Source: Rhodococcus ruber (GTDB lineage: Bacteria; Actinomycetota; Actinomycetes; Mycobacteriales; Mycobacteriaceae). Taken from it: 64,000 bases of DNA. The stretch lies in assembly GCF_027270735.1 (NCBI RefSeq), contig NZ_JAPWIJ010000006.1, forward strand, positions 372,001 through 436,000, in the 5' to 3' direction. The translations under genes and the position numbers were made by a program. Shown in pieces: positions 1 to 64,000 of this stretch. Positions within the stretch are counted from its first letter, which is position 1; the number at the start of each line of letters is the position of its first letter. Under the pieces are notes generated by a model, which saw only the letters and a list, made by a program, of their open reading frames with translations, made no database searches and was not told the DNA's origin.

Positions 1-1240
1 GCGCCGGGGCGACAAGGGTGTGCCAGGTACGTCTGTCCACGGTCGATCGACGAAAGAACGCCATGATCGCTGCGCCTGTCAGGATCATCAGGACCAGGAT
101 GCTCACGGTGGCAAGTCCCGACATCCAGGTGAACAGCTCCAACACCGGATCTGCGCCTGCTGCCGCGAAGACCACGAGAACTACTGCTGCCGAAGCGGTC
201 TGGAACAATGACCCCATGTGCGGCGAGCCATGCCGAGAATGCGTGCGCGCCAGCATCGACGGGGCGACGCCTTTGCGAGCGAGCGCGAAGACGTACCGTC
301 CGATTGCGTTGTGGAACGCGAGCAGGGCGGCGAAGAGACTGGTCACCAACATGATCTCCATGATGTCCGCCGACATCGGGCCCAGATACTGGGCGGCAGC
401 GGCGAACGTCAATCCCGCCGTGTCGTCGGCAGCGGCCTGTGCGACGGATGCACTCCCGAAAGCGAGTACCACGGCCCAACTCGACACCGCATACACCAGT
501 CCGATGGTGACGACGGCGGCGTAGGTCGCGATCGGTACGGTCCGTGTCGGATTACGCGCTTCCTCGCCGTAGATCGCGGTGGCCTCGAAGCCGATGAACG
601 AGGCAATGGCGAACATCAGGGCGATTCCCGGTGATCCGCTGAAGAAGGCCGAGGGAGTGAACGATTCGACGTCGATGCCCGCGGCACCACCCTTCGCGAA
701 CACCGCGATCGACAGGACCACGATGATGCCGATCTCGAGTACCAGCAGCACGCCGAGAACCTTGGCCCCGAGATCGATGCTGCGGTAGCCGAGTAACGCC
801 ACGATCGCGACGAGACCGAGCGCCCACAACCACCACGGCAGATCGGGGCCGCCGTACTTCACGACCAGGCTGTCGACGGTCGATGCGGCGAGGCCGTAGA
901 TGCCCGCCTGAATGGCGGTGTACGTCAGCAGTGCCAGACCCGCGGCACCGAGGCCCATGGTTCTGCCGAGCCCTTTCTCCACGTACGCATAGAACGCGCC
1001 GGTGTCCACCATGTGTCGGCTCATGGCCGCATACCCGACGCTGAAGACCAGCAGGACGAGGGCCGCGACGATGTAGGCGAGCGGAGCGCCCGCTCCGTTA
1101 CCTGTCGCGATCATGACCGGCAGAGCCCCACCGATAGCGGTCAATGGCGCTGCAGCGGCGATGACCAGGAACACGATCCCGACGACGCCGATGGAACCGC
1201 GCAGTGCGCCTGCCGTCGAATTCGCCTGAGCATCAGACAT
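1..1240 (-). CDS. APC-family amino acid/amine permease (3' end outside window)
   Basis: My reverse-strand translation gives an open frame from ATG at 1240 to the window edge, about 413 residues without a stop. It begins [18 protein letters not shown] and then runs as a series of hydrophobic helices. The first helix carries an [11 protein letters not shown] stretch like the substrate-binding unwound helix of APC transporters. [17 protein letters not shown] is the conserved helix-6 signature of the amino acid-polyamine-organocation family. A GGTGAG sequence precedes the start. The start codon overlaps the stop of the copper amine oxidase gene by 8 bp, so the two are translationally coupled. By context it probably imports the amine that the oxidase attacks; the exact substrate is inferred. 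The C-terminus is cut by the window. Confidence 0.88.
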
Positions 1241-3179
1241 TCTGCTCACCGCCCGCGCAATTCGAAGTGGCGCAGTGCGCAGAGGTCGTGCGCGGCACGT
1301 CGAGGGTGGGGTTGCGATCGAAGAATCCTGCTGGCTTCAGTTTGAAACCGGTGTAGTCCACCGGCATGATCGGCCAGTCCTCGGGGCGCGGAAAGTGGGT
1401 GAGCCCGAAGGTGTGCCACAGCACGATGTCCTCGTCGACGAGGCTGCGGTTCGAGGCGACGAATGCCGGCAGACCCGCTCCCCCATGATGCTGGTTGACG
1501 AAATCCCCTGCGGCATAACGTTCGCTCCGGTCGAACTGCGTCACCCAGAGATGCTTGGTGGCGAACGTGGCGCGTCGGGCGATCGACGAGTTGTCGTCCG
1601 CGAGAAGCAGCGGCTGACCTTCGGGGTGCAACGTGTATCCGACGGGCTTCCCGAGCCGACTCAGCGATGTGGGATTGATGACGTGCCAGACGCGGCCCAT
1701 CGTGCCGTCGGCGACTCGCTGCGCCTCGGATTCCGTGGTGAGCGGGGTGTGGTGCAGAGCAAAAGCATTGCCGTGCAGGTTCTCCGGGCCCATCGGCACT
1801 CGGCGAGTCTCGATCTCCTCGACGGAGTTGCCGATGCCGTCGACCATCATGTCGAGTCGGGCACTGAACAGGTGCTGGTGGCACGGCGCTCCGAGTCCAG
1901 GGGCGATCTCTGTTGCGTAGGGGTAGTCACCACCGGGATGCCCGGACGTGAACACGATTCCTGTTGCTTTGACCTCGAATTCGATGGTGCCGTCGAGGTA
2001 CAGGTACCAGAAGAAGCCGTAGTCGTAGTTGCCGATGGTGGTGAAGAAGGAGATCACGAGTCGGCGCTGACGGCGGGTCTCCTGCGAGCCCGACCACAGA
2101 TCGGTGTGCTTCCACAGCACCCCGAAGTCCTCCTCGTGCATGCACACGGCATTCGTCAGCGTTTTCGGATTGCCGAATTCGTCGGCGATCACGGCGTCGA
2201 AGTACGTGATGTCCCCGACGCAGTCGCAGCCGAGTTCGAGTGAATTCGCGTACCGTCCCACCAGGTACTCACCAGTGTCGAAGTAGTTCTGCCACGAGCG
2301 TACCGGGGACGGATCACCATAGGGCACAACCATTTCAGCGATCGACGCGCGGTGAATGATCGGCCGGGCGGCACCTCCGTCCTCGAAGCCGATCTGGTGC
2401 AGCACCAAACCTTCACGCACATCGAAGCCGACTCGGAACGACCACTTCTCCCACTCGACCAGATTGCCCCGCACCGTGAAACTCGGACCTTCAGGTTGGG
2501 TGATCTCGATCGGCTTCTGCGTGGTGCGCAGCGGGCCGGTGACGGACAGATCGTCGAAGTTGCCCGACTCCTCGGGGATCGGAACCGCACCCAAGTCGAC
2601 GACCTTGTCCACCGTCCGATTCATCACGTCCACGAACGCGACCAACCCGTCGATGGGATGGGCCCAGGCGTGATCGGTGGGGTAGTCCTGACGAAAGGCC
2701 AAACCGCGCAGGATGCGTCGACCGTGCTCGCCCGGGTAGTCGAACACGCCTGCCGACAGGGGTGCCACTCGCACATCGGCTACGTCCAGCCCGCGGGCGG
2801 CCAGCGCGGCGAGCCAGGCGGGATCGGTGGAGAGAACATTCTCGACGAGCTCGAATTCCTCGTCGAGCACCGGCATCTGACCGTCGCGGATCGCGTCGAG
2901 CCGGGTGGAGCCGATCACCTGCCGGTCGTCGAGGGAGACGAGAAGGTCGACAGCATCGGGTGTCGAGATGTCGTGTAGCAGCACTCGATAGGTGCGTCGG
3001 GTGGTCGGTTCGGCGACGTACAGCTCGGACTTGTCCGGTTCGTCGAGTCCGACGTAGACGAACCGAGTTGCGGCCGTGACGAATCCGGCGGCGTCGACGA
3101 TGTCTCGAACCTGCGCGATCTCGTCTTCGGTGGGCAACGACAAGGCATGGTCGATTGCGTGGGGCGTCAGGGTTGGCAT
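1233..3179 (-). CDS. Copper-containing primary amine oxidase
   Basis: 648 residues. It oxidises primary amines to aldehyde, ammonia and H2O2 with copper and a self-made topaquinone cofactor. The cofactor tyrosine is Tyr385 in TIGNYDYGF. The catalytic-base aspartate is probably Asp301 in [11 protein letters not shown]. Two copper histidines lie in CHQHLF (434 and 436), and a third probably in the C-terminal [10 protein letters not shown] stretch. Length and motif order match the bacterial phenylethylamine/tyramine oxidase group. The open frame runs 26 codons further upstream, but ATG at 3179 is preceded by GAGGAA and starts the family-typical N-terminus. It overlaps the permease downstream and follows a TetR gene. 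Its aldehyde product could feed the dehydrogenase encoded at 4091-5575. Confidence 0.93.
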
Positions 3180-3204
3180 GGGTGTTCCTCGAAGTCGGGT
3201 GTTG

Positions 3205-3222
3205 GTTCTACAGACGTTGAAT
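3205..3222. promoter_or_regulatory. Probable TetR operator, copy 1
   Basis: GTTCTACAGACGTTGAAT is an imperfect 18-bp palindrome 25 bp upstream of the amine oxidase start. It has the same layout and most of the same bases as the site at 3927-3944 on the other side of the TetR gene. The regulator therefore probably controls both its own promoter and an internal oxidase-permease promoter. Confidence 0.55.
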
Positions 3223-3266
3223 AACGAAGGCATGCGGAAGGCGCGAATCACCCGCACACAGGGTGG

Positions 3267-3848
3267 TTACAGCTGAGCTATGAATCGATCGAGCATCTGG
3301 AACTGCCGATCGGCAGTGGTGTCATCGGGGGTGAGCACGCCGAGAATCTGCATGCCCATCATCATGTTGAGCAACATCTCGACGGCCAGATCGACATCGA
3401 AATCGCCTGCGTCGCCTTCCGCGCGAGCCTGCTCGAGAAACTCCGCCATCCGCGTTCGCCACGACACCAGGGAACGATGGTTGGTGTCGTCCATGTGCTC
3501 GTCGTACATCGCGCGCTGCCACAGCGAGACGGCAATTCTCGCTTCGAGCAGAGTCTCTTCGGTCGTCGGCATCACTTCGCGGCAGAAGATGCGAAGGGCG
3601 TCGAATCCCGTTGCATCGCCTAGCGCTTCGTCGATGCGGCGGTTCGTTGCCTCGAAGACGTGCTCGAACGCGGTTCGGAGAATCTCGTCTTTGCCCGCGA
3701 AATAGTGGCTCAGCGCACCGTTCGTGTATCCCGCCTCGGTCGCGATGTCCCGCATGTTCGCGGCATCGATCCCCTTGGCAGCGATCAAACGCCAGGTTGC
3801 CGCGGTGATCGCGCGGCGGCGTTCGTCGTGATCCACGAGCTTGGGCAC
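3267..3848 (-). CDS. TetR/AcrR-family transcriptional regulator
   Basis: 193 residues with a GTG start. The N-terminal 50 residues form a TetR helix-turn-helix (ITAATWRLIAAKGIDAANM, then GYTNGALSHYFAGKDEILRTAF). The remainder is an alpha-helical ligand-binding domain with a BetI-like flavour. It lies 87 bp upstream of the copper amine oxidase on the same strand. Near-identical palindromes lie on both sides of it (3205-3222 and 3927-3944). It is most likely a repressor of the amine oxidase-permease unit that senses an amine, aldehyde or acid. The ligand cannot be read from sequence. Confidence 0.88.
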   Translation of the reverse strand: MPKLVDHDERRRAITAATWRLIAAKGIDAANMRDIATEAGYTNGALSHYFAGKDEILRTAFEHVFEATNRRIDEALGDATGFDALRIFCREVMPTTEETLLEARIAVSLWQRAMYDEHMDDTNHRSLVSWRTRMAEFLEQARAEGDAGDFDVDLAVEMLLNMMMGMQILGVLTPDDTTADRQFQMLDRFIAQL

Positions 3849-3926
3849 AGCCCTACGGTAGCGGCTCCCTACTCGGACCTAGGGTTCGGGCATCGTCATC
3901 ATCGCCTTCCGATCCGTCGAGACGTC

Positions 3927-3944
3927 GTTCTACGTCCGTTGAAC
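3927..3944. promoter_or_regulatory. Probable TetR operator, copy 2
   Basis: GTTCTACGTCCGTTGAAC is an 18-bp palindrome with perfect GTTC/GAAC ends and mostly matching inner bases. It lies 79 bp upstream of the TetR start. Compared with copy 1, 14 of 18 positions agree. It is the likely autoregulatory site of the regulator encoded at 3267-3848. Confidence 0.6.
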
Positions 3945-4001
3945 TAAATCTTGCGACCTGCTCGTTACGAATTGCGCGTCCTTCGGTAAACACCGCGTTA
4001 C

Positions 4002-4051
4002 CCCAGGTGAGCGGAACCTCGTAGCAGGGGTCGAGTTTCCGTTCACCTGGG
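4002..4051 (-). terminator. Hairpin downstream of the aldehyde dehydrogenase gene
   Basis: CCCAGGTGAGCGGAA (4002-4016) pairs with TTCCGTTCACCTGGG (4037-4051): 15 bp with one G-T position and a 20-nt loop. It lies 40 bp beyond the aldehyde dehydrogenase stop and could end that transcript, although no T-run follows. A third related element (CGCTCACCTG, 4073-4082) sits between the hairpin and the gene end, which is unusual for a plain terminator. Confidence 0.45.
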
Positions 4052-4090
4052 TCGTTCCGCAGGCTCCACTCCCGCTCACCTGCGTCAGCT

Positions 4091-5575
4091 CTACAGAACT
4101 ATCGTGACGACTTTCTCCTCGGTGTTGGCCTCGATACCCGCCCAACCGAGTTCACGGCCCGTGCCACTGGATTTCATGCCACCCCAGGGGAGCGCGGGAT
4201 CGATTGCTGCCCAACCGTTCACCCACACCGCGCCGGAGCGAACCTGCGCGGCCAGGGTGTGCGCCCGCGAGACGTCGCGGGTCCAGATCGAAGCGGCCAA
4301 CCCGTATACCGTGTCGTTCGCAATGGAGATCGCCTCGTCGGCCGTATCGAACGGAATCACCGTGCCGACGGGTCCGAATATCTCCTCCTGTGCGATCTTC
4401 ATGTCGTTGTCGGCGTCGGCGAAGATCGTCGGCTGGACGAAATACCCGGCACCGTCGGGACGTCCGCCACCGGCTGCGACTCGGGCCCCACCGTCGCGTC
4501 CGGCCTCGATGTACCCCAGCACGCTGTCTCGCTGCTTCGCGTTGACGAGGGCACCCATGGTCGTCGACGGATCGAACGGATCTCCCAGGACCTGAGCAGA
4601 CGCCGCTGCGGCCAATCCGTCGACCACCTGCGAGTACAGCGAGCGGTGCACCAGCACTCGCGTCCCCGCGGCACACACCTGGCCCTGATTGAAGAACAGT
4701 CCCATCGCGGTTCCGTTGATCGCCGCCTCCAGGTCCGCATCCTCGAGGATGATCTGCGGGGACTTGCCGCCGAGCTCGAGCGTCGTCCGCTTGAATGTGT
4801 CGGCTGCCTTCTTGGCGATGATTCTGCCGACCCGAGGGCTGCCGGTGAAGCTGATCTTGTCGACGTCCGGATGGCCGACCAAGGCATCGCCCGTCACTTC
4901 GCCCAGTCCTGGAACAACATTGACCACGCCGGCAGGTACTCCCGCCTCGTCGATCAGACGGGCCAAGTGCAGGATGGACAGCGGCGCATCCTCCGGCGGC
5001 TTGACGACCACGGTGTTTCCGGCGGCCAGTGCGGGCGCGAGCTTCCACGCGGCGATCATCAATGGGGTGTTCCAGGGGACGATCATGCCGATGACGCCCA
5101 CCGGCTCACGAACGGTGTACGAGTGCGTCGGCTGCCCGAAGTATCCCGCAGTGGGAATGGAGCTGCCGGTGATCTTGTCGGCCCAGCCGGCGAAGTGCCG
5201 GAAAGTAGCTGCGGCATTGGGAATGTCGAGCATCGCCGGTTGACCCACCGGCTTGCCGACGTCGAGGGCCTCGAGCCGCGCCAGCAGGTCCCCGTCACGT
5301 TCGATGAGATCGGCGATCCGGTTGAGCAGCTTCCCCCGAGTCGCACCGGGGGTTGCGCCCCACTCGCCACCCAGTTGAGCGCGGGCCGCACGCACCGCTG
5401 CATCGACGTCCGACGCAGTGGCCGCAGCAACCTCGGCCAGAGGCTGTTCCGTGGTGGGGTTGATATCGGTGAAGGTGCCTCCGTCGGATGCACCGCGCCA
5501 CTGCCCTGCGATGTAGAGCTCGGTGGCGGTGCCGGTCGGCAACGACGGTGCGGCCGATTCCTGTACTGCTGTCAT
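4091..5575 (-). CDS. NAD(P)-dependent aldehyde dehydrogenase
   Basis: 494 residues, the normal length for the aldehyde dehydrogenase superfamily. Visible motifs are IVPWNTPLMIAAWKLAPALA (cofactor and active-site region), SFTGSPRVG (Rossmann turn), LELGGKSPQ with the general-base Glu, and FFNQGQVCAAGTRVLV with the nucleophilic Cys. It most resembles the betaine/phenylacetaldehyde dehydrogenase branch. The open frame extends far upstream, but ATG at 5575 with AAGGAG before it starts the family-typical N-terminus. It is divergent from the nitrilase-aldoxime dehydratase operon across a 293-bp promoter region and lies near a copper amine oxidase. Oxidation of aryl- or alkyl-acetaldehydes to acids is the likely role; the substrate is inferred. 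Confidence 0.92.
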   Translation of the reverse strand: MTAVQESAAPSLPTGTATELYIAGQWRGASDGGTFTDINPTTEQPLAEVAAATASDVDAAVRAARAQLGGEWGATPGATRGKLLNRIADLIERDGDLLARLEALDVGKPVGQPAMLDIPNAAATFRHFAGWADKITGSSIPTAGYFGQPTHSYTVREPVGVIGMIVPWNTPLMIAAWKLAPALAAGNTVVVKPPEDAPLSILHLARLIDEAGVPAGVVNVVPGLGEVTGDALVGHPDVDKISFTGSPRVGRIIAKKAADTFKRTTLELGGKSPQIILEDADLEAAINGTAMGLFFNQGQVCAAGTRVLVHRSLYSQVVDGLAAAASAQVLGDPFDPSTTMGALVNAKQRDSVLGYIEAGRDGGARVAAGGGRPDGAGYFVQPTIFADADNDMKIAQEEIFGPVGTVIPFDTADEAISIANDTVYGLAASIWTRDVSRAHTLAAQVRSGAVWVNGWAAIDPALPWGGMKSSGTGRELGWAGIEANTEEKVVTIVL

Positions 5576-5868
5576 GTTCCTTGGCTCCTTCTCGGGTGCC
5601 GATCGCGGCACCTGTGGCGTGTCCGTTCCCAGATTGCGCCCGCGGCCGCACGAAGGTCTTGTGTGATCGCGCACACATTGTGCGATAGATGCGCACCGCC
5701 GAGCGACCTCCGCGCGTGACGATCGTGTGTCGAGACACCGGGACCCGGTTACCACCGTGTTTCGCCGCCCCGGCATGCGACGGAGAGTCAATTTTTCCGA
5801 CACGACGAGGCCATCGAACGGCCTTTCAGCAGGCAAAACTGGGGCACTCCCCAACGAAAGGCCCTTAC
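5576..5868. promoter_or_regulatory. Divergent promoter region of aldehyde dehydrogenase and nitrilase
   Basis: This 293-bp non-coding gap separates the two divergent starts. It contains the inverted repeat CGCACACATTGTGCG at 5670-5684 (6-bp perfect arms, 3-bp spacer). An overlapping GTGTG..CACAC pair lies at 5661-5676, and a related GCGCAC half-site at 5691-5696. These are plausible binding sites for the AraC regulator encoded downstream of the aldoxime dehydratase. AAAGG at 5858-5862 is the nitrilase ribosome binding site. Confidence 0.5.
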
Positions 5869-6927
5869 ATGAACCACCATCAGTTCCGCGCCGCAGCAGT
5901 TCAGGCCGCGCCGATCTTTCTCGATCTCGATGCCTCGATCGACAAGGCCATCGGCCTGATCGAGGACGCAGCTCGGGCCGGAGCCGAGCTCGTCGCGTTT
6001 CCCGAGACCTACCTGCCCGGCTACCCCTGGTACATCTGGCTCGACGCACCGGCATGGGGATTCCAGTTCACGCAGCGCTATTTCGACAACTCACTCGAGT
6101 ACGGGACGCCGCAGGCAGCTCGAATTGCACAGGCCGCCAAGGTCAACCACATCATGGTCGTGATGGGTCTGAGCGAGCGCTACAAGGCCAGCCTCTACAT
6201 CGCCCAGTGGATCATCGACGCGGAAGGCAAGACCGTCGCGATGCGCCGCAAGCTCAAGCCGACTCACGTCGAGCGCACCGTCTACGGCGAGGGCGACGGA
6301 TCCGATCTGTCGGTGTACGACACCGACCTCGGACGCGTCGGCGCGCTGTGCTGCTGGGAGCACTTGCAGCCGCTGTCGAAGTACGCGATGTACGCCCAGA
6401 ACGAGCAGGTTCACATCGGAGCGTGGCCCAGTTTCTCGCTCTACACCGGGGCGGCCTATGCCCTCGGGCCCGAGGTCAACACGGCCGCCAGCCGCATCTA
6501 CGCCGTCGAAGGCGGCTGTTTCGTCATCAGCCCGTGCGCGACCGTCTCCCCCGAGATGATCGACATCATGTGCACCGACGACGCCAAGCGCGCGATGCTC
6601 ACCGCAGGCGGCGGTCACGCCCGCATCTTCGCTCCCGACGGCCAATCGATGCACGAGCCGCTTCCACACGATGAGGAGGGCATCGTCTACGCCGACATCG
6701 ACACCGGTCTGATCTCGATCGCCAAGGCTGCCGCCGACCCAGCCGGGCACTATTCGCGTCCGGACGTGACGAGACTGTGGCTCGACAAGACTCCCGGCGA
6801 CCGCGTCGTGTCGGGTGCGCAGCCTGCCGCGAACGCACGGTACGACTTCACCGAGGACGTCGCCGCCGAGGTACGTCTCGAGATTGCCGAGTACCTCACT
6901 CTCGACGAGGACGCTGCCCGTGTCTGA
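5869..6927 (+). CDS. Nitrilase (carbon-nitrogen hydrolase, nitrilase branch)
   Basis: 352 residues. It hydrolyses nitriles directly to carboxylic acid and ammonia. The catalytic triad is visible: Glu46 in AFPETYLPGYP, Lys128 in RRKLKPTHVE, and Cys162 in LCCWEHLQPL. The CWEH signature marks a true nitrilase rather than an amidase or cyanase. The open frame runs 60 codons upstream, but ATG at 5869 has AAAGG before it and starts the conserved FRAAAVQAAP strand. The gene overlaps the aldoxime dehydratase start by 8 bp, so the nitrile made from an aldoxime is hydrolysed by the same operon. An aliphatic or arylacetonitrile preference is likely but not provable here. Confidence 0.94.
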   Translation: MNHHQFRAAAVQAAPIFLDLDASIDKAIGLIEDAARAGAELVAFPETYLPGYPWYIWLDAPAWGFQFTQRYFDNSLEYGTPQAARIAQAAKVNHIMVVMGLSERYKASLYIAQWIIDAEGKTVAMRRKLKPTHVERTVYGEGDGSDLSVYDTDLGRVGALCCWEHLQPLSKYAMYAQNEQVHIGAWPSFSLYTGAAYALGPEVNTAASRIYAVEGGCFVISPCATVSPEMIDIMCTDDAKRAMLTAGGGHARIFAPDGQSMHEPLPHDEEGIVYADIDTGLISIAKAAADPAGHYSRPDVTRLWLDKTPGDRVVSGAQPAANARYDFTEDVAAEVRLEIAEYLTLDEDAARV

Positions 6928-7921
6928 GCTCGAATCCGCGATACCCGACCATCTCGTCGTTCCACGGTCGTGTCCGCGCAGAACACCCGAGAGCTATCAG
7001 CCGCCCTTCCCGTCGTACGTCGCCCGCTTTCCAGCGTCTACCGAGCGAGTCGTGATGGGCTACTTCGGAATACAGGGCATACCCGACGCCTCCCCGTGGG
7101 GTGACCAAGGCCCATCCCGGACGGACCGGGCGCGCTACACCGACGAGGAGGGTATCGACACGACGGTGTTCATCGGCTACTGGGACGACGTGGCAACGTT
7201 CGACCGGTGGTTCGACACCGTCGGCCACCACTGGACGAGCGTCCGAGGTCGCTTCGTCGAAATCATCAGACCGACCGTCGACCGGTACGAGACACTGTTC
7301 TCCTCCACCGGACGGATGGAAGGTGTTGCCACACTCACTGATTCACTCAGTGGAACCATCGAGGAGCATGCCTACTGGGGCGGGGTTCGAGATCGAATCC
7401 CGTTGTCACAGAATGACTCACTCGCTCCCATCGGGGAACCTCGGGTCGTGCGCGACGGCGACAGAGTCAGGATCGTGCCACAGGAGAACCTCTGCCTCAT
7501 CCGGTCCGGGCAGGATTGGGCCGATACCGCCGGGTCCGAGCGGGAGATGTACCTGCGAGACGTCGAACCGGTGTTGCGTGCCGGCATGGACTTTCTCCGC
7601 GACGACGGACTGGCGATCGGCTGTTTCGCCAACCGGTACATGACCGTCGTGACCGACGACGGCACCGATACCGACAAATCGTTCGGCATGAGTTGGTGGC
7701 GCAGCCTGAGCGACCTGGAAGCGTGGGCCGAGTCGCATCCGACGCACGTGGCGATCTTCGGTGCTGCGCTGAAGTATCTGTCGACGATGGGGCCCGCGGC
7801 GTCGCTGAGGCTCTATCACGAGGTCACCGTGGCAGCGGCGGACGAGCAGTACTTCGAGTACTTCGGCTGCCACGACCGCACGGGTCTACTGCGTACTGCT
7901 GTGGAGCGTTCTACTCTGTGA
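6920..7921 (+). CDS. oxd: Aldoxime dehydratase (heme enzyme)
   Basis: 333 residues from GTG at 6920, overlapping the nitrilase stop. The family is a b-type heme lyase that dehydrates aldoximes to nitriles. Matches to it are the N-terminal ESAIPDHLVVPRSCP leader, MGYFGIQ, TVFIGYWDD, and the C-terminal SHPTHVAIFG and LRLYHEV segments. Histidines in those last two motifs (276 and 300) are the best candidates for heme ligand and distal catalytic base; that assignment is by family resemblance. Oxd genes are often linked to nitrile hydratase and amidase. Here the partner is a nitrilase, as in the Bacillus phenylacetaldoxime system. ATG starts further downstream would cut conserved sequence. Confidence 0.9.
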   Translation: MSELESAIPDHLVVPRSCPRRTPESYQPPFPSYVARFPASTERVVMGYFGIQGIPDASPWGDQGPSRTDRARYTDEEGIDTTVFIGYWDDVATFDRWFDTVGHHWTSVRGRFVEIIRPTVDRYETLFSSTGRMEGVATLTDSLSGTIEEHAYWGGVRDRIPLSQNDSLAPIGEPRVVRDGDRVRIVPQENLCLIRSGQDWADTAGSEREMYLRDVEPVLRAGMDFLRDDGLAIGCFANRYMTVVTDDGTDTDKSFGMSWWRSLSDLEAWAESHPTHVAIFGAALKYLSTMGPAASLRLYHEVTVAAADEQYFEYFGCHDRTGLLRTAVERSTL

Positions 7922-7941
7922 GGAGACGGGAGGTATCTGCC

Positions 7942-8892
7942 ATGGCCGATCCGCTGCGCACCGACTCCGTCGACCGAGCCGACAGCGTCGATTTCTGGAC
8001 CGCTGCGGTCAGTAGAACGTACGTCGATCTCGAGTGCACGATTCCCGAGGACGCGTCCGCGATCACCGGGCATATCGAGTCCACCGGACTTGCCACTCTC
8101 GGATTGTCGCGAGTGTCTGCGACGGCTCAGAGCGTGCTGCGGACGCCTGCAGGTATCTCCCGAACCAGTGACGACTACTTCCTGGTCAGTGTCCAGACAT
8201 CGGGCACCGGGTTCGTCGTTCAGGACGAGCGGACGGCAGTCCTGCAACCGGGCGACTTCGCGCTCTACGACACCACCCGGCCCTACAGTCTTCGCTTCGA
8301 CGACCCGTTTGCCCAGTACGTGCTGATGCTCCCCGGAGCAACGCTGAGGACGCTCGTACGGGACACGGGTTCATTGACCGCGCGGGCGGTGTCCGGACGA
8401 CACGGAGCGGGAAAACTGCTCGTCAGCATGATCTCGTCGATCATGGACGACGCCGACATGAGTACTGCCTCGGCCGAGGCCGTGTCGCAGAGCGTCGAGT
8501 ACATCCTGGTCGCAGGCCTGGTCGGCCTCACCGGCGTCGAGAAACCGGCACCGTATGCGGCGTCCGAGAGACTCGGTGAGATCAAACGCGCGATGACCGC
8601 GCGACTGCGAGATCCTGATCTGACCGTGACGGAAGTGGCTGCTTCCCTGCACTTGTCGCTGAGCACGGTGCACCGTGCCTTTGCCGGTGAGCCGTGTACC
8701 GCCAGCGAGTGGATCTGGATGCAACGACTCGACGGCGTCAAACGTGCTCTGTGCGAACCGCAGAATGCCCGCACGACCATCGGAGCCCTGGCTGCATCCT
8801 GGGGATTCACCGACCCGGCCCACTTCAGCCGCGCCTTCCGGGCGCGCTTCGGCTGCACCCCCAAGGACTTTCGCGACAGCAATCGCGATTGA
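7942..8892 (+). CDS. AraC-family transcriptional regulator of the aldoxime-nitrile operon
   Basis: 316 residues. The N-terminal half is a cupin-like ligand-sensing domain of the AraC-binding-like type (residues about 20-190, including DDYFLVSVQTSGTG and LQPGDFALYDTTRPY). The C-terminal 100 residues contain two helix-turn-helix motifs (LTVTEVAASLHLSLSTVHRAF and TTIGALAASWGFTDPAHFSR). It resembles NitR/OxdR-type activators that accompany nitrilase and aldoxime dehydratase genes. GGGAGG precedes the ATG, 20 bp after the oxd stop. It is probably an activator of the divergent 5576-5868 promoter region. Confidence 0.9.
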   Translation: MADPLRTDSVDRADSVDFWTAAVSRTYVDLECTIPEDASAITGHIESTGLATLGLSRVSATAQSVLRTPAGISRTSDDYFLVSVQTSGTGFVVQDERTAVLQPGDFALYDTTRPYSLRFDDPFAQYVLMLPGATLRTLVRDTGSLTARAVSGRHGAGKLLVSMISSIMDDADMSTASAEAVSQSVEYILVAGLVGLTGVEKPAPYAASERLGEIKRAMTARLRDPDLTVTEVAASLHLSLSTVHRAFAGEPCTASEWIWMQRLDGVKRALCEPQNARTTIGALAASWGFTDPAHFSRAFRARFGCTPKDFRDSNRD

Positions 8893-8902
8893 ACCTACGA
8901 AC

Positions 8903-9880
8903 TCAGATCCCGAGCGACCCTGCCAGCGTCGGCCAACTCTTGGGCAGCTGGTCCACCCAGTACGGCCACGAGTGGGTTCCGGTCTCGGTGAAGTCGAATG
9001 TCGCCGGGATGTTCAACTGACCGAGTCGATCGGCCAGTCGGTGGGTGCAGTAGTTCGCGCCCACCTCGATGAGACCTCCGACCACCACGACATCCAATGC
9101 TGCTGCGCTGTCGAAACTTTCGTGCGGGCCCGGCGCGCCGGTTCCCACCGACACGTATACGTCGGTGCCGCGCAGACTCTCTGCGTTGACGACCGAATCG
9201 TGCTCCGCCCACGCAGGATCGAGGGGCCCGCCCCACATGTTGTCGGCATTTCCACCGAACGCCCCGACGATCGCCCGAATACTTGCCTGGCCCAACGGCT
9301 CCGAGGATGCAAAGCACCCGCTGTACGACGCCACCCCGGAGTAGACATCCGGGTTGCGTGCGGCCAGCATCATGGCCGACTGCGCACCCATCGACAGCCC
9401 CGCGATCGCGTTGCGTCCGTTGCCGTCCACGGCTGCGTCGATCAAGGGTGGGAGCTCTTCGGTGAGAAACGTTTCCCACTGGTAGCGGCCGAGTTTCGGA
9501 TCGTCCCGTTGCCAATCGGTGTAGAAGCTGCCGGGGCCGGCCAGCGGCAGCACGACGTTGACGTTCTTGTCGGCAAAGAATTCGGCGGCTCCGCCTTTGC
9601 GCAGCCACATGCTGTTGTGCGGATCCTCCTCGCCGATGCCGCTGAGCATGTACAGCGTCGGACGGGATCCGGCCTTCACGGCGGGAGTCAGCACCTGCAC
9701 CTCGACGATTCCGCCCATGGCAGGCGAGTCCACGCTCAACGTGCGCAGGGTGTCGGACGCGATCGCGGTGTCGACGATGCGAGCAGCGGAGTCGGCCGGG
9801 GCGGCGGCAGCCACGCCGATCGAGGACAACGACATCGCTGCAACGACGATGAACGGGGTGAAGATGCGTCGACGACGCAT
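8903..9880 (-). CDS. Secreted esterase of the antigen 85/mycolyltransferase type
   Basis: 325 residues. The start is ATG at 9880 with GGAGGA before it; the open frame continues 17 codons upstream. An N-terminal signal peptide is clear (MRRRRIF, hydrophobic run, ending AAAAPA). An alpha/beta-hydrolase fold follows, with the nucleophile elbow GLSMGAQSA and LYMLSGIG near the oxyanion region. The catalytic His is probably in GTHSWPYW near the C-terminus. Antigen 85-like proteins transfer mycolic acids to trehalose or arabinogalactan in the cell envelope. Small paralogues in Rhodococcus may act as plain esterases. It is convergent with the AraC gene and unrelated to it. Confidence 0.85.
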   Translation of the reverse strand: MRRRRIFTPFIVVAAMSLSSIGVAAAAPADSAARIVDTAIASDTLRTLSVDSPAMGGIVEVQVLTPAVKAGSRPTLYMLSGIGEEDPHNSMWLRKGGAAEFFADKNVNVVLPLAGPGSFYTDWQRDDPKLGRYQWETFLTEELPPLIDAAVDGNGRNAIAGLSMGAQSAMMLAARNPDVYSGVASYSGCFASSEPLGQASIRAIVGAFGGNADNMWGGPLDPAWAEHDSVVNAESLRGTDVYVSVGTGAPGPHESFDSAAALDVVVVGGLIEVGANYCTHRLADRLGQLNIPATFDFTETGTHSWPYWVDQLPKSWPTLAGSLGI

Positions 9881-10073
9881 GGGCGATCCTCCGGGAAATC
9901 TCGAGGGAAACAGCGAATCGACACGGAGCATCGCACAAGTTCGGACGGGATAGAACGTCGAGAACGAAGTTGGTCGAACAGGACCGACCGAGACTCTGCC
10001 ACCGGCTGCCTATCGAATCCACTGCCCTGTTTTGCGGCATTTCTCGGGTGTAAAACTCGCTTCCAGCAAGTTG

Positions 10074-10100
10074 TTAGTGCACTAATCATTAGTGCACTAA
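10074..10100. promoter_or_regulatory. Tandem palindromic operator of the MarR/OhrR-like gene
   Basis: Two perfect 12-bp palindromes TTAGTGCACTAA (10074-10085 and 10089-10100) are separated by 3 bp, so the whole 27-bp block is itself symmetrical. It ends 22 bp before the GTG start of the MarR-type gene. No Shine-Dalgarno sequence is seen there, so the transcript may be nearly leaderless and the operator would cover the promoter. Confidence 0.75.
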
Positions 10101-10122
10101 CTGATCTGCTAACCTGGTTGTC

Positions 10123-10575
10123 GTGGCCACCACCGAAGATCCACTCGCACTCGATCGGCAAGTCTGTTTCGCGCTTGCCGTCGCCAACCGTGCTGTGCTC
10201 TCGGTGTATCGGCCACTGCTCGAGCCGATGGGGCTGACGCATCCGCAGTATCTGGTGATGCTGGCACTGTGGGGCGAGTCGCCGATGTCGGTCAAAGCCA
10301 TCGGATCGGCGTTGCAGCTCGACTCGCCCACGCTCTCACCGCTCCTCAAGCGTCTGGAATCGATGGGGCTGCTGTCCCGCAACCGAAGCCCCGAGGACGA
10401 GCGTGTCCTGCTGGTCGCGCTCACCCCGACTGGGACCGCCCTGAGAACACGGGCCGAGAAGATCCCGCCCGCCGTCGTGGAGAAGCTCGGCGCGTCACTC
10501 GCCGAACTGGACGATCTTCGACGCGTCCTCACCCGTGTCAACGACGCGGCCATCGCAGCAGGAGCACTGTCATGA
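10123..10575 (+). CDS. MarR-family regulator, OhrR-like
   Basis: 150 residues from a GTG start. Winged helix-turn-helix of the MarR type (MSVKAIGSALQLDSPTLSPLLKRLE, then RNRSPEDERVLLVALT as the wing). The N-terminus has LDRQVCFALAVANRAV with Cys15 in the position of the peroxide-sensing Cys of OhrR. A repressor inactivated by organic hydroperoxide is therefore likely. The expected ohr peroxidase gene is not visible nearby. Instead the gene overlaps a small DUF5313 gene by 4 bp. The striking tandem palindrome just upstream is its probable autoregulatory site. Confidence 0.85.
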   Translation: MATTEDPLALDRQVCFALAVANRAVLSVYRPLLEPMGLTHPQYLVMLALWGESPMSVKAIGSALQLDSPTLSPLLKRLESMGLLSRNRSPEDERVLLVALTPTGTALRTRAEKIPPAVVEKLGASLAELDDLRRVLTRVNDAAIAAGALS

Positions 10576-10952
10576 ACACGAACCGCAGCCGTCCGTCCTT
10601 CGGTCAGTGGCTGGGCTACGCAGTCCTCGGCCGCAAACTGCCCGATTCCCTGCAGGATTGGGTTCGACGCGACCTCGTCGGGCCCGGTGCGACGCCGCGT
10701 CACATCCTGCGGTCGATGATTCCGTTCCTGCCCATTTTCATCGGGTTCTTCGTCCTCTTCCCCGGAGCGATCTGGCTACGGGCGTCGATGGTGTTGCTCA
10801 GTCTGCTGCTCGCGCTGTTCTACACGGCCGCGTACATGGACCAGAACCGTGCCCGTCGCCTCGAAATCCATGGGTTACCAGCTGATCTGAAGAGTGAAAA
10901 GAAGATGGCCGAAATGCAACGTGAGCGCGAGAACTACCGCCGAAATCACTGA
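10572..10952 (+). CDS. Small membrane protein, DUF5313-type
   Basis: 126 residues; ATG overlaps the stop of the MarR-like gene (ATGA). It has a short soluble N-terminus with RPSFGQWLGYAVLGRKLP and a DWVRRDLVGPGA segment. Two adjacent transmembrane helices follow (about residues 48-85), then a charged C-terminal tail rich in Arg, Lys and Glu. This matches a family found across Mycobacteriales with no assigned function. Coupling to an OhrR-like regulator suggests a role in the envelope or oxidative-stress response, which is only an inference. Its 3' end overlaps the convergent sensor-kinase gene by 7 bp. Confidence 0.8.
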   Translation: MNTNRSRPSFGQWLGYAVLGRKLPDSLQDWVRRDLVGPGATPRHILRSMIPFLPIFIGFFVLFPGAIWLRASMVLLSLLLALFYTAAYMDQNRARRLEIHGLPADLKSEKKMAEMQRERENYRRNH

Positions 10953-13327
10953 CCCTCGCGCCTGAGCCCCGCGGTGAAGTCGTCGGCGATCATGGCTGCC
11001 AGGTCGCGGGTTTTGCGGTTCGAGTTCTGCGACAGTTCGGTCAGTTGTGCGAAGGCCGCGTCGGCGTCGACGCGGTACACCGACATCAGGATTCCGACGG
11101 CACGGCCGATTGCCGCGCGAGTGTCGAGGGCGCTGCGTAGCGTCGCGGCCTGGTTGTCACTTTCTTCGAGCAATTGCTCGCGCATGCGGGACAGTTCGAG
11201 GTGCACTCGAACGCGGGCCACCAGCTCGCGGTCGTGGAAGGGTTTGACGATGTAGTCGTCTGCACCGCGCCCGAGGCCGTCGAGCACGAAGTCGGTTCCC
11301 GCCCTCGCAGTCACCAGGATCACCGGTACTCGCCGAAGCGCGTCGTCGTGGCGGATGTCGCCGACGAGGTCCAGTCCGCTGCGGCCGGGCAGCATGACGT
11401 CGGTGAGCACCAGTCCCGGTGTCGTCGACCGCGCGCGGTCCAGCGCGGTCTCGACGTCACCTGCGGTCGTGACGGTCCATCCTTCGTCGGTGAGCAGCCG
11501 AACGAGATAGTTGCGCATGTCGATGTTGTCTTCGACGAGCAGTATGTCTGCGCGGTCGGTGGTGACCGTGGTCGGTTCGTGCGGTGGGAAGATCGCGGAC
11601 ACCGAATCCACGGCAGGGATCGGTCTCGCGACGCCCTGGATCGACTCGACGGGCAGTCGCGGGACAACCACGGTGAAGGTACTACCGACGCCCACCCGGC
11701 TGTCGACGTCGATCCGTCCGTCCAGGGCCGTGATCAGATCCGACACCAGCGCCAGTCCGATCCCGGACCCCTCGATGCTGTGCGCACCGGACCGTTCGAC
11801 CCGGTGGAACCGATCGAATATTCGGGGCAGATCGCCTTCGGGGATGCCGAGGCCGGTATCCGCGACGACCAACCGAACAGCGTCCGCGTCGGCACCGAGG
11901 CGAATGGAGATGCGGCCGGCCGGGGTGTATTTGACGGCGTTCGCGACCAAGTTGAAGACGACCTTCGCCCACATCTCACCGTCGGTGAGAACGACCACGT
12001 CCTCGGCCGCGTCGACAACGAGCTCGAGGCCCTGATCCGACACGACCGCCGCGAACATCGACGCACAGTCACGCGTCACCGCGGCCAGGTCGGTGGGCTC
12101 GAGACGGGCGCGCAGCCGGCCGGCGTCGGCGCTGACGACGTCGAGCAGATCGTCGACGAGTCGGCGGAGCCGAGTCGATGCACGGTGGACGACGTCGAGG
12201 GAGTCGCGGTCGGAGTCGGTCAGGATCGACGTGGTGCTCTCGCGCACAGCGTCCAGCGGGCCGGCCAACAGGGTGAGCGGAGTCCTGAACTCGTGGCCGA
12301 CGTTCTCCAGCAGTCGAGTCTTGGCCTCGTCGGCCTCGGCCAGCGCCGCGACGCGACGCCGTTCCATCTCGAACGCATGCGAGGCGGTCAGTGCCGTGGA
12401 CACGCGCTCGGCCACTGCCACGAAGAACGAGATGGCGGAATCGTCGCGGGCCCGAAATGCATCGACTCCGACCAGCAAAGCACCGATGGGTCGAGCGTGT
12501 CCGGCCAGCGTCAGCGGAACGATCACGGCATTCGCGACCGTTCCGTCCACGTCGACGGTCGCGCGGGTGACCCGTCCGTCCGAGACCTCGACAACGTCGG
12601 CGAGGTCCCAGGTGGCAGCCTCGCAGCCGAGTGCACCTGCGGTCGCGATGTGCTCGAGTACTCCGTCGTCGGCAAGATCGCGTCGCAGGTATGCCGCCAC
12701 CAGGGGGAATTCGCGTGCTTCGTTACCCAGCGCCTCGACTGCCGCGCGGCAGATGCCGACGGGGCCACCGGTATCGTCGGCGGTCAGCGATCCGAGGGCG
12801 AGAAGGGCATGCATGCGGCGCTCGCCGAGCACCTGCATCGTCACCTCCGTCGTGGCAACGAACACACCCAGTACCGTGCGACCCGGTCCGAAGATCGGGC
12901 TGTACGAGAAGGTCCAGTACGTCTCTTCGGGGTAGCCGTACCGGTCCATGACGAACATCTGGCGAACGCCGTGCACCGGCTCTCGACCATCCATCACCTG
13001 CGCGCACAACCCGCCGACGTAATCCCACATCTCGGACCAGCATTCGCTGGCCCGCTGCCCTGCGGCCAGTGGAAACTTGTCGCCCAGAAAATTCGTGTAG
13101 GAGTGGTTGAAGATCTGCACCAGGTGGGGGCCCCACCAGATCAGCATCGGGATTGTCGACGGCAGGACGGTGCGCACGGCCGTCACCAGCTCGTCCGGCC
13201 AACTCTCCACCGGCCCCACATCGGTCGCCGCCCAATCCAGCTCACGAAACAGGGCGTCGGTGGAGTTGTCACCCGGAAACAGCTCGTCCAACCGGGCCGA
13301 ACCGTCGTCGGGTCGTGCGGAGTTCAT
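10946..13327 (-). CDS. Hybrid histidine kinase with receiver and ANTAR RNA-binding domain
   Basis: 793 residues. Order of domains: PAS-like sensor (about 20-160), GAF-like domain (about 165-315), HisKA with the phosphoacceptor His345 in GHEFRTPLTLL, HATPase_c (about 450-570, with TGLGIPEGDLPRIFDRFHR), receiver (about 595-712, phosphoacceptor Asp643 in LVLTDVMLPG, Lys in YIVKPF), and ANTAR (about 720-790, with AAIGRAVGILM). No TM helix is present, so it is cytosolic. ANTAR domains bind paired RNA hairpins and prevent transcription termination. One polypeptide therefore carries sensor, kinase, receiver and RNA effector. The open frame extends 19 codons upstream; ATG at 13327 was chosen, with GTG at 13345 as an alternative. 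Confidence 0.92.
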   Translation of the reverse strand: MNSARPDDGSARLDELFPGDNSTDALFRELDWAATDVGPVESWPDELVTAVRTVLPSTIPMLIWWGPHLVQIFNHSYTNFLGDKFPLAAGQRASECWSEMWDYVGGLCAQVMDGREPVHGVRQMFVMDRYGYPEETYWTFSYSPIFGPGRTVLGVFVATTEVTMQVLGERRMHALLALGSLTADDTGGPVGICRAAVEALGNEAREFPLVAAYLRRDLADDGVLEHIATAGALGCEAATWDLADVVEVSDGRVTRATVDVDGTVANAVIVPLTLAGHARPIGALLVGVDAFRARDDSAISFFVAVAERVSTALTASHAFEMERRRVAALAEADEAKTRLLENVGHEFRTPLTLLAGPLDAVRESTTSILTDSDRDSLDVVHRASTRLRRLVDDLLDVVSADAGRLRARLEPTDLAAVTRDCASMFAAVVSDQGLELVVDAAEDVVVLTDGEMWAKVVFNLVANAVKYTPAGRISIRLGADADAVRLVVADTGLGIPEGDLPRIFDRFHRVERSGAHSIEGSGIGLALVSDLITALDGRIDVDSRVGVGSTFTVVVPRLPVESIQGVARPIPAVDSVSAIFPPHEPTTVTTDRADILLVEDNIDMRNYLVRLLTDEGWTVTTAGDVETALDRARSTTPGLVLTDVMLPGRSGLDLVGDIRHDDALRRVPVILVTARAGTDFVLDGLGRGADDYIVKPFHDRELVARVRVHLELSRMREQLLEESDNQAATLRSALDTRAAIGRAVGILMSVYRVDADAAFAQLTELSQNSNRKTRDLAAMIADDFTAGLRREGQ

Positions 13328-13450
13328 CGCCTCGTCCTTCGTAACCAGCGTTCCGCGACAGTTCGGCGGTCGCAATCTCGGCATCGATAGTAGCCGAGCG
13401 CCGGGTATGCAGGCGTTTCGCTCATCCCCCGTGGGGGTACTGGGGCGAGC

Positions 13451-15493
<2,043 letters not shown>

Positions 15494-16922
15494 CCGGTCC
15501 ATCGTTCGACAACCTGTTGCCACTCCTCCGAATCGGAGCGTCCGGCCCACGCGATGTAGCCGTCGGGCCGGACGAGAACGGCTGGGCCACTGTCGGTGCG
15601 ACGAGTGATACCTGCTCTCTTGCAGTCTCTCTCGCCGATCAGAAGAAAGCCGTGCGCCCGCAGCCGGTCGGTGACCGTGCCCTGGTTCAGCGGGATCCGT
15701 ACGGCCCGGGTCCCGACCAGGGCATGCTCACCTCGGGTGCGCGCGTACGAAATCCCCACTCCCGAGAACATGCCCGCAATCTTGCCGACCGCACGTTGGC
15801 TACGAAGCACTCGTGCGGACACGACGTTGCGTAGCTTCTGCGCTGTCGCCGAGCGCAGCAACAACATGCGGATCGTCGCGCCGCTACTGCGCAGCACCAG
15901 CTTTCCCACGGGATGCCGCTCGTCGTGATAGGTGTCGAGGATCTTCTGGTCGGCACCGCCGAGGACGGCTGCCAGCTTCCAGCCGAGGTTCATCGCGTCC
16001 TGGATTCCGGTGTTCATGCCCTGCCCTCCGGCAGGCGAATGTACGTGCGCAGCATCGCCGGCCAGGAATACCCGGCCCACTCGGTAGCGCCGGACTTGCC
16101 TCTCGTCGCAGGAGAAGCGCGAACTCCATCGCACGTCGGTCCAGCCGTAATCGGTTCCGATCGCACGGCGCACCACGTCACGAAGCCGCGTCTCGTCGAC
16201 CGATGCAGCTACGTCTGCCGTGTCGGTACGGTCGCAGGCGATCACTCGGAACCAGCCGTCGCCGAAGGGCGCAACGAACGCAAAGCAGTCCTTGCCCGCG
16301 CCGATATTGATCAGACCGTTGGGCGGATCGGTCAACCGGACATCCGCGAGCATGATCGACCGCAGCAATTCCTTGCCGGGGAAGTCGAGTCCGATCGACG
16401 TGCGGACGATACTGTGCACCCCGTCCGTGCCGGCCGCATACGACGCCGTCCATTCCTGCGCGCTGCCGTCGGCCGCCCTCCCGCGCACCACGACTCCGTC
16501 GGCGTCCTGTTCGAGGCCGGTGACCGTCACCCCGCGCAGAATCCGCGCACCGGATGCCCGCGCGTACTCCTCGAGTCGAGAGTCCACGTTGGTCTGTGGT
16601 GTGACCAGCAGATACGGAAACTGCGACGGTAGTACGCCGAGGTCGAGGGACAACCCGTTCCAGAGTTTCAATCCCGACGCGTGGGCTCCGGTGGTGAGCA
16701 GGTCCTCGGCCAGACCACGACTGTCGAGAACCTCCAGCGTGCGGGCGTGCACTCCGAACGCCCGCGACAGCGGTGACGGTGCATCGTGTTTCTCGAGCAC
16801 CGTCACCGAGCGGCCGGCACGCGCGAGTTCCCCCGCCAGCATGCAGCCCGCCGGACCCGCACCGACAACGATCACGTCCGAATGGTTCATGGCGAACTCC
16901 CACTGTGGTCGGCGCATTCCTG

Positions 16923-16938
16923 GTCAACGCCTGTTGAC
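16923..16938. promoter_or_regulatory. TetR operator 1 (monooxygenase side)
   Basis: GTCAACGCCTGTTGAC is a perfect 6+6 inverted repeat with a 4-bp spacer, 33 bp upstream of the monooxygenase ATG. It has identical arms to the site at 16968-16983, so both are likely bound by the divergent TetR protein. Confidence 0.75.
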
Positions 16939-16967
16939 TTCCGACGATAGACCCGTCGAGCGCAGTG

Positions 16968-16983
16968 GTCAACGGTCGTTGAC
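16968..16983. promoter_or_regulatory. TetR operator 2 (regulator side)
   Basis: GTCAACGGTCGTTGAC has the same perfect GTCAAC/GTTGAC arms and ends 13 bp before the TetR ATG. Two sites 45 bp apart centre to centre suggest separate control of the two divergent promoters. Confidence 0.75.
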
Positions 16984-16996
16984 TTAGGCTACGGAG

Positions 16997-17560
16997 ATGG
17001 CCGAACGACAACCTCGATCCGCGACCGCCACCCGAGCCCGCATTCTCGACGCAGCCCGCGCACAATTCGCCGCCGACGGCTACGACCGCACCACCATGCG
17101 GTCCGTCGCCGGCACTGCAGGCGTCGACGCGGCCATGGTCGTCCGGTATTTCGGAACCAAGGAAGCGCTGTTCGCCGAAGCCGCCACATTCGTCCTCGAC
17201 ATTCCGGATCTGACCGACATCGAACCCGAGAGAATTGCAGAAGTGTTGATGCCCAGGTTCTTTCAGATCTGGGAGGAGGACGGCACATTCCTTGCCTTGA
17301 TGCGCGCGGCCGCCACCAACGCCGCCGCAGCCGCGGCGATGCAACAGGTGTTCGCCACACAGGTAGCCCCTGCCCTGGCCGCCGTCTCGGTCGACCGGCA
17401 TGCAGAACGCGCTGCGCTCGTCGGAACCCAGGTACTCGGCCTGGTCTTCGCTCGCTACATCCTCCAGGTGTCACCACTGGCAAGGATGAGCCACGAGCAG
17501 TTGGTCCGGTGGGTAGGGCCGACGCTGCGGCGCTACCTCACCGAACCACTCGACCGATAA
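16997..17560 (+). CDS. TetR-family transcriptional regulator
   Basis: 187 residues with a canonical TetR DNA-binding domain (TRARILDAARAQFAADGYDRTTMRSVA, then VVRYFGTKEALFAEA). The C-terminal domain has an Ala-rich helix (AAATNAAAAAAMQQVF) of the TetR_C_17-like type. It is divergent from the FAD monooxygenase, with two GTCAAC palindromes in the 106-bp gap. Repression of the monooxygenase and of itself is the straightforward reading. It ends 2 bp before the convergent glpD stop. Confidence 0.9.
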   Translation: MAERQPRSATATRARILDAARAQFAADGYDRTTMRSVAGTAGVDAAMVVRYFGTKEALFAEAATFVLDIPDLTDIEPERIAEVLMPRFFQIWEEDGTFLALMRAAATNAAAAAAMQQVFATQVAPALAAVSVDRHAERAALVGTQVLGLVFARYILQVSPLARMSHEQLVRWVGPTLRRYLTEPLDR

Positions 17561-17562
17561 GG

Positions 17563-19269
17563 TCAGCTCACCCCGGCGCGCACGTCCGGTGCCCCGAGTC
17601 GGGCTGCATCGGCAGTGTCGTCATCGGGCTGCTGCTGCGAATCCCGTTCTGCCAGAACACGAAGCCGATAGTGCTCGATCTCCTCGGCAACGTGCTGATC
17701 GTCCCATCCCAGGACGGGTGCCACCAGCCGGGCCACCTCGTCGGCGGCCGCTTCACCACGATCGGGAACCTCGATGGAGATGCGGGTACGACGCGTCAGA
17801 ATATCTTCGAGGTGCCGCGCGCCTTCATGACTCGCGGCATAGACGGCCTCGACCTTGAGGTACTCCGGTGCACTCTCGAGAGGCTTGCCGAGCTCGGGAT
17901 CGGCGTCGATGAGATCCAACAACTCACCCATCAGAGTGCCGTACCGACCCAGCAGATGCTCGACGCGTGAGACGCGCATCCCGGTGCGTTCGGCCGTGAG
18001 AGCGCGGGAGTTGAACGCACCCAGGTAGCCGTCGGCACCGACCAACGGGATGTCTTCGGTGACGCACTTCGGCACTGTGCGCTCGAGTCCGTGTATCGCG
18101 GAATCGACTGCATCCTTGGCCATCACTCGATAGGTGGTGTACTTGCCACCCGCGATGACTGTCAGGCCGCGTACCGGACTGGACACCGCATGCTCCCGGG
18201 AAAGGGTGCTGGTGGAATCGGATTCGCCGAACAGCAACGGACGCAGACCTGCGTAGACGCCGACGACGTCGGTCCGGTCCAGCGGATCGGCCAGCAGCTT
18301 GTTCACGTGCCCGAGGATGTAGTCGATGTCGCTCTGGCTCGCGGCCGGGTGAGCCAGATCGAGCTTCCAGTCGGTGTCGGTTGTGCCGATGATCCAGTGG
18401 CTACCCCACGGGATGACGAACAGCAGACTCTTCTCGGTTCGCGTGATGATGCCCGTGGCACTGTTGATGCGATTGCGCGGCACCACCAGGTGCACACCCT
18501 TGGATGCGCGAACCTGGAATTGTCCACGGCCACCGACCATCTGCTGCACCTCGTCGGTCCAGACACCGGCAGCATTGATGACCTGCTTGGCCCGCACCTC
18601 GAACGAGCGGCCCGTTTCGAGGTCGCTCGCCACGACGCCGACAACCTTGTCGTCCTCCCTCAGGAAGCCCGTGACGCGAGTGCTGTTGGCGCACAACGCG
18701 CCGTAAGCCGCTGCGGTACGAGCGAGCATCATCGTGTGCCGGGCGTCGTCGACCTGGCCCTCGTAGAACTTCACCGCACCGCGGATCGCCGAACGCTTAC
18801 CGGACGGGAAGGACTCGAGCGTCTTCTTCTTGCCGAGATGCTTGTGGTGACTCGGGACGCCGCGTCCGGCGCCCATGACGTCGTATACGCCGATGCCGAG
18901 CCCGACGTACGGACGGTCGATCACCTTCTCCAGCGGATAGATGAACGGCACCGGGCGAGCGAGGTGCGGGCAGAGCTTGTTCAGTACCAGCGAACGCTCC
19001 TTCAGCGCCTCGAACACCAACGCGAAGTTGAACTGCTCGAGGTAGCGCAGACCGCCGTGGAACAGCTTGCTGGAGCGGCTGGACGTGCCGGCCGCGTAGT
19101 CCCGCGCTTCGAGCAGGCCCACCTTCAATCCGCGGGTCACCGCGTCCAATGCTGTTCCCGCGCCGACGACGCCGCCGCCGATCACCAGGATGTCGAGCTC
19201 TTCCGACTCCATCCTCGCCAGCGCATCCGTGCGCGACTGCGGACTCAAAGCCGTTGTGGTGGAACTCAT
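17563..19269 (-). CDS. glpD: Aerobic glycerol-3-phosphate dehydrogenase
   Basis: 568 residues. FAD enzyme that oxidises glycerol-3-phosphate to dihydroxyacetone phosphate at the membrane and passes electrons to quinones. [20 protein letters not shown] is the dinucleotide fold. [18 protein letters not shown] is the strongly conserved GlpD signature. The C-terminal 130 residues form the helical DAO_C domain. ATG overlaps the glpK stop by 4 bp. It is the last gene of the glpF-glpK-glpD operon. Confidence 0.96.
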
Positions 19270-20783
19270 TCTTCATCAACCCAATCGAGAGTACGTGTTA
19301 CTGCCTTCTTCCAGCCGGCGTACAACTTCGCCCGCTGGTCTTCGTCCATGGACGGGGTCCATGTCTTGTCCTCGGCCCAGTTCTGGCGAATATCGTCTTC
19401 GCTCTCCCAGTATCCGACTGCGAGGCCGGCCGCGTATGCCGCTCCGAGAGCGGTGGTTTCGGCCACGACCGGACGCACCACGTCGACGTTCAGGATGTCG
19501 GACTGGAATTGCATGAGCAGCTCGTTGACCACCATGCCGCCGTCGACCTTGAGCACCTCGAGATCGACACCGGAGTCGGCGTTCATGGCCTCGATCACTT
19601 CACGCGTCTGGTACGCGGTGGCTTCGAGCACGGCGCGGGCCAGGTGCCCCTTGTTGACGAACCGCGTCAATCCCACGATGGCACCGCGAGCATCCGAGCG
19701 CCAGTGCGGGGCAAAGAGTCCGGAGAATGCGGGGACGAAGTATGCGCCGCCGTTGTCGTCCACCGAACGTGCGTCGGTTTCGATGTCCGCGGCGGAGGAG
19801 ATCATGCCGAGGTTGTCGCGCAGCCACTGCACCAGCGAGCCCGTCACGGCGATGGAGCCTTCGAGCGCGTACACCGTCGGCTGATCGCCGATCTTGTAGC
19901 AGACCGTGGTCAGCAGACCGTTCTTGCTCATGACTTTCTCGGTACCGGTGTTGAGAAGCACGAAATTGCCTGTGCCGTAAGTGTTCTTGGCTTCACCGGG
20001 AGACAGGCAGGCCTGCCCGAAGGTGGCTGCCTGCTGATCGCCGAGGATACCGGCGATCGGCACTCCACTGAACGGTCCGCGCTCACGGCCCGTGCCGTAC
20101 ACCTCGGAGCTCGAGCGAATCTCGGGCATCATCGACATCGGGATGTCCATGTCGGCGCAAATGCTCTCGTCCCACTGCAGTGTGTCGAGATCCATCAGCA
20201 GGGTGCGCGAGGCATTGGTCGGATCGGTGTAGTGCAGTCCGCCGTCGACACCGCCGGTCATGTTCCACAGCACCCACGTGTCCATGTTGCCGAAACACAG
20301 TTCTCCCGCTTCGGCTTTGGCCCTCGCGCCCTCGACGTTGTCGAGGATCCACTTGATCTTGGGGCCCGAGAAGTAGGTCGCGAGCGGCAGACCGGTCTTG
20401 GCGGTGTACTTGTTGGCGTCGCCGCCGCCCAGTGCGGTGGCGATCCGATCGGTACGGGTGTCCTGCCAGACGATGGCGTTGTAGATCGGCTTGCCCGTCT
20501 CGCGCTCCCACACCAGCGCCGTCTCACGCTGGTTGGTGATACCGACAGCGGCGATGTCCTCGCGCGTCAGATCGGCTGCGGCCATGGCACCGGCCGCCAC
20601 GGCGCGCACGTTGTCCCAGATCTCGGACGCGTCGTGCTCCACCCAACCGGCCTGCGGGAAGATCTGCTTGTGTTCCTTCTGATCGACCGCGACGACGGTG
20701 CCCGCGTGATCGAAGATCATGCAGCGTGACGACGTCGTTCCCTGATCGATCGCGGCGACGTACTTTCCTGCGAACTCGGTCAT
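19266..20783 (-). CDS. glpK: Glycerol kinase
   Basis: 505 residues, FGGY family. It phosphorylates glycerol to glycerol-3-phosphate with ATP. Visible motifs are [16 protein letters not shown] at the N-terminus, [32 protein letters not shown], and the C-terminal [22 protein letters not shown] at 20783 has a GGAG ribosome binding site, and the 60-codon upstream extension of the frame is not conserved. It overlaps the glpF stop upstream and the glpD start downstream, each by 4 bp. Confidence 0.97.
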
Positions 20784-21634
20784 GGCTTCTCTCCTGTGGT
20801 CTGGGTGTCGGCTGGGAGTCGTGATGGCGGCTCGGGCGTCGAACCTTCTTGCTTGCGTAGGTTCTTTCCGATCAGCAGGTCGTACAGGAACACTCCTATC
20901 GGTCCACCTACGAGAGGTCCGACGATCGGGACCCAGAAGTACAGGCCGCCGTATTGGTCTCGCCACGCTCCACCGTATCCGGTGATGTACGACGCCAGGC
21001 GAGGTCCGAAATCTCGAGCCGGATTGATCGCGTATCCGGCATTGGTCGCCCAGGCGAAGCCGATGGCGACGACGATGAGGCCGACGATCAGTGGAGCCAT
21101 GTTGGCCATCGGAGCGGTGCCGAGCGAATCGGTCACGGCGACGATGAGGAACAGCAGGATCGCGGTGCCGATGATCTGGTCGATCAGCGCCGAGGACACG
21201 CTCACGGGCAACGTGCCGTTACCGGGAAGCGTCGAGAAGATCGTCTGAGTGGCGCTGGTGTGCCCGGGGTCCACTGCGTTGATCATGTCGTTGTAGTTCC
21301 AGCGCACCAGCAGTGCGGCCACGAAGGCACCTGCGGTCTGCGCGAGGATGTACGGCGCAACCATCTTCCAGCTGAATCCGCGGAAGAGTGCGAACGTGAT
21401 GGTCACCGCGGGGTTGAGATGCGCGCCGGTGATTCGGCCCGCGACGTAGATGCCGAACATCACGCCCAGGCCCCAAGCCCAGGCGATCGAGTCGTGGTCT
21501 CCGAGACTGCCGGATTCACCGCCCGAGACGACCTGCGCGACGACGCCGACGCCGAACAGAATGAGAATCATGGTTCCGGCGAATTCGGCGGCCATGTGCG
21601 CCGGCAATCCCCATTCCGGTTCCTTACGAGCCAT
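20780..21634 (-). CDS. glpF: Glycerol uptake facilitator (aquaglyceroporin)
   Basis: 284 residues, six transmembrane helices with two half-helices. Both NPA boxes are present: GAHLNPAVT and [13 protein letters not shown]. The Asp after the second box is typical of glycerol-conducting rather than water-only channels. ATG at 21634 is preceded by GGAGG. It is first in the glp operon and divergent from the SorC-type regulator, with a perfect 14-bp palindrome in between. Confidence 0.95.
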
Positions 21635-21720
21635 TGTGTAGCCTCCGCAAAGTTGGTGATGCACGCCACATTGCGTGCTGTTTGCCACGGTAGACGCCCT
21701 GCACTGCGTTGCACAGCTGA

Positions 21721-21734
21721 TGCACATATGTGCA
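21721..21734. promoter_or_regulatory. Probable operator of the SorC-type regulator
   Basis: TGCACATATGTGCA is a perfect palindrome in the 122-bp gap between glpF and the divergent regulator. An additional TGCACA half-site is at 21710-21715. TACACT at 21744-21749 could be the -10 of the regulator promoter, with the 5' part of the palindrome 17 bp upstream occupying the -35 position. Confidence 0.6.
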
Positions 21735-21756
21735 ATTCGGTCGTACACTGGTGCCG

Positions 21757-22740
21757 GTGACGGACACCGGCATCACTCCCGAATCCGACCTGCGGACCGG
21801 CCACGCCACCCAGGCCGCCCGGCTGTACTACTTCCAGGACATGACGATGGCGGCGATCGGCCGTGAGCTGGGAGTCTCTCGTTCGACCGTCTCACGACTG
21901 ATCACCTTCGCGCGGGCGTCGGGACTGGTGGAAATCAAGATCTCCACACCGCTCGGGCAGGCACCACGAATCGAGCGGGCCTTCGCCGATCTGTACGACA
22001 TCCGTGCACACGTCGTCCCGGTCTCGGAGACGGTGGACGAATTGCAGCGCCTCGATCGTGTCGCCACGTTCGCCGGTCGATTGCTGACATCGTTCTTCGA
22101 GTCCGACATGGTGATGGGCGTGGCCTGGGGAACCACCGTCAGTGCCGTCAGCCGCAAGGTGGCACCCAAGAGAACCCACAACTCGACCGTCGTGCAGCTC
22201 AACGGGGCAGCCAACACCCGCACCACCGGAGTCTCCTACGCCACCGACATCATCAGAACCTTTGCCGACGCCTACGGCGCTGTAGCACAGGGCTTTCCGG
22301 TTCCCGCATTCTTCGACTACCCCGAGACCCGCCGACACCTGTGGCGTGAACGCAGCATCAGGCGAGTACTCGAGCTGCAGGATCGGATGAACCTGGCCGT
22401 GTTCAGCATCGGCGTCATGAGCGGAGCCGTACCGAGCCACGTCTACAGCGCCGGCTACCTCGAACCCGAGGACGGTGCCGAGCTCCGACGTGACGGCGTC
22501 GTCGGAGACATCGCCACCGTGTTTCTCCGGTCCGACGGTAGTTACGACCGAATTGCGTTGAACGACAGGTCGAGTGGACCGAGTCTCGATCGCATCAAAA
22601 AGGTCGAGCGACGACTGTGCATCGTCGCCGGGGCCTCCAAGCTCGACGCACTCACCGCGGCGCTGCGAGGCGGACTGATCACCGACCTCGTCATCGACGA
22701 CATCAGCGCTGCCCAACTGATCCTGCGATCACGCACCTGA
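21757..22740 (+). CDS. SorC/DeoR-family sugar-responsive regulator of glycerol genes
   Basis: 327 residues from GTG at 21757. The N-terminal helix-turn-helix is YYFQDMTMAAIGRELGVSRSTVSRL. A large SorC-type phosphosugar-binding domain follows (VMGVAWGTTVSAVSR, then a C-terminal AGASKLDALTAALRGGLITDLV typical of the family). No Shine-Dalgarno sequence is seen and a -10-like TACACT ends 7 bp upstream, so a leaderless transcript is likely. It is divergent from glpFKD and probably controls it in response to glycerol-3-phosphate or a related metabolite. Confidence 0.88.
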   Translation: MTDTGITPESDLRTGHATQAARLYYFQDMTMAAIGRELGVSRSTVSRLITFARASGLVEIKISTPLGQAPRIERAFADLYDIRAHVVPVSETVDELQRLDRVATFAGRLLTSFFESDMVMGVAWGTTVSAVSRKVAPKRTHNSTVVQLNGAANTRTTGVSYATDIIRTFADAYGAVAQGFPVPAFFDYPETRRHLWRERSIRRVLELQDRMNLAVFSIGVMSGAVPSHVYSAGYLEPEDGAELRRDGVVGDIATVFLRSDGSYDRIALNDRSSGPSLDRIKKVERRLCIVAGASKLDALTAALRGGLITDLVIDDISAAQLILRSRT

Positions 22741-22785
22741 CGGTTGCTCTTGCGCTCACGCACTCGAGGTGTCACTCTTGAAACC

Positions 22786-22824
22786 ATGACAACCGGAAAG
22801 GCGGACACCGCCTCCCTCACGTGA
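22786..22824 (+). CDS. Possible 12-residue leader peptide
   Basis: ATG at 22786 opens MTTGKADTASLT, whose TGA overlaps the GTG at 22821 used as start of the next gene (GTGA). Short upstream ORFs that couple translation are common in actinobacteria. There is no conservation evidence here and chance is possible. Confidence 0.25.
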   Translation: MTTGKADTASLT

Positions 22825-24086
22825 GCGCCGTGCCGATGCCGTCGACATTCCCCCGTCGCGGCACATTCAGTGACGATCCCGATACATATTCCGAGAGCAT
22901 TCGTGCGGTCTGCGCGGTTCGCGACAGCTGGCTCGACCTCGGCCTGAGAGTCGGTCCGTCGGACAGATCGACCGCGGAATCTGCAGTGGCACAACTGTAT
23001 CGCCGAGTGGAGTACGAGGAGCCCGAGTTCGTGTGGGTGACCTCACCCGCTGCCGCAACGACATTCGTCAACGCCGAGGGACTGGCGACGGAGACGCCCG
23101 TACCCGGTGCGACGATCGACCACGCACCGGCACGTATCGCCTCGCTGCTGGCCGATTCGCGCCGGCGGATGGATCAGCGAATCGACGGTCGAAGAATCGA
23201 ATGGCCGCGACAACGATTCCGTCCCGACGGGAACTTCGACCGCGACCTCCCAGCGCGGATCACAGCCGCGAACAGTCCACCGGAAGACGCTGCCCGCGCG
23301 GGCATCAGCCCCGACCCCATCGTTCGCAGGACAGTCTGGAATTCGTTGCGCACCAGCCTGTTCGACGGGGTAGCCTCGGCGATCCGGCAGCTCGCCCCGC
23401 ACTCATTCGGCAGCATCACCTGGTACGGCCAACAGGAGGCGCATCGTGTCGCCTTCTACGACATCCATCGACGGTTCGGCTTGACCACCTTCTCGGCCGG
23501 CCACGTCGAACTACTCGAACTTCAGCGTGATCTCGTCGAGTCGACCGGATGGTGGTGGGCGTTCGAGAACGTCGCAGTGATGTGCGAGCGGCCCACCACC
23601 CTGCAGACCGAACCGATACCGGACTCCTTCCACGGCGAAGTGCGACTGCACAATTCGCGAGCACCCGCGCTCGAGTTCAGCGACGGACATGCCGTCAACG
23701 TGCTGCACGGCACCGTCGTTCCCGACTGGGTGATGCACGATCCGACCGTCGAACGCATCACCACCGAACGCAACGTCGAGGTTCGACGCTGCGCGATCGA
23801 ACGCATCGGCTGGGACACCTACCTCGACCAGGCCGGGCTCGCCCTACTCGACACCGCCGACGATCCAGGAAATCCGGGGTGCACTCTGCACCTGTTCGCC
23901 ACCCCTGCAGGATGGGGAGGAGACGGCCGAGTACTGCTGGCCGTCAACGGCTCCCGCGAAAGAGACGGTGACCGTCGACGCTACGGCCTGCGCATCCCCG
24001 GCGAGATTTCCTCGGCACTGGACGCCGCGGCGTGGACGTACGGCCTATCCGGAACAGACTATGTCCAACTGCTCCGCCGCACGTAG
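22821..24086 (+). CDS. Uncharacterised protein with DUF6745-like C-terminal region
   Basis: 421 residues from GTG at 22821 (GTG 22830 or ATG 22836 also possible). No catalytic motif is recognised. The middle part contains FGSITWYGQQEAHRVAFYD. It is followed by a stretch resembling DUF6745: WWWAFENVAVMCERPTTLQ, LHNSRAPALEFSDGHAV and LHGTVVPDWV. Such proteins in actinobacteria often lie next to a small partner, as here. No signal peptide or TM segment is visible, so it is cytosolic. Function is unknown. Confidence 0.7.
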   Translation: MSAVPMPSTFPRRGTFSDDPDTYSESIRAVCAVRDSWLDLGLRVGPSDRSTAESAVAQLYRRVEYEEPEFVWVTSPAAATTFVNAEGLATETPVPGATIDHAPARIASLLADSRRRMDQRIDGRRIEWPRQRFRPDGNFDRDLPARITAANSPPEDAARAGISPDPIVRRTVWNSLRTSLFDGVASAIRQLAPHSFGSITWYGQQEAHRVAFYDIHRRFGLTTFSAGHVELLELQRDLVESTGWWWAFENVAVMCERPTTLQTEPIPDSFHGEVRLHNSRAPALEFSDGHAVNVLHGTVVPDWVMHDPTVERITTERNVEVRRCAIERIGWDTYLDQAGLALLDTADDPGNPGCTLHLFATPAGWGGDGRVLLAVNGSRERDGDRRRYGLRIPGEISSALDAAAWTYGLSGTDYVQLLRRT

Positions 24087-24093
24087 CTTCCAC

Positions 24094-24127
24094 CCAACTC
24101 ACACGACTACCCAACTCACACGACTAC
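24094..24127 (+). repeat. Two tandem 17-bp repeats upstream of a small ORF
   Basis: The unit CCAACTCACACGACTAC occurs twice without interruption (24094-24110 and 24111-24127). It is followed by a degenerate third start (CCAAGGTGACTCACATG, from 24128) that contains the ribosome binding site and start codon of the gene at 24142. The array fills the whole 55-bp gap between the two genes. Confidence 0.85.
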
Positions 24128-24141
24128 CCAAGGTGACTCAC

Positions 24142-24597
24142 ATGATCTCCGACATGACACTGTCCACACTGACCACTCTCACCGGCCTCGACGTTTTCGA
24201 CTACCTCGACCGAGAAATTTCCGTACCCGTGATCGACGGCCTGCAGGCCCAGGGAGATCTCATCGTCGTTCCCTACTCGCTGCTGACCGAGAGCGTCGCC
24301 ACCACCGACCGTAGCCACACCGAGAACGTGCCACTCTCGGGAATCGAGTTGCTGCGCAGCGCAGTCGGCGGCAACCCGCACAGCCTCGTTGCCGACGGTG
24401 GGCCGTGCACGTGGTCCGCACCGGTGTTCGATGCCCGGGGCCTGGCCCTTGGCATTCTGGACACGTCGGTGACCGCGTATCTCATTCACCCGGAGCACGG
24501 TGCCACCGGAATTGCGCCCGGCCGATACGTCATCGGTCGTCAGCGCGAGGGCACCCGAAGCGGGTGGGGTCGATCGTCCCAGCTGGTCGCCGACTGA
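24142..24597 (+). CDS. Small uncharacterised protein paired with the DUF6745-like gene
   Basis: 151 residues; AAGGTG precedes the ATG. The sequence is mostly beta-prone (QGDLIVVPYSLLTES, LGILDTSVTAYLIHPEHG, GIAPGRYVIGRQREG), without TM segments or cysteine clusters. The final GRYVIGRQREG stretch resembles C-termini of small proteins that accompany DUF6745-type proteins in actinobacteria. No function can be assigned. Pairing and short spacing suggest it acts with the 22821-24086 product. Confidence 0.7.
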   Translation: MISDMTLSTLTTLTGLDVFDYLDREISVPVIDGLQAQGDLIVVPYSLLTESVATTDRSHTENVPLSGIELLRSAVGGNPHSLVADGGPCTWSAPVFDARGLALGILDTSVTAYLIHPEHGATGIAPGRYVIGRQREGTRSGWGRSSQLVAD

Positions 24598-24614
24598 CAT
24601 TCACCGGCCGACCG

Positions 24615-26156
24615 TCACCGGTGGTTGTCGCCTGAGCGGCGCGGCGTCGTCTCGTAGGACTCGAGGTCGAAGGTCCGCAGTAGCCTGCGGAACCTGAAAC
24701 TGAAATCGGGCCACAACGCGATGTTCCGACCTGTGCTGTCCAGGAACCAACTTCGACATCCACCGGTGACCCAGACGCTCTTGCTCATCTTTCGCTGGAG
24801 GTCGCTGTTGTAGCGTTCCTGCACCTCCGGACGCACCTCGACGCTGGCGATCTGCTGATCCTGTACCGCGGCTACTGCGTCGACTATGTAATTGATCTGC
24901 GATTCGATCATGAAGATCGCCGAGGAGTAGCCCAGCCCGGAGTTCGGTCCGAGGATGACGAACATGTTCGGGAACCCGGCCACCGCGGTGCCCTTGTAGG
25001 CGGAAACTCCCTGTTCGGCATATATCTCGGTCAACGTCTTACCTGCCCGGCCGCGAAAGAGTTCGAATGCCGGCGAGTCGGTGATGCGAAAGCCGGTGGC
25101 GACCACGATCGCATCGACCGGACGCACGGTGCCGTCGACCGTCACGATCGACTCCTTCTGCACGCCGGCGATCCCGGAGGTGACGACGTCGACGTTCTCG
25201 CGACCGAGCGCCGGATAATATTCGTTCGATGACAACATGCGCTGGCAGCCGACGCGATATTCGGGGGTGACCTGAGCGCGCAGGGCGCGGTCTCGTACCT
25301 CTAACCGCAGCTTGACCGCCGCGATCAGACCGAGGCCGACGGTCGCCGGGGGAAATTTGATGAGCACGATCGCGTAGATCTCTCGCAGCAGGTAGAGAAT
25401 CGACCGAAAGGCGCTGGTGAGCCCGGGAACTCGACGAAAGGCAAGCCTCTCGAGCTTGCTGTACTTTCGGAGCAGCCTCGGGAAGATCCACGGTGCCGTC
25501 CGCTGGAAGAGATCGAGATGGGCAACTGTGCTCGCGATTGCGGGCACGATCTGAATAGCCGACGCTCCGGTACCGATCACCGCCACCCGTTTGTGTGCGA
25601 GGTCGACGGTGTGGTCCCACTGCGCCGAGTGGAAGACCGGGCCGTCGAACCGGTCGAGCCCCTCGATGTCGGGCATGTTCGGCTCGCACAGTGCACCCAT
25701 GGCCGAGACCACTACCTTCGCACTGATCGGTCCGTGAGTTGTGGCCAGCCTCCACCGCGCCGTCGGCTCGTCCCAATCGGCTGCGATCAGTTCGTGATCG
25801 AACGAGAACTTCTCTCGAATGTCGTGCCGGTCGGCGACACCGAGAATGTAGTCCTGGATCTCCGGCTGCGTCGAGAACGATTGCGACCAGTTCGGATTGT
25901 GATCGAAGGAGAACGAATACAGGTGCGAGGGAACATCGCACGCCGCACCCGGATAGGTGTTGTCGCGCCAGGTTCCACCGAAGTCGTTGCCGCGTTCGAG
26001 AACCACGAAGTCCTCGATACCGCGTCTGCGTAGTGCCACTGCGAGCCCGATCCCGCCCACACCTCCGCCGATCACTGCGATCTCCACCTCGCGTACAGGA
26101 GTCGAAGCAGCATCGGACAGGTGCGGACGAGTTACTGCGGTGTCGTGGATGACCAT
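24615..26156 (-). CDS. Baeyer-Villiger-type flavin-containing monooxygenase
   Basis: 513 residues. VEIAVIGGGVGGIGLAVALR is the FAD Rossmann motif and VAVIGTGASAIQIVPAIAS the NADPH one. Between them FDGPVFHSAQWD is close to the Baeyer-Villiger fingerprint FxGxxxHxxxW. The family inserts oxygen next to a ketone or oxidises heteroatoms. It is the last gene of the isoprenoid-like operon and its start lies inside the end of the methyltransferase gene (25-bp overlap). It would probably oxidise the prenyl-derived intermediate. It is clearly paralogous to the protein encoded at 58346-59881. Confidence 0.88.
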   Translation of the reverse strand: MVIHDTAVTRPHLSDAASTPVREVEIAVIGGGVGGIGLAVALRRRGIEDFVVLERGNDFGGTWRDNTYPGAACDVPSHLYSFSFDHNPNWSQSFSTQPEIQDYILGVADRHDIREKFSFDHELIAADWDEPTARWRLATTHGPISAKVVVSAMGALCEPNMPDIEGLDRFDGPVFHSAQWDHTVDLAHKRVAVIGTGASAIQIVPAIASTVAHLDLFQRTAPWIFPRLLRKYSKLERLAFRRVPGLTSAFRSILYLLREIYAIVLIKFPPATVGLGLIAAVKLRLEVRDRALRAQVTPEYRVGCQRMLSSNEYYPALGRENVDVVTSGIAGVQKESIVTVDGTVRPVDAIVVATGFRITDSPAFELFRGRAGKTLTEIYAEQGVSAYKGTAVAGFPNMFVILGPNSGLGYSSAIFMIESQINYIVDAVAAVQDQQIASVEVRPEVQERYNSDLQRKMSKSVWVTGGCRSWFLDSTGRNIALWPDFSFRFRRLLRTFDLESYETTPRRSGDNHR

Positions 26157-27013
26157 GGTGTGGAGTCACTTTCGGTGTCGCGTCGGGTGTCGACGTCGGA
26201 CTGTTCCGACTCGACAGGTCGTGGCATTCTGCGCAGGGCCTGTCTCGGAGACGGGAAGAACGCCGGTACCCGAGCGGCGTAGGCGCGGTACGAACTGCCG
26301 AACCTCGCCAGCAGGTCCCGTTCCTCCAGCGCAGTCCCCAGCAGGATGTAGCCGGTGAGACCAGCGGCCCACAGCAGATGACCGGCCGTCATCTCGCTCG
26401 CGCCCCAGAAGGTCAGCAGCAGTCCGGTCATCAACGGGTGACGCACCAACCGATACGGCCCGTGGACCTGCAGTCGATCCGCGGTGGCGTCGGGAATCCG
26501 GATGACATACTCGCGGTAGGCCTGTCGCAGGCCCAGCAGGTGGAAGTGGTCGAGCAACAGTGTCGCTGCGTAGACCAGAAGCACGCCCACCCAGAATGCG
26601 GAGTCGAGAACACGGCCTGCAACACCGTCGATCGACCAGATCCGGTACGGAATGGGCTGCCAGGCCAGGACCAGAAACCAGACCACTGCGCTCACCATGA
26701 AGATGTACACGGTGCGCTCGAGCGCCTCGGGCACCCGCCGGGTGAGCCACGCCTTGAACGACGGTCTCGCCATACCCGAATGCTGTAGGCCGAACAGTCC
26801 GACGACCGCCAGGTCGATGGGGACTGCAACCCACGGCGACAGATGCGGTCCGTCGTCGACCGTCTTGGGCAACAGCCGGCCGCCGGAGAAGAGCAACAGC
26901 AACGGAACCGTGATGCCGGCGATCGCATAGCCGGTCAGGGCCGCGAGAAAGGGCAGCAGCCGAGCTCGATCGCGCAGCGTCTCGCGAACCTGCGGCCAGG
27001 GAATCAGATCCAC
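26132..27013 (-). CDS. Membrane methyltransferase, ICMT/NnrU/MddA-like
   Basis: 293 residues from GTG at 27013, overlapping the desaturase stop by 10 bp. About six hydrophobic segments. LFGLQHSGMARPSFKAWLTR matches the N-terminal motif of NnrU/MddA proteins (MddA is methanethiol S-methyltransferase). HGPYRLVRHPLMTGLLLTFW and the later EERDLLARFGSSYRAYAARV are the SAM-binding motifs of the isoprenylcysteine carboxyl methyltransferase superfamily. MddA-like activity is one option. In an operon with prenyl synthases, methylation of an isoprenoid acid or alcohol is equally plausible. The tail beyond the family core is hydrophilic. Confidence 0.75.
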   Translation of the reverse strand: MDLIPWPQVRETLRDRARLLPFLAALTGYAIAGITVPLLLLFSGGRLLPKTVDDGPHLSPWVAVPIDLAVVGLFGLQHSGMARPSFKAWLTRRVPEALERTVYIFMVSAVVWFLVLAWQPIPYRIWSIDGVAGRVLDSAFWVGVLLVYAATLLLDHFHLLGLRQAYREYVIRIPDATADRLQVHGPYRLVRHPLMTGLLLTFWGASEMTAGHLLWAAGLTGYILLGTALEERDLLARFGSSYRAYAARVPAFFPSPRQALRRMPRPVESEQSDVDTRRDTESDSTPWSSTTPQ

Positions 27014-28014
27014 GCGAACCAGCGCAGAACTCGCGGCCGGACGGTGCCTGCTTCGATCTTGCTCTCCAGCTTGGCCTTCCAACGCTCACCGTACGTCGCA
27101 TCGAGGAACGCGCCAGGGATCGCCAGTCGCCACGCGGACTGGATCGTCATCCAGTAGGGGACGATGACCTCCGGCTCCACGTCGCGCATGAACACGAGCT
27201 TGTCCGGAATGACACTCCAGTGCACACCGGGATAGCGATGGTGCACACTGTGATACCCCTGGTTGAAGATGAAGAAGTTGAGCCAGTTCCCGGCCGTGTT
27301 GAGCGACTTGCTCGGGTCGTCCTCGAAGCCTCGTGCCGGGGCATGGGTGAGCCATGCGAAGTACCCGGAATTGACCTGAGTGATCAGGAACGGGATCCAG
27401 TAGAACACCACGAACGGACCCGTCCCGGCGAAGTACCAGGCGACGACGATGAAGGTCAGGGCAACAGCACAATCGAACGAGAACTGTCGACGTCGTTTAC
27501 GTCTGGCGTCCGACACCCCGGTGGCGAACAACTCGCGAATCGTGTGCATCTTGACGATCGAGCCGTACCGAATCCAATATCCGACGGCACCCGAACCGTG
27601 CTCCCGGCCCTCGGTGGACGTCACGTCTCCTGGGCCGTCGTTGTATCGGTGATGGTTGAGCACATGCACCTCGCGCATCTCGGCCGCCGTCAAGGAGGCA
27701 GGGAGGGAACACAGGATGTCCACCACTCGATTGGCCCGGCGCGAGACGAACAGTGGTCGGTGAGTGTGCATGTGCAACACCCCGATGGTCAAGGAGAAGC
27801 TCAGCAGGGTCAGGACGAGCACGAGAGGCACCGCGGTGTACCAGCGCTGGGCGATCGGCGAGAACAGTCCGAAGCCAAGAAGTGCGAGCCACAGTGCGAC
27901 GTGGACGAGCGGACCCACGTTCGCCGGATTCTCCAGGCGGAAGATGCGCTTGCTGATCGGATCTTTCGGTTCGCCGGTCGTACCGGTCTCGTTCCGGGGT
28001 GTCACCGCAGTCAT
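27004..28014 (-). CDS. Membrane fatty-acid-desaturase-type di-iron enzyme
   Basis: 336 residues. The three histidine boxes of membrane desaturases/hydroxylases are present: HMHTHR, HVLNHHRY and HSVHHRYPGVHW. Four hydrophobic stretches flank them in the usual 2+2 arrangement. It resembles lipid desaturases and carotene ketolase/hydroxylase-like enzymes; the substrate cannot be read. ATG overlaps the stop of the squalene/phytoene-synthase-like gene by 4 bp and has AAAGG before it. In this operon it may desaturate or hydroxylate the condensed isoprenoid. Confidence 0.82.
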   Translation of the reverse strand: MTAVTPRNETGTTGEPKDPISKRIFRLENPANVGPLVHVALWLALLGFGLFSPIAQRWYTAVPLVLVLTLLSFSLTIGVLHMHTHRPLFVSRRANRVVDILCSLPASLTAAEMREVHVLNHHRYNDGPGDVTSTEGREHGSGAVGYWIRYGSIVKMHTIRELFATGVSDARRKRRRQFSFDCAVALTFIVVAWYFAGTGPFVVFYWIPFLITQVNSGYFAWLTHAPARGFEDDPSKSLNTAGNWLNFFIFNQGYHSVHHRYPGVHWSVIPDKLVFMRDVEPEVIVPYWMTIQSAWRLAIPGAFLDATYGERWKAKLESKIEAGTVRPRVLRWFAWI

Positions 28015-29303
28015 GATTGCCTTTCAGAATCGAGTGGGAGATGCGGTGCCGTTCGGGACATCGCAGCCGTCTGAAACCGAGTGCCGAGAAGGTGCATGGC
28101 GTTGCTGTCGCCGGGCTGCATACGCTCGAGCGATCCGAAAGCGAGGTGGTCGGCAATCATCATTCGGCGTACCTGGTCCTCGGGCAGCTCGCCGCGCAGC
28201 GCTCCGGCCGGCAGCCCGTCGACGAGCGCCATCACCGAGTCCACGACGATCGAGCCCATCGCGGTGTCCGCGGAGTGCGTATCGATGCGCGGAAACAAGC
28301 TGTCCGGCAACTGTTGTCCGCCCTCGGTCGACGAGTCGAGCAGGAACTCGACCGTTCTGTCCACCGACTCACGCAGGCGGTCGAGCATGGCCTCCCATCG
28401 GTCGGTACCGGTGGCCGCGACCACCGCACCGACCAGACGCAGCCTCCGGGAATACGGACTTCGCACTCCGACCGCGCCGCAGAAGAATGCGGTCGTGGTG
28501 ATCGACATGTAGGCGACGGCCGCCCTGGCACCCTTGCTCCGGGTTCGCCGTCCGAGATGCGACAACAGAGCGAATGTGCCGAGTGCCGGTGTCAGCAAAC
28601 GCAATACGATCTCATGCGTCAATTCGGCACTGGTACCCACCCGGTACAGCTCGAGTTCCTGATCGCGGAGATCGTTCGCCAGTTGCGCCGCGGCTCCCAC
28701 GCAGTGGGCCAGCTCGGTGACATCCTCATCGGTGGCGTCCGGGTCGTTGTCGCAGATCACCGTGCACGCATAGACCACGACACGCCCGAGGACTCTCTCG
28801 CCGTACGTGACCCGCGCCATCGGTGTGTCGAGATTGTCTGCCATTGCGGTGGCAACGTCGATCAGCAGCTCTCGCACGCGTGTGCGGCCGGCGACCGGCA
28901 GTCCTTCGACCAACACCCGCACGTCGTCGATCCGTTCGGCGAGAACCGAATCCACCGCATCACTCTCACGCAGAACTCGCGCACGCAACGGTGGCGGCGG
29001 GACCGGGTCGTCGCCCACGAGATACCGGGCCGCTCCGAGCACCGTCGTCGCAGCGCCCACGGAACCGGAGTACAGGTCCTCGTAGGCGTCGAGCACTCGA
29101 CAGGCCAGCACAGCCGCAATCGATTCGGTCCGTTGCACCTCCGGCAACAGGTCGATTGCCACGGCCAGGTTTCGGGCGGCGGGTATCAATGCCGATTCGG
29201 CGAGTTCATCCGGCGTACCTGCCCGCAGGAGCGCGGACGGATCGACCGCACGTCGGAGATCCCGTATGCCGCGGGCAAGTATCAGTAGGCGGGCGGGCCT
29301 CAC
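28011..29303 (-). CDS. Squalene/phytoene-synthase-like head-to-head prenyl transferase
   Basis: 430 residues from GTG at 29303, which overlaps the prenyl synthase stop (GTGA). The open frame runs further upstream, but that part lies antisense-free in another frame of the synthase gene and is not protein-like. Two Asp-rich motifs are placed as in squalene/phytoene synthases: CRVLDAYEDL (about residue 70) and GAAAQLANDLRDQELE (about residue 230). Both are divergent from the classical forms, and the protein is about 100 residues longer than a typical CrtB. Condensation of two prenyl diphosphates is the likely reaction, but a changed chemistry is possible. Confidence 0.7.
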   Translation of the reverse strand: MRPARLLILARGIRDLRRAVDPSALLRAGTPDELAESALIPAARNLAVAIDLLPEVQRTESIAAVLACRVLDAYEDLYSGSVGAATTVLGAARYLVGDDPVPPPPLRARVLRESDAVDSVLAERIDDVRVLVEGLPVAGRTRVRELLIDVATAMADNLDTPMARVTYGERVLGRVVVYACTVICDNDPDATDEDVTELAHCVGAAAQLANDLRDQELELYRVGTSAELTHEIVLRLLTPALGTFALLSHLGRRTRSKGARAAVAYMSITTTAFFCGAVGVRSPYSRRLRLVGAVVAATGTDRWEAMLDRLRESVDRTVEFLLDSSTEGGQQLPDSLFPRIDTHSADTAMGSIVVDSVMALVDGLPAGALRGELPEDQVRRMMIADHLAFGSLERMQPGDSNAMHLLGTRFQTAAMSRTAPHLPLDSERQS

Positions 29304-30316
29304 CGGAGCACGACCCGTCGGGCCAGTGTGCGCAGGTGCTCTCGCGCAGGCGAATCGACGAAACACTCGGTTGCGATGCATGCCTGCCGCCTCGCGGATT
29401 CGGCGAACTCGCGAGCGCTGCCGAGTGCTCCGCTGTGTGTCAATGCGGCCTGCAGGTCGCGGCCGGACACCGACTCGTCGAGCCACATCTTCCGCGCCTC
29501 GGCATCGGTACACAGCCAGTCGATCACCGGCCAGGTAGGCACTCTGCGTTCGAGATCTCCGCAGGCATCCTTGCCCAGGTTCGGCCCGCCCTCGATATCG
29601 CGGACGTCGTCCATGATCTGGAATGCCAGCGCCAGATGATCTGCGTAGTTCATCAGACTGCGCAGTCCATCGTCGTCCACTCCGCCTGCTGTACCGCCGT
29701 AGGCGCAGGCGAGCCTGAACAGTGTCCCGGTCTTGGCTCCGGCAACCGCGCGGTAGTGCCTCCTGAGCGCACCGTCCTCGAGATCCGGCGGCAAGGTTTC
29801 GATCAACTGACCGTACGAGAGTTCCGACAGTCGATCGAGATACGTCACTCCGGCAGCGCGACCGATTCGGGCGAACACAGAAGGATTGGCGTCGAGCACT
29901 CTCGCGACTTCCCGCAGTGCGGTACCCGCCAGGTGGAAGCCGGCACACGCTGCCACTCGAACACCGAATGCTGCTGCAACAGAATTATTGTCGCGACGAA
30001 GTAACGACCCGTCACAGATGTCGTCGTGTATCAGAGAGGATTCGTGCAACATCTCGATCGCAGCCGCGATGTCGACGGCGTCGCGCAACGGTACCGCATC
30101 AGCGCCGGGCGCGAGCTGCGCACACGCAAGTACCATGCCGGCGCGCACACGCTTTCCCGGTATCGAGAGAACATGATCATAGATCGAACGAAAGGTACTG
30201 TGCGGCTCGAGAATACGGTTCATTGCCGCCTGGACGGCGCCTAGTTGCGCCGATACCACGATGGCATCCGGCTTTGCCGGAGACGCCCATTCCAGACCCA
30301 TGGCATCAGCAACCAT
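29300..30316 (-). CDS. Trans-isoprenyl (polyprenyl) diphosphate synthase
   Basis: 338 residues from ATG 30316 (TTG 30328 and ATG 30301 are alternatives). All elements of an active chain-elongating synthase are present: GKRVRAGM (pyrophosphate-binding), LIHDDICDGSLLRR (first Asp-rich motif) and FQIMDDVRDIEG (second Asp-rich motif). It condenses IPP with allylic diphosphates to give a C15-C20 or longer product. Bulky or small residues before the first motif would set chain length, but I cannot predict it reliably. It is the first gene of a five-gene operon whose joints all overlap. Confidence 0.9.
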   Translation of the reverse strand: MVADAMGLEWASPAKPDAIVVSAQLGAVQAAMNRILEPHSTFRSIYDHVLSIPGKRVRAGMVLACAQLAPGADAVPLRDAVDIAAAIEMLHESSLIHDDICDGSLLRRDNNSVAAAFGVRVAACAGFHLAGTALREVARVLDANPSVFARIGRAAGVTYLDRLSELSYGQLIETLPPDLEDGALRRHYRAVAGAKTGTLFRLACAYGGTAGGVDDDGLRSLMNYADHLALAFQIMDDVRDIEGGPNLGKDACGDLERRVPTWPVIDWLCTDAEARKMWLDESVSGRDLQAALTHSGALGSAREFAESARRQACIATECFVDSPAREHLRTLARRVVLR

Positions 30317-30542
30317 CGACAACACCAATCGAACGTAGAGCGCTGTCAGGCAACACTTTCGATAGAGATTTCAGATGCGCGTGCGCGTCGAGACACACCC
30401 GTCTCCGCAATTTTCCGTCCATGAATACTCCCCCGCCGATCGCCCCCTGATCCTGCTGCGCGCCACATTAAGTGACACAGGGCACCGACAGCCAGCCGAG
30501 GCAACCGAATGACGCAAAGTCATAGCCAAAACGCACAAACGG
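30317..30542. promoter_or_regulatory. Promoter region of the isoprenoid operon
   Basis: This 226-bp stretch lies between the LysR stop and the prenyl synthase start. It is AT-richer than its surroundings and has no ORF with coding character. It must hold the operon promoter, but I could not find a convincing -35/-10 pair or a palindrome. Confidence 0.4.
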
Positions 30543-31484
30543 TCACGAATGGTTCGTTTTTGTACCTAGCGACCGGCCACGATCAAGTTGATCGATTGAC
30601 GAATTAATAAGCGGTGCTATCCAATTGGGAGAATAGACGAGCATCGTGCGCTCCGCGGGCGGCACCGGCCAGGGGACGACCGCACCGCCCGTGGCAGTCA
30701 CCGAACGCGCCATCGACTCGGCCATGACCGCCGCGCCGATTCCATGGGCGACGAGTCCCGGCAGTGCCTGCTGCGGCACCCCGCTCAACACCACTGCCGC
30801 CACGATCCCGAACCCCGCCAGAGCGTCGACGACACCGACGCCCATACGATGCGTCGGTGCCAGCACGGCCAACGGAACCGCCACGTCGAGTCGATCCAGG
30901 GTGCCGACATCTCCTGATCCGGGCGGAAGTGCAAGCACGAGAACCTCATCGGGCAAGTATTCGTGGACGAGGTCGGCCGGCGCGTCGGAACCGGGAACCA
31001 CCGCGCAGTCGATCTGCCCCATCCGAACCTGCGCCAGCGCTTCCGTGGGATCGGAGATCGTCACGACGTCGATCCGCGAGCCCGGTCGCGCAGCGACGAA
31101 TGCCGCCATCAATTCCGGCGTTGCCGAACGGTCCGACAGCGCGATGCGTACGGTCGGTGCCGCACCGCCGGAATGCGTCGTCCGCAGTTCGTCGACCACT
31201 CGCTCGACAGCTCGATGGTCGAGTACAGTTCGACGCGCAAGCGGTAGTAAGGCAGCACCTTCGGGGCTCAGAACCAGCATATTGGCGTCACGACGAAACA
31301 ACTCGACACCCAGTTCGGTCTCGAGACTTCGCACGATGCCGGACACCGTCGGTTGGCTTACCCCGAGTGCACGAGCCGCGTTACCGAGTCCATGCTCGTC
31401 GACGATGGCCACGAAGCACTCGAGCATCGAAGTGGTGACGTTCACGGCATCAGTGTGAACACTTCGGTGGGGCTGCAGCATCAT
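30543..31484 (-). CDS. LysR-family transcriptional regulator
   Basis: 313 residues from ATG 31484. GTG 31445, which gives the usual LysR N-terminus beginning a few residues before MLECFVAIVDEHG, is an alternative. Winged helix-turn-helix GNAARALGVSQPTVSGIVRSLE. The LysR substrate domain (about 95-300) contains IDCAVVPGSDAP and a GIGAAVMAESMA stretch. It is divergent from a second LysR gene with under 90 bp between them. It points toward the isoprenoid operon on the same strand, 227 bp away, but is not clearly its regulator. Confidence 0.87.
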   Translation of the reverse strand: MMLQPHRSVHTDAVNVTTSMLECFVAIVDEHGLGNAARALGVSQPTVSGIVRSLETELGVELFRRDANMLVLSPEGAALLPLARRTVLDHRAVERVVDELRTTHSGGAAPTVRIALSDRSATPELMAAFVAARPGSRIDVVTISDPTEALAQVRMGQIDCAVVPGSDAPADLVHEYLPDEVLVLALPPGSGDVGTLDRLDVAVPLAVLAPTHRMGVGVVDALAGFGIVAAVVLSGVPQQALPGLVAHGIGAAVMAESMARSVTATGGAVVPWPVPPAERTMLVYSPNWIAPLINSSIDQLDRGRSLGTKTNHS

Positions 31485-31531
31485 CGGGGGTACGTCGGGT
31501 TCCTTCCGGTGTCATCGATCGACGGGACGTG

Positions 31532-32422
31532 ATGGAACTTTCTTCACGACAACTGCGGCAGTGCGTTGCGGTCGCCGACGCAGGTTCGATGAGCGGTGCG
31601 GCAATCGAACTCGGACTGAGCCCGTCCACAGTCTCGCGCGCTGTCGCACGATTCGAGGAGCAGACCCACGTGACCGTTTTCGAGCGGCGCGGTATGCGAC
31701 TCGTGCCGACCGATGCGGGACGGGAAATCGTGCGCGCTGCCCGGCGCGTCGTCGATGATCTGAACCTGTTCTCCGCCCTTGCCGTCGACGCCGCCCTCGG
31801 CCGAGTGGGGGCAGTAGTGGTGGCGGCTCCAGCTGACGACACCGGGCCCGTTCTGCCGACCATGATCGCGTCTGTGACACGAGGGCGACCGCGCCTGAAT
31901 GTGCACATCGCACGCGTCGAGACCGCCACGGCAGCAATGGAATCTCTGCGATCCGGTGCTGCCGAGCTGGCGTTGATTCCGCGTCTTCCCACTCCGCCCG
32001 ATCTGCTCGGCATCCACGTCGGACGCCAGGAGTTGACGCTGATCGTCCCTGCGGCGTGGACGCAGTCGAATGCCCGGATCAGCGATCGGCACGGACTCGA
32101 CTGGCTGGGCGAGTTCCCCTTCATCGCCGGTGCCGTCGAGACCACCGGTGCACATGCGCTGGAACGACTTCGACGTTCGGGTGCCCGCCCACACACGGTG
32201 CTGACCGGCACGCCGGTTCTGACGATACCGAGCCTGGTGGATGCCGGTGTCGGTGCTGCACTCGTACCGAGTTCGATGCCACTCGACACGTTTGCCCATC
32301 TCCGGTCGATCGATCTGACGCCGCCGCTGACGTACTCCATCACCTTGATGCACAGGACCGGCGAGCAATCCCCCGCAACCCGCCAGTTCATCGATTGGGC
32401 TCGGTCCGCCACCGGTGAGTGA
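31532..32422 (+). CDS. LysR-family transcriptional regulator
   Basis: 296 residues from ATG 31532 (GTG 31529 overlaps it). Helix-turn-helix GAAIELGLSPSTVSRAVARFEEQ, then a LysR-type effector domain with AAELALIPRLPTPPDL and PSLVDAGVGAALVPSS. It is divergent from another LysR gene and upstream of a solitary MCE gene. No metabolic gene is closely attached, so its target is open. Confidence 0.87.
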   Translation: MELSSRQLRQCVAVADAGSMSGAAIELGLSPSTVSRAVARFEEQTHVTVFERRGMRLVPTDAGREIVRAARRVVDDLNLFSALAVDAALGRVGAVVVAAPADDTGPVLPTMIASVTRGRPRLNVHIARVETATAAMESLRSGAAELALIPRLPTPPDLLGIHVGRQELTLIVPAAWTQSNARISDRHGLDWLGEFPFIAGAVETTGAHALERLRRSGARPHTVLTGTPVLTIPSLVDAGVGAALVPSSMPLDTFAHLRSIDLTPPLTYSITLMHRTGEQSPATRQFIDWARSATGE

Positions 32423-32534
32423 GCTGCATCTCATATTTCTGGCGTTGATACATGCATCTCACAAGCCGTCGCGAAGTAGTAAGTGTGACGTCATGTACCA
32501 CTAATGTTCGCGACATGGTTGACGCTCTCGATCC

Positions 32535-33875
32535 GTGCTTCCCGTGACCGGCACCCCCTCGCCGCTGCAGAACCGGCTTCTCGGAATTGCCCTCGTGGTA
32601 CTCATCGTCGTGTTCGTCGGGTGGAGCGTCACCTCGTACAACAAGACGTTCCAGGACGTCGTGACCGTCTCCCTGCAGACCGACAGCGTCGGCAACGCGC
32701 TCCCCCGCAATGCCGATGTCAAGGTGCGGGGCATGATCGTGGGCGAAGTCCGATCGGCGACGACGACCGATGGCGTCGTGACGTCCGAGTTGGCGATCCA
32801 GCCGGACATGGCCGAGATGATTCCGTCGAACGCCACCGCTCGGCTTCTCCCGAAGACACTGTTCGGCGAGCGGTATGTGTCGCTGATACTCCCGGACGGC
32901 GCACCGGCCTCGCCGATCGGTGAGGGCACCGTCCTGAAGCAGGATCGCAGCGGCAATGCCATCGAGGTGGGCCAGCTGCTCGACGGCCTCTTGCCGCTGC
33001 TCCAAGCCGTCCCTCCGCAGGACCTGTCCAACACCCTCGGCGCTCTGGCGCAGGGTCTGAGCGGTCGCGGCGAGGAACTCGGCCTCACCATCGACCGCCT
33101 GGAGGACATCTTCGCCGGGCTCAACACCGAACTTCCCGCAATCCAGCAGGATCTGCGTGGTCTCGCAGACTTCTCGCAGACCTACTCCGATGCGGCCCCC
33201 GAGTTGATCAATGCGCTGGACAATCTGCGGACCACCGGCAACACCGTCGTCGAGAAGCGCCCGGCCCTCGAGACGCTCTACGCTTCGCTCACATCGGCCT
33301 CGAACACGACGGCCGGCTTTCTGGAGGCGAACTCTGCACAGCTGATCGGCTTGGCCGCGAACTCACGTGAGGCACTCGAGGTGTTCGCCGAGTTCTCGCC
33401 TGCTCTGGGCTGCACCGTCTCACAGTTCGCCGAGGGTGCCAGGCGCGGCAAGATCCTGCTCGGCGACGGTGACGAGTATCCCGGCATCAACGTTTCGATG
33501 CCGTTGGTCAATCCGAAGGGGCGTTACCTACCCAATCAGGACGAACCGAGATTGTTCGAGCAGAACCGAGGCCCGAGTTGCTACACGTCCCTCGATCGTT
33601 ATGCCGGCGAGTACTTCCCCCAGTATCCGGGCGGTTCACCCAACGACGGCTCGTACCAGGTGCCGACGAGGAACCCTGGCGAGCAGAACATTCCCGTCCT
33701 CCCGGCACCTCAGCTCTCCCCCGTGCCCGCCTCTTACGCAGGCTCGGTCACCGAGCAGCAGACCTTGGCGGTCATCTACGGCGGGGCCACCGGAATCGAG
33801 CCCGATGCAGTGCCGTCCTGGACGACGACGGTCGGAGCTCCCGCCCTCAGAGGAACGCAGGTCACCTTCCAGTAG
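32535..33875 (+). CDS. MCE-family lipid-transport protein (solitary)
   Basis: 446 residues from GTG 32535 (GTG 32544 is an alternative). One N-terminal membrane anchor (LLGIALVVLIVVFVGWSV), then the MCE domain with the family hallmark LPRNADVKVRGMIVGEV. A long helical region and a Pro-rich C-terminus follow, as in MceA-type proteins. MCE proteins form periplasmic lipid conduits with YrbE permeases and usually lie in yrbEAB-mceABCDEF operons. No other mce or yrbE gene is present here. A 28-bp-spaced direct repeat TGCATCTCA (32425 and 32453) is in the upstream gap. Confidence 0.88.
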   Translation: MLPVTGTPSPLQNRLLGIALVVLIVVFVGWSVTSYNKTFQDVVTVSLQTDSVGNALPRNADVKVRGMIVGEVRSATTTDGVVTSELAIQPDMAEMIPSNATARLLPKTLFGERYVSLILPDGAPASPIGEGTVLKQDRSGNAIEVGQLLDGLLPLLQAVPPQDLSNTLGALAQGLSGRGEELGLTIDRLEDIFAGLNTELPAIQQDLRGLADFSQTYSDAAPELINALDNLRTTGNTVVEKRPALETLYASLTSASNTTAGFLEANSAQLIGLAANSREALEVFAEFSPALGCTVSQFAEGARRGKILLGDGDEYPGINVSMPLVNPKGRYLPNQDEPRLFEQNRGPSCYTSLDRYAGEYFPQYPGGSPNDGSYQVPTRNPGEQNIPVLPAPQLSPVPASYAGSVTEQQTLAVIYGGATGIEPDAVPSWTTTVGAPALRGTQVTFQ

Positions 33876-33941
33876 TCCCTACTGATTGAATGGTGCGCAA
33901 CCCCGTCGACGAGCGCGGCGGGTAACGATTCAGGAGTACAT

Positions 33942-34298
33942 ATGTCTGCCGATACGAACGCCGGGTTCTCGATTCAGTCCAGCAACGATGGCCGAGTAGC
34001 CGTCATTGCGGTGTCCGGCGAACTCGATATCACCACCGCACCAGCTCTCGCCACCGCCATCGAAGCGCAGATCGAGTCCGCGCCCTCGGCCTTGATCATC
34101 GATCTGTCCGCCGTCTCGTTCCTGGCCTCGGCCGCGATGACCGTGCTGGCGACAACGCAGAAAGATCACGGAGACGCAGTGGCATTCTCGGTCGTCGCCG
34201 ACGGACCGACCACCAGCCGTCCGATCAAGCTGATGGGCCTGGACCAGGAATTCGCACTGCATGCCGACCTCGCGTCAGCGCGCGCTGCTCTCGACTGA
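33942..34298 (+). CDS. STAS-domain anti-anti-sigma factor
   Basis: 118 residues, a single STAS domain of the SpoIIAA/RsbV type (GELDITTAPALATAI, then LIIDLSAVSFLASAAMTVL). The serine in FLASAAM is in the position phosphorylated by anti-sigma kinases. CAGGAG precedes the ATG. GGGTAA at 33920-33925 resembles a SigB/SigF-type -10. The 3' end overlaps the convergent phosphatase gene by 24 bp. Its dephosphorylation by that phosphatase is a reasonable inference. The cognate anti-sigma kinase and sigma factor are not in the window. Confidence 0.88.
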   Translation: MSADTNAGFSIQSSNDGRVAVIAVSGELDITTAPALATAIEAQIESAPSALIIDLSAVSFLASAAMTVLATTQKDHGDAVAFSVVADGPTTSRPIKLMGLDQEFALHADLASARAALD

Positions 34299-35423
34299 CG
34301 AGACACCCAATGCCATGACAGCCGCGTCGTCGACCAGACCGTCGCCGAAGCTGTTCAGCAGTTTCCGCAAATGGTCGATCAGGACGGCCGGCGCCGAAGG
34401 GGCATGCTCGGTCGCGAAATCCAGCAGCGCGCCGTCGTCGTCGTAACGACCGGAGCCCACCCGGGCCTCGGTGAGTCCGTCCGTGTAGAGCATCAGGGTG
34501 TCGCCGGCACCCAGCGTCACGGTGGCCGATACGAACCGTGCGTTGCGCAGAATTCCCACCAGCTGCCCGCCGGTCATGAGTACGTACTGCGCGCTGCCAT
34601 CGGCCCGAATCACCAACGGCGGCGGATGGCCACCACTGGCCATGCACACCTCGAATCCCTCGGCGGAGCGGCTGAGAACTCCGAACACCGCCGTACAGAA
34701 TTGCGCGTTGTTCTCTCGAAATTCTTGACGCAGAACCGAATCCAGATTGTGCAGCACCGCCACCGGATCGTGGTCGTAGACCGCGGCCGCACGCAACGTG
34801 TACCGCGTCAGCGAGGTGACGGCTGCGGCCGACGCGCCTTTTCCGCACACGTCGCCGAGAAAGAATCCCCACCGGTCGTCCGAGAGCGGAAACAGATCGT
34901 AGAAATCGCCGCCCACCTCGTCGCTCGATGCCGCGTGATAGTGAGCAGCCGCGGTCATTCCCGACGGCGGTAGCAGACTCGGCGGCAACAGCGACCGCTG
35001 CAGTGTTTTCGCGAGCAGTTCTGCTCGTGTGCGGGATTCGAGCAGTTCACGCTCGTAGGTGCGTCGATCCCGGGCATCGAGCGCAGTGATACGGATCAGC
35101 ACCGGCGTGCCGGACTCGTCGGTCTTGACGTTCGCGGTCATGAACACCGGTAACCGACGACGATCCGACGTCACGAAATCCAAGGCGATGCCGTCGAGCT
35201 GGCCGTACATCCGCAGAATCGGACCGAAGTGCGTCTCGTAGTGAATGCGTCCACCACCGGTGAGCAGCTCGGTGAAATCTGTGCCGATCAACGCGTCGAC
35301 GTCGAACCCGAGCCAACCCGCCAGCGTCGCGTTGAGTCTCGCGATCCGCATGTCGGGATAGACCGACAGGTAGCCGCACGGAGCGTTCTCGTAGAGATCC
35401 TCGATGTCGAGTTCGTTGATCAT
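34275..35423 (-). CDS. rsbP: RsbP-type PAS-PP2C (SpoIIE) phosphatase
   Basis: 382 residues. N-terminal PAS domain (about 8-115, with CGYLSVYPDMRIARLNATLAGWLG). A coiled linker (YERELLESRTRAELLAKTLQ) follows, then the SpoIIE/PP2C phosphatase domain (about 165-375) with the metal-binding VGGDFYDLF and GDVCGKGASAAA, and LVDDAAVMAL at the end. This is the domain order of Bacillus RsbP, which dephosphorylates the RsbV anti-anti-sigma factor under energy stress. Its start overlaps the rsbQ stop by 4 bp, the Bacillus arrangement. That supports the assignment strongly. Confidence 0.9.
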   Translation of the reverse strand: MINELDIEDLYENAPCGYLSVYPDMRIARLNATLAGWLGFDVDALIGTDFTELLTGGGRIHYETHFGPILRMYGQLDGIALDFVTSDRRRLPVFMTANVKTDESGTPVLIRITALDARDRRTYERELLESRTRAELLAKTLQRSLLPPSLLPPSGMTAAAHYHAASSDEVGGDFYDLFPLSDDRWGFFLGDVCGKGASAAAVTSLTRYTLRAAAVYDHDPVAVLHNLDSVLRQEFRENNAQFCTAVFGVLSRSAEGFEVCMASGGHPPPLVIRADGSAQYVLMTGGQLVGILRNARFVSATVTLGAGDTLMLYTDGLTEARVGSGRYDDDGALLDFATEHAPSAPAVLIDHLRKLLNSFGDGLVDDAAVMALGVSSVESSAR

Positions 35424-36226
35424 GACGATCTCACGAAGGTCGCAATCGCCTCGGCGGTCTGCTCGGGCTCGGTGACGTGCGGGCAGTGGCCGCTCGCGTC
35501 GAGAGTCTTCAGGGTGCTGCCGGCAATGTGCTCGTGGACGTACCTGCCGACCTGAGGCGGGGCCAGCGAATCCCTGGCGCAGTCGACGATCATCGTGGGC
35601 AGGTTCACCCCGGCCAGATCAGCGCGATTGTCGGACAGAAATGTGGTGCGGGCGAACACCCGTGCACACGACGGGTCGGTTCGACAGAAGCTCGCGGTCC
35701 ACATGTTCTCCAGATCCGGCCGATCCGGTGCGTTCACCACGATCGGTGCCATGGCCGCGGACCAGCCCAGATAGTTGCTGTCCAACGACTCGAGCAATTC
35801 GTCGATGTCCTCAGAGCTGAAGCCTCCGCGATAGTCACCGTCGTCGATGTAGCGCGGAGACGGCGTCAGGAGGAAGAGCTTGGAAAACCGCTCGGGCGCC
35901 GCCTGAACCGCAAGAACACCCATCATCGACGCCACCGAGTGACCGACGAACGTGACATTGCGGAGGTCGAGTTCTTCGACGATCTCGACGATGTCCTCGG
36001 CGTAGGCGTCCAAGGGCACGTACTTCTCGGCATCCCAGGCGGCCGGGTCCGACGCTCCCGACCCGACATGATCGAAGAGCACGACACAAAAGTTTGCCGC
36101 CAGGATATCGGTCACCGAACGCCAGAGCGTCTGGTCGCAGCCGAACCCGTGAGCCAGCATCACCACCGGACCGTCGGCAGCCCCGACGACCCTGACGTTG
36201 TTCCTGGTACGTGCGTTCACCCGCAC
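35420..36226 (-). CDS. rsbQ: RsbQ-type alpha/beta hydrolase
   Basis: 268 residues from GTG 36226 (GTG 36220 gives VNARTRNNV, close to the known RsbQ start). It aligns by eye with Bacillus RsbQ over its whole length: LAHGFGCDQTLWRSV, VLFDHVGSGASD, FVGHSVASMMGVLA (nucleophile Ser), FCRTDPSCARVFARTTFLSD and ASGHCPHVTEP (catalytic His). RsbQ is required to activate RsbP and belongs to the same family as the plant KAI2/D14 receptors. The small-molecule cue is unknown even in Bacillus. It is transcribed with rsbP. Confidence 0.92.
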   Translation of the reverse strand: MRVNARTRNNVRVVGAADGPVVMLAHGFGCDQTLWRSVTDILAANFCVVLFDHVGSGASDPAAWDAEKYVPLDAYAEDIVEIVEELDLRNVTFVGHSVASMMGVLAVQAAPERFSKLFLLTPSPRYIDDGDYRGGFSSEDIDELLESLDSNYLGWSAAMAPIVVNAPDRPDLENMWTASFCRTDPSCARVFARTTFLSDNRADLAGVNLPTMIVDCARDSLAPPQVGRYVHEHIAGSTLKTLDASGHCPHVTEPEQTAEAIATFVRSS

Positions 36227-36307
36227 AGTCTGTCATCTGCGGCCGACAGCGGGGAGTGAGACTGCTCCGACCGGGTATCGCATGTACCTACAGAAACGAG
36301 ATTCATC

Positions 36308-37360
36308 ATGCGAGTACTGGTCACCGGCGCAACCGGATACATCGGGTCTCGGCTGATCCCCGTGCTCCTCGAGCAGGGCCACGAGGTCCACGCAGCCATG
36401 CGTGACCCCGCGAAGAAGTCACGCTTCGCATGGGGTGCCCAGGTCACCGCGGTGCACTTCGACCTCGACGATCACGAGACCTTCGACACCGCGACGGCAG
36501 ATGTCGACGCCGTCGTCTACCTGGTGCACTCGATGGACGAGGGAGACTTCGTCGAGAAAGATCGCCATGCGGCACAGTCGATGGCCGCCGCAGCCGAACG
36601 CAACGGCGTACAGCGGATCGTCTACCTCTCCGGTCTCATTCCCGACGACGACACACCGTTGTCGGATCATCTGCGCTCACGACTACAGGTCGAGGAAACG
36701 TTCCTCGACAGCTCCGTCGACGCCACAGTGCTGCGTGCGGCCATCATCCTCGGCTCGGGATCGACGTCCTTCGAGTTGGTTCGACGCATGACCGAGCGAC
36801 TGCCGCTCACTCCGATTCCGACGTGGATGCGCAGGCAGGTCCAGCCCATTGCCGTCGTCGATGTGGTTGCCATCATCGCTCGCGCCCTGGGCGACACCGC
36901 CCGGCCCGGTTCCTTCGACATCGGGGGCACCGAAACGATGAGCTACCCGGAACTGCTGCAGGCGTACGGCAGCGTCGCCGGTCTGCGCCGCGCCCAGATT
37001 CCGGTCCCACTGCTGCCGACCGGATTGGTGGGCCGCGCCGTTGCGATCATCACCGGCATGCCCCCCGGCACGGTGATCTCGTTGGTGGACAGCCTCACTC
37101 ACGACATGGTGGTGCGTCGAGGCAACGCCGCAACGGAGGTGTTCGCCGAACCCGATACGACGCCGATGAGCGTGCGAGAAGCCTTGCAGCGCTCCATCAC
37201 CGTGGTGGCCGACGAGGGTACCGACGCCCACGCCGATCCCCAGGCGGCCGCTGACACCGATCCCGACTGGGCCGGCGGCGTCGTCGACATCGTCGATGGG
37301 CAGGTGCGGCAACGACCGTCCGGAATTCTGGGTAAGGCGCAGTTGGGGGCGATCCGCTAG
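36308..37360 (+). CDS. NAD(P)-binding atypical SDR/NmrA-like protein
   Basis: 350 residues. N-terminal Rossmann motif MRVLVTGATGYIGSRLIPVL and an AVVYLVHSMDEGDF segment. RIVYLSGLIPDD is in the position of the active-site strand but without the YxxxK pair of classical SDRs. The C-terminal half has a PIAVVDVVAIIARAL motif as in atypical SDRs. GGGTAT at 36273-36278 resembles a stress-sigma -10. The gene is divergent from rsbQ, so it could be a target of the stress sigma pathway; this is inference. It overlaps the convergent amidase by 4 bp. Confidence 0.82.
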   Translation: MRVLVTGATGYIGSRLIPVLLEQGHEVHAAMRDPAKKSRFAWGAQVTAVHFDLDDHETFDTATADVDAVVYLVHSMDEGDFVEKDRHAAQSMAAAAERNGVQRIVYLSGLIPDDDTPLSDHLRSRLQVEETFLDSSVDATVLRAAIILGSGSTSFELVRRMTERLPLTPIPTWMRRQVQPIAVVDVVAIIARALGDTARPGSFDIGGTETMSYPELLQAYGSVAGLRRAQIPVPLLPTGLVGRAVAIITGMPPGTVISLVDSLTHDMVVRRGNAATEVFAEPDTTPMSVREALQRSITVVADEGTDAHADPQAAADTDPDWAGGVVDIVDGQVRQRPSGILGKAQLGAIR

Positions 37361-38841
37361 TCGAGGGCTTCGTCGCGATGAGCCCAGGGCGCTGCACGTT
37401 CGATCTGGCCGGCAAGTTGGACGAGCAGCGCCTCGCCGCCGAGCGGTGCGGTGAAGTGCGCGCCCATCGGTAGCCCGTCAGGGGTCCAGTGGACGGGCAG
37501 AGTGAGCGCGGGACGCCCGGTGACGTTGGCCAACTGGGTGTACGGAATCCACGAGATGTTGTCGTCTATCATTTGATCGACGATGCCCGTGTATCGCAGA
37601 ACCCCAGCAGTTCTGCTGCGCAACAACAACTCCGACGCCAGCTGAAGCGGTTTCGCGAGCTCGAACGCGCCGATCTTCGGGGGTAGGTCGGCAAGGGTGG
37701 GCGTCAGCAGCAGATCGTACGTTTCGAAGTACGTCGCCAGCGCGCGCACATGCTTGTGCCGGCCTTCCACCGCCTCCAGGTAGTCGACACCGCTGGCGGA
37801 TCTGCCCAATGCGGCCATGATTCGGGTATCACGCTCGAATTTGTCGTCGCTGCAACCGGTTCGGCGCTTGACTTCGTCCATCTCCCAGGCCAGGTAGGTG
37901 AACCAGGCCAGCAGGAATTCGCGATTGAGGCTCGTGTCGTCGTACGGCGAGGCGTCGAGAAATTCGACGGTGTGGCCGAGGTCGGTCAAGATATTCGCTG
38001 CCTGTTCCATCGCGGCAACAGCCTGCGGATCCGGCGTTGGATTCACCGAGGTGACCGCGCGCATCCCGATACGTAAAGGCTTGGGGTCCTTGTTCGTTCG
38101 AGACAGAAACGTGCCGTCCGGACGCGCCGGCGAGTAGCCGGACGTCGCCTCGCCGCCCGCCAGCACGTCGAGCATCGCTGCGGTGTCTCGTACCGACCGC
38201 GACACAACGCCCTGCACTGCTGCCCCGTGCATAGCTTCTCCGAACGTGGGTCCGGACGGCACCAGTCCGCGTCCCGGCTTGAGCCCGACCAGTCCGCAGC
38301 ACGCCGCCGGAATGCGAATCGACCCTCCGCCGTCGTTCGCCCCTGCCACCGGGACGATCCCGGCCGCGACCGCCGCCGCCGACCCACCCGAGGAACCACC
38401 TGGAGTTCGGCTGCGGTCCCATGGATTTCGGGCCGGACCGAACACCGTCGGCTCGGTGATCCCCTTCGCACCGAATTCCGGAGTGTTGGTCTTTCCGAAG
38501 ATGACCAGGCCCGCATCGAGCCAGCGCTGCACCACTGTGGAATGCTCGGGCATCGGCAGGTCGGTGAGCGAACTCGATCCGCTCGAGGTGGGCAGACCCG
38601 CATAGTCCTGGGACAGATCCTTGATCAGAAACGGCACACCGGCGAACGGGCCGTCCAGCGTCCCGGACAGCCGCTGTTCGGCTTGCTCCCGCATCGGACG
38701 CACGATCGCGTTGAGAGCCGGGTTCACCGACTTCGCATGCGCCGATGCACAATCGAGTAGCTCACGGGGCGTAACCTCGCCGTTGGCCACCAGCTCTGCC
38801 AGCCCGAGCCCGTCGTACTTCCGATACTCGTCGATACGCAT
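37357..38841 (-). CDS. Amidase-signature-family hydrolase
   Basis: 494 residues from ATG 38841 (GTG 38850 is an alternative). The Ser-cisSer-Lys triad is recognisable: Lys in [12 protein letters not shown], cis-Ser in [16 protein letters not shown], nucleophilic Ser in [19 protein letters not shown]. Length and C-terminal motifs ([14 protein letters not shown]) fit the amidase/Glu-tRNA amidotransferase A-like superfamily. It hydrolyses an amide of unknown identity. It has no operon partner. It is convergent with the SDR gene, and the MFS gene upstream ends 43 bp away on the same strand. Confidence 0.88.
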
Positions 38842-38884
38842 ACCGGCCACAGTAACCGAGAACACCTCCGCCGTGACTGCGAAT

Positions 38885-40087
38885 TCAGTGTCGGGAGTTC
38901 GACCCTGGAAGTGGTCGCAGCGCTCCCATCACCAGCAGCGAAGCCGCAAGAAGGGCAGCCACGACGAGCAGCGCGCGGAGCACGTCACCATGACCGCCGA
39001 GGAAGCCGATGAGGGGCGGGCCGCCCAGGAAGGCGAAGTATCCGATGGAGGCCACCACACTCACTCGCGCGGCTGCGGCGGCGGGCTCGTCGGCCGCCGC
39101 GCTCATGGCGACGGGGAAACCGAGCGAAACGCCCGATCCCCACAGAAATGCGCCCAGAAAAGCCAGCGGCACAACCGGACTGAGCACGAACAGCAGCACT
39201 CCGACCACCGAGACGCCTGCCAAGCCTCGAAGTACCACGACTCGACCGTAGCGATCGAGCAGTCCGTTACCGAACCATCGCAGAGCAGTCATGGCGACCA
39301 GAAACGTGGTGAACGCGAGGGTTCCAGCGACGGCCGACGCGTCGTAACCGTCGATCAATGCGATGTTGAGCCAATCGTTTCCGCTGCCCTCGGCAAACGC
39401 GAAGGACAAGGCGACGACGCCGATCAGCAGGGTGCGCGGCTCCTTCCACCGAGCAAGGGCGTGCGGCCGCGTGGTACCGGGGGTCGACTGTTCGGGTTCG
39501 GCATCGGATTCGTTCAGGAAATGGCGAACTCCCCACGGAATGGCTCCGGCGATCACGACAGCGACCGTCAGCAGATGCACCGTGACGGAGATGTTCAGCG
39601 CCACCATCGCAGTGCCGATCAGGGCTCCCGCCACAGTGCCGGCGCTGAAACCCGCGTGGAACCGCGGCATGATCGAGCGCCCGAGCCGACGTTCGGCCAC
39701 GGCACCGTGGACGTTCATGGCGACATCCCATGCACCGTTGGCGAATCCGAGCACGAACAGTCCGATGAGCAACGGCACGACACCCACGAGATAGCCGGTG
39801 GCAATGATCGTCAGACCGGCCGCGAGAACGAGGGACATCACGGTTACCGTGAGCCGAGATCCGAAGCGGTTGATGATAATTCCGGACATCGGCAGTGCGA
39901 GCAGGGATCCGACTGCAATCGCGAGCAACACGATTCCGAGCTGAGACGAGGTGAGTTCGAGGCGATCGCGCACCTGCGGGATCCGAGAAGCCCAACTGGC
40001 GAAGGCAAAACCGGCTCCGATGAACGCTGTATAGGTCGCCCGCACCGCCACGGCCGTGCGCGCCGAGGCGGCGTCGATATCAGACAC
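38885..40087 (-). CDS. MFS transporter
   Basis: 400 residues with twelve predicted TM helices. Signature segments are FASWASRIPQVRDRLELTSSQLG and GFANGAWDVAMNVHG, which recall the YbjJ/FucP-like subgroup. ATG at 40087. Substrate unknown. The 60-bp palindrome at 40156-40215 lies just upstream, and its twin lies upstream of the IclR regulator at 42228. A link with 4-hydroxybenzoate or a related aromatic acid is therefore possible. Confidence 0.86.
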   Translation of the reverse strand: MSDIDAASARTAVAVRATYTAFIGAGFAFASWASRIPQVRDRLELTSSQLGIVLLAIAVGSLLALPMSGIIINRFGSRLTVTVMSLVLAAGLTIIATGYLVGVVPLLIGLFVLGFANGAWDVAMNVHGAVAERRLGRSIMPRFHAGFSAGTVAGALIGTAMVALNISVTVHLLTVAVVIAGAIPWGVRHFLNESDAEPEQSTPGTTRPHALARWKEPRTLLIGVVALSFAFAEGSGNDWLNIALIDGYDASAVAGTLAFTTFLVAMTALRWFGNGLLDRYGRVVVLRGLAGVSVVGVLLFVLSPVVPLAFLGAFLWGSGVSLGFPVAMSAAADEPAAAAARVSVVASIGYFAFLGGPPLIGFLGGHGDVLRALLVVAALLAASLLVMGALRPLPGSNSRH

Positions 40088-40155
40088 TGTGAATTACCCT
40101 GTTCTCTCGCTGTTCTTCAAGGGTAACGAACGAGAGGGTCGATGCCGCGACGGCC

Positions 40156-40215
40156 GCCGAACTCGAAGTTATGGATGGATTCCGGGCAGATTCCGTCCAT
40201 AACTTCGAGTTCGGC
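40156..40215. repeat. 60-bp palindromic element, copy 1
   Basis: Left arm from 40156 (GCCGAACTCGAAGTTATGGA) and right arm ending 40215 (TCCATAACTTCGAGTTCGGC) pair over 20 bp exactly and 24 bp with one mismatch. The gap between the pobA stop (40228) and the MFS start (40087) contains it. A second copy of exactly equal length is at 42253-42312 with the same arms. It may be an operator of the IclR protein, a bidirectional terminator, or a small mobile palindrome. Confidence 0.9.
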
Positions 40216-40227
40216 AGTGCGGGATGG

Positions 40228-41403
40228 TCAGAACCCGATGGGCAGGCCGGCGTAGTTCTCCGCCAGTCCCATGGCACCCGCTTCGCTCGAGGCCACCCAC
40301 TTCAGTTGCGAGAGCTGCAACTGCGCATCGAACGGGTCGTCGCCCGTGTGCAGCATCGTCGTCATCCACCACGAGAAGTGGGTGCAGCGCCAGACGCGAC
40401 GCAGCGCAGTGTCGCTGTACGTATCGGCACTCTCGGCCCCCTTCCCCCGCAGCATCTGCGCCAAGGCCGGTGCCAGTAGAGCCACATCGGCAACCGCAAG
40501 GTTCAGACCCTTTGCACCCGTGGGCGGAACGATGTGCGCGGCGTCGCCGGCCAGGAACAGGTTGCCGTGTCGCATCGGTGTCTGCACGTAGCTCCGCATC
40601 GGCAGCACACTCTTCTCCGTGATCGGTCCCGGTTTCAGGGTCCACCCGTCCTGGCCGTGACCGAGTCTGGTGGCCAATGCGTTCCAGATTCGGTCGTCGG
40701 ACCACGTGTCGATGTCGGTGCCGTTCGGCACCTGCAGATACAGCCGACTCACCGTCGACGATCGCATGGAGTGCATGGCGAATCCGTCCTGATGCCAGGC
40801 GTAGATCAGCTCGTCCGTCGAAGGCGCAACGTCTGCGAGCACGCCGAGCCAGGAATACGGATACACGCGCTCCCAGGTGTTCCTGACGGCGTCGGGCATT
40901 GCAGCACGACTCGGCCCGAAGGAACCGTCGCATCCGGCAATGACATCGGCGTCGATCCGCATCGTGTTGCCCGACGCGTCCGTGCAGGTGACATAAGGAG
41001 CGTCGGATTCGACGTCGTGCAAGGCCGTGTCGGAGACGTCGTAGTACGTCTGCTGACCCGCCTTCTCGCGTGCCGCCACCAGATCCTTCGTGACCTCGGT
41101 CTGCCCGTAGACCCAGACACTCCGGTCGACCAGATCACGAAAGTCGATGTGATGCCGCTCTTCCGGCCACTGCAGGTAGATACCGCGATGCTCGTGGCCT
41201 TCGCGGTGCAGGCGCTCACCGAGTCCGTGTTCGTCGAGCAACTGGACCGTGGAGTGCTCGAGGATTCCAGCCCGGATTCGCGACAGCACATAGTCCTGAG
41301 TACGTGACTCGATCAGGATGGAGTCGATCCCCTGCTCGCCGAGCAGGTGGGACAGCAGCAGGCCCGCGGGCCCTGCACCGATGATGGCGACCTGTGTACG
41401 CAT
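40228..41403 (-). CDS. pobA: 4-hydroxybenzoate 3-monooxygenase
   Basis: 391 residues, the usual PobA length. It hydroxylates 4-hydroxybenzoate to protocatechuate with NAD(P)H and FAD. Matches are VAIIGAGPAGLLLSHLLGEQ (FAD), RIRAGILEHSTVQLLDEHG (substrate and NADPH region), AGCDGSFGPSR (DG motif) and LAGDAAHIVPPTGAKGLN (GD motif). It follows the IclR gene by 66 bp on the same strand. Ring-cleavage genes for protocatechuate are not in the window. Confidence 0.95.
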   Translation of the reverse strand: MRTQVAIIGAGPAGLLLSHLLGEQGIDSILIESRTQDYVLSRIRAGILEHSTVQLLDEHGLGERLHREGHEHRGIYLQWPEERHHIDFRDLVDRSVWVYGQTEVTKDLVAAREKAGQQTYYDVSDTALHDVESDAPYVTCTDASGNTMRIDADVIAGCDGSFGPSRAAMPDAVRNTWERVYPYSWLGVLADVAPSTDELIYAWHQDGFAMHSMRSSTVSRLYLQVPNGTDIDTWSDDRIWNALATRLGHGQDGWTLKPGPITEKSVLPMRSYVQTPMRHGNLFLAGDAAHIVPPTGAKGLNLAVADVALLAPALAQMLRGKGAESADTYSDTALRRVWRCTHFSWWMTTMLHTGDDPFDAQLQLSQLKWVASSEAGAMGLAENYAGLPIGF

Positions 41404-41469
41404 GCGTGCAGTACATCCCGGAATCTCGAACCGAACAAGAGAACGCTTCCACTCAGTGGAAACGCCTTA

Positions 41470-42228
41470 CTATCCGCCCAGACTTCGCCCGATCCCTTGG
41501 GCTGCAACCTGCAGCGCTGCAACCAGTTTCACTCGATCACGGCCCAGCTTCGGAACCACGATTCCCAATGCAGCGACCACACTGTCGCCGCCGGCACGAA
41601 CGGGCACGGCCACCGAACACGCACCGAGCGTCATCTCCTCGACCGTCTGCGCAAAGCCATCCCGACGCACTCGACGAAGTTCGTTCTCCAGCTGTCCTGG
41701 ATGCGTCACCGTGTACGGGGTGACGCGCTTCAGAGAACGCAGCACCCGGTCGTGCACCTCTCGCGGCGCATACGCCAACAGCACCTTCCCGACGCCGGTG
41801 GCGTGCAGGGGAAGGCGCGCCCCCACGCGACTGATCGCCGGCACCGACGCGTGACCGGCCAGTCGATCGAGATAGAGCACCTCGTCGCCGTCGCGGATGG
41901 CCAGGTGCACCGTCGCGAGAGTCGCTCCGTAGATATCGTGCAGAAACGGTGACGCGATGTCGCGAAGGTCGGACTGATCGGGTGCCAGAAGTCCCAGCTT
42001 CCACAGCCGTCGGCCGACGACGTAGCGACCGTCCTCGGCGCGGACCAACGCACCCCACTCCACCAGTTCCCGCACCATCCGATGCGCGGTGGCGATGGGC
42101 AGACCGGCACCGTCGGCCAATTGGGTCAACGTCAAGGCAGGTGTCTTCTCGTCGAACACACCGAGCAACGCCAGCAGTCGCGTAGCGACGGACACCCCGG
42201 GATCCCGCGCATTTCCCGCCACCTGCAC
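41470..42228 (-). CDS. IclR-family regulator of pobA
   Basis: 252 residues from GTG 42228, which is preceded by GGGGGC (GTG 42222 is also possible). The longer open frame reads through the palindrome upstream and is not protein-like. Winged helix-turn-helix at 1-70 (LTQLADGAGLPIATAHRMVRELVEWG), then the IclR effector domain with LPLHATGVGKVLLAYAP and GACSVAVPVRAGGDSVVAALGIV. It lies upstream of pobA on the same strand and presumably responds to 4-hydroxybenzoate, like PobR proteins of this family. The palindrome at 42253-42312 covers its promoter. Confidence 0.9.
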   Translation of the reverse strand: MQVAGNARDPGVSVATRLLALLGVFDEKTPALTLTQLADGAGLPIATAHRMVRELVEWGALVRAEDGRYVVGRRLWKLGLLAPDQSDLRDIASPFLHDIYGATLATVHLAIRDGDEVLYLDRLAGHASVPAISRVGARLPLHATGVGKVLLAYAPREVHDRVLRSLKRVTPYTVTHPGQLENELRRVRRDGFAQTVEEMTLGACSVAVPVRAGGDSVVAALGIVVPKLGRDRVKLVAALQVAAQGIGRSLGG

Positions 42229-42252
42229 GACGATAGCCCCCGGTCGATCGCC

Positions 42253-42312
42253 GCCGAAGTCGAAGTTATGGATGAATTCCAGCCGAAAAGTATCCATAAC
42301 TTCGAGTTCGGC
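42253..42312. repeat. 60-bp palindromic element, copy 2
   Basis: It starts GCCGAAGTCGAAGTTATGGA and ends TCCATAACTTCGAGTTCGGC. Compared with copy 1 the outer arms differ at one position and most changes fall in the central 15 bp. It ends 25 bp upstream of the IclR start. Together the copies bracket the IclR-pobA pair. Confidence 0.9.
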
Positions 42313-42352
42313 GGATTTCAGGCTGAGGCGGCTCGGTCGAACCCGTCCACTG

Positions 42353-42399
42353 TTGACATCCACCGACCCGGCGCGCAATCATTATTGGCACAGCGCCAA
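42353..42399 (+). promoter_or_regulatory. Promoter and operator of the beta-oxidation operon
   Basis: TTGACA at 42353-42358 is a perfect -35. The -10 is weak (around 42376-42381). The palindrome TTGGCACAGCGCCAA at 42385-42399 has TTGGC/GCCAA arms and overlaps the expected transcription start. The same element, including the following CAAG, recurs at 47759-47773 before the acyl-CoA ligase gene. The TetR protein encoded at 47076-47705 is the probable ligand. Confidence 0.6.
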
Positions 42400-42434
42400 C
42401 AAGCCGTAGTTGCGCTTCGAGCCAAGGACCCACC

Positions 42435-43592
42435 ATGACTGCACTCGCAGACCGCACCGGTGACGATCTCGCCACCGAGCTCGCCGACGTGCGACAGCTC
42501 GCCCGAGGATTCTTCGAGAAAGAGGTCGCGCCCCACCGCGAGGAATTCGCTGCGGCCGGACGCCCCAGCCGCGAGGTCTACCGAACCGCAGGCGGCCTCG
42601 GGCTGCTCGGCATGTCGGTACCCGAGCAGTACGGCGGCGGCGGCGGCGACTTCCGTCACGAGGCGGTGCTGTTCGAGGAGCAGGTTCGCTCCGGCGACTC
42701 GGCCATGCAGCTCGGCGTGCACAGCGGCATCGTTCCGCACTACATCCTGGCCTACGCCGCCGAGGAGAAGAAGCAGCACTGGCTGCCGAAGCTGTGCTCG
42801 GGCGAGTGGATCGGCGCGATCGCGATGACCGAACCAGGCACCGGCTCGGATCTGCAGGGCATCACCACCCGCGCGGTGCGTGACGGCGACGACTACGTCG
42901 TGACCGGCGGAAAGACATTCATCTCCAACGGAGCTCACTGCGATCTGATCATCATCGCCGCCAAGACCGATCCGGCCGCGGGATCACGGGGGCTGTCACT
43001 GCTCGTCGCCGAAGTCTCCGACGACACCGAAGGTTTCCACCGCGGACGCGTGCTGCACAAGATCGGCCAAAAAGGGCAGGACACAGCAGAACTCACCTTC
43101 GACGGACTTCGCATCCCCGCCGCCAACATTCTGGGTGAAGAGGGGCGCGGCTTCGCACAGTTGATGCAGCAGCTCCCCCAGGAACGGTTGATCTGCGGGA
43201 TCGCCGCTGCCGCGATGATCGACGCAGCCGTTACGCAGACCGTCGACTACACCAAGTCGCGCAGCGCTTTCGGCAAGACCCTGTTCGACCTGCAGAACAC
43301 GAAGTTCGAGCTCGCCGAATGCGCCACGATCGGCCGCGTCGTGCGCACCTTCGTCGACGACGCAATGGCCAAGCACATTTCGGGATCTCTCGACGTGACG
43401 ACCGCCGCGATGGTCAAGTACTGGACCACAGACCGACAGTTCGAAGTGGTGGACCGTTGCCTGCAACTCTTCGGCGGCTACGGCTACATGGAGGAATACC
43501 CCATCGCCCGCATGTTCGTCGACGGCCGCATCGCCCGCATCTACGCCGGTGCCAACGAAGTCATGAAAGACCTCATCTCCCGCTCGCTGTAG
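42435..43592 (+). CDS. Acyl-CoA dehydrogenase
   Basis: 385 residues, three-domain acyl-CoA dehydrogenase. It oxidises acyl-CoA to trans-2-enoyl-CoA with FAD. AMTEPGTGSDLQGI and KTFISNGAHCDLIIIAAKT are the first family signature. QLFGGYGYMEEYPIARMFVD is the second. The catalytic Glu is in YAGANEVMKDLISRSL near the end. It is first in the operon with thiolase and FadB. Promoter and operator are just upstream. The electron acceptor (ETF) is encoded elsewhere. Confidence 0.95.
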   Translation: MTALADRTGDDLATELADVRQLARGFFEKEVAPHREEFAAAGRPSREVYRTAGGLGLLGMSVPEQYGGGGGDFRHEAVLFEEQVRSGDSAMQLGVHSGIVPHYILAYAAEEKKQHWLPKLCSGEWIGAIAMTEPGTGSDLQGITTRAVRDGDDYVVTGGKTFISNGAHCDLIIIAAKTDPAAGSRGLSLLVAEVSDDTEGFHRGRVLHKIGQKGQDTAELTFDGLRIPAANILGEEGRGFAQLMQQLPQERLICGIAAAAMIDAAVTQTVDYTKSRSAFGKTLFDLQNTKFELAECATIGRVVRTFVDDAMAKHISGSLDVTTAAMVKYWTTDRQFEVVDRCLQLFGGYGYMEEYPIARMFVDGRIARIYAGANEVMKDLISRSL

Positions 43593-43628
43593 AACTCGGC
43601 AATCTTGTTGCCCCAGAAAGGCACCATC

Positions 43629-44837
43629 ATGGAGGCGTTCCTCTACGACGCAGTTCGCAGCCCACGTGGCCGCGGCAAGAGCACAGGCTCACTGCACACC
43701 ATCAAACCGGTCGATCTGGCTGCGAACACGTTGTCCACGTTGCTCTCTCGACACTCGCAGCTCGATCCGGCCCTGATCGACGACGTCGTGCTCGGTGTTG
43801 TCACCCCCGTAGGCGATCAAGGCTGCGACATCGCCCGAACCGTCGCGATGGTGGCCGGCCTGCCGGACAGTGTCGCCGGCGTTCAGCTCAACCGCTTCTG
43901 CGGATCGGGCCTGGAGGCCGTCAACACTGCGGCGCAACGTGTTCGGTCCGGCTGGGACAGCCTGATCGTCGCCGGTGGTGTCGAATCGATGTCCCGGGTT
44001 CCGCTCGGCGCGGACGGCGGCGCGTGGCCGTGCGACCCGATGACCAACTACGGCAGCTACTTCGTTCCGCAGGGCATCAGCGCAGACCTCATCGCGACGA
44101 TCGAGGGATTCGATCGCGGTGAAGTCGACGCCTATGCCGTACGCAGTCAGCAGCGAGCGGCGCACGCCTGGTCGATGGGCCACTTCGAGAAGTCCGTCGT
44201 TCCGGTCTTCGACGCGAATGGCCGGCTGATGCTCGATCACGACGAGATCATGCGACCCGATACCACCACAACCGATCTCGCGGCCCTGAAGCCCTCGTTC
44301 GACCGGATGGGCGCGCTCGCCGGGTTCGACGCCGTCGCGATGCAGAAGTACACCGAGGTCGAGCGCATCGAGCACGTGCACCATGCCGGCAACTCGTCCG
44401 GCATCGTCGACGGCACCGCGATGGTTCTGATCGGCTCCGAAGAAGCCGGTCGCGCAGGCGGATTGACTCCGCGCGGGCGCGTGGTGGCCGGTGTCGTCGC
44501 CGGATCGGACCCGACGCTGATGCTCACCGGACCGGTTCCGGCGACACACAAGGTGTTGGCCGCAGCGTGTCTCACCCTCGACGACATCGCGGTGTTCGAG
44601 GTCAACGAGGCTTTTGCCTCCGTGGTGCTGAACTACGCGAAGAAGCTGCACATCGACCATGAGCGCATCAACGTCAACGGTGGCGCGATCGCGATGGGCC
44701 ACCCACTGGGCGCGACGGGCGCGATGCTCACCGGAATGGCCCTCGACGAGCTCGAGCGCCGGGGCGAGCGCTACGCACTGATCACGCTCTGTATCGGTGC
44801 CGGAATGGGCGTCGCCACCATCATCGAGCGCCTGTGA
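43629..44837 (+). CDS. Acetyl-CoA C-acyltransferase (3-ketoacyl-CoA thiolase)
   Basis: 402 residues. It cleaves 3-ketoacyl-CoA with CoA. The acyl-accepting Cys is in [25 protein letters not shown] carries the catalytic His, and CIGAGMG the second Cys. AAAGG precedes ATG at 43629; a TTG start at 43605 in the same frame is less likely. It lies 36 bp after the acyl-CoA dehydrogenase and overlaps or nearly abuts fadB. Confidence 0.95.
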
Positions 44838-44872
44838 AAACACTGCAAGAAAACAACAATTCGAGGACCTCG

Positions 44873-47047
44873 ATGACCACATCCGCTGCCCTGCAGACTC
44901 CCACCATCACCTGCGAGATCGGCATCGACCGTATCCTCGTGCTGACGATCGACGACCCGACGCAGTCCACCAACACGATGAACACCGCGTTCGGCGAATC
45001 GCTCGGACAGACCGTCGACTGGCTCGAGGCCAACCTCGATGCCTATGACGGTGTGATCGTCACCTCGGCGAAGGATTCCTTCTTCTCCGGCGGCGACCTC
45101 GAATTGCTGCGTGACGCCGGTCCCTCCGATCACGCGGCGATCGCCGATGCTCTCGATTTCACCAAGGACAAGTTCCGCCGTCTCGAGACACTGGGCAAAC
45201 CGGTCGTGGCCGCGCTGGGAGGCACCGCACTCGGGGGCGGCTTCGAGATCGCGCTGGCCTGTCATCATCGAATTGCCCTCACCAACAGCAAGGCTCGCTT
45301 CGGGCTTCCCGAAGTCACCCTCGGGCTGCTACCCGGGGCCGGTGGCGTCACCCGAACGGTTCGGATGTTCGGCATCGTCAAGGCTCTGACACAGGTGGTG
45401 GGCCAGGGCCAGCGGTATCGGCCGGCGCAGGCCCTCGAACTCGGACTCGTCGACGAGGTCGTCGACACCGAAGAGCAGATGATGGCAAGTGCACGCGCCT
45501 GGATCTCTGCCAACCCTGACGCCGTACAACCATGGGACAAAAAGGGATTCACAATTCCCGGTGGAACCGCAGCTTCACCCGCATTGGCTGCCCAGCTGCC
45601 GGCCTTCGCCGCCACAGTGCGCAAGCAGGTCAAGGGCGCTCCGATGCCCGCTCCGATCGCGGTGGTTGCTGCGGCCGTGGAAGGGTCGGTACTCGACTTC
45701 GAGTCGGCATCGCTCGTAGAAACCCGCTACTGCACCTCCCTCGCCTGCGGAGCGGTCTCGGGCAACCTGATCCAGTCGATGTTCTTCGATCTCGGCTCCA
45801 TCGCCAAGGGTGGTTCCCGGCCGGCGGCCGAACCGCACCGGGTACCCGAGAAGGTGCTGGTGATCGGGGCCGGAATGATGGGTGCCGCCATCGCCTATGT
45901 CGTCGCCTCGGCACAGGTTCCGGTGATCCTCCGCGATGTCTCGATCGAAGCTGCCGAGCACGGAAAGGACTACGCGCGTTCGATTCTCGGGAAGGCCGTC
46001 GCGAAGGGACGAAAGACCCAGGCCGACGCCGATGCGGTGCTCGCGCTCATCACGCCCAGTTCCGACGCCGCCGATGCCGAGGGTTGCGATCTGGTCGTCG
46101 AGGCAGTTTTCGAGGATCCCGCCGTCAAGCAGGGTGCGTTCGAGTCCGTCGACAAGTATCTGACCGCCGACGCACTGTTGTGCTCGAACACCTCGACACT
46201 GCCCATCACCGAACTGTCGACGGGAGTCTCGCGCACCGCGGACTTCATCGGCACGCACTTCTTCTCTCCGGTGGACAAGATGCCGTTGGTGGAAATCGTT
46301 GTGGGAGAACACACCAGCGACTCCGCGTTGGCCCGCGCGTTCGACTTCGTTCGCTTGATCGGCAAGACTCCGATCGTCGTCGGAGACAGTCACGGCTTCT
46401 TCACCACTCGCGTCATCGGCCGCTTCATGGACGAGGCGATCTCGTTGGTCGCCGACGGCGTGCACCCGGCCACCGTCGAGCAGGCCGCCCTGCAGGCGGG
46501 CTACCCGTCCGGCGCGTTGGCTCTGATGGACGAGATTTCGCTGACCCTGTCCCGACACATCCGCGAAGGCATGGCCGAGGCCGCTCGCGCCGACGGTCGC
46601 CCCTGGATCGTCTCGAATTCGTACGCCCTGGTCGATCGCCTGGTCGACGAGTTCGACCGACCGGGCCGCAAGGCCGGGCGTGGCTTCTACGAGTACGCCG
46701 AGGACGGCACCAAGGCCGGATTGTGGCCGGGGCTGGTGGAGCACTGCCACCGCCCCGATCATGGAATTCCGTTCGAGGACATGATGGATCGCATGCTGGT
46801 CGCGCAGTCGCTCGATTCGATCGCGTGCCTCGACGAGGGTGTACTGCGTACGGTCGCCGATGCGAACATCGGTTCCATTCTCGGTATCGGCTACCCCGCC
46901 TGGACCGGAGGTGTGCTGCAGTTCGTCGATCAGTTCGACGGCGGGCTGCAGGGATTCGTGCGTCGAGCCGACGAGCTGCGGGCGCGTTACGGCGACAGGT
47001 TCGTCGTGCCGAAGTCGCTGCGCTCACGCACCGAGCGGTACCTCTGA
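44873..47047 (+). CDS. fadB: Bifunctional enoyl-CoA hydratase/3-hydroxyacyl-CoA dehydrogenase
   Basis: 724 residues. N-terminal crotonase domain (about 1-190) has the oxyanion-hole GGTALGGGFEIALAC and the catalytic Glu stretch FGLPEVTLGLLPGAGGV. The central Rossmann domain starts at VLVIGAGMMGAAIAYVV, with the dehydrogenase His in GTHFFSPVDKMPLVEIV. Two C-terminal 3HCDH domains follow. Together with the thiolase it forms a complete beta-oxidation spiral. ATG 44873 has GAGGAC before it. A GTG at 44834, overlapping the thiolase stop, would add 13 residues. Confidence 0.94.
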   Translation: MTTSAALQTPTITCEIGIDRILVLTIDDPTQSTNTMNTAFGESLGQTVDWLEANLDAYDGVIVTSAKDSFFSGGDLELLRDAGPSDHAAIADALDFTKDKFRRLETLGKPVVAALGGTALGGGFEIALACHHRIALTNSKARFGLPEVTLGLLPGAGGVTRTVRMFGIVKALTQVVGQGQRYRPAQALELGLVDEVVDTEEQMMASARAWISANPDAVQPWDKKGFTIPGGTAASPALAAQLPAFAATVRKQVKGAPMPAPIAVVAAAVEGSVLDFESASLVETRYCTSLACGAVSGNLIQSMFFDLGSIAKGGSRPAAEPHRVPEKVLVIGAGMMGAAIAYVVASAQVPVILRDVSIEAAEHGKDYARSILGKAVAKGRKTQADADAVLALITPSSDAADAEGCDLVVEAVFEDPAVKQGAFESVDKYLTADALLCSNTSTLPITELSTGVSRTADFIGTHFFSPVDKMPLVEIVVGEHTSDSALARAFDFVRLIGKTPIVVGDSHGFFTTRVIGRFMDEAISLVADGVHPATVEQAALQAGYPSGALALMDEISLTLSRHIREGMAEAARADGRPWIVSNSYALVDRLVDEFDRPGRKAGRGFYEYAEDGTKAGLWPGLVEHCHRPDHGIPFEDMMDRMLVAQSLDSIACLDEGVLRTVADANIGSILGIGYPAWTGGVLQFVDQFDGGLQGFVRRADELRARYGDRFVVPKSLRSRTERYL

Positions 47048-47075
47048 GATCACGATCGGTCGGTTCGGTGCAATC

Positions 47076-47705
47076 ATGAGAACCATGCCGGCTGCAAGTA
47101 CACCCAAGTGGAACCGACTGGAACCGGACGAGCGACGGACGCAGATTCTGGCCGCCGCCGTTCGCTTGTTCGGCGACAAGCCCTATGCCGAGGTCTCGAT
47201 GGCCGACGTGGCCGCGACCGCGGGTGTCGCACGCGGACTCATCCACCACTACATCGGCAGTAAGCGCGATCTGTATCTCGAGTGCGTTCGCTTTCTGGTC
47301 ACCGTGCCGCCGATCGAGGATGTTCACCTACCCACTGGTTCGCTCGAAGAGCGCGCCCGTGGCAGTGTGCACTGGCTGGTGGGCGTCATCGAGACGCATG
47401 GCACGGCGTGGGTGTCGGTAGCGAGCGGGTCGGGTGTGGACGAGCAGGTGGCGCAGATTCTCGACGAGGCAGACGATCTTGCTGCCGAGCGCGTCTTGGA
47501 TGCAACGGCTTTCGATACGCGCCGCGGCGACAGACGCATCGCGCTGCCCGCCGTGCGCGCATTCGGCGGCATGGTGAAGGCAGCGGGCCGCGAGTGGCTG
47601 GTGCGTGGCACGCTGACCCGGGACCAGGTGGAAGTACTGCTGACGGACGTACTGGTCACCGTTCTCGCGACCGCGCGCTCTCTGGACGACGCCCCAGATC
47701 GTTAG
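47076..47705 (+). CDS. TetR-family regulator, probable fatty-acid-degradation repressor
   Basis: 209 residues from ATG 47076 (ATG 47085 also possible). DNA-binding domain RTQILAAAVRLFGDKPYAEVSM, then GVARGLIHHYIGSKRDLYLE. C-terminal domain of the TetR_C group with SVHWLVGVIETHGTAW. It sits 28 bp after fadB and upstream of an acyl-CoA ligase. Matching 15-bp palindromes lie before the acyl-CoA dehydrogenase operon and before the ligase. It probably represses both and is released by an acyl-CoA. Confidence 0.9.
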   Translation: MRTMPAASTPKWNRLEPDERRTQILAAAVRLFGDKPYAEVSMADVAATAGVARGLIHHYIGSKRDLYLECVRFLVTVPPIEDVHLPTGSLEERARGSVHWLVGVIETHGTAWVSVASGSGVDEQVAQILDEADDLAAERVLDATAFDTRRGDRRIALPAVRAFGGMVKAAGREWLVRGTLTRDQVEVLLTDVLVTVLATARSLDDAPDR

Positions 47706-47758
47706 CTGGGCAATCCTTTTCGCTGCGTGCCTCCACACGTCATCGCATGCCGGCACTA

Positions 47759-47773
47759 TTGACACCGCGCCAA
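47759..47773 (+). promoter_or_regulatory. Operator before the acyl-CoA ligase gene
   Basis: TTGACACCGCGCCAA matches the operator at 42385-42399 at 13 of 15 positions, and the next four bases are also CAAG in both. The first six bases are a perfect TTGACA -35, so the binding site would cover the promoter. It lies 66 bp before the ligase ATG; 47706-47839 has no other feature. Confidence 0.6.
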
Positions 47774-47839
47774 CAAGGTGGAACTGTGACCGTATTCACC
47801 CGGGCGCACGTCGCCCCATCTCGCACAAGGGACTTCGCC

Positions 47840-49387
<1,548 letters not shown>

Positions 49388-49404
49388 CCACCGACGTCGA
49401 TCGG

Positions 49405-50067
49405 TCAGTCCCTCCGCACGGGTGACGTGGTTCCGTAAGCCCGACGCACCACCTCGTCCAGAGTTGCCGCCAGTTGCGCGTCGGTGAGAGCACGTGGGCG
49501 GGCCACCGAAGCGGCCGATAGGTAGACCCCGCACAGCCATTCGAGCAGTTCGATGTTCGACAGCGCCGCCTCGAGATCGTGCCCGGTAGCCACCGACCCG
49601 TGGTGGGCCATGATGACCGCCGACTTGGAGTCCATCGCCGCCACCACCGCGTCCGCGAGCATGACTGTGCCGAACGGCGCGAACGGCACCACCGGGACCC
49701 GGCCGCCGAGGGCCAACTGCGCGTAGTGCACGGGTGGCAGTTCGTCGGTGACGAGCGAAAGAGCAACTGCCGCAGAGGAATGCGCATGCACCACAGCCCG
49801 AACCTCGGACGACGCATAGATGCCCAAGTGCAGACCCAGTTCCGAGGTCGGTTCGCACGCACCTGCGCGCACGATTCCGTCCATCCCGACGAGCGTGACG
49901 TCCTCGATCGTGGCGTCGCCCAGTACGAGCCCGGTCGCCGTCACCGCCACCACATCACCCGCGCGAGCGCTGACGTTGCCTGCGGTACCGAGAACCAGGC
50001 CCCGTCGACCCAGTTGGCGGGCGGTCTCGGCGACGGACTCTCGGAGTTCGTCCACGTCGGTCGGCAT
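49405..50067 (-). CDS. Class II aldolase/adducin-family protein
   Basis: 220 residues from ATG 50067; the A of that ATG is the A of the kinase stop (TGATG). Zinc-site residues of L-fuculose/ribulose-phosphate aldolases are visible: GTAGNVSAR, TSELGLHLGIY, VVHAHSSAAVALS and IMAHHGSVATGHDLEAAL. It is expected to cleave a phosphorylated sugar or sugar acid into dihydroxyacetone phosphate and an aldehyde, or to epimerise it. Directly coupled to a PfkB kinase, it is the last gene of the amine oxidase operon. Confidence 0.88.
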   Translation of the reverse strand: MPTDVDELRESVAETARQLGRRGLVLGTAGNVSARAGDVVAVTATGLVLGDATIEDVTLVGMDGIVRAGACEPTSELGLHLGIYASSEVRAVVHAHSSAAVALSLVTDELPPVHYAQLALGGRVPVVPFAPFGTVMLADAVVAAMDSKSAVIMAHHGSVATGHDLEAALSNIELLEWLCGVYLSAASVARPRALTDAQLAATLDEVVRRAYGTTSPVRRD

Positions 50068-51002
50068 CAGATGGTCCTGCAGGTGCGGGCGAATTTCCGG
50101 ACGAATTCGAGGTCGTAGGTGCCGAAGTCGGTACCGAGACCCTGCGCAACCTGGGCGGCGGTCGCGTTGCCCAGCTCCGCGGAGTCGACGAGGCTCATGC
50201 TCAGCGACAGGCCACGAACGAACCCTGCCGAGAACGCATCTCCGCATCCACTGGTATCCACCACGTCCACAGCGAACGCGGGCACTTCGACGGTCTCTTC
50301 CGCCGTCACGACGAGCGTGGGCGACGCCCCCGCGGTGGCCACCACGCAGGACGCACCGAGTTCGAGCAGTCGCCGACACCCGTCTTCGACAGTGGCGCAG
50401 CCGGTCCAGCCGAGGACCTGCTCGTCGTTCGGCAGCAGGTAGTCCACGTACGGCAGCGCGGGCGCGAACGCACCGAGGCCCTCGGGAACGGACGGCGCAA
50501 GACTGTCGACGGTGACGACGACGCCGTCCTCGTGGGCGCGGCGCGCGATGTCGCGCGCGGTGTCCGGTCCGAAGAACTCCGGTCCACCGAGATGCACGAA
50601 GTCGACGTTGTGAAACATGTTCCACGGAACATGCTGAGACAGATAGCCATTGGCACCGATCACATGCAAGGCCGGCCGCGAGCCATCCGGCCTGATCGGC
50701 AACACCGACGCCGAGGTCTGCACCCCGTCCATACGATGCACCAGGGAGACGTCCACTCCGTCGTCGGCGAGGAGCTGCAGGAGAAACGTTCCTGCCGAGT
50801 CACCGCCGACGACTCCCGCGGTGTGTACCGCGGCACCTAGTCGGGCCAGCACCAGTGCAGTGCCCCCGGCGGTTCCCGCGGCCGACATCGCGATCTGCTC
50901 GGCCAGTACGGCCTGTTGACCGGCGGGTATCTCGGTCACCGGACGAACAAGAGTGTCGAGTACATGCACGCCGAGGGTGAGCACTTCCGCTGGTTCTCTC
51001 AT
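50067..51002 (-). CDS. PfkB/ribokinase-family carbohydrate kinase
   Basis: 311 residues from ATG 51002, overlapping the SRPBCC stop by 4 bp. The first signature is GTAGGTALVLARLGAAVHTAGVVG. The second, VDTSGCGDAFSAGFVRG, has the catalytic Asp. It phosphorylates a sugar, nucleoside or polyol. The next gene is a class II aldolase, so the pair resembles a kinase-aldolase salvage route like that for 5-deoxyribose or fuculose. No isomerase is seen in the operon. Confidence 0.88.
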   Translation of the reverse strand: MREPAEVLTLGVHVLDTLVRPVTEIPAGQQAVLAEQIAMSAAGTAGGTALVLARLGAAVHTAGVVGGDSAGTFLLQLLADDGVDVSLVHRMDGVQTSASVLPIRPDGSRPALHVIGANGYLSQHVPWNMFHNVDFVHLGGPEFFGPDTARDIARRAHEDGVVVTVDSLAPSVPEGLGAFAPALPYVDYLLPNDEQVLGWTGCATVEDGCRRLLELGASCVVATAGASPTLVVTAEETVEVPAFAVDVVDTSGCGDAFSAGFVRGLSLSMSLVDSAELGNATAAQVAQGLGTDFGTYDLEFVRKFARTCRTI

Positions 51003-51478
51003 CGGATCGTCACGGTTCGCTCGGAGAGGATCAAGGCCTCCAGAGTGCACATCGAGACGTCGAATCGTGCGGACATCCCTGCGGTGGCGATCGGCCGAAC
51101 CAGACGTCCCGCCCAGCTCGGGGAGACGTCGAACCAGAACTCGAAGGTCATCGCCGTAGAGGTACCGCCACTGAGCGGTGCGAAGCGAAATACGTTCGCC
51201 ACGTTGGTGAGCGGCGCGAAACCCTGCCCCAAATCCACTCGCAGTCGATTCGCTTCCAGCTGCCGGACGGTCCATGTGACGCGACTGGTGAAGCGGCCGA
51301 GCGCTGCCACCTCCTCGGTGTACACACCGCCTGCGCGTGCAGAGCCATGATGCGTGGTGACCGACCGAACGTCGGTGACCCACTCCGCATAACGACTGGT
51401 GTCACTGGTCAGTGCCCACACTTCCTCCGGGCTGACCGAGAGGGTGCGATGGGCCGAGACTACGAAGCGTTGTTCCAC
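50999..51478 (-). CDS. SRPBCC-family (START/polyketide-cyclase-like) protein
   Basis: 159 residues. [21 protein letters not shown] is the typical N-terminal stretch, and the fold pattern of alternating strands with a C-terminal helix ([14 protein letters not shown]) fits SRPBCC lipid- or aromatic-binding proteins. The active site cannot be read. It overlaps the amine oxidase gene by 19 bp and the kinase by 4 bp, so it is expressed with both. Confidence 0.8.
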
Positions 51479-52887
51479 GAGAGTTCTCCTTCGGTCGAAA
51501 GTACTTCTGCTGCTGCTTTTTCACCCGATCGCACAGCGCCGTCCATGTATCCGTTCCAGTAGTCGGAGTGTTCGGCACCTGCCCAATGCACTCGGCCGAA
51601 CGCGGCGTCGCGACACTGGCCCAGCCCGGTCAGCACCCCGGGAGCCAGCACCGCGGTGGGCCCGCCGCGAGTCCATTGCTCGCGAGTCCAGTCCAGCTCG
51701 ATCCATTCGGTCGGTTCCAGCGCGCGCGGCCCCACCGCGGAGGCGAAGGCCCGAAGAACCTCGCCGCGTCGTTCGGCGTCGTTACCGTCCGACCAGTTCC
51801 GGCCGCCCCGGTGGCGTGCACCCCAGGTGCCGACGAATCCCATCAGTACTCCCTGACTCCCGTCGGGCGGCGAGTTGTCGAACATCGAGGACACCGCTAC
51901 GTCGCTGTCACGAAAGAGCGCCTGACCGGAGAGCCCACTCGCGCGCCAGAACGGTTCGGAATACACCGCCTCGCACTTGGCCAATCCGCCGAAGTTCATC
52001 CGCTGAAACAGCGCCTCCTGGGCTGCGGGAAGCGTTGGACTCCAGTCGATTCTGGATGCCAGAACCGGAGGAATCGCGACGACGACCGATCCGGCGATCC
52101 ACGATTCGGTTTCGGTCCGTACCACCACTCGATCCGAATACTGCTCCACCCGGCGCACCGGGTTGCCGAGCCGGACGGCGTCACCGAGCTGCTCGGCCAA
52201 TGCGATCGAGATCGCCTGGGAGCCACCGACGAAGCGCCATTGTTGTGCTCCCCCAGCCACACTCATCAATCGGTCCACCGTGCCGGGGGTGTACTCGTTA
52301 CCCGCCCCGGCCACGTACGCCAAGCCGAAGAGCGCGGACACGTCGGCGGCCGTGCCGCCGAACACCGATCCGAGCAGGATGTCGAGTAGCTCCACTCCAC
52401 CGTCGGTGGCCGCGTGGCGCCGAGCCCAGGTGGCCAGAGTTTGGGTGTCCCACTCGTGCGCACGGGGCGCATCCCACGGTCTGTCCACGGGAATCTGCCT
52501 GGCGGCTCGATCCATTCGTGCAACGAGCATCCCGACATCGGGTAGCGAGATGGGGTCGGGTGGGACACCACCGGCGAAGCGTCGGGCGCGTCCGTTCTTG
52601 ACGTAGATGCTCGATCCGATGTCGTGAGCGGGGAACGTGGCGACGCCGACCGAGGTGGCCAGACGAAGGATGTGATCCTGCGTCGGACCGACGAACTGCC
52701 CTCCGGTCTCCACCACAGCGTCTCTGCCGATCGCATGGTTGACCGTCCTCCCGCCGACCCGATCTCGGGCTTCGAGAACCTGGACGGTCAGGCCCGCTGC
52801 CCTCAACTCCCTGGCGGCGGTCAAACCCGCGAGTCCTGCGCCGACGACCACTACGTCCACCTGCGAGGCTGCCGAATTCTCGGACAT
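51460..52887 (-). CDS. Flavin-containing amine oxidase
   Basis: 475 residues from ATG 52887 with AAAGGGG before it. [19 protein letters not shown] binds FAD, followed by [14 protein letters not shown] as in monoamine and putrescine oxidases. The C-terminal motif [20 protein letters not shown] is the family FAD-binding end. Unlike the copper enzyme at 1233-3179 it uses FAD to oxidise an amine to an aldehyde. It heads an operon with SRPBCC, PfkB and aldolase genes and is divergent from a TetR gene. Confidence 0.9.
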
Positions 52888-52930
52888 GGGTGCCCCTTTC
52901 CGAGCTGTTCGATGTAGCGGCGACAGTAAC

Positions 52931-52958
52931 TCAATATTGGCCACTAGGCCAGGATTGA
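52931..52958. promoter_or_regulatory. 28-bp palindrome between amine oxidase and TetR genes
   Basis: TCAATATTGGCC (52931-52942) is inverted as GGCCAGGATTGA (52947-52958) with 10 of 12 pairs and a 4-bp spacer. It lies 43 bp upstream of the amine oxidase ATG and 66 bp before the TetR ATG. It is the probable operator of the TetR protein. Confidence 0.7.
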
Positions 52959-53024
52959 AGGAAAGTGCCTGCTGGAGGGCACTGCGATGAGGGTGGACGA
53001 CAGCATCCCGGCTACGTTGTAGCG

Positions 53025-53636
53025 ATGACCGAAGAGCGCCGGAAGACGCGATACGCACGTGGCCAGGAGCGCCGCGACGCCCTGGTCGACGCTGCCATCG
53101 GCGTGATCGCAACGCGCGGACTCGAACGCGTCTCGTTTCGGTCCGTGGCCGACGCCGCCGGTTTCCCGCCGTCGACCACCAGCTATTTCTTCGGCTCGGT
53201 CAGCGAACTCATCGATGCCGCGATCACTCGAATTGCCGAGAACGTGACGACGAAGGTCACCGCGCTCCTCGAGGTGGCGCACACCGGGGGCCTCACGCGC
53301 GACGATCTCGCCGACGCGATCATGGACCTGGTCTCGCTGCTGTCCTCTCCCGAAGACGACGACTCTCGCGTTCAGTTCGAGGCGTACCTCGCCGTACGCA
53401 GACGGCCCGAGCTGACCGATTCGGTGCACCGAATCATGCGGATGATCGAGGAGGCGGCCGAGGCGGCGCTCGGGGCATTCGGCATCCCGGAACCACATCT
53501 ACCGGCTCGGCATTTCCTGGCCTTGATCGACGGCTACACCCTGCACGAAATCGCCAGGCCCACACCGGGCGGAAACCGACCTGCACTGCGAGACGCGCTG
53601 TTTCGGGTCCTCGATTCGTACGATCGAACGCCCTGA
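53025..53636 (+). CDS. TetR-family transcriptional regulator
   Basis: 203 residues from ATG 53025. DNA-binding domain [21 protein letters not shown], then [21 protein letters not shown]. Effector domain with a short acidic loop ([21 protein letters not shown]), similar to TetR regulators of the RutR/BetI-like size class. No Shine-Dalgarno is apparent and TACGTT lies about 7 bp upstream, suggesting a leaderless message. It probably represses the divergent amine oxidase operon. Confidence 0.9.
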
Positions 53637-53651
53637 CTCCGGTCCGCGTTG

Positions 53652-54539
53652 CTACAGACCGGCGCGCTCGAGAATTTCGTCCCAGTGGAGCTCGGCCTCG
53701 GCCTCACCCATTCCGGTGGCCGCGATTCGCTCGTAGTCGTCGATCAGTGAATCGGCAACGCGCTCATAGCGTTCGAGCCACGCCTCTTTGTAGTCACGCC
53801 AGTAGCCGACGATGGCCAGCCGCTTCGCCGGTATGCCGATGTCGCCGCGCAAGTACTTGCGCACAGCTCTCCCCGCCGAGGCCTCCGCACCGAACCAGAC
53901 GTAGCCATTTCCCGCCGGTATCCCGTACGCGCGAACGGCATCGGGCAATTCCGATGGTGCGCGGCCGTTTCCGGCCACCCGCCAGTCCATCGTCACCGAG
54001 GCCGCCGATCGAACGTCCAGCATGTCGTCGTCGTGAGCCACCTCGACGATCGCATGGGCGCGCAGGCCGGCAGGCAGTTGCTCGAGTGCACGACACAGAG
54101 CCGGTAGACCCGGTAGATCGGCGATCAACAACATCCACTCCGTGTCGGCGGGTGGCTCGTACCACGACCGAGTTCCCCACATCCCCAGCGCCGTACCCGG
54201 CTCGGCCGAGCGTGCCCAGTCCGCGGCGACCCCGCCGACGTGGTCCACGAAGTCGATGGTGATCCGGTCCCCGCCCCAGCGCCTGACGGTGTAGTTGCGG
54301 CATGCACGTGCCACACCGTCATGATGAGCGAGAACCCCGTTACGACGGGTCATCTCGGGCGGTGCACTCTCCCTGTTTGCGGGGAAGTACAGGTGCACGA
54401 TCTCGTCGGGCACACCGCTCGACTCGAACCCGTGCGCACCGGAAGAATCGAACACGACGCGAATCAGCGACGGTGACAAGCGAATCGACTCGACTACTGT
54501 CGCGGTGAGGTATCCGCCCTCGCCACCTCGGCCGGCCAT
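53652..54539 (-). CDS. Siderophore-interacting protein (FAD-linked ferric reductase)
   Basis: 295 residues, ViuB/SIP type. N-terminal FAD-binding beta barrel with the ACRNYTVRRW signature. C-terminal SIP NAD(P)H domain has WMLLIADLPGLPALCRALEQL and a terminal GYWRDYKEAWLERYE. It releases iron from imported ferric siderophores by reduction. It lies 10 bp after the siderophore-binding lipoprotein gene and should share its iron-regulated promoter. Confidence 0.9.
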   Translation of the reverse strand: MAGRGGEGGYLTATVVESIRLSPSLIRVVFDSSGAHGFESSGVPDEIVHLYFPANRESAPPEMTRRNGVLAHHDGVARACRNYTVRRWGGDRITIDFVDHVGGVAADWARSAEPGTALGMWGTRSWYEPPADTEWMLLIADLPGLPALCRALEQLPAGLRAHAIVEVAHDDDMLDVRSAASVTMDWRVAGNGRAPSELPDAVRAYGIPAGNGYVWFGAEASAGRAVRKYLRGDIGIPAKRLAIVGYWRDYKEAWLERYERVADSLIDDYERIAATGMGEAEAELHWDEILERAGL

Positions 54540-54549
54540 GACGGTGCCG

Positions 54550-55605
54550 TCAGTTCTGCTCGGCCGGCTGGACGAACAGCGTTTCGATGTCGTCGAGGAT
54601 CAGGCCGAGGCCGATGGGATCGGACGAGTTCCACGCACTTGCCGACACCCAGTGCACCCGATTCTGCTGCACGGCAGGCAGGGTCGACCACAGAGGTGCG
54701 GTGCTGATGGCGTCTCGTTCGGCATCGGATCCCTCGTCGGTGTAGACGAACAAGGTGTCGGCGGACGCGAGAATGTTCAGCGTTTCGTCGGTGATGTCGA
54801 TGCGGAACACACTGGGATCCTGCTGCCCCTCGGGCTGCGCCATTCCCAACCCCCGAAAGGCGATGCTCTCTCCGGTTCCGACTCGAATCGAGTACTCGCC
54901 CCGGTCACTGAGACGCACGGCCGAGACGGGCTTGTCGGCAAGTCCTGCATCGGAGACGCGCTGTTTCAGTTCGGCCATTCGATCCGTGAGGCCCTGCATC
55001 AGATTCATTGCCTCGTCCTGCTTTCCGAGTACCTCGCCCACGGCAGTAACGCCGTTGGATACATCGTCGAGCGACACCCCGTCGTTGTACGCGAACCCGT
55101 AGGTCGGTACTCCACTGGCAGCAAGCTTGTCGTAGATCTCCTTGTTCCAGGCTTTCTCGCCTTCGCCGTCGTAGCCGGCAACCACGATGATCAGGTCCGG
55201 ATCCTGAGCCAGGATCGCTTCGACGTTGGGATCGAATCCCCCGCCTTCCCCGGCAATGTTCTCGACGTCGGCGGCGCGCTGGTCGACGTGCGCAGGGAGG
55301 GCGAGAGGATTGAACGACGCCGCCACCGGCTTCGCGTCGAGGGAGAGCATCAGCGCCAGGGAGATCGGGTCGGCAGCGACGACTCGTGCCGGCGCAGCGG
55401 GAACCTCGACGGAGCCGAAGTAGTCCTGCACCGTTCTGGTGCCCGCGGTCTCGGCCGTGTCCGACGGTTCCGAGGTCGCGCTCGAGCAACCGACCAGGGC
55501 GACCAACGCCAGTGACAGTGCACCGGCGAGCGCGTACCTCCGCGCAGAGGCGGGCCGTCTCGTGCGGCTGGTCGAGCGGCTGTCGAACACAGAGAACCTG
55601 GGCAT
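54550..55605 (-). CDS. Iron-siderophore ABC transporter substrate-binding lipoprotein
   Basis: 351 residues. N-terminal Arg-rich region, hydrophobic stretch and lipobox LVALVGC with the lipidated Cys at about residue 40. The mature part is a FecB/FhuD-type periplasmic-binding domain (EVPAAPARVVAADPISLALM, ILAQDPDLIIVVAGYDG, and a C-terminal NRVHWVSASAWN). It captures a ferric siderophore at the outer face of the membrane; permease and ATPase genes are not here. ATG 55605 directly abuts an IdeR-like box, so the message may have almost no leader. Confidence 0.9.
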   Translation of the reverse strand: MPRFSVFDSRSTSRTRRPASARRYALAGALSLALVALVGCSSATSEPSDTAETAGTRTVQDYFGSVEVPAAPARVVAADPISLALMLSLDAKPVAASFNPLALPAHVDQRAADVENIAGEGGGFDPNVEAILAQDPDLIIVVAGYDGEGEKAWNKEIYDKLAASGVPTYGFAYNDGVSLDDVSNGVTAVGEVLGKQDEAMNLMQGLTDRMAELKQRVSDAGLADKPVSAVRLSDRGEYSIRVGTGESIAFRGLGMAQPEGQQDPSVFRIDITDETLNILASADTLFVYTDEGSDAERDAISTAPLWSTLPAVQQNRVHWVSASAWNSSDPIGLGLILDDIETLFVQPAEQN

Positions 55606-55606
55606 A

Positions 55607-55625
55607 ACTGGGCAGCCTAGCCTAA
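55607..55625 (-). promoter_or_regulatory. IdeR/DtxR-like iron box
   Basis: On the minus strand the sequence reads TTAGGCTAGGCTGCCCAGT. It agrees with the IdeR/DtxR consensus at 13 of 19 positions, including the TTAGG and TAGGCT blocks. It fills exactly the gap between the TetR stop (55626) and the lipoprotein start (55605). TAGGCT could double as the -10 of a leaderless promoter. Confidence 0.65.
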
Positions 55626-56210
55626 CTATTCGCCGCGGTGGTCACCGCTGACCAGCAACGGCACGATGCTGCGGTGCGCGAAGGCGAGCAAGTCGTCGTA
55701 CGTCTCGAGTGCAGCGCCTGCAGCAGGCGTCAACAGAATCGAATGCACGACGCGAACCACGATCTCCGGGGCATCGGGTACTGCGAAACTGTCCGAGTCC
55801 AGCCCTCCCCGGGCAATCTGGGCGGCAGCGTCTATCGCGGACGCGAGCAGGGTCGACGCATTGGTCGTCAACTGTTCGAGCACCAACGCACTCTCGGAAT
55901 CGAACATCTTGAGCAGAACAGGGTTGGTTCGCACCGAATCGATCGTCGTCGCGAATCCGTGCGCGGCTCGATCCGCCGGTGACGACTGCTCGGCGGCCGC
56001 TGCCGCCACGGCGACGAACAGCCTCGTCGATTCACGCGCCATGACTGCCCGCACCAGCTCGTCCTTGGATCCGATGCGGCGATAGACCGTCACACGGTTG
56101 ATCTTGGCGCGCTTGGCCACGTCCCCGATGGTCGTTCTGGGAATGCCGACCTCGCCGAACAACTCCAACGCGGCATCGAGGATCGGCCCGTCGTCACCGT
56201 CTGGATGCAT
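55626..56210 (-). CDS. TetR-family transcriptional regulator
   Basis: 194 residues. Helix-turn-helix ILDAALELFGEVGIPRTTIGDVAKRA, then RVTVYRRIGSKDELVRAVM. Effector domain with an Ala-rich helix. It is divergent from the PF10118-reductase operon with the palindrome GCAACACTAGTTGTTGC in between, so it most likely controls that operon. It is transcribed toward the siderophore genes but separated from them by their own iron box. Confidence 0.88.
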   Translation of the reverse strand: MHPDGDDGPILDAALELFGEVGIPRTTIGDVAKRAKINRVTVYRRIGSKDELVRAVMARESTRLFVAVAAAAAEQSSPADRAAHGFATTIDSVRTNPVLLKMFDSESALVLEQLTTNASTLLASAIDAAAQIARGGLDSDSFAVPDAPEIVVRVVHSILLTPAAGAALETYDDLLAFAHRSIVPLLVSGDHRGE

Positions 56211-56252
56211 TGTCCAATCCTAACGTCACCCTCGATCGCAGAATGCAACATT

Positions 56253-56269
56253 GCAACACTAGTTGTTGC
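56253..56269. promoter_or_regulatory. TetR operator before the PF10118-reductase operon
   Basis: GCAACACTAGTTGTTGC has perfect GCAACA/TGTTGC arms around CTAGT. An extra direct copy of GCAACA lies at 56245-56250. It sits in the 102-bp gap between the divergent TetR and the PF10118 gene. Confidence 0.65.
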
Positions 56270-56312
56270 TATGTAGCATCGGTGTATCAGCGTCTCGACG
56301 AATGGAGCTCGA

Positions 56313-57227
56313 ATGTCCCGCGACAGAGCGATCGACCCGAACGCGCGCCACACGGACGAGTCCTATGCGATCGTGGCCCGTGCTGTGACGTTCGACTGGA
56401 CCGGCGTTCCGCTGCAATACATTCCGCACGAGTGGTACGCCACCCACTTCTGGAACGTGATGCATCTGGTGCTGCCCGAGGGAGAACGGGCGATGGCCGA
56501 CGTCTTCGCCCTCGCGCTCCCGTACATCGACGACCGCAGACTGCATGAGGAGGTCGTCGGATTCGTCGGCCAGGAGGCCACTCATGCGTCCTCCCACGAA
56601 AGCTTCCGCACCTACCTCGTTGCCCACGGAGTCGACATCGAACCGATTCTGCAGCGGATCCGATTTGCGGTGGGCGTGGTGTTCGGCGACCACGGTCTCA
56701 CCGGGCGCGCAGGCAAAGCGTGGCTGAACGAGCGACTCGGAATCTACGCAGCGGCCGAGCACTTCACTGCTGTGGTGGGCGAATGGCTCTTGGACAACAC
56801 CGAATTCGACCGCCTCGGCGTCGACCCGACGATGCTCGACCTGCTCCGCTGGCACGGGGCCGAGGAACTCGAACACCGCAACGTGGCGTTCGACGCCTTC
56901 CAGTACGTCGACGGTGGTGGATTTCGCCGCGCCCGTACCGCAGTGATAGCCAGTGCAGGGTTGGCCGTGTTGTGGTTCAGCACCGCCGCGTACCTGTACG
57001 AGAATTCGGTGGCCACCCCGCGCACCGGGAAACGCCGAGTTCGCACCCCGTGGCCTCTCGCGTTCGCACGAGCGTCCCGCAAGCACCTCATTCCGGGCCT
57101 GTCGTTCCTGTTCGTCCAACTCGCCCTGTACATCCGTCCGGGCTTCCACCCGTCGAAGATGGGCGACATCGACAAGGCCGTGCGATACCTGGCAGTGTCC
57201 CCCGCAGCGTTGGCGGCCCAGCGGTGA
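56313..57227 (+). CDS. PF10118-type 'metal-dependent hydrolase', possible di-iron oxygenase
   Basis: 304 residues. The family is annotated as predicted metal-dependent hydrolase. The metal-ligand pattern reads E56 or E58, E88-A-T-H91, E149, and E185-L-E-H188. That is the E...ExxH...E...ExxH arrangement of ferritin-like di-iron carboxylate enzymes. Helices around them (VVGFVGQEATHASSH, GIYAAAEHFTAVVGEW, WHGAEELEHRNVAF) are of the right spacing. A hydrophobic segment at about 209-229 suggests membrane contact. The next gene, overlapping by 1 bp, is a 2Fe-2S reductase, which suits an oxygenase better than a hydrolase. The oxygenase role is my inference. Confidence 0.82.
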   Translation: MSRDRAIDPNARHTDESYAIVARAVTFDWTGVPLQYIPHEWYATHFWNVMHLVLPEGERAMADVFALALPYIDDRRLHEEVVGFVGQEATHASSHESFRTYLVAHGVDIEPILQRIRFAVGVVFGDHGLTGRAGKAWLNERLGIYAAAEHFTAVVGEWLLDNTEFDRLGVDPTMLDLLRWHGAEELEHRNVAFDAFQYVDGGGFRRARTAVIASAGLAVLWFSTAAYLYENSVATPRTGKRRVRTPWPLAFARASRKHLIPGLSFLFVQLALYIRPGFHPSKMGDIDKAVRYLAVSPAALAAQR

Positions 57228-58333
57228 TGACCACAGCGTCCCCGATTCACAGCCATTTGGGTGAGATCACGGTGACCGAGCCCGGTCGCGGTCTGCGAGC
57301 CATCGCTGCGGCTTCGCGGGTGTACGCCAGATTGGTCACCGACTCGTCCCTCGTGACCGCCCTGTCCCCGGCCCGACCACGCAGATGCGTCGGCTACGAA
57401 TTCGAGACCACCATCGACGAGACAGTCGACGAGGCCGAGGACGTACGCTCACTGTTGCTCCGTCGCAGCGACGGAGCTGCATTGCCGACGTGGTTACCCG
57501 GTGCGCACATCGACGTCACCACCCCCTCCGGTTCGGTGCGCCAGTACTCGCTCGCCGGGCGCCCCGGCGAAGGTGATCGCTACCGCATCAGCGTCCGCAA
57601 GATACCCGGCGGCACGGTCTCCGCAGAGATCCACACCCTCTCCCGCGGGGATGTTCTGCGAGTTCGTGGACCCCGCAACGCTTTTCCGCTGGCCGCCGCC
57701 GACCACTACCTCTTCGTGGCCGCCGGCATCGGCATCACCCCCATCCGGTCCATGATCGAAGGCGCAGTCGCCGACGGCATACGGTGGACGCTCTACTACC
57801 ACGGAAGATCGCGTGCGAGTCTGCCGTTCGTCACCGAACTGCAGCAGATGGCACTCGTCTCGCATGGTCACGTGATGGTGAAAACCGATGACGTCGAGGG
57901 ACTTCCGAATCCTGCGGACATCGTCGATCTCGGAACGGGATCCTCGGCCCTGTACGTCTGCGGCCCCGCGGCGCTCTCGCGCAGGTTACGCGAGGAGGCC
58001 GCCCGCAGCACCGCGGTTCGGGAGTTCCACACCGAATTGTTCGCGCCTGCACCGGTGGTCGACGGCACTCCTTTCGTACTGAAGCTCGACCGCTCCGGCG
58101 ACACCATCGAGGTCGGTGCGCAGGAGACTGCCCTCGATGCCCTCCGAAGAGTTCGACCGGATCAACCGTTCTCGTGCCGGCAGGGCTTCTGCGGGGCCTG
58201 CGTCGTGGGTCTCGTCGGCGGACGCGTCGAGCACCGCGACCGCGTACTGAGCAACCCCGAGCGCGAAAACTCACTCACCCTGTGCGTCTCACGTGGCGCG
58301 GTCGACGGCGAAGTTCTCGTCCTCGATCTGTAG
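57227..58333 (+). CDS. Ferredoxin reductase with fused 2Fe-2S domain (VanB/PDR type)
   Basis: 368 residues. Flavin-binding barrel with RQYSLAG (about 105), NAD(P)-binding domain with FVAAGIGITPIRSMIEG, and a C-terminal plant-type 2Fe-2S domain with CRQGFCGACVVG and a fourth Cys in LTLCVS. It passes electrons from NAD(P)H to an oxygenase. An N-terminal extension of about 60 residues precedes the flavin domain. Start ATG 57227 shares one base with the preceding stop. The neighbouring PF10118 protein is the natural electron acceptor. Confidence 0.9.
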   Translation: MTTASPIHSHLGEITVTEPGRGLRAIAAASRVYARLVTDSSLVTALSPARPRRCVGYEFETTIDETVDEAEDVRSLLLRRSDGAALPTWLPGAHIDVTTPSGSVRQYSLAGRPGEGDRYRISVRKIPGGTVSAEIHTLSRGDVLRVRGPRNAFPLAAADHYLFVAAGIGITPIRSMIEGAVADGIRWTLYYHGRSRASLPFVTELQQMALVSHGHVMVKTDDVEGLPNPADIVDLGTGSSALYVCGPAALSRRLREEAARSTAVREFHTELFAPAPVVDGTPFVLKLDRSGDTIEVGAQETALDALRRVRPDQPFSCRQGFCGACVVGLVGGRVEHRDRVLSNPERENSLTLCVSRGAVDGEVLVLDL

Positions 58334-58345
58334 AAGGAGACCCCT

Positions 58346-59881
58346 ATGGCTGCATCACATTCGACTGCCGACACTGCACTGCCGCACATCGACGTCGCCA
58401 TCATCGGCGCGGGCTTCGGAGGTCTCGGGGCCGCGATCAGGCTCGAGCAGGAAGGCCGCGGCGACTTCTTGATCTTCGAGCGCGATACGGCTGTCGGAGG
58501 AACCTGGCATGTCAACACCTATCCCGGTGCCCAGTGCGATATTCCATCGGCACTGTATTCGTTCTCGTTCGCGCCCAATCCGAACTGGACGCGCCTGTAT
58601 CCGCTACAGCCGGAGATCGAGCAGTACCTCGACGACTGCACCGATCGGTTCGGTATCCGCGATCGAATCCGCTTCGGACACGAGGTGCTCGATGCGACAT
58701 GGGACGACGAGCGCGTGCAGTGGGTGGTACGCACGAGCGGTGGTACTTGGACTTCTCGGATTCTGATCGGAGCCCTCGGCCCGTTCAGTGAACCGGCGAC
58801 TCCCTTTATCGCAGGACTGGATTCGTTCTCGGGCTCGGTGTTCCACTCCGCGCACTGGGACCATGGCTACGACGTGAAGGGGCGACGCCTCGCCGTCATC
58901 GGCACCGGTGCATCGGCGGTGCAGTTCGTCCCGCGCCTGGCCCCCGAGGCCGGGCATCTCACGCTGTTCCAGCGGACACCGACGTGGATTCTTCCGCACC
59001 CCGACCGGCCCATCTCCGACTCCGGCAGATCCCTGTTCGAGAAGTTCCCACCGGCTCAGCGCGCCATGCGTCGCATGTTCGATCTGTTCCAGGAAGCGTT
59101 GGTGCCGGGATTGATTCGGCACCGTTCCCTGTTGGCCCCACTGACCGCCCTCGGGCGCGCGCACCTACGCCGTCAGGTGAAGGATCCGATTCTTCGCGAG
59201 AAGCTCACGCCCTCCTACGCATTCGGTTGCAAACGGCCGACCTTTTCCAACAAGTTCTACCCCGCTCTGTGCCGAGAGAACGTCACTGTCGAGACCACCG
59301 GCATCGACGCGATCGTGCCCGAGGGAATCGTCACGACCGACGGCACGGTCCACGAGGTGGATGCGATCGTTCTCGGAACCGGATTCACCGTCGCCGGCCA
59401 CTCGGGCTTCCGACGCATCGTCGGGCGAGGCGGAACATCACTGGCGGACACGTGGCCGGGTGGTGAAATGTCGTCGTATCGAGGGACCACGGTGCACGGT
59501 TTTCCGAACTTCTTCATGCTGCTCGGCCCCAATTCGGTGGTGTACACCTCGCAGGTCGTCACCATCGAAGCGCAGGTGAACTACATCCTGGCGGCCCTGC
59601 GCGCCATGGATTCTCACGCGATTTCCGTGCTCGAAGTGAGCAAGCGCGCGCAGACCGAGTTCGCCGATCACACCGACGCACAACTGGCAGGGTCGGTGTG
59701 GAACTCGGGCGGATGCAGCAGCTACTACCTGAGCCCCTCGGGCCGAAACGTCACGTACTGGCCGGGTTCGGTCCGCAACTTCACTCGACGCATGTCCACC
59801 ATCGAGCTCGACCACTATCACTGTCGGAGCGTGACGACCGGTGTGGATCCGACGCTCGTGACGACGAAGGACCTCGTATGA
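58346..59881 (+). CDS. Baeyer-Villiger-type flavin-containing monooxygenase
   Basis: 511 residues. VAIIGAGFGGLGAAIRLEQ binds FAD and LAVIGTGASAVQFVPRLAP binds NADPH. The fingerprint reads FSGSVFHSAHWD. GAGG-type ribosome binding site AGAAGGAGA lies before ATG 58346. It is similar along its length to the protein encoded at 24615-26156, so the two are paralogues in different pathways. Here it follows an oxygenase-reductase pair and precedes an SDR. An order of hydroxylation, oxidation to ketone and oxygen insertion is plausible. Confidence 0.9.
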   Translation: MAASHSTADTALPHIDVAIIGAGFGGLGAAIRLEQEGRGDFLIFERDTAVGGTWHVNTYPGAQCDIPSALYSFSFAPNPNWTRLYPLQPEIEQYLDDCTDRFGIRDRIRFGHEVLDATWDDERVQWVVRTSGGTWTSRILIGALGPFSEPATPFIAGLDSFSGSVFHSAHWDHGYDVKGRRLAVIGTGASAVQFVPRLAPEAGHLTLFQRTPTWILPHPDRPISDSGRSLFEKFPPAQRAMRRMFDLFQEALVPGLIRHRSLLAPLTALGRAHLRRQVKDPILREKLTPSYAFGCKRPTFSNKFYPALCRENVTVETTGIDAIVPEGIVTTDGTVHEVDAIVLGTGFTVAGHSGFRRIVGRGGTSLADTWPGGEMSSYRGTTVHGFPNFFMLLGPNSVVYTSQVVTIEAQVNYILAALRAMDSHAISVLEVSKRAQTEFADHTDAQLAGSVWNSGGCSSYYLSPSGRNVTYWPGSVRNFTRRMSTIELDHYHCRSVTTGVDPTLVTTKDLV

Positions 59882-60711
59882 ACAAGCCCATCGACCTCAC
59901 CGGCACGGTCGCGTTGGTAACGGGTGGGGCACGCGGCATCGGAGCTGCGACCGTGGCGTCACTACTGTCCGCGGGAGTCCGAGTGGCAATGGTGGATCGA
60001 GACTTTCCACCCGAGACGGCCGGTTCCGAGCGCGCACTCCACCTCGTCGGTGACGTCACCGATCCGGCAGCGATGGTGGACTGCGTCGCGGCAACGATCG
60101 ACAAGTTCGGCCGCCTCGACATCGTGATCGCCAATGCCGGTATCACGCCGCCGCCCGCCACGATTCGCTCGATCGACCGCGCCGTCTTCGACACGGTGAT
60201 GGCAGTGAACTTCGGCGGCGTCCTCAACATCGTGCGCGCCGCTGCCGACGAGATCGTGGCGAGCGGCGGCCACATACTGCTCGTATCGTCCTGTGCTGCA
60301 TTCACTCCCGGCATGGGCGGGTCTGCGTACATGGTGAGCAAGGCTGCCGTGGAACAGCTGGGACGCGCTCTGCGTATCGAATTGGCTGCCGTCGGCGCAT
60401 CGGCCGGTCTTGCGTACTTCGGAGTGGTGGATACCGACCTGGCGCGTCACACCCTCGACGACGACCCGATCGGTCAGCGAATCGGCGGATTGCTCCCGTG
60501 GCCGCTCAACCGACGTCTGCCGTCTCGGCGCGCCGCGGAGTTGCTCGTCCGTGCGGTCCGCACCCGTCGGGCACGACTGATAGCCCCTGCTGTGTGGACG
60601 CCGTACTTCTGGTTCCGCGGAATACTCAACCCGATTCTGGAACGTCGGCTCGTCCACGACCGCGCGATCGCCCAGATCGTCCGCGATCTGGAAGATGTTC
60701 AGGCACTCTGA
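59878..60711 (+). CDS. Short-chain dehydrogenase/reductase
   Basis: 277 residues from ATG 59878, overlapping the previous stop by 4 bp. Cofactor motif VALVTGGARGIGAATVASLL, structural NAGI, and catalytic Ser-Tyr-Lys (LLVSSCAAF, then SAYMVSKAA). It oxidises or reduces an alcohol/ketone in the pathway of this operon. The C-terminal 60 residues are longer and more basic than in minimal SDRs, as in several mycobacterial members. It overlaps the convergent membrane protein by 13 bp. Confidence 0.9.
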   Translation: MNKPIDLTGTVALVTGGARGIGAATVASLLSAGVRVAMVDRDFPPETAGSERALHLVGDVTDPAAMVDCVAATIDKFGRLDIVIANAGITPPPATIRSIDRAVFDTVMAVNFGGVLNIVRAAADEIVASGGHILLVSSCAAFTPGMGGSAYMVSKAAVEQLGRALRIELAAVGASAGLAYFGVVDTDLARHTLDDDPIGQRIGGLLPWPLNRRLPSRRAAELLVRAVRTRRARLIAPAVWTPYFWFRGILNPILERRLVHDRAIAQIVRDLEDVQAL

Positions 60712-61535
60712 AGTTGACGGAGTTGGGCGTCGACGATCTTGCTGGCGCGGGGCACGGCAAGCAGGCGTACTGCGGCGAAGTAGGCGACGAAGAGGATGAC
60801 CGCCGGGATCTGCGATGTGAGCGAAGTTTCGGCGATAGCGTCGGCGGGGGCACGGTAGACGAGGACGATGCGCAGAATGGCCTCGGCCAGGAGCACGGCA
60901 CCGAACCCCGCCGTCATCACCCGCTGAATCGAGCGGAACTGTGCTGACGCGGCCCAGGAGTTGTCGAATGCCCGCGCTCGGTCGGGATCACCGGCAACGG
61001 CCATAGGACGGCTGGCCTCCATCATCAACGGACGGCTGGTCAGTACGCTGGCCAATGCGACGACAGCAGCCACTATTGCGTAGAACGCCGGGCGGACGAG
61101 GATGAATCGGGGGTCGTCGCTGATTGCGACCAGTGCGACGCTGGCGGCAATCTCGGCGAGCACGAGAATCGAGATCCCGTCCACACTCGCTCTGCTGCGT
61201 CGACGAGTCACGAGATCACCGACGAACAACAAGGCGAGCGTTACCGCGCCGACAACTGCAGCGGTTATGTCCGACGCGCCCAGCACGACTGCCACGAGTA
61301 TTGTGCCGGTCGGCGCGATTGCCCCGAGCAATGCTCGTAGCCAACGAAATTCACCGCTCTCGACCCGTCCACCCAGCGCCTTACCGCCGGCGACTGCACC
61401 GCCGATGGACAGTGCCACCGTCGCCGGCATGCCGGCGTGCGAGAGCAGCAGGAAGACAACGGTCGGGAGCAGCAGATCGATGGCGATGTTGGCGATGGAC
61501 GACGCGAGAATACGAGTCTTGATGGTGTTCGGCAT
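60699..61535 (-). CDS. VC0807-type multi-pass membrane protein
   Basis: 278 residues, about six to seven TM helices. It begins NTIKTRILASSIANIAIDLLLPTVVFLLL and resembles the VC0807 family of unknown function. It lies 4 bp after the FAD monooxygenase gene on the same strand and should be co-transcribed with it under the MarR regulator. Transport or membrane sensing are possibilities only. Confidence 0.78.
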   Translation of the reverse strand: MPNTIKTRILASSIANIAIDLLLPTVVFLLLSHAGMPATVALSIGGAVAGGKALGGRVESGEFRWLRALLGAIAPTGTILVAVVLGASDITAAVVGAVTLALLFVGDLVTRRRSRASVDGISILVLAEIAASVALVAISDDPRFILVRPAFYAIVAAVVALASVLTSRPLMMEASRPMAVAGDPDRARAFDNSWAASAQFRSIQRVMTAGFGAVLLAEAILRIVLVYRAPADAIAETSLTSQIPAVILFVAYFAAVRLLAVPRASKIVDAQLRQLQSA

Positions 61536-61539
61536 GACG

Positions 61540-62592
61540 TCAGGCTCCTGTTCGCGAGTAGTTTTTCGACCGTGTAATCGTTTGCTCCGCTCGATCTTTC
61601 ATTGATTCGTGGTAGGCAAGAACAGCGGACTGCACGTCGCTGCCGGCGGCGATTCGGGTTTGCAGATCGTAGGCATCGATGAAGGCGGTGTTGGCTCCCT
61701 CGCCTCCTGCTGGCGACATGGCGTGGATGGCGTCGCCGAGGAACGCGACGGGCACGGTCGAGCGGAACGTCATCTCCGGCAACACATCCATTGCGCGGAG
61801 GGTGATGCGGAAGGTGTCGTCGACGATGGCGTCGTGCAGAACGGCCGTCGCTCGCGGGTCCCAAGCAGACAAACGTTGTCGGGTGAATTCCACTAATTGC
61901 GCAGGATTCTGCCCCCGGGTGGGGAATTCGTCGGCTGGACCGAGGAGCACCCACATCACGTAAGGCTCGCTGATGGAGCTCGGCACATCGTAAGCACCGA
62001 GCGCCAAGGTCGTGGCACCGTCGGTGACCCCGGTGAACCTGCTGTCGAGTACGGTCTTGGCGATCCAGGAACGGTTGCTGTCGGTGAGTCGGCTCCGACC
62101 GTACAGCGCAGTGATTCCCAATGGCTGCGGACCGTGTCCGGGCAACAATTCGCGACGCAACGCCGAGCCCACACCGTCCGCGGCCACGACCAGATCGAAA
62201 CTTGCGAGGTCGTCGACCGAGCCGACGGGCGAGCCCCAGTGAATCGGAGCGTCCAGGGTCTTCGCCAATAACGTCAGTAACGTGCCGCGGTCGATGGCCC
62301 CGGGAGCACCGGGAGCTTTGCGACGCAGCATCAGCTCCAGGCTCGGTGAATAGATGTCCACCAACGGAATCGGCTGCCGATGCACGGTGGCTCGGTATTC
62401 GGCGAAGTTCTCGGGTGAAAGGCACCCGCGGAGCGCACGGTCTCCGGCCACCGAGACATTGATTCGATAGCCCAGCCCGCCTGCGTCGTACGGCCGCCTG
62501 GCCTCGAACACCTCGACGTCCACCCCGATCGACCTCAGACCATGCGCGGCAACCAGGCCTCCGAGTCCTGCGCCTACCACCACTGCCCTCAT
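61540..62592 (-). CDS. FAD-dependent monooxygenase (TetX/salicylate-hydroxylase-like)
   Basis: 350 residues. MRAVVVGAGLGGLVAAHGLR is the FAD motif. LVVAADGVGSALRRELL is the DG motif and VAFLGDAIHAMSPAGGEGAN the GD motif. The short length without C-terminal domain fits the TetX/UbiH-like group rather than the PheA type at 15424-16890. It is divergent from a MarR gene, with a palindrome in the 56-bp gap. Detoxification of an antibiotic or aromatic compound is likely, but the substrate is unknown. Confidence 0.87.
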   Translation of the reverse strand: MRAVVVGAGLGGLVAAHGLRSIGVDVEVFEARRPYDAGGLGYRINVSVAGDRALRGCLSPENFAEYRATVHRQPIPLVDIYSPSLELMLRRKAPGAPGAIDRGTLLTLLAKTLDAPIHWGSPVGSVDDLASFDLVVAADGVGSALRRELLPGHGPQPLGITALYGRSRLTDSNRSWIAKTVLDSRFTGVTDGATTLALGAYDVPSSISEPYVMWVLLGPADEFPTRGQNPAQLVEFTRQRLSAWDPRATAVLHDAIVDDTFRITLRAMDVLPEMTFRSTVPVAFLGDAIHAMSPAGGEGANTAFIDAYDLQTRIAAGSDVQSAVLAYHESMKDRAEQTITRSKNYSRTGA

Positions 62593-62604
62593 CTCGACTC
62601 CTTT

Positions 62605-62621
62605 ATCTTGGTAACTAAGAT
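62605..62621. promoter_or_regulatory. MarR operator
   Basis: ATCTTGGTAACTAAGAT is a 17-bp imperfect palindrome 13 bp upstream of the monooxygenase start. It overlaps a second one (CTAAGATACTTAG, 62615-62627). They fill most of the short gap before the MarR gene, so one bound dimer would control both promoters. Confidence 0.7.
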
Positions 62622-62648
62622 ACTTAGACCGTAAGCTATAGTCGGGGC

Positions 62649-63137
62649 ATGGCGCAACAGGAAATCGAAGCCAGGTCGACTCCGGGCGAACTTCTCGGCC
62701 GAGAGTTCATCACGTCGGTAGTCGTGTTTCACGAGGTCGTGGGCAGGGCCATGGGCCTGAGTCCGGTGGAGCGCAAGTGCATGGACGTGCTCAAAAGGCT
62801 CGGCCCGGTATCGGCCGGGGAGATCGCCGACCACACCGGACTGACGAGCGGTGCCGTGACGGGCCTGATCGATCGCCTCGTCAAAGCCGGCTTCGCGGAA
62901 AGAACGCGGGACGAACACGATCGTCGAAAAGTCGTCGTACAACTCACTACGAACGACGAGATGAACCGCCGCACAGAATCGATTTTCGGGCCACTAGGAG
63001 CCGACATGCACGAACTGATGTCGACCTATTCTGCCGAGGAATTGACGGTGATAGCCGACTTCCAGCGCCGCACGTCCGATGTCCTCGTAGCCAACACTCG
63101 TCGACTGCTAGAACAACAAGCCGACCACGAGCGCTAA
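62649..63137 (+). CDS. MarR-family transcriptional regulator
   Basis: 162 residues. Winged helix-turn-helix SAGEIADHTGLTSGAVTGLIDRLVKAG, wing ERTRDEHDRRKVVVQLT. It is divergent from the TetX-like monooxygenase with a shared operator in 56 bp. Probably a repressor released by the drug-like substrate of the oxygenase. The 3' end overlaps the convergent TetR stop by 4 bp. Confidence 0.9.
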   Translation: MAQQEIEARSTPGELLGREFITSVVVFHEVVGRAMGLSPVERKCMDVLKRLGPVSAGEIADHTGLTSGAVTGLIDRLVKAGFAERTRDEHDRRKVVVQLTTNDEMNRRTESIFGPLGADMHELMSTYSAEELTVIADFQRRTSDVLVANTRRLLEQQADHER

Positions 63138-63787
63138 ACCAGCTCGTCCCCCACGCTCGGGACGTCACTCATCGGCGGCAGCGGCCGCGAACACAGGTCC
63201 TGGGCGTCGCCGTCGGACACTCCCAGCGCGAGCAGCACCGTGTACGCCATCCGATCCACGGCCTCGGCGTCGTCACGGTCGGGTTGCTCGAGCAGCAGCT
63301 GGCCCAGACCGAGCAGAGCACCTGCCACCAGAGCCAGGGACAGCTGTATGTCCTCAACGCGGAAATACCCTGCACCGATTCCGGCCACGATGTCTCTCGC
63401 CGCCCGTGGACCGAGGCCGTGCTGCGACGTGATCAACTCGGGACCGGAGTGGATGAGTACCCGGCTCAGTTCCGGTTGCAGCCGAAAGAGTCGGCCGGAT
63501 ATTCGGAACGATCGAGTGAATGCCTCGGCGGGATCTGCGTCGGCGTCGGTCAACGAGTCCAGGTAGCGTCCCAGCAGTTCCAGGGCACCGTCGACCGCCG
63601 ACTGGAACAGCTGCTCGCGGCTGACGAAGTGGTTGTAGAAAGAACCCATCCCCACGTCGGCTGCCTGAGTGATCTCCGCGATCGGAGCATTCAGCTCGCC
63701 CCGAGCGATGAAGCCTTGCGCCGCCGTGATCAGCGCGCCACGGGTGCGCGCCTTCCGCCGTTCGAGGCGATTCTGGGTCTCCGCCAT
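63134..63787 (-). CDS. TetR-family transcriptional regulator
   Basis: 217 residues. Helix-turn-helix TRGALITAAQGFIARGELNAPIAEITQAADVGMGSFYNHFVSRE region (about 15-55), then a helical ligand domain with a GAGYFRVEDIQLSLALVAGALLG stretch. It is divergent from the truncated gene at 63912. A TGACT/AGTCA palindrome lies between, so that gene is its probable target. Confidence 0.88.
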   Translation of the reverse strand: MAETQNRLERRKARTRGALITAAQGFIARGELNAPIAEITQAADVGMGSFYNHFVSREQLFQSAVDGALELLGRYLDSLTDADADPAEAFTRSFRISGRLFRLQPELSRVLIHSGPELITSQHGLGPRAARDIVAGIGAGYFRVEDIQLSLALVAGALLGLGQLLLEQPDRDDAEAVDRMAYTVLLALGVSDGDAQDLCSRPLPPMSDVPSVGDELV

Positions 63788-63860
63788 GTTCCCTACCTCT
63801 GTCTACGCTGGTCTACCCGCTGACCCTTCCTCACCGCTGACGAATTTGTCAATACTCTTG

Positions 63861-63878
63861 ACTGACTCAGTAGTCATA
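63861..63878. promoter_or_regulatory. Palindrome in the last divergent promoter region
   Basis: TGACTGACTCAGTAGTCA carries TGACT/AGTCA ends and further partly matching inner bases. TTGACT (63860-63865) overlaps it and could be a -35 for the gene starting at 63912. It lies 74 bp upstream of the TetR start. Confidence 0.5.
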
Positions 63879-63911
63879 GGTGACGATAGTGTCAACAACG
63901 AGGGAGGGCTG

Positions 63912-64000
63912 ATGGGACACGACGTCGACGGCCACAAGAACATGCATGTGGATCAGGGCGCGCTACCAGGCGAACACCCGGGAAAAGCCACCGACCCGAT
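63912..64000 (+). CDS. Start of an uncharacterised gene (cut by window end)
   Basis: ATG 63912 is preceded by a strong GGGAGGG and opens about 29 residues (MGHDVDGHKNMHVDQGALP, then Gly, Glu, His, Pro-rich) to the window edge. The hydrophilic, His-rich beginning does not identify a family. Its position divergent from a TetR gene suggests an inducible transporter or enzyme. Only the beginning can be seen. Confidence 0.6.
   Translation, partial: MGHDVDGHKNMHVDQGALPGEHPGKATDP

What the first reader, a model, noticed from the sequence alone, without database searches (positions are those of the whole stretch)
24615..30316. Five-gene overlapping operon resembling an undescribed isoprenoid pathway
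Prenyl diphosphate synthase, a squalene/phytoene-synthase-like protein with altered Asp motifs, a three-His-box desaturase, an ICMT/NnrU/MddA-like membrane methyltransferase and a Baeyer-Villiger-type monooxygenase are joined by overlaps of 4, 4, 10 and 25 bp. No carotenoid desaturase (CrtI), lycopene cyclase or terpene cyclase of known type is present. The combination suggests a head-to-head condensed isoprenoid that is desaturated or hydroxylated, methylated and oxygenated. I do not know a described pathway with this gene set. Gene overlap is seen directly; the product is inferred.
Basis: partly seen in the sequence, partly recalled or inferred. Interest (0 to 1): 0.78.

Follow-up and report, generated by a model that had tools for sequence, protein, structure and literature searches.

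The report
Insertable five-enzyme operon for unknown terpenoid
A patchily distributed seven-gene module in Rhodococcus, with relatives in Nocardia and Mycobacterium, looks like a dedicated pathway to an unidentified modified terpene, built around a squalene-synthase-like enzyme family that present name-giving models do not recognise.

The parts
29300..30316 (-). A: trans (E-type) prenyl diphosphate synthase, 338 aa; DDICD and DDVRD motifs, small residues (S or A at -5, S at -4) before the first motif
   Evidence: ORF; PF00348 E 1.5e-44; motif region read in 37 of 38 locus matches, in L020 the pattern caught another stretch; best PDB relatives include GGPP, octaprenyl, decaprenyl and farnesyl diphosphate synthases
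28011..29303 (-). B: SQS/PSY-fold synthase, 430 aa; D72xxED76 intact, Y167, N210-D211-L-R213-D214-x-E216, position 218 variable; C-terminal RRMMxADH segment
27004..28014 (-). C: membrane di-iron type desaturase/hydroxylase with three His boxes, 336 aa
   Evidence: PF00487 E 7.9e-35; His boxes; at E<=1e-40 only the own genome matched of 396 drawn across the phylum
26132..27013 (-). D: integral-membrane methyltransferase, MddA/NnrU/ICMT-like, 293 aa
   Evidence: PF07298 E 1.5e-6; NCBIfam MddA E 3.4e-65, 219.7 bits vs cut-off 270; matches of 86% identity or more only in the 4 carriers of B among 37 genomes (23 of the own genus), 6 others only weakly
24615..26156 (-). E: Baeyer-Villiger-type flavin monooxygenase, 513 aa
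   Evidence: PDB relatives steroid, cyclohexanone and phenylacetone monooxygenases; fingerprint FDGPVFHSAQWD; groups with the Nocardia cluster BVMOs, support 96/94
30543..31484 (-). LysR1, probable cluster-specific regulator
   Evidence: PF00126 and PF03466; orthologue of 83% or more only in the 4 carriers among 37 congeners, one other match at 50%
31529..32422 (+). LysR2, divergent from LysR1 (44 bp between them), inside the inserted segment
   Evidence: ORF; PF00126 and PF03466; lies within the segment absent from non-carriers
24603..32430 (.). Whole inserted module (A-E plus both LysR genes), about 7.8 kb, absent at the same site in non-carriers
   Evidence: in L090 the alignment jumps from window 24602 to 32476 with 57 bp between; in L092 from 24597 to 32431 with 15 bp between; in L091 from 22740 to 32446 with 136 bp between
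24616..24623 (.). 8-bp palindromic word CACCGGTG near the left border
   Evidence: may be chance
32410..32417 (.). same 8-bp word near the right border
   Evidence: may be chance

Best explanation
The locus is a self-contained, insertable specialised-metabolite module making an unidentified modified isoprenoid. Shown: anatomy, predicted fold of B, recurrence, insertion site, linkage in relatives to precursor-supply and transporter genes. Inferred: the chemistry. A elongates IPP/DMAPP to an all-trans prenyl diphosphate, probably C20 or longer (no aromatic gate at -4/-5; recalled rule). B, an SQS-fold enzyme with one complete and one degenerate metal motif, ionises it to give the hydrocarbon skeleton; I favour a single-diphosphate class I-type reaction (terpene-synthase-like, about 45%) over true head-to-head coupling (about 35%), with phosphatase or other prenyl transfer taking the rest. 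C introduces a double bond, hydroxyl or epoxide, D methylates in the membrane, and E inserts oxygen (ester or lactone from a ketone). The divergent LysR pair probably controls it. Relatives boost precursor supply by clustering the mevalonate pathway (Nocardia) or DXS (one mycobacterium), and four mycobacteria carry an MMPL transporter next to D, suggesting export of a lipophilic product there.
Against: No product, transcript or enzyme assay. C, D, E are dispensable in the family: 6 of 34 loci show only A-B. The BVMO of L007 falls outside the E group, though on a long branch; E was not seen after HMGS in L012, L013, L014 within the 1.3 kb visible. LysR1/LysR2 gave no tblastn hit of 70 bits in the Nocardia and Mycobacterium loci. 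No mevalonate, DXS, MMPL or CCO relative of the query genes in this window. B's sequence link to SQS/PSY is weak: 28.9 bits; one of four Rhodococcus orthologues is under the Pfam cut-off; profile comparison with CrtB not significant; no PDB sequence relative. 4 of 30 Nocardia B matches are flagged with one in-frame TGA, not examined; 4 of 31 tblastn matches of D run over a stop, positions not examined. 6 of 18 cluster BVMOs lack the strict BVMO pattern. No sigma-70-like promoter in a simple scan.
Confidence: 0.78

Rival explanations
1. B is a true head-to-head synthase (squalene- or phytoene-like), with E216/D211 standing in for the lost Asp, and the product is a C30-C50 linear isoprenoid tailored by C, D and E.
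For: Best fold matches are squalene synthases, clearly above CrtM and HpnC; DxxED, N210, R213, D214 and Y167 conserved; one relative cluster (L009) carries a carotenoid-cleavage-type oxygenase after C; MMPL transporters move lipophilic cargo (recalled).
Against: Position 218, matched by spacing to the last Asp of the SQS/CrtB motif, is Ala 43, Glu 10, Thr 9, Asp 2 of 68, while the ED is invariant in the four CrtB-type sequences aligned. No CrtI- or HpnE-type partner among the five.
Confidence: 0.35
2. B is a prenyl diphosphate phosphatase or a prenyltransferase to another acceptor, like YisP or CqsB4; C, D and E then act on a prenyl alcohol or prenylated acceptor.
For: YisP, described as a farnesyl diphosphate phosphatase (PMC10148934, passages), and CqsB4/LvqB4, titled carbazole prenyl transferases, are in this fold family. 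ICMT and AfsA genes stand next to A-B in 5 mycobacterial loci (Pfam in L027; the others by tblastn).
Confidence: 0.18
3. The genes are a loose neighbourhood or a degraded carotenoid/hopanoid locus rather than a pathway.
For: Accessory genes vary between genera; a few flagged in-frame stops in relatives; the 8-bp border word is too short to prove a transfer event.
Against: Overlapping open genes, co-conservation over three genera, exact co-occurrence with a linked mevalonate pathway in Nocardia, separate crt-type locus in the same genome; no stop inside the A, B, C or E tblastn matches of the fetched loci.
Confidence: 0.04

Closest known systems
Squalene/phytoene synthases (PF00494; human SQS 3WEH, CrtM 2ZCO)
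   Different: Last Asp of the second motif absent in most; some 80 further C-terminal residues with invariant R379, D385, H386; no NCBIfam equivalog reached (HpnD 13.5 bits vs 278.6).
Non-canonical terpene synthases found beside prenyl diphosphate synthases in Mycobacterium, Nocardia and Streptomyces (classes ID, IE, IF; PMC11234867)
   Same: Same genomic logic: hypothetical helical protein beside an E-type prenyl diphosphate synthase in Mycobacterium/Nocardia; class I-like fold; an ND pair is present.
   Different: Class ID motif RXXKD absent from the window's B (no KD in its sequence); the paper's class ID has relatives outside actinomycetes, whereas B was met only in the own genome of 394 class-wide genomes. 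Whether B belongs to the paper's types 2-6 could not be checked (supplement not readable here).
Mevalonate-bearing terpenoid clusters of Streptomyces, and the M. marinum MEV operon (PMC13001223, PMC12632256)
   Same: MVA genes clustered with a prenyl diphosphate synthase in actinobacteria; both papers describe dual MEP/MEV organisms.
   Different: In Nocardia they are linked to an SQS-fold synthase, desaturase, methyltransferase and BVMO; the M. marinum operon is idi-erg12-mvd-pmvk-hmgR-pksG-idsB2 (passages). The word Nocardia is absent from the main text of both.
crt-type locus of the same genome
   Same: Prenyl diphosphate synthase plus SQS_PSY-family gene.
   Different: Separate contig, with a CrtI-family gene over its cut-off, a CrtB-type gene (PF00494 216.9 bits, below the NCBIfam equivalog cut-offs) and a GFPPS-like gene (424.7 vs 600) (L069).
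PtlE-type BVMO and MddA methanethiol S-methyltransferase
   Same: E and D score to these models.
   Different: Far below (E, 187.2 vs 1100) or below (D, 219.7 vs 270) the curated cut-offs, so substrates cannot be transferred.

Membership tests
Squalene/phytoene synthase family (PF00494) | Pfam gathering score | tested here: met
   28.9 vs 26 bits; in the whole-genome search one of four Rhodococcus orthologues scores 20.8, under the cut-off
Squalene/phytoene synthase family (PF00494) | All-helical SQS fold | tested here: met
Squalene/phytoene synthase family (PF00494) | First Asp-rich motif (DxxxD/DxxED) | tested here: met
   D72 67/68, E75 68/68, D76 68/68
Functional head-to-head synthase | Second Asp-rich motif DxxxD | tested here: not met
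   D214 68/68 but position 218 is A43, E10, T9, D2; the equivalence rests on spacing and the QLANDLRD/QLTNFIRD correspondence, itself a weak hhalign match
Functional head-to-head synthase | Squalene, dehydrosqualene or phytoene formed in vitro | not testable with these tools
   needs an assay
Carotenoid cluster | CrtI-type desaturase in the operon | tested here: not met
   E is the only FAD protein and scores 16.8 vs 238.1 to the crtI family; a crtI-family gene lies at another locus
Hopanoid cluster | HpnC/HpnD/HpnE equivalogs | tested here: not met
   HpnD 13.5 vs 278.6 bits for B; HpnE 17.4 vs 283.05 for E
Class ID non-canonical terpene synthase (PMC11234867) | D(N/D), ND and RXXKD motifs | tested here: not met
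   ND present (N210 D211) but no KD dipeptide in the window's B (sequence)
Class IE, class IF or types 2-4 of PMC11234867 | Sequence similarity to the listed proteins | not testable with these tools
   accessions are in supplements that could not be read; main text parts 1-2 of 3 read, passages
Methanethiol S-methyltransferase MddA (NF045656) | Curated score 270 bits | tested here: not met
   219.7 bits, full length of the model
Type I Baeyer-Villiger monooxygenase | FxGxxxHxxxW(P/D) fingerprint between two Rossmann motifs (recalled pattern) | tested here: met
   GGGVGG 30, FDGPVFHSAQWD 170, GTGASA 195 in the window's E; strict pattern in 13 of 23 E-like sequences, 12 of the 18 that stand in such clusters
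Membrane desaturase/hydroxylase superfamily (PF00487) | Three His boxes | tested here: met
Mevalonate-linked terpenoid cluster | MVA genes adjacent | tested here: not met
   no tblastn hit of the six MVA proteins in the window or in L005, L006; met in Nocardia

The most novel reading that the evidence does not exclude
B defines a new class of terpene synthase: the squalene-synthase fold turned into a single-diphosphate synthase, with the second Asp motif reduced to NDLRDxE and an added invariant C-terminal RRMMxADH module supplying the missing active-site residues. With C, D and E it makes a methylated, oxygenated terpenoid (lactone or ester) lipid, exported by MMPL proteins in some mycobacteria, and it is the end use of a whole clustered mevalonate pathway in Nocardia.
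Probability: 0.35. Interest if true: 0.78.

Novelty: new variant of a known kind. Interest (0 to 1): 0.6.

Why it matters
It offers a testable end use for the clustered mevalonate pathway of about a fifth of the Nocardia genomes sampled (29 of 148), a core synthase family at the edge of present annotation models, and a conserved candidate lipid pathway, in some species with an adjacent MMPL transporter, shared by Rhodococcus, Nocardia and several mycobacteria. The clean presence/absence site in Rhodococcus allows closely related strains with and without the module to be compared.

Tried and rejected
Carotenoid and hopanoid readings rejected: no CrtI/HpnCDE equivalog among the five, separate crt-type locus. 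Menaquinone modification: considered only from the families found, not searched for separately. Plasmid origin: B and C had no tblastn match in the 72,556 plasmid records. C elsewhere in the phylum: only the own genome of 396 at E<=1e-40; B elsewhere in the class: only the own genome of 394; both are sparse draws that missed known Nocardia carriers. PDB sequence relatives of B: one designed bundle at E 0.26. Profile comparison of B with four CrtB-type sequences: not significant, so residue equivalence rests on Pfam, fold and spacing. C and D: no PDB sequence relative at E<=1. Promoter/terminator scan: no promoter-like site, one weak terminator-like site. Mobility genes at the borders: none seen among the ORFs, but no dedicated search was made; the 8-bp border word may be chance. 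Literature: all 10 accepted searches; no listing pointed to a paper describing this gene set, but only open-access text was searched and most hits were seen as listings. Papers: PMC11234867 main text parts 1-2 of 3 and passages; PMC13001223 one section and passages; PMC12632256 abstract, outline and passages; PMC7839719, PMC10148934 and PMC10301674 passages only; all others listing only. My own gene calls in scripts mixed real and spurious ORFs; presence/absence counts use tblastn. Of the 120 listed B homologues (167 scored) I aligned 20 (A1) and 68 (A2). In the BVMO tree only hits of 370 or more aligned residues were kept (23 rows); in the B tree L001-L004 were dropped (35 rows); in both, any stop or gap sign in a tblastn match was written as X or removed. 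L009 and L019 come from the same metagenome-assembled genome.
Full report
WHAT IS THERE. Five minus-strand genes from 30316 to 24615 overlap by 4, 4, 10 and 25 bp. A is a trans-prenyl diphosphate synthase (PF00348, 152.5 bits); B matches SQS_PSY just over the Pfam cut-off (28.9 vs 26); C is a membrane FA_desaturase-type protein (121.3 bits); D is NnrU-like and scores 219.7 bits over the full length of NCBIfam's MddA model (cut-off 270); E is a flavin monooxygenase nearest to a BVMO model and to solved steroid, cyclohexanone and phenylacetone monooxygenases. C keeps its three His boxes in 114 or 115 of 115 aligned sequences, and the window's E has the BVMO fingerprint.

THE UNIT IS LARGER THAN GIVEN. 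In two non-carrier congeners the flanks are collinear with the window and meet: window 24602 is followed by 32476 with 57 bp between (L090), and 24597 by 32431 with 15 bp between (L092); in a third (L091) the jump is from 22740 to 32446. The segment of about 24603-32430 holds A-E plus two divergent LysR genes. LysR1 has an orthologue of 83% or more only in the four genomes that carry B, of 37 congeners, and one 50% relative elsewhere, while the flanking SorC-type regulator is found in 28 of 37. An 8-bp palindrome lies near each border, possibly by chance. GC content does not stand out. I do not know whether the segment was gained by carriers or lost by the others.

DISTRIBUTION. B is in 4 of 37 congeners, 13 of 401 genomes drawn from the family, 29 of 148 of the genus of G264 and 14 of 297 of the genus of G377 (one of these matches, in G1375, covers only the second half, and G1267 has three matches, two of them partial). 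In a class-wide draw of 394 only the own genome had it. A protein search scored 167 homologues; among the 120 listed, the named ones come from Rhodococcus/Rhodococcoides, Nocardia, Mycobacterium, Mycobacteroides or an unnamed Mycobacteriaceae MAG.

SYNTENY. The genome-contig scan returned 34 loci. By tblastn: A next to B in 34 of 34; C in 28; D in 27. Rhodococcus (L005, L006): A-B-C-D-E. Nocardia (20 loci): 19 have mevalonate genes after D (17 show all six in the order MVK-MDD-PMK-IDI2-HMGR-HMGS; L010 and L038 are cut by a contig end), 14 then have E; L023, a second copy in N. salmonicida, is A-B only. M. gastri, M. angelicum, M. simulans, M. szulgai: an MMPL transporter follows D. L007: A-B-C-D-BVMO-DXS. 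L009: A-B-C then a carotenoid-cleavage-type oxygenase; L019: A-B-C-D. Five mycobacterial loci (L017, L026, L027, L029, L036): A-B only, with ICMT and AfsA genes on the opposite strand upstream. Representatives of these neighbours were identified by Pfam and NCBIfam, the rest by tblastn. A tree of B groups the Rhodococcus (100/100), MMPL-type (100/98), AfsA-type (100/100) and Nocardia (90/91) rows; L009 and L019 are unresolved. A tree of the BVMOs groups Rhodococcus E with the Nocardia E proteins (96/94), next to a paralogue of the same genome; the L007 enzyme lies outside, on a long branch, so a BVMO was probably recruited more than once.

LINK TO MEVALONATE. In 148 Nocardia genomes HMGS was found in 50 at E<=1e-60. 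The 29 genomes with HMGS of 81% or more are exactly the 29 with B; the other 21 have only HMGS of 70% or less and no B. In 27 of 29 both genes lie on one contig, 8.4-8.9 kb apart; in two they are on different contigs. The genomes are related and the genes linked, so this shows a stable cluster, not 29 independent events. Four of the 30 B matches are flagged with one in-frame TGA, which I did not examine. PMC13001223 (one section and passages) does not contain the word Nocardia, and PMC12632256 (passages) says that the role of the prenyl synthase of the M. marinum MEV operon downstream is not known. The window itself has no relative of the mevalonate, DXS, MMPL or CCO queries.

CHEMISTRY (inferred). 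A has small residues before its first Asp motif, which by recalled rules argues for C20 or longer. The pathway reading is strong; the reaction of B is open between a single-diphosphate reaction (45%), head-to-head coupling (35%) and phosphatase or other transfer (the rest). Order and substrates of C, D and E are not known.

KNOWN OR NOT. The genome has a separate crt-type locus. The closest published precedent is the structure-based search for terpene synthases beside prenyl diphosphate synthases in Mycobacterium, Nocardia and Streptomyces (PMC11234867, main text parts 1-2 of 3): its class ID motif RXXKD is absent from B, but B could be one of its other types, and I could not read the supplement. 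Ten full-text searches of open-access papers listed none that describes this gene set.

VERDICT. Observation confirmed and enlarged; interpretation partly supported. A recurring, to my knowledge uncharacterised terpenoid pathway with an unusual core enzyme: a new variant of a known kind, interest 0.6.

Noticed in passing
L008 13080-16139; L015, L016, L018: MMPL-family transporter directly after the methyltransferase in four mycobacterial loci; suggests the product is exported there.
   Followed up: partly
L017, L026, L027, L029, L036, about 7.0-8.7 kb: ICMT-type methyltransferase and AfsA hotdog gene, divergent from an A-B-only version of the cluster in five mycobacterial loci; perhaps a second, differently tailored pathway on the same core.
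   Followed up: partly
L009 12306-13814: Carotenoid-cleavage-type oxygenase overlapping the end of C in place of D.
   Followed up: partly
L023 9060-11242 and 16467-18952: Second, A-B-only copy in Nocardia salmonicida, 5-8 kb from an Amino_oxidase-family gene (crtI-like by eye) and a CrtB-type gene (52% to the CrtB-type gene of G000).
   Followed up: partly
window 22821-24597: The DUF6745 gene and the following ORF are missing in carrier L006 and non-carrier L091, a second presence/absence segment beside the module.
   Followed up: no
B residues 379-389 (window about 28137-28169, minus strand): Invariant RRMMxADHLAF-type segment outside the SQS fold match; unknown role.
   Followed up: partly
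Nocardia genomes: 21 of 148 genomes carry only a more distant HMG-CoA synthase (70% or less) without B, and some have two or three copies: other mevalonate-linked clusters.
   Followed up: no
window 32535-33875: Mce-family gene (Mce4_CUP1 plus MlaD domains) follows the module's right border.
   Followed up: no
window 58442-59821: A second BVMO-type gene in the window, 43% identical to E.
   Followed up: no
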